A stretch of 64,000 nucleotides of DNA, from positions 25,830 to 89,829 of the forward strand of contig AZLU01000175.1 in NCBI GenBank assembly GCA_002224055.1, in the 5' to 3' direction. Below, in pieces: positions 1-64,000 of this stretch. This DNA is from Pezizomycotina sp. ARF18 (taxonomy: Eukaryota > Ascomycota). How positions within the stretch are numbered: the first letter of the stretch is position 1; every line of letters begins with the position of its first letter. Below the pieces are notes generated by a model, which was given only the letters and a program-made list of their open reading frames with translations, had not been told where the DNA came from and made no database searches. A program made the position numbers and the translations under genes.

Positions 1-181
1 TGCTGGTAGATAAGGAATCTTTATTTATTTACTTATATTTTATAAGTAGTAGTGAGAAGAAAATGAAAAAAAAAAAAAAAAAAAAAAAAATAGCTAATTA
101 AAAAACGTCCTACGATTACGGACGAAGAATTTTCTTTTCTTGACGAGCATTTAACCAAACTCAGCTTCGTTAACAATAAAC

Positions 182-256
182 AACCAAGCACTATCCAACG
201 AAGCAATATACAATCAAGCAGTATTTGATTAAGCAGTATTCGATTAAGCATTATCC
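182..256. repeat. 15-bp minisatellite, five degenerate units
   Basis: Five consecutive 15-bp units can be laid out at 182-196, 197-211, 212-226, 227-241 and 242-256. Each follows the pattern RAYNAAGCANTATNC, for example GATTAAGCAGTATTC then GATTAAGCATTATCC. The array ends about 100 bp before the start codon of the following gene, so it lies in its promoter or 5' leader. Looser matches (AATTAAGCGACATCC, ATTAAGCG) recur near 825-850 inside that gene's intron. Confidence 0.75.
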
Positions 257-358
257 ATCATAAATTGAATCCAGGCCTACAAATTGGCTTTATTGACCCC
301 CAAAAAAAAAGGCATACCTATCATCAATATCGGTTTAGAAGAATAAATTTCATCAATC

Positions 359-1269
359 ATGGAGCCAGCTACCAAAGGAGCGTTCACCGTCAACAGGGAT
401 CTGCGCAGCTACCACCACGACGTCGTTGCTTCTTCCGTCCTGGAGAAAAGCGGCATCCGCAACTGCATTGTCGGGGAGCTTACCATCGCATCTATGGAGG
501 AGCATTAGCGATGTCATCTTTAGCATCCACATCATCGTTGACGACGACAATGTCGAAAAGCTGCTTCGGTTCTTCTTGCGCACGGATGCGAAGAGCTCAC
601 GGATCGTCCAGGCTCTGGCGCGAAAGCTCTGGAACCCCTGGCGCAGCTTCACCGGTGCTGACCAGTGGTCCATTTACGACGGTACCGTTGTCATCCAGCC
701 GGCGAGCATCTGGCACTTGAGTAAATGTTTGAAGGACATCGAAACCTGCACCGTCCTCTACGACAACCGATGGCTCGCTTCCCTCGTGTGATCTCTATGT
801 TACTGGTATGTATTTAGCAATTTGTCAATTAAGCGACATCCTATTAAGCGTACAAGATGGCAAGAAGAGCTAATTAGAAACCTTGCTTTTTTCCCGCAGC
901 ACTGATCGACATCCTCTGTCAAGATAGCAAAATGCCTACCGGAGACGATCTGCCGTCGTTGAACTACTACATTGCCTTGCTTGTAGAAGACAGTTGCCTG
1001 GGATTCGGGGAAGTTGCCGCCTCCGAACGGTTCTTCGTCGACAACTATTTCAAAGGTACCGTTGAGTCGACGCCAATGATCATTGACCTGAGGAAGAAGA
1101 TCAAAGCGGCGAAATCAAGGCGGATGATGCGAAGACCCTTCTTAAGGAGAAACATCCACAGCAGTGGGACCCCTCGAAGCCGGCTGCCGATGTTCTTGCT
1201 AAGCTCGGTTTCATCAAGATCTTCGCGGTGAACCCGCGCTATCAAGACATTTGTTTTTGCTGCAAATGA
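359..1269 (+). CDS. Fungal hypothetical protein, possibly nucleotidyltransferase-like; two exons, frames interrupted
   Basis: Coding starts at ATG 359 (MEPATKGAFTVNRDLRSYHH) and runs to about 500. It then continues one frame over (SDVIFSIHIIVDDDNVEKLL ... DNRWLASL). A good intron follows: donor GGTATG at 806 and acceptor TTCCCGCAG ending at 899. Exon 2 reads LIDILCQDSKMPTGDDLPSL, and a last shift near 1090 gives IKADDAKTLLKEKHPQQWDP and a TGA at 1267-1269. The order 'short helix, CIVGEL, acidic VDDD, RWLASL, later helical part' recalls a family of uncharacterised fungal proteins with a nucleotidyltransferase-like fold. That assignment is from memory of the pattern and is weak; that the region is protein-coding is much better supported. 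At least two single-base losses break the frame. Confidence 0.5.
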
Positions 1270-1370
1270 CTTTGATAGTTAAGGCCATTCTATTCTTTCC
1301 AACAAAAGAAACGGGGAGCTATTGACTTGGTTTCTTTTCTTCTTTTACTTAAGGGTTTACTTCTTATACA

Positions 1371-1403
<33 letters not shown>

Positions 1404-4400
1404 CCGAATCACACGGTATGCTTTTATTCATCTTTACGTATCGACAAGAATTCACGGCGCAAAGCATGTCATTGTTGTCGTTTCAGGCTCGGTTTCTGCC
1501 TCAATTTGCATTCTTGAACCTTTTCTCTTCAAGCAGACACGCATGTACGTTGGTTTTATTTTCCACTCATGTTTTCAACTTTCAGATGTTAAATCGCTTT
1601 GCAATCAAGTCTTCAAGCATTAGACGGAATGCATAAGCATGTACTACTGACAACAACGTTAGGAATTGAAGTTTTACACCGTTCATACAGGATCTTTCAT
1701 GAAGATTCGATACGTATACTAACTGATCGTTCCTTCTTCTAACTGATTCTACGCCTTCAGTGTTATTAATAAAAACCCTTATAAGTGCTCTCGATTCCCA
1801 TACTTTCACGGTCCCATATTTTCACGATCCCCATGCTTTCACGACTACTCAACCGACATTGATGGTAGTAAAGCATTTCTACAAGGGCATTGGGATTGTA
1901 TACACAGAGTATTTAACAGTGTAAACAGGCATTTAGACAAATCAACCTCATCAAGCATGGCTGTGTCCCTAACGCCTCCCCAGCATGAAGCAATATCCCT
2001 TCGTATACTAAGTGAAGCGACCGGTACAAAGGGCACAAGCGCGCTTGGGCGATCTGGCAGACATATTATATATTCGGCATCGCGCATTCTCACCCATCGC
2101 ATCGAAGCTCTCAAGGACTATTTAGCGATTTCGTTAGAGCATCTTCGCTCCGCATCGCGCTGTACAATTCAGAAGCGAGATGTAGTATATCCATCGACGA
2201 TCCAGGGTGACCGGGCGCGACCCTGATACGCCTGTATGCGGTCGCAGCCACGAGCGCCTTTCCCGGCTGCCGCTACTAGCGGGCCCATCCTAATCGAACA
2301 GTCAGATATCCTCTAGGGTGGTTCTGGCCTCAAAGGTATAAAATGTCTAGTTTACGGCTCACGTCGGTTTTACAGCAGTAGGACGCTTTCAGACTGCTAG
2401 GGCGTCCCGACGCAAAGCGGATGCATGTGCAATGGCACCATATTTATTGAATGGTACGTATACTTCCGTAAGGCTCACCGACTTCGCTCCGCGGCCATCG
2501 TCGAATCGCTTGTTGCAACTAGTGGAATGGGATGAAAATATGCAATGCGGACAAGGAAAATATTTCACGTGCATTGCATATGTATTACGAACCGTCGAAC
2601 CACGATACACACAATTCCTCGAAGGGACCACGCATGCTGCGGAGCTAATATCCATTCCATAGTTTGCCTGCAAAGTAAGTGATTGCATGTTTGATATTAT
2701 TCATTTATTCAATCGATTGAGGCCAACTGTTCGCCATTACGGGAAAAAAAAATATCGCTTAGGTACGGCTCTGCTGAGAGAAAATATAAATCATACCATT
2801 AATCACGGAATTTAGTCTATTCATAACATGACAACGAACAAAGAATCTTTCAGGCTTCTGAGCGAGAATGTTGCCATCATGGTCTTGTTGGAGGTGTGAT
2901 ACTGGATAATACCTCCGCGAAAAAAAAAAAAAAAAAAAAAGTGTAGGCGGGGTATTTCATTCGAAGGCGTTTGTTATTGTTAGAAATTTTTTCCAGGCGA
3001 ACACTGTTACCATAAGCAACCGTAAGGCAAAAAAAAATTTGAAACCAAAAATGCAATAACACGATCCATTGCATTATTCGGCCTTATCAATATACGCTTT
3101 TGTTTGCAGCTCTGGCTGGCCTTGAAAGAAAGGACCGGAAAATTTTTTTTTCTCTTGCGATGTGTTGAAATGACACATTAATGTGTCGCTCCAGTGCTGC
3201 TCAGGCTATGTGTCGGATTCTAATTGCAACTCCCATCGCAGAGAGCAATCTTTGTTTACGGTCGAATGATTCTGATATCGGGTCATGAGTTCAAACTATA
3301 CCGACGTCGTACAAAAAGCAATCAAATAAAATAGCTTTGCATAACGCCCGCAGGAAAAGGTCAAGAATGTTTCGTGTATCAATCGCCAATAGATCTATGC
3401 CAGCCCTATAACGCGTTATACATTGCATGAAAAATCGGGCTGAAAAAGATCACATGGGGCGGTTTTACTAGAATGAACTGAAAAATTCTCCGGCCAATTG
3501 CGTTACCGACAATCTAGTAAGCGAATTGGCCGAAACAAAGAACAAAGAAAAGACATTCGCGATATCTGGTGGCGAAATTGAAAACAAAATTTTGTTTTAC
3601 ATTGGACTACGGACTCATCAGATTGGTTCGCGGAGGATCCATAACTTGGCAGACACCAGAATATAGATGAAAATCTGATCCTGAAATGCAGGTCTGACTT
3701 ACATATATCGAATTATAGTAAGCATTAGACGCCGAAGTCAAGAGCCAACTGTCAAAAAAGTCGTGTTGTAAACAATTGAATTCGTAATTTGAGGCGCAAT
3801 ATTGGATTTTTTCCCCTTGGAGTCGGAATATCCGACAATGGGCCGGTGATCATTGTGTAAACTCAGGCGATTTCGTCTATACTTTCATGGTAAAACATTC
3901 ACGGATTGTCTAACTACAGCTGATAAATCTCTTCTTGATGAAGGCATTTGCTCGCAAATATATTCGCGGTAAGAAACGGAAGTATTGAGCAACGAACTCC
4001 GGGATGATTATTAATTTCAATTCTGGGGGAAAATAGTTGCGACCAACAGGGCCGCGCAGTTTTAGGGCGGTAAAATTCTGAATCCTATGTACTCCTATTC
4101 TTCTAAAAATCGAAGGATCTTCACGCAGGATTTGTAGACACCTGTTCCTGAGATTCCGAATATTCAGTGATGAAGGCTTACAGCCCATGTAGGCCTTACG
4201 TATTCTTCAATATCATCCTGTAGAGATATCCGACTTCACCCGCAACGTCATGAAGGATTGAATAGAACGATAAAGAAAGTACTCCACTTTTTACTTAGGC
4301 TCTTTATCGGATGTAGCCGGTAGTTTGTTCCACGGCCCGGTAATACCTTTTTCATTCTCGGGAGCAATGTCCCGGATACCTCTTCATCGCAGGAGCTCTT

Positions 4401-4494
4401 CGACTTACGAATACCATTGCCTTCTGCATCTAAACGTTTTCGAGAAATTCGTCGAAGCAATAGGTTATACACAGACGTTATATTTTACCGTATA
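1270..4494. other. Intergenic, no supported gene
   Basis: The block is AT-rich with T and A runs of about 20 nt (near 1375-1403 and 2921-2940). Short open frames at 1957-2226 and 2432-2662 have no recognisable motif and equally long frames on the opposite strand, so I do not call them. No tRNA, no inverted-repeat element and no remnant of a known transposase was seen. Confidence 0.5.
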
Positions 4495-4660
4495 CCGTGC
4501 ATAATTTTGCCGTCAATCTAATTTTATTTTTTTAGTGTTGATCTGGGGACAATTTTGGTACCTTTTAAAAAGAGGTGTGAGGCCCCAGATTTGGTGCCTT
4601 TCATGTACATACTCTGTAAAAAAGAAAATAAATTAGATGTGACGGCAAAATTATGCACGG
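4495..4660. mobile_element. MITE-like element, 166 bp, with 21-bp terminal inverted repeats
   Basis: The left end (4495-4515) reads CCGTGCATAATTTTGCCGTC followed by A. The reverse complement of the right end (4640-4660) is the same 21 bases. The similarity continues inward as ATCTAATTTTATTTT against CATCTAATTTATTTT. Both ends are flanked by GTATA (4490-4494 and 4661-4665), a candidate 5-bp target duplication; a TA duplication with slightly longer ends is also possible. The interior has no open frame but holds a second inverted pair, ATCTGGGG near 4541 and CCCCAGAT near 4583, so the unit could fold into a nested hairpin. Size, ends and lack of coding fit a non-autonomous DNA transposon. The superfamily cannot be told from this. 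Confidence 0.8.
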
Positions 4661-4665
4661 GTATA

Positions 4666-6151
4666 CGTACGTTACAGTACCTATAAACCGTATTCTGCGG
4701 TCGCTCAACCGCTGGCGTATAGCGGCTTTTTGCCTGATGTACCTGACTGGAAAGAGTATATTGACGAGAAGATCTCCTGCTGGGGGAATCTTCGATCGCC
4801 ACGTATATATATTACTCAAAGTATATTAGGCTCAATTAAATAATAATATTCTAAGTTGAAGCGGAGAGTTTATCCTTGAAACGTAAATAGCCCGTTATTG
4901 GCGTATATAGAGTAAAACGCGGCACCCGCAGAAAGGGATAGGATAATTAGCTGGCTGAAAACGGCCATAGCAAGGCGACCGCAATGACCGGAACTAGTAA
5001 TTGTGGCAGAGGGTAAAAAGGAGCTAATAAAAGGAGCTCCAACATTAAGTGGAAGGGATAGGGATAAAACTTTGCTGGAAATGAGCGGAACGCCCGTATC
5101 GGTGATTAGAACAAAGGCTTCCGGTGGAACCAGTACGCTCGTGCCTTGTTATGTATTCTGTAGAGTCTACGATCGCGCGGTATAGGTATATGAAAAGACA
5201 CTAGGGGGAAAGGATTCGCGGAGGACAAAGCCTTTGGAAATGTAGATAATCAGCCATTTCTAAGATCAATCTGCACATCGAAGGAGTTATTACTGATACG
5301 AAAATGCACGAGTCGTGGCATCAAATCGGAGGAGACAGTGGAAGGCCTGGCGGTAGACAATGAGAGGAATACACTCCACTTGATGCCAGTATTAGAAAGA
5401 ACCTTTCCACCTCCGCGAGTGAAGCTGGATATAGACTAGCAGGGGATACATCCGTCGAGTATGCTGCATCTTGACTCGCGTGAATCAAACGATTCTCTCC
5501 GAAAATATAACCGGCCTGACTTGGAGACTAGGAAGATCGTTGTGAGTGAATTTTGCCATACCTATAGAGTAGTGCCTTGGCACTATCATTTGCTAGGAAT
5601 ACTGTAGAGCCAACAAAAAACCAGGCCTCTTGGAAGGCTTTGCGAAACGTTTGACCAGCTTTCCTCTAGCCTGCAAGACGGAAAGCATTTCGAAGGAATC
5701 GTGTCAAACAGGATGCGGAGAACACGTATGACCTCTCGAAGTGGGGGTCGTGCACTAAACGACGTGGTCACTAGGTGCATGGTCTACTCTTGTAAAGTTC
5801 CTCTCTACCTTTCAGGTCGTGAAGCTACTCGATCCCGAAGAACCGACACTGATCAGTGGTATCCGCACAAAAATTCCAAAATGTCTGATCATTCTTTTGC
5901 ATGTAGGACTGCCCAATGGAGACAGTGGATGAAGGTAAATTGCGACACAAAATTAAGGCGTTTGTAGTAAATCAGCACCAAAAAAAAAAAAAAGAGGATG
6001 GAAAGAAAGGGAAGAAAAGAACAAAAAGGTCATCACAGCAAACTCTTAAAGGTACAGAGGAGAGAACAGTGAAAGAGAGAATTGTATATTTAGATATCAA
6101 TTTCGAGTTTTTGACAGGCGGATACTCACGATCTGCGTGGAGAAGCAGTAT
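4666..6151. other. Intergenic, no supported gene
   Basis: Several short open frames exist (for example 5003-5185 and 5701-5967), but none shows a motif, splice structure or protein-like composition that I would trust. An A12 run lies near 5981. Confidence 0.4.
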
Positions 6152-6467
6152 TCACTGCTTCCCCGACAATTGCGCAATCTTCATTTCGGAAAGGTCGCGA
6201 GCGTAAGCGGGATCTCTCCCGACAACCACTGACAAGGCTGCAAGGCTGTTGTCAGATCCATGGCGTATGTAATATCATAGAATCGCTTCTGGATTACTTT
6301 GCCTGAACCACTGACATCCATCGACATCTGATCGAAAACGCTGCTTTTGTTGTGATCGAAAACATCCTCTCCAGCAACTTTACCATCTCGGGCAAAGACA
6401 ATATCCTTGACTAGAGTGACTTCAGTGATGTCGCTGCAACTTTCGCATCATAGTAGCGAGGCAGCAT
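6152..6467 (-). CDS. Unrecognised small protein-coding stretch, about 105 codons, frames interrupted
   Basis: On the minus strand an ATG at 6467 opens MLPRYYDAKVAA. One frame over, an uninterrupted run of roughly 80 codons follows, including DITEVTLVKDIVFARDGKV, DVFDHNKSSVFDQMSMDVSG and KVIQKRFYDITYAMDLTTAL. A third piece reads SVVVGRDPAYARDLSEMKIA before a TGA at 6152-6154. Amino-acid use is balanced and the pieces join if one base is missing at each of two points, as in the other genes of the window. An acceptor-like CTGCAG upstream (near 6500) means that earlier exons could exist at higher coordinates. I do not recognise the family and see no signal peptide or catalytic motif. It could be a real small gene, the last exon of a larger one, or a pseudogene. 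Confidence 0.45.
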
Positions 6468-9400
6468 GAGCAGGCAAACCAATGAGAGGTTAACACCAGG
6501 CCTGCAGCTTGGATCTGCAGTGGCGTTTTTCTCCTCTCCTTCCCTATCGTGGATTATTTCCTCCGGTAAACCCCGCCTTTAGTTTCGCCACTCAACTGAA
6601 ACTAAAATGGAACTTTATAACAGCCTTTCTATAAGGAAAGCTGTTGGCTTGGGCACTCTTTTAGCCGAATATCGTCGCTGACGGACAGCCCTCTAATATA
6701 CGTCCCGAGGGTTCGGAAGCGAGGGTTAATCCCCGCACTATTGGGGGTTTGCAGGAGGGAAAAGAAAAAAAAAAATCAACCATTGACGACGACGAAACTA
6801 AAATTTAAAAAAAAAATAAATTCCAAATAATGGATAAAAGGTAAGAGTAGATCCTAAATAAATCATTATATATATATATTCTCGAGAGAGAAAGGGTTGA
6901 CTGACCCTCCCTTTTATAAACAGTTCAAGTTCATTCTTGCTTGATAGCTTTGTGCTCGAGATAATTCCTTTTTACCGCCGACTCGACTCCGAAGGGTGGG
7001 ATGCATGACACCGACAGCGCCTAAATTAATACCTGCATTGTGCAGAGCATTTCACGGGACATTTCGTCCCATTACCCTCATTCTTCATTGACGGCTGAGA
7101 CTGGTCGAGTCTGGAGGATCATATGGGAACCCCTGTCGAAAAATCAAGGTCCAAGAAGAATTACCGACCGTGGATTATCGCTATGCCGCGGTTGCCGTTC
7201 AGAGTGGGGCCCTGCTTTGCATCGGTGTCACGGTATGGAGCCTACCTGGCGCCATTTCGAGGTCACCATTACGGATAAATTTTACTCGCCATTTCAAATT
7301 CACGAATTACGGACGTTGATACGGTCGGATCACACGAGCGTATCGAAATGGAATCTATGCATCGTGTCTTCTGCTATGATTCCAGCTCTTTGGATCAATG
7401 GGGCAAGGAGCCGGTTCCTCCGGTTGTTGGTGGCGCCTGGACATAATTTTCCACTCTCTGCAGATCTCCAATTCGGGAACTGTACCTACGAGAGAGAAAA
7501 ATGCGGGGTTGAGATGCATTGCTGAGCGAGTGCTTCTCATACCTACATCTGCTTGACATGATTTGGTGGATGCCGTGTCAAGACGTCGCACTCTCGTCCG
7601 AAGACGCCACGAATGAGTGATTTGATGAATTGTGGTGGCGAATTTGGCGAGCTGAGCTTTTTTTGTGGAGACGAATGGGCATCACCACCACTCCGCAGAT
7701 AATTTTCAGAGGAAAAGGAACATGAGAAGGAAGCACAATTTTTATAATGGATTACTGCTGACAACCTCCTGGCCGTAACGGAACCAAGCGTAGGTGGTCC
7801 ACTACATACGCACGCCGCCTACATTTCATTTCGGTTTGGGAAACATCCTCACCTCCGCCTATACATTCTATCCGACAGGTTGCGTGGGCTGTGATCTCTC
7901 ATTCACCTCTCAGAAAATACATTGGGCAGAAGCTTTCCATACATTGGTTAAGCAAGCGAGAGGACGACGAGTCAGAGTAAGACTTTCTAGAAGCTCGGCT
8001 ATGGTTCTACTATCAGGCCTTCCCTGCCGTCTCGGACTTACTCCCGCACCCGCGACTGCATGACGACGCATCACCACGGCCTGGCAGGAAAGTCGCAATC
8101 ATTGCGCCATCTCCGCTGCGCACACGCGGGTAGCGGAGGCCTTGCTGGGCTGGTCAGCAACTCGAAAGACTGTGACTGGGCAAGTAAGCGGTATACTACG
8201 TATATATTCTTATAGCCGAAAGCCATGCAGAGAGTTTTTTGCCTAACAGCCTAATGCCTAAATTTTCAAGTCTGCAACAACGCATATATGCATATTCCCC
8301 CCTAATGCGCGTTTCGGCGCATGTTGTTGTTTATTCCCCGGTCCCTGATATTGGTTCCCCAAATTTTATATGCGGTACGTACCCCGGCTCTAATTGGCTT
8401 CAGAGAGCATCAACTATGACATCAGAATCCGGCATGCAGGACTACATCGCTTAAAACGTCCGAATAGAGAAATATCGCCTGGAACAACACGTTCCCTAGT
8501 GGATATCGATATAACGCTAGCAATTTGGCTGAGGAAAGGAGCCCTTTAGGTCGATATTCAACGCATTTAGCAGGCCGAAAGGGGTTTAGAAGCTCCGTTG
8601 CTCGCTACTTATAGCCTGAAGTTGGATTGGGGCTTCTTTTCGGGGGATTTGAGTGGTTGGAAGAGGTTGGAGCTGGTGCTGGCGTTGCAGGTTCAGAGAT
8701 GTCTGTGCTAAATGGCGTTGCGTGCATTTTTCTCAGCGCAACAGAGTATTTCTGCTCTATTGACATTCGTACATGTCACTCCTGCACCCTTTCCGAACCA
8801 TTCGCAACATTGCAGTTTGTCACTATAGACGGGTTGACAGACTCTCAGGTTTTTCTTTTTATTTTTCTTCGCACGGCTGAACGAGTGGAGAAATTCCAAA
8901 ACTCCGACGGCTCCATGTCTCGCGCCTCCTTTTTCTCTACGGCCCGCCTGAGCGGAGAAGTGCAGTGAGACATCGCTGGTGGTACAAACTTAGTATCCAG
9001 AGCCACTTTGAGATGTTAGGTTGAAATCTCGAACGGTCTATATTCTATTGCGGGTGACAAGGAGCTCCCTGTTCGTTGAATGCTTATTCTCTGAACCTGA
9101 AATATTTTCTTGGAAAGGTGTATAGAAGAGAGAGATGTTGGGGGGAGGAGTCATACTTTCTACTAGCGGCTTTGTGTTTTATTTTGCTTCTCTTTGCCCT
9201 CAGTTGGATCAGCGCTGCGAATAAATCTCTACAGCGCTCCTACCGGTTTCAAAAACTAATCATCAGGTTTACTCCTACATACCAAGGCGCTTTTGATCCC
9301 GTTTTAACTAGTTAAATCTCTCTATATAACTGCAAAAAAACATAAGCTATACTCGGTATATAGAGAATCTATTTATTTCATTATCTTTTCAATACTGAAA

Positions 9401-9707
9401 TTAGGATTTTGTAGTTTCTTTACAATAAACAACTATAGTAGTTAGTATTATACTATAAGTTTCCAAGTCGAAGCCTTATTATTATACTCTCCATAATCTT
9501 CGAGAGATACTCTACAAATAAAGCGAAAAAATGCACACCTTTCCGATCGCATCTTGACATCAAGGGCCATTTTCTCCCTTGATCCGTCATCGACAGGGGA
9601 TGGTTGACGTTTATACAGCGGGGTCGTGCATATAGCACGTCCCGCCACAATTATTACAGGATCTCGGGACCCGAGCAGCGTGGCAGCGCAGAAACCCGTT
9701 CGGTTTT
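6468..9707. other. Intergenic, no supported gene
   Basis: The longest open frames (7040-7525 on plus, 8627-8968 on plus) have no recognisable domain, no convincing splice sites and antisense frames of similar length. A TA-rich patch and a CTCGAGAGAG tract lie near 6870-6890. I see nothing else of note. Confidence 0.4.
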
Positions 9708-10810
9708 CTAGCTCCCTATATTTTTTTTTAAAAAAAAAAAAAAAACGTCCGCTTCATTTATCCTTCCTATTCCTCGTCGATTGCCTCGACAGTCCCAACC
9801 TCGTCCTGCCTCTTGATAACGCCGGCGGATACGCATCATCGTCGAATTCTCGTCGGTCGTAACTGCCAACGCACCTTGCACCGTCCAATCTTCGAATATG
9901 GAGTCGTCGAGGAACGCATCAATATCGAGTATTTCCGGATCTTCTTCTTCATCTCCATCCGCATCTGTTATCGCTACTGTTACGGGCGGAGGGGTCATAA
10001 TACCTGCGGAGGAGCTCGAGTTTGTAGTGTCATTACTGCGGTAGGGTATACGACAGGGGGGAGATCCCCTAAATTTCATAGGGTAGGAACGGCGTCGGCA
10101 CTGTGAGGCGAGAGCTTGTTTCATACTTATTTGGTTGATTTCGGCTGTAAGGTGTTAATGATTGTTTTTAGTGTTCACTGGACTGCAGTGGAAGGCCTTT
10201 TTTTTTTTTTTTAAAGGGTATGGGGATCTCACCTTGCGAGCCACTACCACTTGCTTCTCTCGTCCTTCTTCTGCTAACACTGTATCTATACTCCTTCGTC
10301 GTCATTCTTGTAATCTTCTTAAACACCCTATGGAAATGGCTCTGCGTCAAGCCCGCCCCCTTCGCTAACTCACTCAGTTTCGTCCCCTCACGTCCGTTCT
10401 TCTTCTTCTCTTCCTTCGCGGCATCCCACACCTTCGCCGCCGCTACCACCACCGTTCTCATCATCCTCCGCGCCTGCGCTGTCCCCTCCCTCCTCTTCAT
10501 CCTCCTCCGCCGCCCTTACAGCATCTTCAATCCTTTGGCAAGCCTCCCGTATAATCTTACTCCACGGATCCCAATCCTCTTTAAAATTCGGCCTACACCG
10601 CTTACAGGCCCTGTAGCCGTCCCTCTCCGCGTCCTCCGCCGTATCGCGGAACTCAACGTTAGCCCTGCGGGCGAGGCGCGCCGCGCACGTGGGGCGACGT
10701 ATATGTTCGTCGGTGCGGACGCAGTAGACGAACGCTTCACTGGCGGATGCGTCCTTCGATTGGACTGCTAACCACCGCAGCGCGTCCGTAGAGTAGGGTG
10801 GTACGGCCAT
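9708..10810 (-). CDS. Ada-like protein: methylphosphotriester-type Zn domain plus AraC-type HTH
   Basis: Bacterial Ada repairs methylphosphotriesters through a Cys4 zinc site and then activates transcription through an AraC-type helix-turn-helix; some ascomycetes carry Ada-like proteins. Here the N-terminal part (start MAVPPYSTDALRWLAVQSKD at 10810; an alternative ATG lies at 10840) holds the Ada zinc domain with RPTCAARLARRANVEFRDTA and the conserved YRACKRCRP. After an acidic linker and a frame break near 10500, the HTH reads LSELAKGAGLTQSHFHRVFK. An 88-nt intron (donor GGTGAG at 10232, acceptor TTACAG ending at 10145) leads to an acidic tail (DADGDEEEDPEILDIDAFLD), a plausible activation domain. 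The last codons run through a homopolymer, so the true stop may differ. The position of the methyl-accepting cysteine (IxCRPxC in the family) is Arg here (HIRRPTC). The other three zinc cysteines are present. Confidence 0.78.
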
Positions 10811-12040
10811 TCTGGTATCTTCGTAGAACAAATATGACAAATGAAAGGAAAGGAAGATAATATGTAATTGTAGTTTTAAAAGTAAGTTGACAGACTAAAC
10901 AGTACCCTTTGATACCGGAACTAAGCTATGAAAAAGCTTTTTCTATCATGTCGAATTTATTCGGTAAGAGAATGAGATGATGGATATCAATCGTAGATAA
11001 TGGGTCCTCGGCATCGGTTCATATACGAGAAAAAGGCTTCGCAGTTCGTGAACGACGTCAGTTCATGATTAGAGTCACGGAAGGTTTCCTTGTCTTCGTT
11101 GTTCATGCGCACGATCTCTCATTGGCCACTTTCAGAGCAATGTCTGTTTGGGGTTAGTGTGGGGCTAATAAGCTAGCTTTACCGTTTTGGGAAATGGTAC
11201 GCCGAACAGGTAAAATAACCAAATCGGGATAAAATCCTTTTGGGATATTCCGAAAAGGGAAATAGCGTTTGGCAGCTAATTCTTTCGTTGAAGCCTGATA
11301 TATCTACTTCTCTTAGCGGCAGTGGTCGGTCTTTGATGAGAGTAATGTTCATCTCTTTGACGTGTTATTTTTCTTCTTTTTCTTCTTCTGGTCTATATAT
11401 AACCTTTCTTCTTTACAGGTCTTTCCTTTGGTGCAGGCGTTGCTTCTCTTCTTCGACGCCAATTTTCTTGCTTCTCTTCGTTGGAGTATCACTATTCCTT
11501 CCTCTGCATCCAGGTCGCTTTCATTTTTGTTCCACGGTAATCATTCAACTTCTCAGAGACTTATAACGCGCATGTTGGAAAGAGTTTCCGTTCGGTGGAT
11601 AGTTCAGTCAGAGACTCTTGCTAACTCACGATAACATGGAAGAGGAAGAAACTGGATCCGAGACGCTTGGGTCAGTTGAAGTGACAATATAAATCGATAT
11701 CGCTTGATTGGTCGGGTTAGAAAAGAAGGCGGCCGAAAGAACAGATGACAAGGAGACGGGTTGAAGAGGCGGTAAGGCATATATAGATGGTGTGTTCTCT
11801 ATCAAAGCCGCTCCCCTTCCATGGCGACCTCCTTTTCTGCCTTCTCTGGTTTCTACATCTTGGAAGATCGAGAGTTGATAGTAAGGAAAGGTGAGGTGAA
11901 AAGGAGAGGAGAAAACACGATTCCAATTTATACTCCTACTAGAATTCTATCGTATCCTATATTCCTTATATATACTAAGCAAATGAATAGAAAAAAGCAA
12001 AAAAAAAATCAGAGTCGAGCGACTCGCCTAGGACAACTTT

Positions 12041-12319
12041 TCTCGCGAGAATTGGCGCATCTCGCTCAATTCCGTCTGCAAAGTTGACGAATACCCGCAC
12101 GGTTAGTAGGGTCGCACAACCTTTGGAATATGCATGCATATTGGATAGTTCGCTCGATTTTAGGATTTTTCATGCATATCGAATTGTTCGCGCGATTCTG
12201 GTTGCGTCTTGGCCCACTCGCGCGAACAACAGAAGCGGATAAGTTCGCGCGAAAGCCATAACGGTCAGGAAGGATGGCTGCTACACAGTTATCGCGCGAT
12301 TATAAAAGGACTCGCGCGA
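12041..12319. repeat. Cluster of palindromic octamer TCGCGCGA
   Basis: TCGCGCGA occurs exactly at 12188-12195, 12218-12225, 12245-12252, 12292-12299 and 12312-12319. The one-mismatch copy TCGCTCGA is at 12150-12157 and the related palindrome TCTCGCGAGA at 12041-12050. Two copies sit in longer similar units beginning GCATAT (near 12136 and 12174). TATAAAAG lies at about 12301-12308 between the last two copies, so the array could be a promoter with multiple binding sites. No clear gene begins just downstream. Confidence 0.7.
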
Positions 12320-15171
12320 CAACATCAGTATGCTAATTGCTGGAAAACGACAAAGAGAGAAACATGTCCTCCATTCCGATCAGTTAGTTCTATTCGAACT
12401 ACCCTTCGTCTTTTAACTCGATCAAACCAAATAGCCAATTATCATCACAGCTCAACACGGGAGAAGAGAAGATTGATATTTTTTACGCGAACAGGGCAAA
12501 AAGCAATCGAATGCATTAATCGGACGGAAAATCGAGTTTGATTGTTCCAAAATATAGACGGCATCCCACCTCCCCGCCACGATCGGAGCATATTCTACTT
12601 CAAGCCAGATTACGACGTTCGTAGAGTTACAAAAAAGATGTGAAGATAGAGTCGGTGCTATTATCACATTTGTCAGGTATTTTGCGATGTATCTAATTTA
12701 TATTTTACAATTTACGAGCTTACAGATGTTACAGAGGTATATTTATCCCTTACAGAACTTACCTTAGGTGATACCTGTTACCTGCATATTCAATGCAATG
12801 GTAATTGGAATTTCTCCTAACCTGCGCAGTTTAACTCAATATACCTATGAGACGTGGGTAGGTTATGATTTTCAAATTTCCCACTCGTCCAGCACCGCAG
12901 AGAATATTGAAAGATTCGATTTACTCAAAGATAAGGATGAGTACAGTCTCCAGAATAAAGCTCGAGCACGGAGACAAACACAATAACGCAAACGCAGATA
13001 ACGCCCGCCTGATGCCAACAAGTTGGTTTGCTTTTTGCCTAATTCAGGCACTTAAAATCGCCTGAAACTCGAAGAGGTGTCAAGAAAGAACACCCTCCCA
13101 TTATTGGTGCTGCTCACAAAACCCCCGCGGTCAAGAAGAACCTCTAGGATTTTAAAATATCCTGCAGGATTAACGGGCCGATTTACAAAGCCTGATAACA
13201 AATTAGTGGTTCTTAGTATCCGCTATTTTTGGGCCATCCGACAAATGTTGGGTAATTCCCAGAAAGTATTGCAGGGGATCATGGGTGGTTCCGCAAGTCA
13301 AATGGTGGCGTTATCAACTCGACGTCGTGGCGAGATGATTCGCATCCGGTATGTCAAGAATCCTTCCCTTGGAATCACTTGTTGGTGTTTTATATCACCA
13401 GGCCTCGACAATCTCGTGAGCAAGGCGTGTCGAACGGGATTCACTCCGATGAGAGCCATTGAAAGCATTGGCAGTCGACCCCTCCACCCCCGCAGTTTCA
13501 ATTCCGCGCCTATTTTCGTACCATCGAATGAAATTTTACAGTGGCTGTAGAAAGCATCAATGAACCGTGTGATCTTCACGCATGGAAAGGCTTCTCAAGG
13601 CTATGCTTGAAAAATCTCCCTCAACCCTTGATAACTCTCACAAGCAGATGCATGACGGAAGATACCACTGTTTCTTCTCTTTCCCCGCCTATGCCGCGGG
13701 AATGGGTACATCTTCCCTATAATCTTTTTCCATCGTGGGATTCGGATGCACGTTCTGTTGAATGCAACGAAAATTCCCTCAGAGTGCATGTTTATATGCG
13801 AGGCCTCCAGAGGAATTGAGTAAAATACGTAACGGGAAACGGGAGGACAGCGAAGAGGAAGGGATAACGAAATGGGTATTTCTTTCACTAAGAATGAAAA
13901 GTAAGTAGTTAAACTAATTTCTATCAAGAATTGAAGAGTTCCGTTGGGTGGCTAACACATATGTAAAATAACATTATTGTGATGGGATTTGAACTATCTT
14001 TCACAAATTTTTTCGTCTCTGAAAAGATAAATAATAATGATAAGTATAATTTTTGTAGGTTTTGTTGCCTGCAATTGTGGGCCAGTCTGAACTCTGAATC
14101 CTCTAATAGACCAATCGGGCGTCGAGACTCGGCGGCTGCAGGTTATATTAGACCGCGAATAAGCCCCGATATGGCAATCCCCTGGACTAAATCCACCTCG
14201 ATAGGCAGCTTTTACAGCGTGCATCTGATAATGTAGGCAGATTATCAGCATATATTTTTTTAAAAGCATTATTGTTTTTTTTTCTTTCTTGGAAGGAATG
14301 ACAAGCCATTATTATGCGTTGATAATTTCTCCTGATTTCGAGTTCGTGGGGGGTCCTCTGATTGATCTTCCTGTTATGATTATCACGAGGCTGCCGTTAT
14401 ATCACAATGGATATCAAAATCCGCTCTGATAGCCCCGATTTTCTGTCAAATCATGAGAATTGTCATGGACCGCATGCTACTCACCGCGAAGCGGCGTCAT
14501 AGAGCATCCCGGAGATGACCAAAGACAGGAATACCCACGAGTGGGGCGCTGGAAACGCCTCTCACTGGACTGGTCACCAGCGGATTGACTTGCTGGAAAG
14601 TTTCGATTCCAAGCGAAGACGACCATGTTTCTAAATCTGGCTGGCCAGCGGTTGGGTTATAACGGACCAATCCCACATTCTGGATTTTTGTTGCTTAATT
14701 TCTCGGCACGTTTTTTAAGTGAGCAATTCGCTATTGTGTTCGGGTAGCTAAAGCCTTGCGACCCGTATCGGGCTGCCACTCGTGTATACCTTCCTTGTTG
14801 TCGTACCAATACAAACCGCTTCTGCAGACTTAGGGAGCCCACCCGCATAGGTTACGGTGATTCGCCTACATGCGAGACAAAGTCAATATCCGGCCTGCAT
14901 TTTGTATACCTGGAATATCACCGGACTTCTCACGCTTGTCAATCTTAACCCTTTTGCGCACCTTCGAGCTCCAAGTTATGAAGGCTCTAGAACAGGTGCG
15001 ATTCTTGATTTATTCCTAACGATGCAGTGATAGTCACAAGACAAAATGCGTTTTTGGACGGAGTGCGGATGCTGGGACGCCACGATGCTCTTTCTGTCGC
15101 GTCACTAATCTGGAGATTTCGCTAAATCAGACAGTGCCGACGTTGACTTCATCTGCATGATTGAAAATCCC

Positions 15172-15197
15172 CTCGAGAGTCTCACTCGAGAGTCTCA
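15172..15197. repeat. 13-bp direct tandem duplication
   Basis: CTCGAGAGTCTCA occurs twice in immediate succession (15172-15184 and 15185-15197) without mismatch. No gene is attached to it. Confidence 0.8.
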
Positions 15198-16151
15198 TGA
15201 AAATGAGTTTAGGTGTCGACGAGGCTCGAAAATCTCAATACATCATAGCAGGCTGGCTATATTGGACAGTCTTTTTCTTTTTTTTTTTAGACGCATGTCT
15301 ATGCAGGCTGAATCGGAAGGCTGTGTGTGTATCGCGCAAATTGTTTCGCGTGCGGCAGATACCAACCACTTCCCCACCCAAAGATGTGACAAAGATCAAC
15401 GACCGAAAGCGCAGCGTGAGGCTCCTAACAAAACAGCGTTCTAGAGCCTCACAAACTGCATTTTACGAGTTCAAGGAGCCTTAGGTTTTCGATCGCGCGG
15501 AGTTCAATACTTTCTTGTGCATACTATATAGCTATATGATGGAAGTAATAACGCTCTTGAGCCTCGCAGGGTCAAACTAGCACCGCAAAGCCTGAAAAAC
15601 TGAGAATACGGAATATATTAGCTCTAATTCGTGACTGGGACCGCAACTTTCGCGGTAAGGACGAAAACGAATGATCCTCAAATCTCACGTAAGTAAGATT
15701 GGCACCTGACAAAGCGACAATGAGGACCCGACGGATGTATTTTGATGCGATATCATTTCCCCCAAGTCTCTTCAGAATAATCCTAATATTCTTCGGGAGT
15801 GATTCTCCCTCATTTCTTCCAGGTGGTATTCCAGAACCTTTTGCTTATATATCCTTTCGCGCGCGAGCACATTCCCCACTCTCTGCCTTCTGGATCAGGA
15901 GCTACCTGGTTTCCATTGTGCCGCACGGCTCCCTTTCTGAATAACCTTGGAATAGGAATGACAAGGATGCTAGCAGCAGATGCTGCGAATTAGGTGCTCT
16001 CTTCGCGGTATATTTAAGTAAGTATACGGCCTGAAAATCTTCGCGATAAAAGTGCCCCGAGAGGATGGACACGCCATGATGTCCGCTCTCTCTCGAGAGA
16101 TTTTTCGGTACAATTGTCGCTCATAACACTCATTCTCGGACATTACTTTTT

Positions 16152-16154
16152 TCC

Positions 16155-16186
<32 letters not shown>

Positions 16187-16189
16187 GGA
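16152..16189. repeat. Perfect 38-bp palindrome TCC-T16-A16-GGA
   Basis: Sixteen T are followed directly by sixteen A, bounded by TCC and GGA, giving a perfect inverted repeat with no loop. It could form a cruciform or terminate transcription in either direction. The exact run lengths may be affected by assembly error. Confidence 0.85.
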
Positions 16190-16910
16190 TCCCAAAGATT
16201 TTGTCATACGCCCCACATTCAATATACGATTGTTTCCTGATATTATCAAAGGCGCAAGCTGTGAGAAAAAGTTTCTACCGGTACTCCTGTCGTTGACTGT
16301 CGACTTTATTTCCGCACTGACCTCCTTTTCATCCCCCTGGCATGGCGACTAAAAAAGCTTACCCCCCCTTACGGCTATATATCATCGAAACGTCCGTTCG
16401 CTCGATATATCGAGTTCCTCTTATTGCATAACTGCATAACAAAACCGAATTTTTTCCCCCTTGTTAATTTATCCGCTGCGGTGAGAAAGGTGTAGCTAGT
16501 TGCGTTGCGTAACGGACGTTTTGACACGGTTAGCGGAGTAAGACTATCCGCGACATTCTGTCGCGGCCGCGAAGTTTGGGACCAATCAATCCCATCGTTG
16601 ATATACCCTTTTTGTTCGTTCTTCGCGGAGGCGAAATTTATTCGGAGTTTCGCTTCATCTTTTTTTTTTTGTTGGATTCAATATCGTTGCTTGCCCTTAC
16701 AGTAGCGCTTGTCATCCGCTCGAGACAATGTTTCTCTAACTCTTAGCTTAGTCTTAGTTTACCACGCAGGAAACGAGGGCCTGAGTAGTATATCATTACG
16801 AACCCAAATAACGCAATTACGTTATAGCGGCCTTGGTAGGCAAGTAAACGAATAGAAAAAATCCCGTACCAATATAAATCAATATTCAATATTTAGCCAA
16901 TGTCCAATAT

Positions 16911-16925
16911 CCCCCCCCCCCCCCC
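16911..16925. repeat. C15 homopolymer
   Basis: A run of fifteen C lies in otherwise AT-rich, gene-free DNA. It is the only long C or G run that stood out; nearly all other long runs are A or T. Confidence 0.85.
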
Positions 16926-18966
16926 TTCCCGATCGATCCAGAGAAAAGAAACGCAATATACAGGATCGATTTGCTATTTTGAAAAATGTTTTTAAGCTTT
17001 GTTCCCCTGTGCCGTGGATTTCAAGTCATGATCAATGGACAAACAGGGAAACCCCCTCCTTAGCTTGCAGCGAACAGATCCCGTCCTAGCGTAAACTCTC
17101 GGGCCTCTTGAGATCTTCCAAAAGCTGTTAGAAATTAGAGGTTGCGAAGCAGACATCCTTACAATCAATCATATCACGCACATATATTAAAGGCGCTAGC
17201 TCAGGCGACAAATAGTATTCGACAACCGGTGATAACCCAAATGTTAGACTTCGAAAATCCATGCATGTTCAATACAAAGCGCAACCTGAAATTGAAAAAA
17301 AAAAAAAAAAAAAAAAGGCTCCTTTTCTTACGAAATAATTGTAATTATGCTCGAAGTGAGGCCTATAAATGCAGGCCTCCATAATTTTTGAGGTGGTATT
17401 GCGTTCAGCCTCGCCATCTCATCTTTAACACCTCTCCATATTATCATAGTTAATTTAAACGTGGACATAGGTGGAACAAGAAAAGTTGTTTACTGAACCT
17501 TTTTTAACTCCATTTATGCATTACATCTTTCACTCTTTCGCCGCGATAATTTATGAATCAACCTCATTAATTAATTAAGTTTTCTGTTTATGAAAAGGCG
17601 TAGACTTTTACTCTCAAGCCGTGATGCCCCCGCGAGAATATATCTAAGCAAGGGAGGGGAAATTGTGGTATGTAGTCAAAGTTCATCACAAGGCCTTGTT
17701 TGTACGCGGGATACGCAAATACACATACTTATTTTCAGCTCAAATGCTCAGCCTTGTTTCTTGTTTTTTCCTAAACCAACTTTGCGAAGCGCTCCGAGAG
17801 CTCCACTTTTTTTTAACCCCGCAATTCTTCATATAGGGGAAAGGAGTATATCCTAGGCGTATGTACAGGGCTGGGTTCTTCGAGTTTTCTAGTACATTTT
17901 TTTCTTTCGATTCTGTTTTTTTTAGCCAAGTATGAAGTCTAAGTAACTAATAATGATGAAATGTTCCTCCTCATTTTCGCTGATCTAAATCCTCAACTAG
18001 TTATGGTACACCGCTGTACAACTTAGAAAGCTATATAGTACAAAATAGTAGATTGTCTTTGGAGTAACTGTTACGCCTTTGTGTTTCCCTCCAGGAAACA
18101 AGGTGCAAATGCTGGGAGAAAATAATACTTGTATTGTGTGTAGCGGGGGAAGAAAGTAATAGCCAATCTATATGGGTATAAAGGCTATATAGAATAATGA
18201 AAAAATAATGCCATTAACAAAGGAAAAATGAAAGAATATATACTTTAAAACTAATTATGATAGTAACGGGAGAAGTGTTTTTAAAGGAAAACTGCTATTG
18301 AAATGTACAAGCAAGAAAACAAAGCAAAATTAAGCATCAAATTTAGAAAGAAAAAAAAAAAAATTAGAAATGGAAAAAAAATTAGAAAGCAACAAATTAA
18401 TGCGAAAATAGGAAAGTGGAAAAACAAAAAAAAATAAAAATAGGGATGATGCTGTCGAAAGGCGGGAATGCGAAATCGTTCGTTCCACACTACTGCAACC
18501 TTTCTGCTCCTTAGGTGAAAGGAATGAGGGCAGGCGTTCTACCAAAAGGAAGGCCTGAACTAAGTAATAAGTAAATTATTGGGAAATTCGGCGTAAAAAT
18601 GTGGATCGGTGATGTGCTGTGGGGCTAGTGGTTGGTTAGGAAAAGCCCTCGCGAAGCTAGTGGAGCTAGGTAGAAGGATCGCGAGGCTGTTTAACGGGCA
18701 ATCAAGTGCCGGTGTGGACATTCTCTTTTCGATTGCCAGCGTTAGTTGAAGCGAGGCGCACCACATGCAAGACACGCGACATACAGAACACTTTCGTGGC
18801 AAAAAAAGAACGGGTAGACGTTCCCTTTCGTATCGAACCGGTGGACTAAGAAACACTTTTGATAGGTAAAAAAAAAAAATTATGTGGACAGTGTGATAAG
18901 ATGGCGCGACCCTTTTTTTAAAAAATGTTTTTTTTTGTATGCAAAGTAAGAAAGCCAATCAAATGT

Positions 18967-21900
18967 TCAACCGACTTCAACTGTGCTAGCGCCGTGATTT
19001 TCCTGCTTTATCCTCTTCTTTGCTGCGACAATACCCATTTGTTTCTGCTGTTGCTGCTGCTGCAAGTCCCCGTTATCCCCGGGCGCACGCGGAATGCTCT
19101 TCCTCTTCAGTGCGCCGTCATCGGACATATTAGCCAGCGCCATAGTCCAGTCCTTGGTGCTGACAGCCGTGACGCCGTGGGAATGCGCTTTGACACGCAG
19201 TAGACCGTCGTCGGTGATGAAAATTACGGGTTTGACCTTTTCGTAGCCGGGTCTAGGCTGCACGTTGCTGCCCTCAGCCCTTGCAGTCGACAAGATTACG
19301 TCGTCCAGGTTCTGTTTGTCTGCCGCAAAGTCTACACGCTCCTTGTAGTGCGCTTTGATGTTTGTGACGATGTGCCCCTTTGCGGTTACCACTTTAACCG
19401 ATTTTTTCTCCGAAACAGCTTGATCTAACATCTGCTCAGCGTGTTTTGCCTGGGATGCCACTGTCCCTTCGTTCCGGCCAAGACCGGATAATTCCGTAAC
19501 AACTTTATGTTACAGGAGTTGCAGGAAAGTTTTTCGTTAGCCAGGATATTCATTTTCAGGGATATGGAAACAAACAATAAACGTGGGGGCTAAGAAACAA
19601 TACTGACCAGAATAAGGAACAAGTAATTGCCAAGGAGTAGTGGAGTTCAACATTGCATAGAACGTATCCGGCATTTTAATTAGAGCATTTGTATCGGCAA
19701 TGACAACCTGGTATATATAAGTTAGCCGAATTCCCACCTCGCCCAGGATGCTGTTTGAAGTATTTGAAGCAAAGGTCACATACAGTATAGTTTGGCTTGA
19801 CCATCTCTTCGAGAGGTGTTGGCGGCGCCTGCTTCGCTGGCTGCTCTTCCTTTTTGTCCTCTTCCATAGGACCGAAGGCCATTCTCTTCAGTTCTCTGTG
19901 CTTGTTTACAAGTTCACGAACTTCCTGATTGCCCTCATCACCGCTGTCTGGTTCCTCCACGTCATCGTGGACAGCAGAATCTTCCATTTCGACGTCCGAA
20001 TCTTCATGGCGGCTTGTAGGTTGAGTATCCTCGCGTCTGCTGCTGCCTATACTGGTCCATGGACGCCAAGAACATAGAAGAGACGGAGAAGGTCCTCGTT
20101 GTCTGTTGTAATCCAACCACGAACCAATCTATAAAGAGACGGGTTAGCAATATATATAGTGGATTGTAAGGGTAGAAAACCTACTTCAGAGATGCGCATG
20201 ATCAGCCAGAGGATACGTTCGACGCGGACTGGTCCCATGGACGGCAGTTCAATAAGGCGTTCTTCCTCGTCGAGCTGCTTGGAGAATGGGTTTTGGGGAA
20301 GTAACTCTTTGCCATTTCTAAACCTCTTAACAAGTAATCTTCGGTCAAAGGCCTCAGGATAGACTTTTCAGCGCTGGGAAGACATCGATATCGTTAAACT
20401 TAGCAGTTTCCAGGCTAGAGTTCTGCAAGAGCGTGTTGGCGAACTCAGCAATCTCTTGCAGGGAACATCGTAGACTACTAGACCCATAGCCTTAGGATAA
20501 TCGAGGAGGAAATTAAGGAAGATCAAGTTGGAGTGTACAAAGCAGTGGCAATTTGCGTCACGTTGACGCAGAAGAATAGTTTGAAAGATGGAAAAGGTGA
20601 GCTTGACAGCGTAGACAAAAGAAACATCGGACGCGCTCATTGAAAGACTGAGTGAGCCTTCGTGGGCCTCTAGAACAGAACGGTGTTCCAATCGGAGTTG
20701 TTCCCGATCCTTCAAAGGCAGGTCGGCCAAAGGATTTTGCTGCTGGTTATGCTGGTTCTCACCACCAGGCAGACGGCTTTCAAACTCTTCCTTGAGAAGA
20801 CCCTTCAGAAGACTAGTCTTGGATCCAAACTGGAAGATTCCGGCGATGGTGCTCACGGCCAAGTAAACACCTTGAACCTTGAACTTACTCGCAAGCTCTT
20901 CAATTCTTGGCTCAAGCTTGTCAAGGACCAGATCCTTAAGGTCTTCAAAGTCATCGAGGTTAACACATTGGAAGATAATGGAGCTGATCCTGATAACAAT
21001 ATTGTCAAAGTCGTTGGCTGGGCTCTCGATACTGGGCGTCCGCTGTGAAATGAAAGGTTCAACAAGGTAAGAATGCTTTCGCGGGCCGATGAGAAGGGTT
21101 GAGAGACAGTAAGAGACTTCGAATAGTAGAAGAGTTGCTGTAAAACGTTAGGGCGGCTCAAAATAGCCTGGTGATGATAAAGGCGACCGATGTGAGGACA
21201 TCTGTCGGATCCTTTACTATACCAACCTCTCGAGACATTGGTCCAAACTTCGCGATCCCTAATATCTCTTCCTCGATGGCCATACGATACCGCCCTAGAT
21301 CACCAAGGCATTCAACCCAGGTGTCCGCAAAATTGGGCACGGTTTCGTAAAGTAAAGCCATCATAGAGTAAGAAAGATATAAAAAGGAAGCATGTGCTCG
21401 AACGACTCGGGAGCCGATGCCTAAGCAGCTCAAGGAACGAGTGGATGCCGTGCCTCCACATCCTAGCAGGCATCGCGTATTTATTCGCTAAGCGTTTTAA
21501 CGAATCGGATGCTGCTGGATGTTGGCTGGCGAGGAAGAAGTCATGGTGTTCATGAAGCAAAGTGCGATGTAAGCGATCAAAGCTTGCCACTGCTCATTGT
21601 TTAAAGGCTTCCTCTTCTCTTGGTCAAGAGAGAGGGCGTGTGCACGAGCCTGACGTGAGTCCACTTCGATACACTTAGCCTCGACCATAACAAGACCAGC
21701 ATAGATACCTTTTACTTCTGCTATGAGTTGTTCTTGAGAGATCGGCTTAGTGATAGGCTGGTTGAATAGTACAGGGTCTTTCTCGGGAGGCTCATCTTCC
21801 GTAGCTGTGTTGTTGTTGTGGCTGAGTGAAGAGTCGGTAGGCTTCTTCATGATAAGGTGTGGCTGACTGGGATGTCCACGTGGACTCTGTAAGGGTGTAT

Positions 21901-22534
21901 GGTGTTGCGCCGGTGACTTTTTCGGCTTGGTTCGCGGAGTCTTGGGTGCGTTCGTGGCAGGCGATGACGTGCCTGCGGCGTTACCGGACCCAGGCCTTTG
22001 GGTGGCATTCGGATCGAAAAGTTTCCGCTCTCCGGTGGGGGCAGCTCTTCTGAAGTCCGAGCTATCGATTTCCGCGCTTTTACCTCGGCCCCGGCCGGAA
22101 GGAGCATCCCGCTTACCCGACCTGTTGTTCGATTTCTCCGTCGTGGCGGTTAGGAGATACAGGAGTCTTAGGCTCCGCTTCAGAGGCGCTTGTGAGCTGC
22201 TGCTGCTGCTGCCTGTCCTTCGCGTCATCTCCGTCAAGGGACATGCGAGCCACATTTTCGGTGATTCCATCATCGATCTGCCAGAGTTTTTCTTTTTCTC
22301 TTTTGTCCTGAGGTGAAAGCCTTCGAGCAGTTGTGGGTGTTCCGATTCTATATGTCTCCACAATCTGGACTCTGGAGTTAAGGTGCTCTTGCAATTTGGG
22401 CAGGAGTAAGAATGTTGCCGTTTTCTGATGCCCTGGTTGATCTTCTTGCCCAATCTTGATGTTGCTGAGTCTGAACGTCCGCTGATGACATTCTCTGGTA
22501 GGTAATTGATATTGAGTAGAAATGAAAATTTCAA
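18967..22534 (-). CDS. Est1/SMG6-like protein: C2H2-like finger, Est1 helical domain, C-terminal PIN domain
   Basis: Est1/SMG5-7 family proteins act in telomere maintenance and nonsense-mediated decay; members with a PIN domain such as SMG6 are endonucleases. In order on the minus strand: a C2H2-like motif (YSCPNCKSTLTPESRLWRHI, near 22400); a long disordered Pro/Ser-rich linker; the Est1 N-terminal helices (KGIYAGLVMVEAKCIEVDSR, then LHRTLLHEHHDFFLASQHPA and YAMPARMWRHGIHSFLELLR); the Est1 DNA/RNA-binding signature (GRLYHHQAILSRPNVLQQLF, near 21150); further helices to VERILWLIMRIS (near 20200); an acidic region; and a PIN domain split by an intron (VVIADTNALIK near 19700; NLDDVILSTA and VIFITDDGLLRVKAHSHG near 19230-19330). 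PIN acidic residues are visible in ADTN, LDD and TDD. The frame breaks at several places. The upstream ATG at 22534 is doubtful, because an acceptor (GTCATCAG, ending at 22482) suggests that the 5' exon lies further up. Assignment to the family is firm; telomere versus decay role is not known. Confidence 0.85.
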
Positions 22535-23349
22535 GATTGAAAAGTAAGACTTTCGTATAAAAGAAAGTGGCGGGGTAGGTTTATTAAGGGGGTAATTTAT
22601 GACGACAAGAATCCAAGTGCTGATGATCGTTAAGGGCTGAGGGTGAATCCGAGGAGATGACCTTCTTAGCTGAGGGCCTCTATGCGTCCTATCTGGTGCC
22701 TTGAACTTTTACCCAAGGTATTAATAGTACTAACAAGAGTCTGTGAATTCTTGGAGCCTCAGCCTGATGTTTCGTCCTCGTTCTGTGGAATCTTTGATTT
22801 ACTGAATGCGTCTTTGGTCTAAAAACCATAATACTTTCGCGGAGGAAGAAGTGGTTGGTGATGAGTCGCCCTCCGCTGACCTTGCCACGAAATGACTCTC
22901 GCTGAGTACGCACACAATACGCACACAAGGCAGCTTTCACGCCTGGCAGTGCACTAAAACCACCCTGATGACGGAGGCGAACGCGGCTTGAAAGACGGGA
23001 TGGAAGAAAAGGAAACAGGATGGAGTGATTTGAAAAAGGAGAGGACCTTTTTTTTTTTTGTCCCGCGAGAAATAAAATCCATATAACGATGAAACCTTAA
23101 AGATTGGATGGAGGAAAAAAAAAAAAATCTGGCCCTGGAGAAAAAGATCGATGACCAATAAAAATAAACGGTAATTTCAAGAGTGCTCCAGAATGTCTTT
23201 AATCCTCTTTCAACAAAGATATTTCTAATTACTGATGGTGATAGGTACTTTGTTTGGAATACTTAGCTGTCCTTTCGAGAACTACCCAGTATAGAGGACA
23301 AAGAACAATACTACTATTCAGGGTACTATGCAGTGTGTGTAAAGGAGAA

Positions 23350-23380
<31 letters not shown>

Positions 23381-26300
23381 GCAAGTAATAGTAGTAATAA
23401 AACAGAAATAAAAGTTCTTGGCGTTCAAATAGTGCAGGAAGGTAGGAAATCTTTTTACCGCAACTGGGTGTGTTCCATTAAGTCTAACTGCTTGAGGAAG
23501 AGGAGGGCAATGGTACAAGGCAAAGGGAAGAATACTCTGCCTGTATAAGGTATGAGAGAGAGAGAGAAGAGAGAAGTATATCAGAGAGGTATACCGTGCA
23601 TAAAACGCAATAGTGTACACAGGAAAAGGTATCGCAGGTTTTCCTTTCTTTTTTTTTTTTTTTTTTTTTTTCTGCTCTCGGCTGCAACCCTTTCTTGTGG
23701 GGCAATTGGAATAAGCAGAAGGAGATAAATAGAAGGGCTACCCCCGGCGATGCAATCTGAGAGCGTATGAGAGGAATCGGAGGAGCTGACCAAACTGATA
23801 GTTTGGTTTTGACTTCTCGAAGACGGAATCAATGTGATCTATATAAATTTCGTCTCGAGCATTTATCCTCGCGAACACGGCTTTTATCAACAGAACGCCT
23901 TGCTTTCTTTTTTGGGTCGCCGACCGCCAAGTTGTGAGGAGCTATACTATTTTTGGCGATCTCGCGGCGATTGACATGAAAAAAGAAAAGAAAATTTTTA
24001 ATTTTTTTAATTTTTTTTTTTAATTTTTCAATTTTTTTTTTCTTTTTCTTTTTTTCATTTTTTCTTTTTTTTTTTCTTTCCCTGTTCGCCCCCCCCTAAT
24101 CAGGTTTACACTCTTTTTATTTTCGCGGCCGCGGTAGCCAGCCCGAGCTCGTCCCCCTTTTCCTCTCAGAAAGTTTTCCTCTCAGAAAGTTTTCCTCCCA
24201 GAAAGCCTACAAAGAATGCATTCTTAAGAATTTTCCTAGATAATTGTCCTTCCCAGCAGTAATGGGTTTATTCTCGCTTCCATTTCCATGCTCCTCTTCT
24301 CCATCGAATATCCAAACAACAAAAGAGCTTACTGTGACTCGGGACCGGACGGGAGGGAAAATGCAGCACTTCAAAGCGCTGAAATTCCCAGTGATTTTCA
24401 CCAAATATATCCTCTTTCATGCCCTTTGCATTCCGCTTTTCCACATCCAAATACGACTTCGACTGAACAAAGCCGTTCCCGGTCCGGTCCTACTCATAGG
24501 AATCCAATTGCCTAGAAATCTCTCTTGCTTGATCAGTTTAGTTGAAAACGGAAACAGCGCTGTCGTTTCGTTCAGCTTGTTGAGTTCATCTTCGCCCTTC
24601 AAGCCTTTTCCCCCTATCGAGATTAGTCCATCGGGCAACCTTTTATACTCCTTCCTCTGCAGCCATGGATAGCAGCTTTTCTGAGCATACAGCTCTTTGG
24701 TTGAGATCCAGAACGCTGAAATTGGTAATCGAACTTTGGAATCTTGTGCTCGTAAACGTAAAACCTAGACGAAATACTTCTCTAGCATCATAACCTGGAA
24801 TTTGATCTAGGACCGTACCATAGGCGCCGCCCGGTCTACCCGCCGCGGGTGTCACCTAATGCAGCAACCATGGTCAAGCCCACGCCAGGCCACGTTTCCC
24901 GGTGTTTGCCTAGTTCGCTCAGAACGTATTTAAGCGCTGTAGGCGATGGAGTGCGTCACGCCGCCCACCAAAACCGTATACACCGCCTCGCTGATGCATG
25001 TAATTAAACATTCTCTGATAGGTAGATAGCAGTAACCTCGTTCCACCTCCCTGAATGCTTCCTGTCAAGTTGACGTTCAATCCGGAATAAGGGAGCACAC
25101 TGCACGTAAGAAAACTTTCGCCTAACTATTTCCTTTCCCCCTTTCCGCTGACAATCGAAGGTAAGTGTATGTTTCTGTCGCTTCCAATGTCGCTGGGCTT
25201 GAATAAGTGCAGCATCAAAGCTTTGCTGCGCGAATAGTTCCTTTCTCCTGAGAGTTATACACCGTCAGAAGAGGTAGGTTTGTTTGCTAAAGAGAATAAC
25301 TATCATCACCTGATTCACTTGGTCAGTTACCTCACTGGTCGCCTTGCATAGCCTCGTGATGAAGTCCTTCAAATCCGTAGATATTTGAGCTCCTCCGCGT
25401 CCGCCTTGCATTTGTATCTCTCTTTTTTTTTTTTTTTTTTTTTCTCCTGAGAAGCAGTTGTTGCTTTTCCGCATATAACACGTAGTTTGTCAAGAATTCC
25501 TAGCGCCTCGCGCGTTGTAAAGGGCGGTCAGATCCTGGCCCGTGATTTGAAAGGAATAGGGCCTTCATGAATCCTTCCGAGAGAGCCCTGTCTCGACGGA
25601 GAGCCGGCGGGTAATACTTGTATAGACAAAGTCTTTGCAAAAGTATATCACAATTTGACTTATCGCGCACGCGGTGCTCCGTTTGAAGCCCTTCCGACTG
25701 TAAGTATCCACGTAATTCGATAACGACGGAAAGACCGTGCCGAATATCCACTCTGTAGCTATGTAGAATTTCTCAGTGACCCATTGCATCGCTAGCATTG
25801 GCGGATCGTCCTGAGGATGACATGTAGATCGTCATCCACGATGAAATAGAGAAGAAAGGAAGAAATCGCTGAACCTGGACCTTGAGGGTACAGTGTTTTA
25901 CCTAGATTGCTAGAGTCGTTTATATATTTAAAAAATTCGCCGCCCACTTGGGGGCCAAATGATTCTGTTCAGGACGGAATAGAAACGAGGGCGTCCTATG
26001 GGAGAATTTTTACCGCCCTGTTTTTTCAATAATAGAAACAAAAGTTGTGGTGGTTGTTCTCCTTTGGAGGTTGTTACTTGTAGCCCTGAATTTAAATCTT
26101 GACCAGCTATACTTAAGTACAATAAAATAACACGCTCATATTAGTCTGAGGAGAATGGTCGTAATATCTTAGGCTTGTGTTGAGAATTGTGAACGTCACA
26201 TCATTTCGTTCGAAGGTCACATAATGCTATCCTGGTGTTTTATTCAGGCACGAATAATGGCTCGACCGATGTGAATTTAACCTCGGGTCTTTACGCCATG

Positions 26301-26445
26301 TAGCTAGCTAGTTCTTATCTCTCATGTGGGGCGCTTACTCTCTCCTCAAAAACTCCACAAAGAAGGATTGGAACCTCGCGCGCTTCGAGAAGTTGACATC
26401 GCGGACATCTGAGTTGCAGAAGATCAACATCAAAATCCAGAGCCA
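22535..26445. other. Intergenic, low-complexity tracts, no supported gene
   Basis: Contains a (TAA)n microsatellite at about 23350-23380, a GA-rich tract near 23550, a T23 run near 23648, and a T-dominated stretch with A and C interruptions at 23995-24082. A 16-bp tandem repeat follows at 24161-24205. The first few hundred bases probably hold the 5' exon and promoter of the Est1-like gene. The open frames at 24244-24672 and 25500-25798 have no recognisable features. Confidence 0.45.
24161..24205. repeat. 16-bp tandem repeat, 2.8 units
   Basis: TCCTCTCAGAAAGTTT is repeated exactly at 24161-24176 and 24177-24192. A partial third copy, TCCTCCCAGAAAG, follows at 24193-24205. Confidence 0.85.
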
Positions 26446-27593
26446 ATGAGTATCCCAATCCTCGACCTCTCTCTTGCCTCCCGCGACCGGCCCCTCCTCC
26501 TCGCAGCTGCGTAACGCCCTATTCAACGTCGGTTTCCTGTACATCACCAATCATGGCGTTCCGGACTCTAGGATATCATCCCTGACGTCCTCATACCTCC
26601 TCTCTTCGATTTACCTCAGAGTAGTAAAGAACGTCTATCGAAGATCCATTCTCCGCATTTTTTAGGATACAGCGGTTTCGCAGAGGAAGTTACGCTGGGG
26701 AAGAAAGATGAGAGGGAGCAGTGGGATTTCGGTACTGAGTTACCTACCATAGAAGAAGAACGAAGGGATGGTGATGGAAGAGATTATAGTAAGTTGTATT
26801 GGAATTTGAGGGGGCCGAATTTGTGGCCGGGTGAGGAGGAGATTCCAGGTTTTAGGGAAGCATTGACAAAGTACGGCTATATCCTTCTTTCTAGCCTAAA
26901 TTGCACCTGTTCTGATATTGATTGATAATGAAATGGTAGATATCACGACGCACTATCGCAGCTCTCTTACGACTTTGTCCACCTCGTCGAAGAAGCATTC
27001 GGTATACCAGTGGGCACATTCGACGTCTTCTTCGGCACTAACTTCCTTCCTCTCCTTCATCTCACACAAAACCTTCCTACCACCACAACACCGCGTAAAA
27101 ATCGTCAAATACCCACAATCAGCTAGCGAATCTCAAGGCGTAGGACCGCACAAAGACTCCAGCGGCTGGCTCACCTTCCTCCTCCAACTACCCAATTCAG
27201 AAACATGCCTCGACGTCCTCTCCCCTGCCAACAAATGGATACCCGTCCCACCACTGCAGGAAGTTTAGTGGTAAACTTCGGTAACGCGTTCGAGGCAGCT
27301 ACAGAGGGAGCTGTACGCGCTACGATACACCGCGTACGGGCTCCGACGAAGGGAGTAAGATATTCGGTACCGTTTTTCATGGGGTTACCGTTAGATTTGA
27401 AGGTTAGTGGGATTAGGGTTTTATCCCGGAGGGTGTGAGGGTATGAGGAAGGAGAGGGGATGGGGTTGATGTTTTTTTGGACGAGAGGTGGGATGAGTTG
27501 GGCGAGAGCGTTTTGAGGAAGTGGGTTAGGAGCCATAAAGATGTTGCGAGGAAGTGGTATGGGGATGAGGTGGTGGAGTATTATACGCAGTAA
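26446..27593 (+). CDS. 2-oxoglutarate/Fe(II)-dependent dioxygenase, isopenicillin-N-synthase-like
   Basis: Family members hydroxylate or cyclise small molecules using Fe(II) and 2-oxoglutarate; the substrate cannot be deduced here. The start ATG 26446 gives MSIPILDLSLA, then the typical N-terminal DIOX_N pattern ALFNVGFLYITNHGVPD, HSPHFLGYSGFAEEVTLGKK and REQWDFGTELP. A 69-nt intron (donor GTACGG at 26871, acceptor GGTAG ending at 26939) joins LTK to YHDALSQLSYDFVHLVEEAF. The iron ligands are visible as the HKD of GPHKDSSGWLTFLLQ and the distal His of IHRVRAP, with the 2-oxoglutarate-binding RYSVPFF following. The C-terminus reads WVRSHKDVARKWYGDEVVEY and ends at TAA 27591-27593. Four or more single-base losses break the frame. 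It stands alone, so there is no cluster to hint at a pathway. Confidence 0.85.
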
Positions 27594-29994
27594 TAGCATA
27601 GAAAGGGAGGAGAGATTAATCAGGAAACAATTGATTGGATTTACTTTCGGAAAACTTACGATGTTTACTATGGCGAGTTACCTGTAATGTTGAGAGTTGA
27701 GCTCATGAACAATATAGAGAGTCCCCATACCTACCACAGGATCGCGAAACCCGTTACCTTTTTTTTTTTTTTTTTTCATGCCTGAATGAGACGCGATGGT
27801 AGCACATTATTCTAAAAGAGACGAGCTCTCATGCATGCAGACTATTTCCAACGAGGGCGTAAAAAGCAAAAGGCCCCCTCGTTATACAACGAGCGGCTAA
27901 GGCTGATACCGACGACCTTATTCTGGAAACTTCGAGCCCCGGGAAGTGCGTAGCGCTAACTACAGTTGCTATACCCCAAGAATCCGGAAAATGGAAATCA
28001 CACATTTGGTCTCATTATTCGAGCTTTAGCGGTATCACACACCTAGTGGTACTACACGCAAACGCTAAGTAGCTTTTACGTGAAGAGAAGCTATTCTACA
28101 GGGCTAATATAATATACATAGATAATCCTCGTTTAGAGCCAACGAAAGAGAGAATCCTGAAGCAGTATAGAAAAATTTGCAAGAGAGTAGGTGCGTCGTC
28201 ATGCAATATATATATATATACCAACCGTCCTATTCAGCGGAGAACCCTGTAGACTAGATTCAAAATGGTTTCCAGTGTTTTAAAGAGCTGATAGTGCTTA
28301 GTGCATCCTGATATACGACACTCTGGTATTTTGGTATAATCCCCTTCCTAGCTAATCGAGAGGCTGGGTAAGAGACAAGGTAAGAGGAAGCTATTCGGGA
28401 GGTGGGGGAAAGGGGTGCTTCATGACTTTTCTCGCGGAGCTGAAAATAAATCCTTGCGTACCATGCCGGTATATGAGGTAGTGGCCTAGAGGACGTTATG
28501 GTGAGATTTATATGGCGTATTATTTAGCGGAGAGCAAGAGCATATGCTACTAAAGCGATTATGGTATAGCATTAGTGAATAAAGAGACAGGCTTAGAAAA
28601 CCATCCGATACCAAAGACTTGTAGATTTCCAGGTAGGACTTGTAAAATAATGCTAAACGACTATATACTCAAGTTAACTGGATTTTTAGCTCTTGAAAGT
28701 ATTCTTTACCGTACCATACAAAATCTCTACTGCTCTCCTGATATAAGCAAGCAATCAAGCAATATAACATATCGGATAACGGCTGTATCGTAGGCAAGGA
28801 AAAGCAAACCCGTAGCTATTTTGGTAAGCGCACACAATCTAGCACGCGCGCGGTCTGTACTTTACGATCGTGTTTGATTTTCTTTAACTGATGTAAAGTG
28901 CAGCTACCCGTTATATCATGAGATATGGTCAATATTTAGGAATCTCCAATATTTTAGGCCTAAAAGAGGCGGCCAGTGTTGCTGTAACCCTGCGGTCACA
29001 CAATAGCTAGCGTTCTCAAAGACGTATAGAGTATTCCTGGGATATTTTAGAGCTCCATGCATCATATATCCGATTTTACGCACACAGGCCTGTAGGATCC
29101 AGAGAATGTGAGGCTACAGCTTGCGCTTGTAATATTTGTTCCGGTTCAGAAGGCTTAAAGATCTTATCTCAGCCTTTGCCTGCGGGCTGCAGGCTGTGAT
29201 AACACCTACAATAGCCTGAAAGACTACTCTGAGATGGGGAAGGTTAATCTATCGCTAACCCGCGGCATCGCTCAGAGCGTACGAACTTTCTGAGAGGTCA
29301 AAGAAGCGTTATATTTACAATGCCAGTAGTTGTTAATATAGCTGAAACTATCACGTTATTCTGGAAACTCGGACACTCCGCGGAAGGCTTTCTTTGTATC
29401 TATGGATTAACTGTAATTGCTCATATTCTCCGAGATTTGAAACAGAAATGCTATATTACTGATTTGAGCGAGCGGCTGTGACAAAACGTCACAAACCAGG
29501 CGCAAATACCAAATGTTTGTGACCGGATTGGAAGCGATTACTTTGGAGGCCTGAAATTGATATACTAGTATGTATATATCGCTATAAGCTTTGCTTGAAA
29601 GCAGCGCAGGCGGTAGATATATCAATCGTTATGATGCGACACATGATGATCTAATGGGAAGCGGGTCGTGCGTTGTCACGCGACATATATAAATTTGTAT
29701 TTATACCTTCAATATTGAAATTATGTCAAGTAAGATCGATATCTACTAGAAATAATACAAAAAGTCACTACGTACGTGTGCATGGAATATACGACCCGAA
29801 TATGGAGACCTACAGCATTTTCAGTGGAATGTTTGGGAACGAGGATACACAAGCATTGCTCTAGATCTATATTAGAGGATGCTGCTTTTTCGTCTAGATC
29901 CTTGAACGATTATAGTTCTTCACAACCCGTGAACTAGGTTCTACTTTGGACTCCCACCAGTAGGATCAATTCCAGATATGGTAATAATACTTAA

Positions 29995-30030
29995 AGGAGG
30001 AGAGTACGGAAAAGGAGGAGAGTACGGAAA
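29995..30030. repeat. 18-bp tandem duplication
   Basis: The unit AGGAGGAGAGTACGGAAA is repeated twice in tandem, with small edge uncertainty from the flanking A run. Confidence 0.75.
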
Positions 30031-32024
30031 AGAGAAGAGCATGCCTGACAACGGTATCCGCCATGCCCTCGAACGTGTAACTCTCCTGATTATTTTTTTT
30101 TTTTGATGAATACTCAGGAAGCGCCCCTTTGGGCTTGTTTGCTTGATTCATAAATCCAAACAAAGCGTCGCGGTGTTAAGCGCAGTGCTAAAATATAAGT
30201 GATATATAAATACTTCAAAGCGCGCGCCGTGAAAGGAAAAAACACGACTGTTTAGGGCTAAACATGCCACCGAAATACCCTGAGCGCATGGTTCTCACTC
30301 CGCGACGCATACCAGCGCCGCAATTCTGTCGCGGGGGAAAACATGTCCAGACAATTGTTATTCACAACGGCGCACAAAATATAAAAAGGGGAATATACAG
30401 TGTATGAGTATCTATGACGTAGCGCGGCATGACAAAAGGTGTATATCATTTGTTATCTAGGTTTGCGCTGACATCTGGGACATCTAGTTCGGTATTTTCG
30501 TTGGAGCTCCTAGTATCCTCTTTTAAACTTGATTTCTGCTGGGACGCGGTAACTAAAATTAGGGATTATTCCTCGCTTACTTCAACCCGAGTGCCCGAGC
30601 ACTGCGAGCCGTGAGGATAAATAGAATTTGAGATACGTAGACTCGCTCGATTGAGGCGCAAGTGAACCATGGTACTTCCACAGCCCTATAAATTCATACG
30701 ACGCCGCACCCTTAGCTAAGCACTAAAAACGACAAGTGCAGGACGAGAGCATGGTTTTTGCGATTTTCAGAATAGACACTTGTCAAACCGTATCGAGGAG
30801 CTTATTAGACCACGTCGACACAATAACATATATATATATATACTATAGCAAATTACAATTGCAATTGGTGATCTAGGAGCAGCGTGTTTAGCGCGCATTG
30901 ACAGGTAATTCCACCGCCCTGTTGTCAGTTGTCAGTATAAAACAGGGAAGAAAAAAAACGGGCTGAGAATTGAGATCTTTCCGAGCAGACGGATGTCTCC
31001 GCCGACTTTCTTCGGGAAAAGAGTTACCGAGCGAGAGAAGACGATGAAACAGGGCTGAAAGCTGGGAGGCGGCAAGCACGTGTGCTGATGTATTCCGCAA
31101 CATAAACCGGTTAACCAATCATAAGCCGTTTATGATTTGCAGAAGAGGGCAAATCCATTCCGTTAGGGATCTCGTTAGCTCTCATGAAATTATTACGAGT
31201 TATTTTTCTCTTTCTCTTCTTCTGCCTGTGTGCCCCCTTGGCCTCCGGTTTCTTACGGACTTTCCTATCCTAGTTACGACTTTTTATAACTCCTTATCAT
31301 GTTTCTCCGCACTTTTTTTTTGCCTTCGCGAAGATACCAGGCCGGTCGGTAATCAATTTGCCCCCCTATTTGTTGCATGTTCCATGTTCTGTTTTCTTCT
31401 GCCGTGTGTCGAATTGTCTAGCCTTTGAGAGAAGCGAGAGTGAAAAGTGAGTTATTAAATTTGAAATGGAAACGGAAAAAGATCCTAAAAAAACGGGGTA
31501 AAGAAAGAGAGCTAAGGGTAAAAAAGGGAATTGTGAAGCATCTTTTCCGTCATTTCTGCGATCTTACGTGCTTTTTTTTTTTTTACTCACGATCAATGGA
31601 TCAGAAACAAAACAGTCAGTATAGTAAAACAAACAAATCTACTCCTCGCTTGCTTAGACGAATAATCTAGTAATGGATTACAAACTGTAGCAAAACAAGA
31701 GTTGCAGATACAATAAGTAGAAGCAGCCAGTTATAGCTCATAGCAGCATCGCCTTTCTTCCGTTTACCCGCCTTTTCATTAAAAAAAAAAATTTTTTTTT
31801 TCATTCCAGTGTGGAAGTCGACAATTCAATTGGATACATCTTTGTCCCAGTTTTGCGCTCTAATGGTAACTAGGAGTTCCGACATACAGGGCTGCTTCCT
31901 TCTTCTCTGCCTTTTTACTACGTGACTACTTACTTCTGCCTGAGTGCATATGTATGTATGATATATACTTTTCCCGTCATATTCTCTCTTGGGCTTAATT
32001 CGATCCTCCCTTCCCCTCTCAACA

Positions 32025-32026
<2 letters not shown>

Positions 32027-32064
<38 letters not shown>
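32027..32064. repeat. T38 homopolymer
   Basis: This is the longest single-base run that I find in the window. It lies in the pyrimidine-rich tract upstream of the gene at 33312. Its true length is likely uncertain. Confidence 0.85.
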
Positions 32065-32071
<7 letters not shown>

Positions 32072-33311
32072 TACATTTTACTCCTCTTTTTATTCCCTTC
32101 CGTTCCTCCTCCTACCTTTTCCTTCTTTCCCTTCTTCTCCTTCTTTAATTATTATTTCCCAGTTACCAGATTCCACTTCCTCCTCTTTGAGTGTCTCTCT
32201 CTCTATATACTTCCTTTCGACTATCACACCTGCATAATTCTAAAAATCTCCAAAACCACTCGGGCGGTTATATAGGGAAATTAAACTTCTACCACTACTA
32301 CTTGCTTTGCTGCATCGTCGTCTCTTTCTGAATCAGATCCAATCTCGCCCTGCAGACATCCTTCTGCTCATTTATACTCTAAAATTTTGCTGCTTCTTTC
32401 TCACCCGACTGTATTGTTTTCTGACTGGTTGTTTCGGGCTTTTTCTTACTAAAATATCTGCAAATTAATTGCCTGTCCTACGCCTGAAAGCTGAAAGGGG
32501 AGGTTGGTGTGTGTGTGTGTGTGTGTGTGGGTTTGCGTGAAGAAGGAACACGGAAAAGAAAGAGGAGAAGGGAATTGCTACTATCCTACTCTTCTCCTAG
32601 CTTAATTATTCCTCCTCCATCTCTTTCCCTTATCCTGAACCGCCCAGGAGGGTGTCATCATCGTATCTTCTTTGCGAGGCGATTGAAATTTTTTTTCCTT
32701 GGATCAAATCTCTCTTAATTACTTGCCACCAGCTGGCCCCTAGCGTATCGACCCAATCAACCCTCTCCGTCCGTCCATCGCATCCTTCTTTCCTTCATCC
32801 TCCCAGTTCCTACATCTCGTCACTTTGTCTCTCGTCCGTCTATCTATCTATAGGAAACCCAGGACAGCGGTTAGCGGGTACCGAAAAAAATTTTTTTTTT
32901 TTCTTTTCTTTTCTTTTCTTTTCTTTTCTTTCTTCCCGTCTTTTTTCCAAAGGGCTGAGCTAGTTCGCTTCTAGAAGTGGCCTATTTCCTCTTATTTATT
33001 TATTTCTCACCCACCCCCTCTCACAGCCCTTAAAAATCATCCAGCCACCCACATCGTGAGAGAAGAAAAGAATCGATCATCTTTTTATTTAACAAAATCT
33101 CTCTCGTTTGGAAGGAAAAAAAAAAAAAAAAAAAATACTCTCGTTTTTTGTTTGTTTTATTATTTCTTCCATTGATATTTATTCTCCATCTGCTTGCCTG
33201 TTTTAAATAGAACACTCCAATCCTCTGCAGCACTTGATTGTGTAATTGTCTCGAGAACCTTCCCTCTTCTCCGCTTCTCCTCTTTTTTTTATTGTATTTT
33301 ATCCGTTTAGT

Positions 33312-33997
33312 ATGACCGAGGTTGTCAGCCCGAACGCAACTCTACGCCAACCATCGCACAGCATGAGCCGAAGACGTCCAGCCCTCATTCCCTTTTCCGC
33401 CTTCAACACGATAGAATCCCCCTCCGACCTCTCCTCGATCCTACCCCAGCGTCACGGTGGCACTTACATAATCCCTCCGCCACCCCTCCCCCGGAGATGA
33501 GCTACCACTCCGAAGACAAGAGGGCCTTGCAGAGGGCCTGGGGCGAAGACGACGAGGACGACGGCATGGAAGTAGACGCCGACTGGTCCGGACGCCTGGG
33601 TAACTCCAAGCGGTGGTCGTACGGCGTTAAGGATACGATCATGAACGACGAGCATTCGGAGGACGAGGACGAATTCGAAACACCCGAGGCTTATCTGCGG
33701 CAGAACCGAGATAGCGGTATCCAGATGACCTTTTCACTTGGGTAGGCCTTAACAAAAGTTTCCTTTTTCCTTTTTTTGAATTCTATTTATATGAAATTTC
33801 GCGGAGAAGGATCAGAGTTGCTGACAAGGGTGTCTTATATAGGTCAATTCACCACATGATTTTTCTGAGTCCCATCTGGTGCAGGCACCCCGAAGAGGGA
33901 TGCGAAAGAATCGCCACCCCTTTCGCCAATGTCTGGGAGCAGCCAGAATGACCTCAACATCCAGATCCGGCGTCTGGAAGAAGCAACCAACTCCTAA
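33312..33997 (+). CDS. Small acidic, Ser/Pro-rich fungal protein of unknown function
   Basis: The start ATG 33312 gives MTEVVSPNATLRQPSHSMSR, then FSAFNTIESPSDLSSILPQR and a poly-Pro stretch. One frame over follows EMSYHSEDKRALQRAWGEDD and an acidic, Asp/Glu-rich part (NDEHSEDEDEFETPEAYLRQ) ending DSGIQMTFSLG. A donor at 33742 (GGTAGG) and an acceptor TGGTGCAG ending at 33884 define a probable intron. The following exon reads best as TPKRDAKESPPLSPMSGSSQ and NDLNIQIRRLEEATNS with TAA at 33995-33997. Without a missing base, the alternative frame gives HPEEGCERIATPFANVWEQP and an earlier stop. The protein looks largely disordered with possible phosphorylation sites (SPxxSP). I do not recognise it. 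The long pyrimidine-rich leader suggests a regulated gene. Confidence 0.65.
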
Positions 33998-36900
33998 GAA
34001 ATTTGTAGAAAATATGACAAAATAACTTCCGTTGGTCCAGCTGAAACATCTTCTGCGTCCATCTCGACTTCGATACCATTGCATAGAGATGTTAGTGGAA
34101 GAGTTTCATATTGTTCCAACGCAACCGCTTAATGATCACGAACAACAAAACATACGACGTTACGATTTCCAAAATAATCAAAAATTCAACATTTCAAATA
34201 AATAAAAAAAAAATCTTTCACAAAAATCCGGAGTTAGGAAAAAATACCATTCTTATTCTTTCTGCTTAGGGACTTTCCTTTTTCCTTTTTTTTTCCTTTT
34301 TTCCTTTTCTTTTCTCTTAAATTTCATATGAAGGACAAAAAACCTTGTACTCTATGACCGACCATGACCCTCTTTGACCTTCCCTGGAGTTTTTCTTTTA
34401 TCTAATTTTCTTTGCCCTAATGACCCACTGGCTTTCTTCCTTTCTCTCTCGACAAAAATACCCGACATATAAATGACCTAACGTAAACCTAACATAATGT
34501 GGATTTGGATCCGACCGGCTTTTCCTTTCTCTAACGAAATATACCATCGTTTGTGCGCCTTTTATTATGTCAGCTACTTCTCATTTCTTTTTTTCTTTTC
34601 TTTCCGTTCATACCCACAATATTTCCTAGCTGTACTTTTACTACTGGGGGTGTTCATTTTCTCTTTTGGCTTCTGATTTTTCGAATCAATATCGAGAAAC
34701 GAAGGCTTTTATAGCCTTTTGGTTTATGATATTTTTGCTATCCTTTTCCTTCTCCATTAATGACGAATCTTCTACCCTCTTTGTGCTTTTTAACTCTAAT
34801 GACCATATTGATTTTTTGTGTTTTCGATAATTCACGTGTAATTATATCACTTTTATTTTACGAGACGAAAACAAATGGAAAGCGATAATTCTTCCTAAAA
34901 CAATACTTATACATTTGTGCAGCAACTGAGCATCGATGTTAAGTACTTGATTTTCAACAGTATACATGTGAATGCTCTTATTTTAAATTTTGTAAACGAC
35001 GAAAATCAACATGGCCATTTAAATGACATTGATCGTGAATAGCATTACATAGCTTCTTCGATATAGTTACACGAAGGCGAGATTTTTGAATAAACCCTAT
35101 CGCCGGCCTCCGACTTGTGAAATTTTCCTAATATCTACAAACCTCCCAACAACAATGAAAGTGAATATCACACTGTACTAATTTTTCTCATACATTTTAA
35201 ACACTCTGAGATTAGTATGTATGCTCAATATATCCGATGAGGTTTCTGTCGATATTGATTGATACGTTTGAGTTGGGTGAACGACGCAACGTATCGCGGT
35301 GCGCAGTGGTCAATGAGATCTCTATCCTATATACTTCCGAATCGTACAATACAAATATGCGCGCGGGGAGGTTTGAGAAAGTGTATTAAAGAATATGGAC
35401 GGTTGTTGTTCTGGATAACCGTTCGCTTACAATGGAAGAAACATGCACCACCTTTGTAACATTGCAGTTCATGGGAAGCGCGGAATCCTCGTTAGGTCGC
35501 TCGCGGTCATGGATTACTTGAAGTATATATAGGCGACGATTTTAAAAATTGGTTTTATCGAGCTTTTTGAAACTTCCTCGTTTTTGAAAAATACTGGTCG
35601 TTAAGTAATATCTCGCCCGTGAATGCGAATATCCACGTATCTTTTGCTATTACGTTTACCTTTTGGCATCTAGTTGAATAAGAGTGTGTACTTTTATCGA
35701 TGGCCGGCTTAAGGAAGATTCCATCACGGGTGATAATTTAAGAGATGATATTGAGTGATTTCATAGCGAAGGACATAACTAATCAAACTATGGATCGTTG
35801 CCTCGGCTTCTTCTATTTGTTTATAATGCCAGACCGCCAGTTTCTGGGAAGATATCTGTAAATCACGGTTATCGTCTTTTGTTTTCTTTAGTTGAAGGGT
35901 TTTGAAGGGATCTACCATTATATCTGAGGGGCATTAATAGTAAATGTAGACCTTAGCATCTTTTCCCAGGCATTTTAACGCCTTTTTTGGGGTACATGAA
36001 TGTATAGCTCGCTGTATGTTCCCAGTAACCTTAAGGTTATGTTTTTAGCGCTTCTACTACTTGAAAGGGTCAATGTATAATGATATAATACATTCCTGGT
36101 CTCATTTTTTAACAACATTTAGCTTCGATGAGAGGCTAGTTAAGCGGTACTCTATTCGTAGATACATAATACATGTCCGCCGGTGGTGATAGATATTATT
36201 TCGAGCGCGAAATAGATGTTTATGAAAGGGAACCAATTTTTGGTTAATGAATAGCACTATGTAATTCTGGTTTGTATGAAGAAGTGGAGAAAACTGGTAT
36301 AGATCGTTCGACGTGCGTTGCTGGATACCATTTGATTCGCTAAGATTTATCTCGCGAACGGTGGTTGATAGTAAACATCTAGAATGGAGCTGTTTCTCCC
36401 TGGTCCTTTAGAGGAGTACAATATTGTTGTGTATATGCGTCTTCATGACTGTGATGTGCTGCACAGCTTTTAATGAAACGTCACCTCTCGTATTTTTGAT
36501 AGAAGCCCATTAAATGATGAAGCAAATACTCGACGATATCTGGCTTTGTGTTAAAATATGGCATGGAACTATCGTTCCTGGAAGATTGACAGCAGGAAGT
36601 GTGTATTGACTCCTATGCCATAATTCCCTTCTTCTCCTTTCTGCCTTCCTTCTTTTCTTTCCTTCTTTTTTGTTATATGGATGTCGTACTTTACAAGGCG
36701 TGTGTGTTGTGCGTGCCCGTACTAAAAATCTATGTGTATCCTTCTTTTTCCTGATGGGTCTTGATAATATGACTTTAGCTGTATGATGAAATCAAATATT
36801 CCTTTTGATATAGGATACGTGTACTTCATCGAGATCTGAATAAAGGCCCCCCGAACGAGGGAGCCAGCCGCCAATTATCGAGCTGCTGGGGACGGTTTGA

Positions 36901-39900
36901 TGTACTGTCTGCGTTTGTTCATGTAAGAGCAAAATCAACAATTCCGTAGATCAATAGCACATAGCTTTGTGGGGTGTATCGTCGGTATCTTCTTCTTCAC
37001 TTTGAAGTTCGGAGCTATATATAGGTTTCGGAACTTGGACGGCGTTTTGACAAAGCTGAATAACTACAGATAAGCAGATTGAAAAGATAAACATATGCAC
37101 TGTATGAAATATCGTTGCTCGCGATCGTTTGTCGTTTTACTATGATTTGCCGTAGTCAAGTAGTTTGTTTATTGATAGCGTGGCGTTTGACGTGAGGGTT
37201 CGTGAAAAGTAGGGTTGCCTTGCTGATTTCTATCGGTAGGCGACCGTATGTTTTGGAGCTAAAGAGTGCCAGGTGGGAGACTTGCTATAGCTTTAGCCTT
37301 TGTTCTTTGATTGTACGTTATGTTTGGAATATTCGTCTTTTTAGTTGTAAAATGCTCTGACTCCTCTAAATAGAGCTCACGGTTTCCATTCGCATTTTCG
37401 TTAGTGAGCGCTGGATAACTTTCCAACGCAGTTATCTGAGGATGCCTAATTGACCGTCGACAACTCATCGAAGTTTATAGCGAGTCTAACTTACATGAGG
37501 GACAGAGTCCGGTCAATGAATATGCTATGGGAGCTTCTTTTGCTACTTTGGTATCAGACGTCTGTTGCCGAGCGAAATACCTCCTAATAGTCCCTAGAAA
37601 CTTGATACGAGCTAGATAACTCATTTTGCTCTTGAATATCAAATTTTCTCGAAATCCGCTCTAAGCCTCTTTCCTCTATTCTCTATAGTACGGTGTAATG
37701 GTCAAATTATACCTAGAGGTGGCAGTTGCCGAGTACGTAAGAATACATATCGAATGGGAATCGATAATTTTTCATTTTTTCCAGTGTTTCGGCCTTTTGG
37801 TTTCTGGTATCGTGACCAGTGGGTTGTAATTGCGAAGCGAGTGGTAGCCAGCCCTTACCCACCAATCAATACTACCTATCGTTCGGTGAGATCGTCGATC
37901 TCGCTACGCTATAGTCCGCTGTTTTCGAGCCAGAGAATCCGCTACGCGTCTGCATTAATCCAGATTACAGTCATAAAGTGCCAACGAAAAGATTTACGTC
38001 GCACGGATAATGCTTGCAACTACAGTTCTATCGCGAGAACCTCATTTTGAACCTTTTGATATTCTGTGTATATATAACCTAGTTATGCTCTTGAAGTCAC
38101 CAACTAAGGCCTTATTTGTACGATCAGAATGGTGATAAATTCGACTTATACCGAAGAACCCCTTTTCTTTTAGAATCTTTTAATGATTATCGGTTGGCCC
38201 CCTTGAAAAACTGAGCCTGTGTCTCTTTAGCTTGTCGTACTATTTTACGTGCAGGCAAGTGTAGACGCGGCCGCGGAGAAGACCATACTATGTATCGCCG
38301 AACATAGTTTCTTGTTTCTCTCACTATAATTCGTGTCTATGTTTTACGGGTTTGAATTTATCTCCTCATCTTCCTTAGGCCACGACGGCGGCTATGTAGA
38401 GGGGATTATGGGATGTGTATATAGTTGCAATGGAGAGCCGACTTGCACTACTATCTCGCCATGGTCTACGTAATAAGAAAAATATAGCGATTGTGGGGAC
38501 TGCGCAAGTATCCATCTCGGTTTGCAATTCTCGGTGCTCCGGGGTCTGCAGAGCCAAATATGTGTACATAGAGCCTGACTACTAGGTTTAAGAAATAATA
38601 ATATAACCAAGTTTGAAGGTAGCTAATGTGATTATCTTGTGAAATCTAGTTACTGTCACGAAATTTCTCACTTTATATTTAGAAAGGTAGGATAGTAGAT
38701 CTTTTGAAGAGGATCTTTATGAGGCAAATAGTGAAAATTGGGATAGTCCTCTTGAAGTTGACATTGAAAAAGAAAATTAAAAGGTATCCCGAAAATATCG
38801 CTGAGATGGCTTTTTTATATAATAGGAAACGCTTCTATTATGCGGTAACGGTGAAGCAATCGTTAAAATTGAAATGAGCCATATGTCAGATTAGACCTAG
38901 AGCATCGTGTTTAACTCTCCGTTCAAGAGCTCGTTTGTTTTGTAGTCACTCTCATCGATCGAATGCGAGAACTCATTGAAATTATAGATCATCGCTGATA
39001 GTAATATTCTCACAGCTCATGGAGCTTCCGCCGGACTGTATTCTTCGCTCAGGGTCAGTTATGATGGATTCTGAAGCCTGCTCTTTTTATCTCTGGAAAA
39101 TAAACCACTCGGAGATTTAAGTGGGAGAATTATAAAGACTAACTACCAGACCAGAGTTGAGCATTGGCATATCGGTCTAGCATCCAACTGTCTCATTTTC
39201 AGTGACAGCTTTCGTTACGATACGCGGGTTTGTTTATATGGATCTCTAGAATATTGAACAAATTACTCTGGTAGTATCGCCAGCCTACTTGATTTCGAGC
39301 TCGTGGATATCTGCGTTTAGCTCCTTACTAGTTTCTATTTATTTATATTAGTATCAGCTCGACGGCTTATAGCGCTGGTATGCTGCGGGATCCAGGAGGA
39401 TCTTGCGGTTCGAAAGATTATCGGTCGGGCGGCCGATATTTTAGGTGCTGGAATCTGTAATTCATCCTCACGTCTATTGGCGTAGCGGGAATAGGATTGA
39501 TAAAATTACTCTCGCTGTCAGTCGAACAAATAATAACTTCTATTGCGGATTTCTCGAGCTCATTTCATATCCGTTGGGGACAAGGGAATAGCACCGGATT
39601 AAGACGTAAAATCGTTCCCTACATGACTGTTGCCCAACAGAGACTATTTTCGAAACGAACCACAGATCGAGGGTTTTATCGTCGGATTCGATGATGGCGG
39701 ACCGGAGCCGGTGGATAAGCCGGCATTGAGGTGTTGGGTGGCCCGCTGATTAGAAATATCTTCCAATTCGAACATAATTGCTAGATTATAAGGGACGTTG
39801 GTTTGAGTTCATGTTATCCATAAAATCGAGTCCAAGCCCAATTTTACAGGAAACAATACTTAAAGGCTCCCTATGGGCTTTGCTTGCTGTCCCAGGATTC

Positions 39901-42367
39901 CAGTAACTAAAAGCGACGAGCCGCGGGTCTATGGAGTGGCTATCCGTGTCGACCATCACGTTTAATTAAAGGTTATGCAGCCGGGAGTTATCAATACCGC
40001 TTCAGGACTGGAACTAGTGCTCATATGCATGGTTGTCACCATAATTCCCTCGCTGAATTCTCAATTTATGCCTAACCTTACTGCGGTGCGCGATCATCGA
40101 CGGAACTTTTCGTCTTTGCTTCTATAGTAAACCCTTGGGTAGTTTGCGAGTTCGATAAAGTGCCATTGAATATCAGGCTTTGACGATACCTCGTTGATGG
40201 AGCATTTTTTGGATAACTCCGTGAAATCTTTACGTAACATGTCAAGGAAAGGTCAAAGTCAACCTTAGACAATGGAGATTCACCTGTCTACAGTGTATAC
40301 TACTACGAAGTACCCATCCGCCGTTGTAGATATACTCTACTATAGGAACAGTAGCAGTAGAGGCTATACCTTTTGTTATCAGGGTTCTTCATTACAGATA
40401 AGATTTGATACTGTACTATCTGGGAATGTTGTAGAACATACCATGGATAACGGTCGTAATAGAAAATTACTTATGGCTGGACTCTTTACCTCTTTCAATC
40501 TACAGTAACAATGGTATCGTGCATCGGGGGCCGTCAGTTGGTGTATTTGAAGTTTTCCTTGAGGGATATTAACCTGTCGAGTTTTGCCTTGCATATGCAC
40601 CGAACCCAACAGCTTCATCCTCGATTTATACATCGATTCGGCGGTGCCGTTACGCATTTACTCTAGAATATCGTTAACAACGTCAAAAATATTTCAGATT
40701 TCAACTTTTTTGTATGAGACGCTGAAGATGGCTTTGTGGCCTAAGGCTTACGAGGGCACTGTAACTATATGCGGCTCGCTTCGTCTTACAAGCCGAGTTG
40801 AATATATATTCCTAACCTCTTCTAAGTTTTATGCAGAGATTGATCGGTCTTGCTAACAACTACTTTCGCTTCTATACCGTGCCGCAATCGTGTTTGCTGG
40901 GCTTAGGCAATAAAATCCGACTCCGTTGCTCTATCAAGAACAAGCGCGTCATCGCGTATAAGAAGAATGATCGAATTTCAGGTCTCGTGTACGGCTGGAC
41001 GACATCGGCTGACGCTTCGATTATCGTATTATCGAGTTGGGCAAGTTATAAGATCAATACGACAACAAACAAACGAATTTTCGACGTTTATATATTGCTT
41101 CACCTTTGGCTTTCGGAAGGAGCGTTCACGAGAAGCAATACTCTACTTATCATGTGACGACCCGGGCGGCAAATGTTGGCAATAGAGAATTGTTTTTACT
41201 ACTCCCCAAATTACTGGAGTGGTCTGGCAATGGATCTCATACAAGGCTAGGAGAATCAATTCATCTTTGCCTACAGTATCGAGCAGCTGGCCGTAGAATG
41301 TGATATCCCCCATATTAAAGCATCGTACCCGTGGGAAAAAAGTATGCATTACTCTTTCCGCCTGGCGGCGACCTAATGCGACAACTAGCAACTAACGAGA
41401 GGAAGACTGAAGAGGTTATCATTCGTTTGCTCGTTCTCCGTAATAATTCATGATATGCACTTGGTGAACCTTTTTAATGGCCAAATGTGTTACCCTCGTA
41501 CTGCCTGTGTTGATGCAATCGTTGTATACAGAGGAGAGAGTATTGTGAAGGTTTAGTGGACCTAGCGATTCAAGAAACTCATATATCGAATGTACGTCTA
41601 GAATGCTAAGGATTGCTACAGCAGGCAAAGGAGTATACAACTAGCGAGATAGCGTAGAGATAGCGTATAGACCGTGACGAAGCCTGGGAAACACTGCTTC
41701 GATGGTCTCTACTAGGAGTCGCGCCTAAGTTTATCTCGAATGATATCTCGAAGCCTGAATACGTATGCATTTGATCGAACGTTAGCAATGATAACAATAG
41801 CAAATTATTTAATTTCTTAAATTAATGTTTATTTTTTTTACTTGTCCCATTTTATTCCTATTCTATTCTTTTTTTTTTTTTTTTTTTTTTCTCGAAAAAA
41901 AAAAAAAAATAAATAAATAAATTTAGCAGGCAAACACAAATATAAACATTTATTATTTATTTATTTCTTTCTTCCCTTCCTCTCTCCTCTCTTCTTCACA
42001 AACAAATTATTATCATTATCCTTCCACTTTTAACAATCCAGCTACTTCAAAAAAAAAAAAAAAAAAAAAAAAAAACCCAAACATCTCTACTACTTCGAAT
42101 TCTCTATAGAAGCAATAATTCCAATTATTTCGTGTAGAATTGGAGGCAGTTTTACAGGGCTACCTCGACCTTTCGCGTTCATTTCTTTTCAATTTCAGGT
42201 AGCTAGCTCTCCTCCAGCGTCAACGTCGATTGCGAACACATCATATTTATTTCAAATATTATCATAGTTTCAGCTACTGACAAAAACTTTCTTTCCGTCC
42301 TCCAAAAGGTTCAGAAAAGACAGAAAGAAGAGAATACCCTTTTTTTTTTTTCGCAATAGAAGCCGCA
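33998..42367. other. Largest gene-free block, AT-rich
   Basis: No gene is supported over more than 8 kb. The first kilobase is T/C-rich and may contain the 3' UTR of the preceding gene. The 35-41.7 kb part has short frames on all strands and frequent TA steps, as expected of transposon-derived DNA altered by repeat-induced point mutation. One frame at 40831-41157 faintly resembles a retroelement reverse-transcriptase connection region but is not enough to call. The last 500 bp is T/A-homopolymer-rich promoter DNA of the AT-hook gene. Confidence 0.5.
41869..41909. repeat. T22-CTCG-A15 hairpin
   Basis: A run of 22 T is separated from a run of 15 A by CTCG, which can form a 15-bp A:T stem with a short loop. 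It lies about 460 bp upstream of the AT-hook gene start. Confidence 0.8.
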
Positions 42368-44536
42368 ATGCGGACTTTGAAAAACACGCTTATCCCTCAG
42401 CCGAAGAAGGGGCGCGACGACCTCGAAAGAGCCTGTCTACTACAACTCGCCAGCATCCAAAGTCAGCAAACCGTCCGCCGATACCTCGTCCAAGACGCCA
42501 GCTAAGGGCAGCCGCGGTTTGAAGGGCTTGCTTTCCTTGAGGAAAAACCATAATGATAGGACGAAGATGATAAAATCGAATCCAACAAGGATGAACTTGA
42601 CGCTTCCATGGAAGACACTGGTAGTAAAGAAGTAAAGAAGGGAGATTTGGAGCTCGAGGTTGCGCAGGAGGGAGAGACGAGCAACGTTAAGAGTTCTAAG
42701 AAGAGGACCAGGGACAGCATCCTTGACCTTCACAGTGATTCTGAGGATGAGAATCAGGATCAAAAACGGGAGGAGGAACACGACGACGAAAATGAGAAGA
42801 TGGAATACGTCGATGTCAAAGAAGCTACTGGTAGTTTCCTTCCTTTCCCCGTAGTTTCTTGCACGAAAAGCTTTGAAGTTTATCTTGCTAACCAGTGACT
42901 CTATAGCTGACACTCCCACATCCACTGGGAAGCGTGGGAGGGGACGTCCACCTCAGAAGAAGGCGAAGACTTCCGTTTTCTGAGGTCTCACTTGCACAAA
43001 CCTACGATTCGGCGCAGAAATCGAGGGAAGAGGTCGCCCTCGTAAGAGTGATGCCTCCGTCAACTCCCGCTGAAGCCGAAATCTATCCGCGGCAGAGGCC
43101 GTCCGCGCAGAGCGGTGCCTCAATCGGAAGCCTAGCTCCCGCGAGCACTTCAAAGGGAAGAGGTCGCCCTCGTAAAAGCATCGATTCGGAAGACATGGTC
43201 GATGCAGGAGCACTGAAGACGGATGGCGAGCAGGAAAGGGCTTGATGAAGACGAGGCGCTTGGAAGCTCTAAGCGTGCCGCCACCCGCCAAAACTTCCCT
43301 TACGAGATTTCCAGCCAGGAAGGGACGCCGATCAAGGCAACGGAGCCATCGCTAGCGATCTCAGCGACGATACGAATGAAATTCCTTTTATACCCAGCCA
43401 CTCAGGCCGCCATAGACCGCCATTTGAAAAGAGCAGCGCCAGGAAACCGGCAGCGACAAAGACGGAAGGGAGTCACGCGCTTCGGAGGCTGCTACGTTCA
43501 TTCTGTCGGAATATAGGGAACGCTACCGCTCTAGGGTCGGCCACGTCATCGAAGAGGAGACCGTCCAGAAGAAAGAAGTCACCAAAGGAAAGCGCGGTCG
43601 CCCGAGGAAATCTGCTGCCTCCGACCCGTATTACGAAGAGGAATCCTCGATGCTCTTTGAGAACACGCCTGGATCTACCAAGGAATCGTTCGAGATTTTC
43701 GAAGACTCGCCCGAGAATAACGCACCGCGCAAGCGCGGACGCCCTCCCAAGAAAGCTGCGGCGGCTCCCGTTGGCACTAAAGAAAAGATTATCAGGGCTG
43801 CCACTGGTGCCAGTGCTAGGAATGCTTCAAAGTCCTCAGTTCCCAACAGCGCGTACGAAGCCGACGATCGTCCCTGACGACTAGTAGCGAAAGGAACGCC
43901 CTAGCCGAAATTATTCCGGCTACTCCAGACATCGCTTCGACTATCCCGAAAGCGGAGAAGTCAGCGATGACAACAACGTCTTCAGCGAGACCCTGTTAAA
44001 GCTCTTACCGGCCAGCTCGCGCGCAAGGATGAAAACGCCAGGATCGCGGCGTCCGCTCTCGCAGCTATGCCTCCCAGCAACCCTCCTCTAGGATTGCTAG
44101 TCCGGGGTGGACTGCTGTCAACCAACCGGCTCCAGCACCAAGGACCAATTTCTTCTCCAACGACAATCAAAGTGCTCGTGGATCCGGTCTCGTCGGTAGC
44201 CATCTTGATAGGTCCGTCACGCCAAACTTGCCGCAAATAGAAAGGAGAAGAGTGTAGCTACTCCATCTAAGGATATGAGCGAAATCCTTCAGGCAAAGAT
44301 CACTAGCGGCGGAAGGAGCGACTACCAGTCCCGCTCGACGGTCGTGCTCAGCAATTCCAGCCGGTTGACGGTGTCGTTAACTCCTTCTACTCAAAGCTTA
44401 AGAACGGGATGGGGATCTAAAAAGAACGGGAGGCGGAGATCTACAAGATTACACTGCGAAATTTGACATCAGAGGGGGTTATATGCTTTTCTTTTTCTCT
44501 TTTTTTTTTTTTTTCCCGACAAAGATGACTCTGTAG
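42368..44536 (+). CDS. AT-hook chromatin protein with at least four AT-hook motifs
   Basis: AT-hooks (core RGRP with flanking basic residues) bind the minor groove of AT-rich DNA. The start ATG 42368 gives MRTLKNTLIPQPKKGRDDLE. Following frames give NSPASKVSKPSADTSSKTPA and an acidic region (DLHSDSEDENQDQKREEEHD). A probable intron follows (donor near 42831, acceptor CTATAG ending near 42906). AT-hooks then appear as GKRGRGRPPQKK (near 42935), EGRGRPRKSD (near 43025), SKGRGRPRKSID (near 43155), KGKRGRPRKSAAS (near 43595) and APRKRGRPPKKA (near 43730). Later parts read YRERYRSRVGHVIEEETVQK, RIASPGWTAVNQPAPAPRTN and, near the end, GVVNSFYSKLKNGMG and EAEIYKITLRNL. At least seven frame breaks occur. 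The stop is uncertain (44466 or 44536). The family beyond the AT-hooks is not recognised. Confidence 0.7.
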
Positions 44537-45314
44537 GCCACCATGAGTAGCTTTACAGGCTTCGGAATCTCCTATTTTTACTACTGACTCTTCTTTTTCG
44601 TATTTTCTTTTAATGATTTTTATGCTCTTACTCTTAATACTTTTCCTAATGACGACACGGAAATGGGACTTGCATACATAAACGGAGCAGGTTGATACTT
44701 TTCTTTTTAACCAGATTTTCAGATTTTGTTTCTCTTTATATTTTTATTGAACTACGATTCGCACGAACGAAAACCAAGAGACGTTTTTAAAAACCGAGCA
44801 TGGGGAGCTCAAATGGCCAGGGAAGCAAGACAGGAAGAGGGTTTTCTCAGATATTACCGATCATCGTTCAATGTCGACTTTCAAGCGATTATTACTGTCT
44901 TGAAATATATAGTGGCAGCTTTAGCACCAAAAAAAAGCAACAGATCATATAGGAACCTTCAAAAATAAAAGGATGATTTGATATTTCTAAATTCGCAAGA
45001 AAAACTTGGGGTTTGTAATTTGTATTAACAATATTGCTTTTACTATGTGAAGTGCAACATTTGGTTTTGAAAAGCCCTCCCGGCAAAGGTCTACTGTGCA
45101 TATGCATATGGCTTTACGGATATCTGCTGAAAATAAAAGTATATATTTCTTGAAATAATAGATATACAAGAAATTAAAAAGAGACGAAAGAAGATAACTG
45201 CGAAACTGCTTCTATGTATGTAATATGAATGGTATTGTTACAGCATTTTTGGGGCATCAGACGCTATGGTAGTCCAAGGGAGAGAAGATAATTACGAGAA
45301 TGGAAAAGCTTGGG
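44537..45314. other. Intergenic, convergent gene ends
   Basis: This T-rich then A-rich stretch lies between the 3' end of the AT-hook gene and the 3' end of ETFB. The only open frames are short and without motifs. It probably contains both 3' UTRs. Confidence 0.5.
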
Positions 45315-46266
45315 TTACAACGCTCCGAGGTCCTTGAGCTTCGCAATGAGTCCGTCGACGTCTTCGACCTTACCATCCTCCTTGCCTCGGCGGTGGTTCT
45401 GTTTCATTCAGAGAGTAGTCAGTTACCATCTTATTTATCCAATATTTCTATCCTTAATAAACAAAATCAGAGTACTTACCAGAAACCTCAGCGTCTTCAG
45501 CCTGTTCTTCGCATTAACCTCAAAGTCCGCCAGCTTCTTCTTATCCAGCGGCTTCTTCTTCGCCTTCATGATGTTCGGCAGCGAAGCGTATCGCGGTTCG
45601 TTCAGCCTTAAATCCGTCGTGATGATCATCGGCAGCTTACTCCTCGTCACCTCCGTGCCGCCGTCTACCTCCTTCCTAACGGTAACGTACTCCCCGCCTT
45701 CTTCCAGCGTTACAGAACTAGCGCCCGTCGCTTGCCCCCACCCCAATAATCCAGCAAGCATCTGCCCCGTCTGACTGCAATCGTCATCGATACTCTGTTT
45801 GCCTAGGATAACAAGATTCCTATCCTCCTTCTGCACTACTTCTTGAGTACCTTCGCGACGGCTAAGGGTTCCGGTAGGGCGTCGGTCTCGGATCCGGTTT
45901 CGATTAGGATCCGCGGTCGGCGCCCATGGCCATAGCTGTGCGGAGGGTGTCCTGCGCTTTGAGCGGGCCGAGGATACGGCGAGGATGTCGGGGACTTTAT
46001 CCTGCCCCAGTCGCTCGCGGAGGCGGACGCTTCCTCGACGGAGAGCTCGTCGAAGGGTTCATGGAGTGTTTTACGCCGCTACTTCGACGGCGGTTTGGGC
46101 TTTGTTTTACGCGGGTTTGACGGCGTAGTCGATTACCCTACATGTTTGGTGAGTGTGATGTTAGCTTGAATTTTTTTTTGTGGATTCGGGATGTTGCGAA
46201 TGTAGCTTGTGATAGTAGCTCGGGAGTAGCTTACCGCTTGACGGGGACGAGGATTCGGAGAGCCAT
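45315..46266 (-). CDS. ETFB: Electron transfer flavoprotein beta subunit
   Basis: ETF beta pairs with ETF alpha in the mitochondrial matrix and carries electrons from acyl-CoA and other dehydrogenases to ETF-ubiquinone oxidoreductase. Exon 1 is 32 nt (46266-46235; MALRILVPVKR, donor CGGTAAG). Exon 2 begins at 46137 with VIDYAVK, then VKHSMNPFDEL, SVEEA, AQDTLRTAMAMGADRG, ETGSETDALPEPLAVAKVLK, KEDRNLVILGKQSIDDDCSQ (nucleotide-binding signature region), TGQMLAGLLGWGQATGAS, and KLPMIITTDLRLNEPRYASL with PNIMKAKKKPL, the ETF-beta signature. A last intron (donor GGTAAGTA near 45484, acceptor AAACAG near 45407) leads to KVEDVDGLIAKLKDLGAL and TAA at 45315-45317. Order and length match the family. 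At least six single-base losses in homopolymers break exon 2, which would be lethal to function if real. Confidence 0.92.
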
Positions 46267-47166
46267 TGCTTGTAGGAGTGGCCGACGGAGTATGCGGGCT
46301 TGTCTGAAAGGAATCGAAGCTCTTGGAGCTGATTTGGAGGTTTAAGGAAGAAAAATATTTTTCTCGGGAATCGTCGGCTGTTTCCTGGCTACCGTCGGGA
46401 TCTCATTGACTTTTTTAATCCCGCGCCTCGGGCCAAAAAAAAAAAAAAAAAAATCTTGATATCGGTGGTTTGGCGTTGCAGAATGTACTGCACGCAGAGA
46501 GAGTATTTTAACGTGCTGAGAGGGCTGACTAAAACCTATAGAGCAGCTGACTAACATATTAAGCTCAAAATCTCAAGTTTCGTTTTCAATTCGAAGAAAT
46601 CATCTCATCGATCTAGAAATTTGGCTCCATAGCTAGCCCGCCTAGTGCTGGATAAAATCAATTAAACACCGTAGGTCGATGCGCACAAGCCGTGCGGGTC
46701 CGAATGGAGGCGCTTTAGTCGCGGCGTAGGTTTCGATCTACACTTTTTCGGTGGTTTCTTAGATTTATAGGTTCACCGCGAGGCCCCCTCAAATGTTCAC
46801 TTGGCCGGCATGATGCGTCCGGAACTACACGCATAATAATTTCTAATAGACCATTCGATCGTCTCGGTGAGTTGCATCTGATGGCATGGTTATTTTATTG
46901 TGGAGATGTGGGGTTCGTGTGCAATTGCTCATTACGTATTTTCGGTGGACACCGTACGGTTCGAAATGATATTTTTTGGCGCGACAATGTTTGACTTAAA
47001 AACCACTATTTTCAACCAACTAAAGAAATTTCTCACGACTAGGAGCTTCAATGTCAAATGCTTCGATCATGTACATATGTGTATAAGGAAGAAAAGATAT
47101 TTATTATTATAAAATATACTCCTGCAGCCCTATATTATCCTATATAAGCTTACCCTACAGGAGTAG
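46267..47166. other. Intergenic between divergent genes
   Basis: This is the shared upstream region of ETFB (-) and the gene at 47167 (+). It contains an A18 run near 46435. No open frame with protein-like character was found. Confidence 0.5.
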
Positions 47167-47950
47167 ATGGCTTTTAAAATTTGGAATTTTCTCGCTTTGA
47201 TCCTTCCGCCAAAGGATCGATATCCTGGAAACTTTTTTTGACACTCCGACAATTCCGCCTTCCCTGACGCTTAAGAGGCATGCGCATGAAAAGGATAAGG
47301 ATCTGGAGAAGCGAGCGATGCCTACTGGTCGCCGAACGGTACTTTTCGCCGGAAGGGAGAGCAGCATGTTCCATCCTCAAAAAATCCAACAAAAACTGCC
47401 ACGAAACGCATGGACGGCCTGGATGAACAAAGGCGGACAGGATTTGCCATGCCTCCTATACCATGGCGTCAATTCACGTGAGTTTCAACTTGTCGCCGAT
47501 AGTTCTCCGAAAGTCAGCGAAGCTTAAAAAAAAAAAAATGTGGTGCAGCAAGTAGGAGAAAAGAACCGACCAGACTTGGCGGGCGAAAAAGTTAGGGGAA
47601 GAAAACTTAGCTCTTTCGATGGAATGACTTCTTTGCTATTCCTCTTTAATCTTCTCCTGATATTTTTTTTCATCCATTTTCATCTATATCTTCAAAATTT
47701 TTCTTGCTTCATTCTTTAGACGATACCCCAGAGTCATATCCGTTAACCAGCTCGGATCAGGCTAGGACGGGTTTCTTTTTAGGCCGCGGAACATCGTGCA
47801 GCTGCAGACGCACTTCTGCAGGTACAGTGCATTTTTTACGTAAAGGAACAAGCTTTGAATTGGAGACAGCATCGAAAGTGGTTATAGAACGACTTTTTTT
47901 TGCGATACAAAGAAGCTCATTTGCTTCTCGAGGCACCAATTACCCCCTGA
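47167..47950 (+). CDS. Unrecognised protein-coding gene, two exons, frames interrupted
   Basis: The start ATG 47167 gives MAFK. Joining frames by single missing bases then gives LEFSRFDPSAK, IDILETFFDTPTIPPSLTLK, RHAHEKDKDLEKRAM, YWSPNGTFRRKGEQHVPSSK and RMDGLDEQRRTGFAMPPIPW. A donor CACGTGAG near 47479 and an acceptor TTCTTTAG ending at 47719 bound a probable intron. Exon 2 reads DDTPESYPLTSSDQARTGF, then one frame over EHRAAADALLQ, EQALNWRQHRKWL and LRYKEAHLLLEAPITP with TGA at 47948-47950. The basic and helical composition and splice sites make it a convincing gene, but I cannot name the family. It ends 100 bp before MET2, on the same strand. Confidence 0.55.
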
Positions 47951-48049
47951 ATCCTTTTTTTTTTCTTTCTTAAGAGGCAAAGATTGTTGGAGGATTTTGT
48001 ACGTAAAGAAAAGTTCACGGAAGTTTAAGAAGCTTGAGGAAGCGAAGCA

Positions 48050-49740
<1,691 letters not shown>

Positions 49741-51291
49741 TATGGTTATGAAGAAGAGTAGTAAATTTGGAGAGGCGGAGGTTGGTGATATTACGGCTTG
49801 GTAAGAAGGAGGTGTGACCATGATAACGTTTTCTGTGTTATGGACGATTTTAATAAAAAAAAAAAAATTGTATTGAGGGTAAAGGTTTCATTACGTATCA
49901 TGTTGATATCCTTATTTTTTTTTTTATTTTTTTTTGTGCAAATTATCTTTTCTTTTCTCTCGAGGATATATTTAGTGGGAGGAGCAATCCAACTTGCATA
50001 CAGTTTCTTCTTCTTTTTCATTCGGCGTTGAGTAGCAAGTTGTATATTTTGTCGTTTTCTGTGTTATTGTTCAACACAATTTGATTGCGATATAATTCGT
50101 TTCTTTGCAGGTAAAATATTTGGAATCTTGAAAAATTGATAATGGCCGTGAAACTCTTATCTTTATCCTTTCGCTCGGAATGTTTATTATACTATGTGGA
50201 GGTATATCATTCGCGGCTGTTATTGTGCATGAACGTTTGTTTTCAGTGCAGATTCGACAACTTCCTTAAAAATATATCCCTATATCAGTGGGAAACGTTT
50301 TGCTCATTCGAGAAAATATATTTATGGAACGAATGCTCTTCTTTATTTTCAAAATTTCGAATTTCCATGATACTATCGTACACCCCGAAAAAGAACCCCT
50401 ACTTATTATCCTATCGCAATACGGGAATGTTCTGCCTGAACGTTTTGAAAATCCAATTGGGTTAAACAAACAAAAGTAAAAAAAATAGAAAAACAAAAAC
50501 AACAAAACAATAACCAATAAGACAAAAAAATAACAATGCGGAATTTCGGAAAGCGGGAAAAGAATAATAAGAAAAGAAAAATATAAACAAGAAAAGAAAT
50601 ATAAAAAGGGAAACATCTGCAGCTCAGATACGTTTTCTTTATTTCTGGAGATTTTGATAGATAAAAAGTATACAGCAGCAGCATTCTCTACATATTTGTC
50701 CTATTAAGGAAAAAGCGGAAGTACAAAAAAAAGACCGACCAATCTGATATCAGACAAGAGAATTCTAGAAACCCCCGAAATTTTTATGAACTTGAGTTGG
50801 GATGAAAATATTTTGTTCTTTGGTTCTTATTGTCAATAGTAGTAATAAAGGTAAGTTATATCCCAAATGAAGGAACATACAACATTATCAAGGAGACGGT
50901 TGAGATGAAACAAGAGAGAAGACAAGGAATTTGAGAGAGGAAAAATTAAAGAACGAGAAAATAGAGAAATGAACAATATCTTCAGAGAGTTAGAGGTGGA
51001 GATATTGAGAAAAAAAAAAAGAAAGAAAAGAAGAAACAACCCATGAAAACCATTTGAAGGAAGAATAATGAAAACGAAAACAAATAGGCGTACCGGACGT
51101 AATAGGGCGTTTAATGCTTACTTTCGTAAGTTAAGAGGGAGAAAAGAAATTAACAATGTGTAAGAAAAAGGTATGACAAAGAAAAAAAGGAACTTAGGAA
51201 AAGGGATTCAATCTTCATATAAAGTCAAGTTCCACCTGTGAGTTTAAAGTGCACGCTGGAACCCACGCCTTCCGCCGTTCCTGAAGTGGTC
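49741..51291. other. Intergenic, convergent 3' region
   Basis: This AT-rich stretch lies between the ends of MET2 (+) and the Acinus-like gene (-). Sequence from about 50470 to 51200 is strongly A-rich on the plus strand (T-rich in the sense of the minus-strand gene). Open frames here are low-complexity and unsupported. Confidence 0.5.
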
Positions 51292-53581
51292 CTACCGCCT
51301 TCGGTCGCGGCGGCGGTCCCTATGCCTATTCCTGTCCCTATCTCTGTCCCTGTCCCTATCCCTATCCCTATCACCGCGTCCGCCGTCCCTGACCCAATCC
51401 CTATCCCAATCACGATCCCTGCCGCTCCAGCTATCTCCCCCGGCCAAAGCACCTTTCCTGTTCCTCCTCCTGGCGCCGCGGAATTCTTGAATGCTGCCCT
51501 TCCTGCTGGCCGCAGCGGCGACCAGGGCTTCCTTGTGGTAATCCTTGGTGGCGAGGCGCTCCCGAGCAACGCTCTCGTCGACGGGCTTGTAGTATAGCTT
51601 GGGTTTCGCCTTCGTGCACTTGAAGAGCTCGTCGAGACTAACGACCTTAACTCCCGGCTGGGTGTTCGTGACGGGTTGTATCAGCCTGCCTGAGCCGTGA
51701 GGATTGCGTGGGCCGAGCGGGGCATCTGACGGCGCACGGCCGCGGGGGATGGTGCTGCTGGGACCCGTGGCAGGGTAAGGGCGCCTCGTCGAGCCTCCGG
51801 GAGGACTTCCTCGAGGACGGCTTCAATGCGCTCCTCCCATCATCGTCTCGGATAGGGCGGTAGGCGATGGCGAACCTCTTCCCGCGCTCCTGACGTTCTA
51901 TGTCGATCCATTCCTGGACTTTATCTTCGGGGACAAAGTCAGCGAACAGAGGCTTGCGGTTCTTTTCGTTGGGCCAGATCTTGCTGTGGACGCCGTTACG
52001 CGCGCGGGCGCACGCCTGGACGCTGTCGAAGACGGCAAAGCAGTGGGTCTTGATCGCGTCCAGATACAAGATTTCGATCGCATCCGGATTATTCGACTTG
52101 GAAGCCAGGGAGCAGAGATGAGAACGAAGCTGCGGTTCCTGTAGCGGGCGGACAAGCTCGCTAACGTAAAGAGCACGGCTCGCAGGGTGGGCAGCAGGTT
52201 CAACGTCAGCCTCCGAATCGTCGTCCGCAGGACGGCGAGGCGATGTCGCTTCAGCTGGCTGGCTTGTGGAGGACGGTTCATCCTTATTGAACAATCCCTT
52301 GAAGCGGGCATCCTTGGCGTTGGAGGTGATAGAGCCACGCTGGCGAGTAGGCGGCGACGGGGAGCGTGAATGGCGTGACATTGGCGACCTGCTGCGGTCC
52401 TTTCTTCCGTGTATAACGCCGCGCGACCTCTCCCTCGAGCGAGATCTCGAGCGCGAAGGTGAGCGGGAGCGGCTCTTAGAACGGCTCCTGGAACGGCTAT
52501 CGCGGTAGGAGCGGCGCTGCTGCTGCCTAGGTGTGCGCGAGCGTGATCGCGACCTCGAGCGGCGTTCGTCTTCATCCTCCTCGCGGGGCGCATCTTCCAT
52601 TGCGATATCGTGCTTGTCAACCCGTCCCTCTTCGATCCTCTGTTTCTTAGCCTCGACCTCTGCCTGATCTACCGAGGGCGACTTGGACCTGCGCTTGCGC
52701 TTGCGCAAATCCACCTCCGCAGATGTGGTGGGTTCCGTCATTTGACGCTCGGGGGCAGATGGAACAGGGGTGGCCGATTTGGTGACGGGCGCAGATCCGG
52801 CGGGGTGGTCCCTTCGATTACATTATCTTGCGCCTTCGGGGTTTGCTGGCGGGGCATTGGCGTCGGCTCCGCAGTTTCCACGGTTGACTGCAGCTCCGAA
52901 ACGGGCTTCAATGATGACGGTCCCTCCTCGTCTTTGACTTCCTCTGAAGATGGTTTGACGACCTTTGGAGCCGGCGCGGCTCCATCATCTTTCATCTCTT
53001 CGTCGTCCTTCTTTTCTTCCTCTGCTGCTTCTTGCGCAGGGGCAGGCGCATCCTGCATCGCGGTGTCCTGAGCATCATCGGACTTCGGCAAATCAACTGT
53101 TTCTGGTTGTTCCTCTTTAGTTTCTTCCTCAGTTTTATCTTCCTTTGGAGGGGTAATAACAGCTTTAACTTCTTTTTCCTGTTGTTCTTCTCCCTTTTCT
53201 CCAGCAGCTGCCTCCTGTTCTTGTTCTTCCTCTGCCTCCTTGGCTGGTTCCGCCGCTACTTCTTGTTCTTGTTTATCATCTCCATTTTATCAGCTTCATC
53301 GCCATCGTCTTCCTCAGCTTATCTTCCTCTTCCTGCTTCTCCTCTGCCTTATCTTCCTCTGGTTCCTGCTCCTCCTCCTCCTCCTCCTCCTCTTCCTCCT
53401 CTTCCCCCTCCTGCTCTTCTTCGGCTGCCGGCTCTTCTTCCTCTTGGGCCTTCTCGGCTTCTATTGCCTCTCCCAATCGCTCTACCAACTCTTTCTTCAG
53501 ACCACCGACTGCTAGCCCTCTCTTCTTAAGTTCTGCTTTCAGCTCAGTTACCTTGAGCGTTGACAGGTCTCCGCCAACATG
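51292..53581 (-). CDS. Acinus-like protein: SAP domain, RS-rich region, RRM-like domain, RSB motif
   Basis: Acinus is the scaffold of the ASAP complex (with RNPS1 and SAP18) on the exon junction complex. In order on the minus strand: a SAP domain (DLSTLKVTELKAELKKRGLA, then GGLKKELVERLGEAIEAEKA, near 53470-53560); a Glu/Lys-rich acidic region; RS-rich segments (SRSRSRSRTPRQQQRR near 52540); an RRM-like domain (SRALYVSELVRPLQEPQLRS, ILYLDAIKTHCFAVF, FADFVPEDKVQEWIDIERQE, near 51890-52190); the RSB motif SLDELFKCTKAKPKLYYKP (51590-51640), which in Acinus binds RNPS1/SAP18; and a terminal Arg-Asp repeat tail ending at TAG 51292-51294. The ATG at 53581 is one base out of frame with the SAP domain, so the start is approximate. 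At least four frame breaks occur. Domain order supports the assignment well. Confidence 0.85.
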
Positions 53582-53769
53582 GTTAACCGGAGAACTGTGT
53601 GGACTGATCTTTTGGTTGTCTCTTTGGTTGTCTTAGAGTGCGAATGTCTATAAATATATGGAGAATAGGATGATTATTATTGTCTTCGGGGATATCGATG
53701 TTTGGTTAATAATTTTAATTTTGTTTACGAAAAAGATGGTGGGACGCGTTTTGAAAGGAAATAAAAAGG

Positions 53770-53801
<32 letters not shown>

Positions 53802-55334
53802 GGGATAAATTTTTTTTCGTTCTTGTTAAGCGGGAAATTATAAACGTGCAGGTGCCACCACCGCCCACCCAAACCGAAGGAAAAAAAAAAGGAAAAACTG
53901 TTAGGAAACTGCGGAAAAGGAACAGCCGAAGCAGTTTGACCACTAAATCCGGCTTACAAGAAGATCGTGAAGAATAGATATTGAGAATAGGGGAGGAGTT
54001 TTGGCGAGGATGAATGGATTCAGTTCTTATTGCTGAAGGAAAGCACGCCAGTCGCAGATTGATTTGTTATTGATTTATTTACTATTTGTTATTATTATTG
54101 TTATTTTCTTTTTCTCTTCTTTCTTTTCTCTCTTTGTCCTCCTTCTATTATGGCAATTTAAGTATTTATTTTAATTTATTTTTTCAAATTTTTTTTTTTC
54201 CTTCCTAAAGTATATTATTTCTTTTTCTGCGCAGAAGAACTCCACTATTATTTCTTTTTTGTTTTGCTTTTTTGTATATATCAAAAGCTGCGACTGCTTA
54301 GTCATCAACCGAATTGTCGCAGCCACTGTGGCTGGGAGATATTGTGGCTAGTGGCACGTGATACTTCCGGAAAGGCGGTTGCGACATTCTCTTTTTTCTT
54401 CACACGACACAAAAATTTTTGGGCGGCTGACAGGGCAAGGGCAAGAACACACAGAGAATTAAATCTTCTTCGGGCAAGAAAGGACGGATAGGATAGGTCG
54501 CAAGAAGCAAGAAGGAGGCATAACGAATCAGTTGAAGCCTTTGATTGGAGCTATTACTACTCTACTCTATTGTCTAACCGAGAGAGTTCGGCTTTTTTTA
54601 GAGAGCTGCTTAGTGCATGAACTGGAATGTTGCTGATTACCGTAGAGGAGAGCGATTTCGGAGACTGAGCTACTAGGTAGGTAGACGCTAAAAATATAAT
54701 AATACTATACTTTAAGTATACCCAAGAATAAGCAGGGAATTTTTTTTTTTTTTTTTTATTTCGCTCACATCTGATTTGGTGAAACCCTCTTCAGTTACGC
54801 AGCTGTGGCATCTAAACTTTTTTTTTTTTTTTTGAAAAAAAAAATAATTTCTATGCAATAACCAAAAGAAAAAAAAAGAAAAAAAAAAAAAAATTTTTTT
54901 TTCCCAACCCACCGTTGAAAAAAATTTTTTTTTTTTTCCTTTTCTTACCTTTTTCTTTCCCCTCTCCCTTCCCTTCCACGACATCATTCTTCTCAATTCT
55001 TACACCTTTCTTAACATTCCTATTTATTATCCTCTTTTTCTTATATCTGTTCCAATTTCGAATCCTCCATCGTCAAAGCAACCTCTTCTTTTGCAGGATC
55101 TTTGTTCTTCGCTTGCATCAAGGAACCCCTTCCAGAAGCATTTCCATTGTTCGCCGTGGTCATCTGATCAGATATCTCTTTTTCTTCAACCTCTTTAATA
55201 AAACCCTCGTTACAGAACAAAGAGGTTCATTGTGTCTTTTCTCAACCCTTCAATCTTCCAATCATCAATTTTTCCATTCTAGCTACTATTCGTAGCAAGA
55301 CAACCTAGGGTGTCCTGCTACCGGAACCGCTTTT
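53582..55334. other. Divergent promoter region and CPA1 5' leader
   Basis: This lies between the Acinus-like gene (-) and the CPA1 leader (+). It contains A30 near 53769-53799 and mixed T/A runs at 54739-54935. There is an inverted pair GCTGCGAC (54287-54294) and GTCGCAGC (54316-54323), with an E-box CACGTG at 54355-54360. From about 54936 the plus strand is C/T-rich, typical of a fungal promoter or leader ahead of CPA1. Confidence 0.5.
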
Positions 55335-55797
55335 ATGAGGTTTGCACCTCAGTCTTTACTTCTCAGGTAAGATCAAGATCTCTCTTCCTTTTTTTTTTTC
55401 TTCCGGCAGATAAAATGTAGTTCGTATTGTCGTATCATGCCATTGTACAGACGAGATCGGAGGGTTTCCACAATTTTTCGGAGCAAATCGAAGATAGAAA
55501 GTGGATGTGTAGCTTTTTTCCAACGTGTTTGAGGCTGTTTACCATTATCGTCCGGCATCTTTGTTTCATTGTTTGCTAACGATGCTCTACTATCGCAGGA
55601 TTATCTTTCCGGTACGATTAATCCTCCCTCACCTGTCCTCCATGGCGGACAATTCTTTCCTTTTAGTTGCATCGCTTTCAAGATGCATGCTACCGGCAAA
55701 CTTGTTGCTCCAAACAACTCGAATTAATTGAGTTGAATTGAAGTAGTACTAACACGATTATGCCTCAGATCACATCTGGAAAAACAGCTCAGCTTAA
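55335..55797 (+). promoter_or_regulatory. Arginine attenuator peptide uORF in the CPA1 leader, split over three exons
   Basis: In ascomycetes the CPA1/arg-2 mRNA carries a 24-25 codon uORF whose nascent peptide stalls ribosomes when arginine is high and lowers CPA1 translation. Here exon A (ATG 55335 to 55366) ends SVFTSQ. A 232-nt intron has donor CAG|GTAAGA, branch GCTAAC at 55575 and acceptor ATCGCAG. Exon B is 13 nt (55599-55611) and encodes DYLS. A 157-nt intron has donor GTACGA, branch TACTAAC at 55747-55753 and acceptor CCTCAG. Exon C (55769-55797) encodes the rest: DHIWKNSSA and TAA. The joined core, SVFTSQDYLSDHIWKNSSA, has the conserved Asp and Trp of the family at positions 12 and 19. 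The exons sum to 74 nt, one short of 25 codons, so one base is missing in exon A between ATG and TCA, as elsewhere in the window. With it the peptide is 24 residues, the Neurospora length. The stop is 165 nt before the CPA1 ATG. Confidence 0.9.
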
Positions 55798-55962
55798 TTG
55801 GCTGTCGCGGATATTTGGAATCAACTTGACTTGAAATTTTACGCTCTCTCTTTTTTCCGACTCTTCGGGATTGGCTTGAATATTATTTCACATAAGATAA
55901 TTACCATTCATTTTTCCAAGAAGAAAGTTTAAAAAAGAACACCCAAAAAAAGACAATTAAAA

Positions 55963-57442
55963 ATGCTTGCTGCCGTTTGTTGAAGCAATCCCCGAAGGCT
56001 GCCTTTGGCAAGCGCTTTCTGGCGACCGTCTCGAGCAATTATAGTACTAGCATAACGGGCGGAAGCTCGGGTCGTCAGATGCCGTTGAACCCTCGCGAGT
56101 CTACTCCGGTCTCACACGACAGGGCCACTTTCACTATCAGGGTACGTATATATGATGCTTCTAGAAAAATCCAGATTGTATCATATCTAACTGTTTTGAT
56201 TGGACAGGGTGGACCCACTTTTCACGGCAAGTCCTTCGGTGCGAAGGCGAACATCTCCGGTGAAGCCGTGTTCACCACCTCGCTCGTGGGCTACCCCGGT
56301 CTATGACCGATCCGTCCTACCGCGGACAGATCTGGTCTTCACCCAGCCGCTCATAGGCAACTACGGTGTCCCGTCCCGTGACCGTGACTCCGACGGCCTC
56401 CTCAAGTACTTTGAGAGCCTCACATCCAGACCGTAGGTATTGTTGTCGCCGACGCGCTCTCAAGTACTCTCACTGGACCGCCGTCGAATCCCTCGGCGAG
56501 TGGTGTGCTCGCGAGGGTGTTCCTGCCATCTCTGGCGTCGACACTCGTCAGATCGTGACTTTCCTCCGTGAGCGTGGTTCCTCGCTTGCCCGCATTACTA
56601 TCGGAGAAGAATATGACGCCGACCAGGATGAAGCCTTTATCGATCCCGAGCAGATCAATTTGGTAGCCAAAGTCTCCACCAAGGCCCCCTTCCACGTTTC
56701 TTCCCCGCACGGTGATTCTCACGTCGCCGTCATCGACTGCGGTGTCAAGGAGAACATCCTGCGCTCCCTCGTAGGCCGCGGATCTTCCGTCACCGTTTTC
56801 CCCTGGGACTACCCGATCCACAAGATCGCCAACCACTTCGACGGCGTCTTCATCTCCAACGGCCCCGGTGATCCGACGCACTGCACCCCCACCGTCTACC
56901 ACCTCCGCCGCCTGATGGAGTCCTACAAGGGTCCCATCATGGGTATCTGCCTGGGCCACCAGCTCCTCGCTCTGGCCGCGGGCGCCCGCACCGTCAAGCT
57001 CAAGTACGGTAACCGCGCGCATAACATCCCCGCGCTCGACCTGACCACTGGACGCTGCCACATCACCTCGCAGAACCACGGGTACGCCGTCGACGCGGAT
57101 ACCCTCCCGGCCGACTGGAAGCCGTTCTTCGTCAACCTCAACGACGGCTCGAACGAAGGGATGATTCACGTCTCCAAGCCGATCATGTCGACCCAGTTCC
57201 ACCCGGAAGCTAAGGGTGGCCCGCTCGACAGCAGCTTTCTGTTCGATGCTTACTTGGAGCAAGTCGCCAAGTTCCGCAATGGAGAGCTGGACGGTATTAA
57301 GAGGGAAGGCAGACCGAACCCGCTGCTCGTCGATCTCCTGAGCAAGGAGCGCGTCGGCGTTACGCTTACGGATAAAGAGAACGAGATGCAGGCTATGAAC
57401 GCCGTCGGTGGCATCGGGAGCGTTAGTGCTATGGCTGCTTAA
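55963..57442 (+). CDS. CPA1: Arginine-specific carbamoyl-phosphate synthase, small (glutaminase) subunit
   Basis: The subunit hydrolyses glutamine and feeds ammonia to the large subunit for carbamoyl phosphate in arginine synthesis; in filamentous ascomycetes it is mitochondrial. ATG 55963 opens MLAAV, then (one base lost) [20 protein letters not shown], a basic, hydroxylated presequence. A 66-nt intron (56142-56207) follows TFTIR. The small-subunit N-domain gives [51 protein letters not shown], and [15 protein letters not shown] with [19 protein letters not shown]. The class I amidotransferase domain has [12 protein letters not shown], the nucleophile Cys in [24 protein letters not shown], and the His/Glu pair in [16 protein letters not shown]. 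It ends at TAA 57440-57442. Four single-base losses lie within 56300-56460, each fixable by one base of a short C or G run; the 1-kb remainder is intact. The spliced attenuator uORF sits upstream. Confidence 0.95.
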
Positions 57443-58277
57443 AAATGTCGAGTTTTTAATACGTTTATTATTATGATTGATATATTCTCGAGATTGTTTT
57501 CTGGTACTCATGGTTTTTCTAAAGTTTAGTTCTGCTTTCGATAATGGTGTTTATCCGGTTGATTCCTCTGCTTTTCCCTCTTCATATCCCCCCCCCCCGT
57601 CCCTTCTTCTTTCTACAAGTTCGTTACAATTGCTAGTTTTAATCAGCATAAGGCTGCTTATGGGTTTTCGAAAGGTAACTTCAAATTGGCAGACGTAGTG
57701 GTAATGGTAGTGGTAGCTCATAAGATAGCTTTATCACAGATTCTTTAATAAACGAATAAATATCATTTATTCTTGCCTAATGAGTTCTCTGTAGTGTTTG
57801 ATCAAAATAAATGGGAAGTAAATTCAGCAAATGAGAAAAATGATAATTATTTGTAGTCAATAACCGTCGTGTTCTTTTCAAGAGAAAACTCGTCCTTGTT
57901 ATATCTATCAGCTACTTATTTCTTCTCGTTTCATTTCAGGAAAGGGAAATATTTATATTGTAAAATGTGAAGGATGAGCTATGCTCAAAAAAGCTAGATA
58001 CAAAAAAATAAAATAAAAAATAAAAATAAACAAAGATATATTCATAATCGTTAAAAACCATCTTTTGTGAATATAATTGAAAAAAGATCGAGCGAAAGGA
58101 TCCTAGGAAAAAAAGTCTATAGAATCATTTGATATAAGCCAAATATAACCATAAAAAAAAAAGGTGTAGAAACACCCCTTTCACAACCTATACCTTCTCC
58201 ATAACAAAAGCACCCTCCCCTTCTCTCCTCCGCACTGCCATTCCTACCTCTTCTCCACCCATCCCCATCGACATCCT
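57443..58277. other. Intergenic, convergent 3' region
   Basis: This AT-rich DNA lies between the ends of CPA1 (+) and the small gene at 58278 (-). It contains a C10 run near 57589-57598 and A-rich patches near 58000-58025. No gene is supported. Confidence 0.5.
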
Positions 58278-58959
58278 TCATATCCCATCCTCCACCGTAC
58301 CGTTATCATTATCCCGTAACGATCCCTTCCTTAATATCCCCTCCACCGCATCGCCGGCCCTCTCCACGACGTCGTCGGGCTGGTTCGCCATCTCCTCGTT
58401 CAGGCTGGCTAGTAACTCCGCGAAGCTCGACAATCCACCACCTCCACTGCCTCCTGATGCAGTAGTAGAAGAGGTAGTAGCACCCTTCTTTGTTGAGAGG
58501 AACGGGTTTTCGGTGGTGGTGGTGGTGGTGGTGGTGGTTGTGGCCGATGGGGAGGGTTTATGAGGGATGATATGGACATTGTTTTGCGGAACTACTTTCA
58601 TTGTTCGTACAGTTATTATTATTCGTAGTCGTAGAAGGTAGAGAGGAGGTAGACGTAGAGGTAGTAGTGTTCGAGACGTTAATCCGGTCCAGTTTCTGCT
58701 TTAAATCGCGAACCTGGTCCGCGAATTTCTCCTCGAGTAAAGCGCGGGCGCGCTGTTCTTCGGATTTGGACGTTAGGGATTCCGCGTCTCCTGTTGCTGT
58801 GGTAGGGGATTTCGAGGTGGGAACGGAGGTGTTTGAGGGGGATTTCGTAGATTTGGCGGGTTCGGAGTCGGAAGGGTTGACGATGGATGTTATGTCCATG
58901 GCGGAGGAGGTGGTGGTTGCGTCGCGCATGGGGACGTCGGCGTCGGTGTCGTCTGACAT
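58278..58959 (-). CDS. Small Ser/Thr-rich low-complexity protein with coiled segment, unknown function
   Basis: The start ATG 58959 gives MSDDTDADVPMRDATTTSSA, then a Ser/Thr/Lys-rich part (SKSPTTATGDAESLTSKSEE) and a charged helical stretch likely to coil (QRARALLEEKFADQVRDLKQ, KLDRINV). After Asn/Thr repeats the frame shifts near 58600 and continues VPQNNVHIIPHKPSPSATTT, a Thr-only run encoded by a trinucleotide repeat, then SSFAELLASLNEEMANQPDD, VVERAGDAVEGILRKGSLRD and a stop at 58278. The C-terminal amphipathic segment looks conserved in style, but I do not recognise a family. About 225 residues. It is convergent with CPA1. Confidence 0.6.
58512..58538. repeat. GGT trinucleotide repeat, nine units, in coding sequence
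   Basis: Nine GGT units on the plus strand correspond to ACC (Thr) codons of the minus-strand gene. Length variation would change a poly-threonine tract without shifting the frame. Confidence 0.85.
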
Positions 58960-61900
58960 GGTCTGTAGAAGCTCCTGAGGGGGCCGTTTGGGAGGTGCTG
59001 TTGGGGGGGAGGTGACCGAGGGTAGCTGTGGAGCTAGCTGTCTCGAGAGGTTAACAGCTTTTGGAAAAGCCGGTTAAGAGAAAAGCTCGTAGAACGAAAA
59101 GAAAAAAAAGGCCGGGGGTTTTAGCTACCCTGGTTTATATCGGACCCCCTAGCTATATATCGTTGGCTATCCTAGCAGTTCAGGAATCGTAGAAGTTTCT
59201 AATAACTTTTTTTGATAAAAACTTGCTTTTTAGTTCATAAGTTACACAGATTCATGAAGATCTCTACAGGTGTGGGGTCAAAAAGTTGAGAGTGCTGTTT
59301 TAAATAAGGCTGGAAACAGAACCCTTACTCTTCTTTTTTTTTTTTTTTTTTTTTTTGGTTCTCGCTAGCAAAAAAGGAGAACGTTCTACTTCTTCCTTCT
59401 CAGCCTTCTTTTTCTTGAGCTTTTTGCTTTTTTTTTTTTTTTTTTTTTTTTTCCTTCTACTTGCGCAGTTTTGCTGGCTGGGAAAGATTTCCTATTTTTT
59501 TTTTTTTTTTTTTTTTTTTTCGCTAATCTCCGGCGAATCGGCTAAGCCTTCTCTTCTTTTGCCTTTGCCCTAGCCTCAAACTACAACGAGCAAACCAACG
59601 ATATCCTGATGACCAAGTATCTGATAACTCAACTTTATACCAAACGTCGCTATAAATTCATACATTAAAACACGCGTGCGTGGAAATAGGAGAATACATG
59701 AAAGAAAATGACGAATCGTATAAAATAAATCAATCAAAAGTACAAAAATATAAACACAAATCGCTATCCCACGTTAAATATCTCTATTAACGCGGAATAG
59801 GACTTCCTATCTTTTTTTTTTTTTTTTTCCTTTTACGTCCTATTTCCCCACATGGATCCCTATACGCCGAGAGAGCTACTAAGCGATACTTAAAGCCTTG
59901 ATCATAGAGTTATTCCATACTAGCAACTCTCTTATGGATTCCATGTAAAATTACTGAAAGAGGATTTTTTATTTTTATTTTTTTTTCAAAAGCCGTGTAA
60001 CGTTAAGTTAGTACTATATAGTACTCTACGGCTAGAAGAGCTCTTGACCGACGATATTAAAAAAATTATGGCCGAGTTGGATAACACGGGTTTTCTACGA
60101 TCGTTAGCTAAAACTAGACGCTTACTATATACCCCTGAATATATATGATAACTACACTAACGTAAAAATGACGATTCATAACATATCTTGATCATTGCTC
60201 CCGCAAACATCACTCGGAAATCAAGTATAAATTTTGGAGCCTTTTTTTGTTAGTTGAGGGTTTCATAGGTTTGATTGCCTTACGACGCGAGAGACGAGGA
60301 ACATAATTTGATCCCGATAACTCTGGTAAGATCATGTCAGGTTATTACATTCTGTAGTCAGCGTACCGGATATTAAACTGAGTATCAACAGCCTTTTCAA
60401 AGTTCTTCTGGTTTATACGCACTGGATTCTATGTCCGGATAACGAAACAATGTAATCAACATTCTCCGCCTCGAGATTAGCGGGTACATTTCACCATACC
60501 CACGATAATCAAGCTAGTATTACCTCCTTATCTATACCCTCTTTCAGACTACTAAACACGATGTTGAACTTAGGGAGTATAGAAAATATTCTCTTTTTTA
60601 GCACAGCACTTATCTGCTAGTAGCTAGCCTTTTTGCTTATACGACTACGGCTTGTGGTATTCAGCGGATACTATTACGACATCAAGCCAGACCGCTGGTG
60701 ACCTCGGGAAGTCTTACGATAGCGTAGTGAACGGGACTCGAACTTTCGGAAGGTATTCAAAAGAAAAAAAAAGTCAGCCTGTTTGAATATCTTTGATATA
60801 GTATATCAGAAAGGCCATATCAAGTACAAAGCAAATGCGTATACTTTACAAATGGATAGAATAGATGTGTGTTTCTCACCAGCAAAGCATGAGTTTATCA
60901 TCATAAAGATTATTAATATTCGAGTTTTTTGGGATTCACACGGAAAAAACAACCTCCTTCAGATATCTGCGGTGAGTTAGTTGAACCGGAAAGCTCCAAA
61001 AGTTACCATAAACATCGTATAAGAACGGAAGTTGAGTCAGCGAAAAATTCCCCTCTCGAGCTACTACTGACAGGATAATATGACGTGGTCCTACCCCGGA
61101 ATACTGACTAGAATAGAAAAGTCTACGTCAGGTGCATAAAATCTTTTCCGTACAACTTAAGCATAAACCTCCCCAGGCATGGCTACTGTCTATCGAACTC
61201 CTAAAAGGCCAACACCAAGCGACGACATAGCTAACCACGCCATAGACTCACGGCTGTTTCTTGGAATACTGAAACAACTAGGCTCATAGAAAGCCTTCAA
61301 GCATCTTTTCCTGTAAAATTGGGCCGCTGGATTCGATTTTATGGCTAACGCGGAGCTAATATTCACGATATAAACTAGCTACTGAAGAGTTCTGCGGATA
61401 GACGTTACTTATTTGTTCTACTCTGAGAGTGAGCGTGGCGTTATTCTATTCACGCTATGATAGAGGTGCGGGTCTTCTACCTAATATGTAAATTGTTCAG
61501 CTGCTGATGCTTTCTAGGTGAAAGATACTCCTAAACATATTAGCCGTGCGAGCCGTTGAGGTAATACATCGTATGCGCGGTCCGCTTCGAAGCATAATCA
61601 TCTTACTAAACCGGCGGCAATCTATAACTTTTATAGAATCTAAATGAATTACTGAAAGAGGATTTCTTTTTCTAAATACTATTTCAGTAGGTTAATTGTA
61701 TAGAGCATTCGAGCAATTTTCTTTATCGGTTATTCAGGACCTAATATTATAGAAGCATGGAAGACGATACTATCAAGCCGTACGTAAAACCTGAGATTAT
61801 ACTTGCTATAATGAAGCCCTGAGTTGAAAGCTAGTTTACCATTTTTATTCATAATTATTTGGTGATCAAGTCATCACAAAGAAATAGGGATATTCTTTGG

Positions 61901-64000
61901 GCAGACTCGGCTTTAATAAATATAAAAGTACTCTCATAGTTATAAAAGTCTACCAGCTTTGCAAGATAAAAGGGTATCTCAAATATTGTATAAGAGTGGA
62001 ATAATAGCAGAATGCATTCAGGAAGCTTCTGTAGAACAATCGATCGGACTATCTGCCTATAGTATGTTAACAGGAGTGGAATAACTTCTGACGCCAAATT
62101 TTGGTATTCGTCTTCCTGTAGAAATCGTAATATAGTTGAGATGAACCACACCAATCATAGATCTGCCGCCGGGCGCTTACAGATCGGTCCTTGGGAAAAG
62201 TAATTCTATAGTAATTACGGGAACCATGTAGGAGTACTCCATTTTACGTAAAAGGGGAAAGACGAATCGAACGTAAAAGTGATACTCTGGATCTTAGACC
62301 ACGATTAATATGCCGGATACAGGTTACCCTCCGATCAAACCGAGGAAGAGAATGATGTTACGCTTATCTTCAGTATTTGTGGGATGCAAAAATTTCTAAC
62401 AGATTACATACCAGATTGTCTAGAAGGACCTAGCCAACGTCCTTACAATAGCGGAGCAGCATTGTCAAACTACTATACTTCATTTATGAAAACCAGTTTT
62501 ACTCTACGTAGGAGAATTTACCAGAGATAAAAACCAACTCGTCCAATACGCTACTTCCCCTGATGCTATAGTTCCATAAGCTTCGAGTTAAATTATATCT
62601 ACTGAACTGCGGATATATTTAAAGTTATTTCTTGATCATACTGGAAATTAAAGTATTTTTTATTGCCTAAGAGGAGATTCTGTCTGATAATCTGTACAGT
62701 CTTTTGACATATTATTGTTACAGAAAGCCTAACAGTAGCAAAGCGAGACAGACGACGACGCCCCTTCTTCATCCCTACTCCTCTTATCCCTCTTTCCGCC
62801 TCCGCAAAACAAAATATCATTCTCCACTCTCACACTTTACACATAACTCTATATCAATTATAAAGCCGATAATGCGAAAGAAACCTTTCCTTTCTCCATT
62901 CAAGTCCTCGACTCAGAAAGACACCGGCCACATATTCAACTTTATCTTCTCCCAGACAATTTCCTCCTACATATTCTAAATTCAACATTTAAGTAGCCAC
63001 GCCAATCCCGTTTTATCTGCTTTGTGGATATTCTACGACCAAACTTAACGATAATTAATAATATATAATCGTTAAAGTAAGGAAACGTCATCTTATTAGA
63101 GGTTATAAACCATCAGACATGGATTCATGAGTTAACTTCTAGTAAACTCTCCAAAACTTGATAAATAAATAATAAAGAGAAAAACTATTTTATAAAATTG
63201 ACCTATATTAAATATCTTCGGAATAATTGTCCGTGCATATTCGCCCCTTATCGGAGCGAATTCTGCTAGGAAGAAGGTCCGCTTGATTGTCACTAGAAGG
63301 TATTCTAATGCCCAACATAGTAGGAGAATCTTACGAGTTATCAATTTTGTACAATAAAGTAATTACTAGATTTCACTCCACCCGTATTTGCGTAGAAGAA
63401 ATTACTTGATCCATGTAAAACAAGTACATCAACCAGTGTATAGCTTCAAGGCAGAAATTTAAGAAACATGCAGTTTCCTTTGGCCTTTGGCGGACACCAA
63501 ATATCGGTATCGAACACATTGAAGATCTTAAGAGCCGGGCCATGATAGTTGTATTCAACTCGAATGCACTTTGACAGGATAAACAATATTATATCACGAG
63601 TTCGGGGCCCAGTAACGCACGAGCTTTGAATTGGGGGCTTTAGGGTATATTTGAATTCAGGATGTATTCAGTATAGAGAAACAAGTGGAGCGGGTGTAGC
63701 CTAATAAAAACGATTAAGTACTGTACAAATCAATTACGTAGAATACACAGGTATGGAGCAAGAAAAAGGAAGATCCGTGTTACTCTGAATTAAATATGAA
63801 ATGATACAACGCCACGATATCCATTTGGAGTGCGAAACACCTATTGAGGAATCTATACAAGAAATGGAAGTTGGTTAAAGTCTGCAAATGATCCTGCATT
63901 TGTCCCAGACTAAATCCCCGGTCACAAAAGATGCATGCACGGCTTCGATCTCCTTCTAATTCCAACAACACTTGTGCTCGTGGGGGCTAAGATTTGTAGG
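58960..64000. other. Gene-free AT-rich end block
   Basis: Three long T runs (T23 at 59334-59356, T25 at 59428-59452, T26 at 59495-59520) lie just beyond the small gene. The remaining 4.4 kb is TA-rich with only short frames on all strands, and I find no domain. A 19-bp identical sequence occurs twice (59949-59967 and 61647-61665), hinting at decayed repeats. The frames at 61855-62154 and 60783-60980 are not supported as genes. Confidence 0.5.
59949..59967 (+). repeat. Dispersed direct repeat, copy 1 (copy 2 at 61647-61665)
   Basis: AATTACTGAAAGAGGATTT is identical at 59949-59967 and 61647-61665. The preceding 20 bases are also similar (TATGGATTCCATG against TATAGAATCTAAATG), with differences that include C-to-T and G-to-A changes. 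The pair could be what remains of two ends or two copies of one repeat. Confidence 0.6.

Follow-up and report, generated by a model that had tools for sequence, protein, structure and literature searches.

The leader of the CPA1 gene in Pezizomycotina sp. ARF18 raises the question of whether an arginine attenuator peptide (AAP) can be encoded across three exons, one of them a 13-nt microexon, and whether splicing of that leader could in turn decide how the gene responds to arginine. We analyzed the 64,000-nt stretch of DNA that contains the locus (hereafter the window), for which a first-pass annotation had proposed such an upstream open reading frame (uORF). Our analysis revealed that removal of positions 55367-55598 and 55612-55768 yields, in one frame from 55349, the peptide SVFTSQDYLSDHIWKNSSA followed by a stop codon. 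The spliced peptide is identical to the solved AAP of PDB entry 2xl1 (chain A) at 13 of 14 core positions (2xl1 residues 6-19, best splice path). A phmmer search returned 2xl1 (arginine attenuator peptide, 24 aa) as the top match, aligned over its residues 6-21 with an E value of 3.3e-6; the second match was a zinc-finger protein, with an E value of 0.025. Thus, the AAP core sequence, (T)SQDYLSDH-W, is present, and the family identity proposed for the peptide is borne out.

The uORF is on the plus strand. Its first exon (55335..55366) begins with an ATG that has T at position -3 and contains, one base out of register with that ATG, the codons for SVFTSQ from 55349 (TCA GTC TTT ACT TCT CAG), which are followed directly by the donor GTAAGA. 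Putative intron 1 (55367..55598, 232 nt) contains four ATGs, a CTAAC branch site at 55576-55580 and a CGCAG acceptor. The predicted microexon (55599..55611, 13 nt, GATTATCTTTCCG) carries the codons for Asp-Tyr-Leu-Ser (DYLS) and the first base of the next Asp codon; the first of these aspartates, carried here by the microexon, is the residue that we take to be equivalent to Asp13 of the yeast peptide. Putative intron 2 (55612..55768, 157 nt) has a GTACGA donor, four ATGs, CTAAC at 55749-55753 and a CTCAG acceptor, and the sequence that follows from 55769, ATCACATCTGGAAAAACAGCTCAGCTTAA, completes the Asp codon in exon 3 (55769..55797), which then encodes HIWKNSSA and ends with TAA at 55795-55797. 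The introns are located after Gln11, between codons, and within the Asp16 codon.

In both leader introns a GTANG donor is combined with a CTAAC branch site and a CAG acceptor, with 19 nt (intron 1) and 16 nt (intron 2) from the branch adenosine to the intron end. These signals resemble what is seen in the clearest introns of HSP70-family genes elsewhere in this genome, where donors such as GTACGT and GTAAGT are paired with CTAAC at 18 and 21 nt, respectively, from the end of the intron; the examples are GTACGTTC with CTAAC at 18, GTAAGTAG with CTAAC at 21, GTAAGCAC with CTAAC at 18 and GTACGTTT with CTAAC at 12. The survey that supplied these introns was weak: of 17 gaps, only 5 yielded a clear one, whose length fell within 4 nt of that expected (one each in loci L016, L070, L060 and L042, plus the second of two in L062); a relaxed survey gave mostly weaker candidates for the remaining gaps and none for L049. 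The distribution of ATGs is an independent sign that the leader introns are real. Between 54900 and 55962 there are nine ATGs, the one at 55335 and eight others, and all eight fall within the two introns, which account for 389 of these 1063 nt. The spliced leader from 54900 on would therefore have a single upstream AUG. The next ATG upstream of 54900 is at 54853.

Since the core is short and two splices are required to read it, it could in principle be a chance match in non-coding sequence. We searched both strands of the 64-kb window for splice paths with zero to two GT-AG introns of 40-400 nt against the 2xl1 core. Only two paths in the window reached at least 12 of 14 core residues, both starting from 55349: the better, with 13/14, is the three-exon layout that had been annotated, and the other, with 12/14, differs only in the last acceptor. 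At a threshold of at least 9/14 there were 22 paths, all on the plus strand, 18 of them from 55349; the four other starts in the window gave one path each, with 9/14 at most. Moreover, none of 300 first-order Markov resamples of 54900-56200 exceeded 8/14; 11 of them attained this score and the other 289 stayed below it. The core also lies directly upstream of a gene class known to carry AAPs. The window-wide search and the resampling effectively refute a chance match, to which we assign a negligible probability. The two predicted introns with their good donors, branch points and acceptors are upheld by both the splice signals and the path search, and the 13-nt middle exon carrying DYLS by the best path and its controls.

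The downstream gene is CPA1, encoding the carbamoyl-phosphate synthase (CPSase) small subunit (55963..57442, plus strand). Its ATG has A at -3, its product matches the domains PF00988 and PF00117 and contains a glutamine amidotransferase domain, and at least one short coding intron, at 56142-56207, can be read from the sequence. In the spliced form, the uORF stop codon is 165 nt upstream of the CPA1 ATG, and the uORF is thus located, as expected of an AAP, in the leader of an arginine-specific CPSase small-subunit gene. Elsewhere in the genome, PF00988 matched only on contig C188, where CPSase_L_D2 matches share their strand and an OTCace_N match lies 5.7-6.5 kb away; this gene looks like a pyrimidine multienzyme gene. 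A second arginine-type CPA1 copy was rejected because the other PF00988 matches adjoin CPSase_L_D2 and OTCace_N. A known type of structured RNA was likewise discarded as a candidate for the locus, as 54000-58500 gave no Rfam match at the gathering score.

The one component of the earlier description that does not stand as written is the start codon. The spliced core, the introns and the microexon were confirmed, but the start at 55335, taken as residue 1 and giving the numbering Asp12 to Ser15 for the microexon, is an ATG in another frame than the core: as assembled it reads MRFAPQSLLLR..., and the AUG-initiated spliced uORF is MRFAPQSLLLRIIFPITSGKTAQLNWLSRIFGINLT, followed by a stop, which is not an AAP. 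From this ATG to the Ser6 codon (TCA at 55349) there are 14 nt in the assembly, compared to the 15 nt needed by the family spacing (the Ser is residue 6 in 2xl1). Hence the ATG is within one base of the family position. Between 54900 and the first splice donor no other ATG occurs, and the frame of the core lacks one altogether from the stop at 55280 up to 55349. The first-pass annotation had overlooked both that the sole candidate start codon is out of frame and that losses of one base are frequent in this assembly.

The assembly comprises 46.4 Mb in 408 contigs and contains eukaryotic rRNA genes; just past the small-subunit rRNA match on contig C189, upstream of the 5.8S gene, is a group I intron (locus L007, positions 825-1104; Rfam RF00028, 70.8 bits). 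The style of the introns, the CPA1 leader and the rRNA together point to a filamentous ascomycete. Matches to the HSP70 and TCP-1 profiles contained 32 indel-like frame changes with no room for an intron, in ∼17.5 kb, a base count that is approximate because matches overlap (32 of 33 and 35 of 38 rows were used). Of these changes, 27 fit a shortage, including 19 that fit exactly one missing base, and 5 fit an excess. The broken HSP70 and TCP-1 loci (L012-L071) are on contigs C139, C99, C53, C54, C24, C20, C70, C49, C3, C208 and C303. CPA1 itself has a frame broken several times: the alignments of all four bacterial CarA-like queries are spread over three frames (56130-57259), the PF00988 match is split between frames, and the frame opened by the ATG at 55963 closes after six codons. 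The assembly is indel-prone, and this affects any frame-based claim from this genome. Because single bases are lost in conserved genes, the in-frame AUG and ∼24 codons expected of an AAP, which are here replaced by 14 rather than 15 nt to Ser6, are not a trustworthy test at this locus. The frequency of one-base losses in HSP70, TCP-1 and CPA1 sequence makes a sequencing or consensus error the likely, though unproved, source of the one-base gap in the uORF. We infer that the peptide starts at 55335; no base was restored to the sequence in this analysis. Membership in the AAP family is accordingly drawn from the core and its location and is provisional with respect to the start codon.

Two readings would take the frame data at face value. 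Translation of the core could begin at a codon other than AUG, or at an ATG carried by an exon further upstream, making the frame of 55335 irrelevant. Indeed, the core frame contains no stop from 55283 onward and includes a GTG at 55310, and there are more ATGs upstream, such as that at 54853. However, the sole ATG from 54900 to the core falls within one base of the exact place that the family spacing to Ser6 of 2xl1 assigns to the start, and we regard such a start as very unlikely. Alternatively, the breaks in the uORF and in CPA1 could be real, the locus being a pseudogene in a fungus that requires arginine. The out-of-frame ATG at 55335, the early stop after the CPA1 ATG at 55963 and the several frame changes in CPA1 would all fit this, as would a lost arginine pathway, for the carbamoyltransferase C-terminal domain, PF00185, had no match in the genome. 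The same search, though, failed to detect on C188 the C-terminal half that should accompany the OTCace_N match, and is thus insensitive here; the absence is probably a detection failure caused by frame errors and introns, and otherwise a missing ornithine carbamoyltransferase. Moreover, similar one-base losses break HSP70- and TCP-1-family genes on many contigs. At this locus the core and its splice sites are undamaged, the leader exons remain free of further ATGs, and ∼1 kb of the CPA1 frame downstream is unbroken. Argininosuccinate synthase is present in the genome, as are CPSase_L_D2 matches, although this domain occurs in other enzymes too. A dead locus is thus judged very unlikely, as improbable as a start elsewhere.

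The remaining possibility concerns the use of the splice sites, namely that arginine, nitrogen or growth state controls whether the microexon is included, which would set the share of CPA1 mRNA with a working sensor. At 13 nt, with consensus signals on both sides and predicted use of those sites, the exon is within the size of about 30 nt or less between splice sites by which a switch microexon is recognized. Translation of all forms in the core frame agreed with the earlier claim that skipping the exon or retaining an intron removes the arginine sensor. Full splicing gives the AAP core with a stop 165 nt before CPA1; skipping, which creates one 402-nt intron, gives SVFTSQITSGKTAQLNWLSRIFGINLT and a stop; retention of intron 1 gives SVFTSQVRSRSLFLFFFLPADKM and a stop; and retention of intron 2 gives SVFTSQDYLSGTINPP...NSN and a stop. 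Every alternative form still holds a uORF that ends upstream of CPA1. Because 13 is not a multiple of three, skipping of this very short exon always destroys the core. Skipping also keeps 55335 as the sole leader ATG and converts DYLSDHIW to ITSGKTAQ..., producing a clean arginine-blind uORF, and a glucose-dependent switch of a 20-nt microexon was reported for Xlr2 of Trichoderma virens (PMC11121469). Against such a switch, both introns have strong signals and inclusion may be constitutive. In addition, each retained intron adds four upstream AUGs, and retention would for that reason be expected to repress CPA1, the opposite of relief; only skipping would give an arginine-blind leader without extra upstream AUGs. 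A regulated microexon is thus unlikely, if less so than either a non-AUG or upstream start or a dead locus, and splicing of both introns, as predicted from their signals, is most likely constitutive.

Taken together, the data argue strongly that the locus is an ordinary CPA1 AAP uORF, presumably started at 55335 and probably spliced as a matter of routine through the 13-nt microexon, a reading that we hold with high confidence. In the AAP family, ribosomes reach the main frame by leaky scanning and stall at the uORF stop codon, and the D13N substitution in yeast abolishes arginine regulation (PMC7969011); AAPs have also been linked to nonsense-mediated decay of the mRNA (PMC11550727; PMC7049704). 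Here, both introns would be routinely removed from the CPA1 leader, and scanning ribosomes would meet one AUG in a weak context and translate a 24-codon uORF. At high arginine, the nascent AAP would stall the ribosome at the uORF stop codon, lowering CPA1 translation and exposing the mRNA to nonsense-mediated decay. At low arginine, leaky scanning past the uORF AUG would allow CPA1 to be made. The bases at -3, T for the uORF AUG and A for the CPA1 AUG, fit leaky scanning. The stalling, decay and leaky scanning steps are carried over from the family to this locus.

An AAP in this position, and the way in which it works, are already known. The gene layout, with two introns and a 13-nt exon predicted from splice signals, is unusual; we do not claim it as new, because a 2007 comparative study of the CPA1-type gene and its uORF in Fungal Genet Biol reportedly discussed uORF introns. 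The AAPs of Neurospora crassa arg-2 and Saccharomyces cerevisiae CPA1 share with the present peptide the core SVFTSQDYLSDH-W, the location in the leader of a CPSase small-subunit gene and a stop upstream of the main ATG. They differ from it in that the start is out of frame in the assembly here, and they may also differ in exon layout, the uORF here being predicted to have three exons with a 13-nt microexon. Relative to 2xl1, one core Leu is replaced by Ile, and the residues that follow the Trp are KN instead of RA. Among other systems, the Xlr2 microexon is alike in being a filamentous-fungus microexon with a functional determinant, but it encodes part of a transcription-factor DNA-binding domain and its glucose-dependent use was reported, whereas the microexon here is in a uORF and any regulated use is conjectured (PMC11121469). 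The authors of that study describe functional microexons as previously undescribed in filamentous fungi and fungal microexons as little characterized (PMC11121469). The conserved-peptide uORFs of Group 8 are also small conserved ORFs, interrupted twice by introns whose positions are conserved among many eukaryotes, but their peptide is of the CHCH type, with four cysteines, and is no arginine sensor (PMC2075485). In literature searches on AAPs, uORF introns and fungal microexons, no title among the matches listed dealt with an AAP uORF that contains introns or a microexon, and the core peptide strings had no literature match. A search of genome contigs for CPA1 DNA of other fungi gave at least 596 matching stretches, of which 594 were related, and the best 80 all had bacterial titles, and the uninterrupted AAP-core pattern had no match in viral contigs. 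One bacterial contig, from Parabacteroides sp. PH5-46 (locus L086, around 3001), has a 1360-aa stop-to-stop frame that holds a CarA-like match, a length that could accommodate fused small and large CPSase subunits.

The AAP is a textbook ribosome-arrest peptide, and the confinement of DYLS to a 13-nt exon suggests that its sensor can depend on accurate microexon splicing. An AAP split in this way would be missed by frame-based gene prediction. The layout also raises the question of whether CPA1 mRNA occurs in arginine-responsive and arginine-blind forms. If microexon inclusion were indeed regulated, a layer of RNA splicing would be placed atop a ribosome-arrest peptide, and the cell would be able to set the share of its CPA1 mRNA that responds to arginine.
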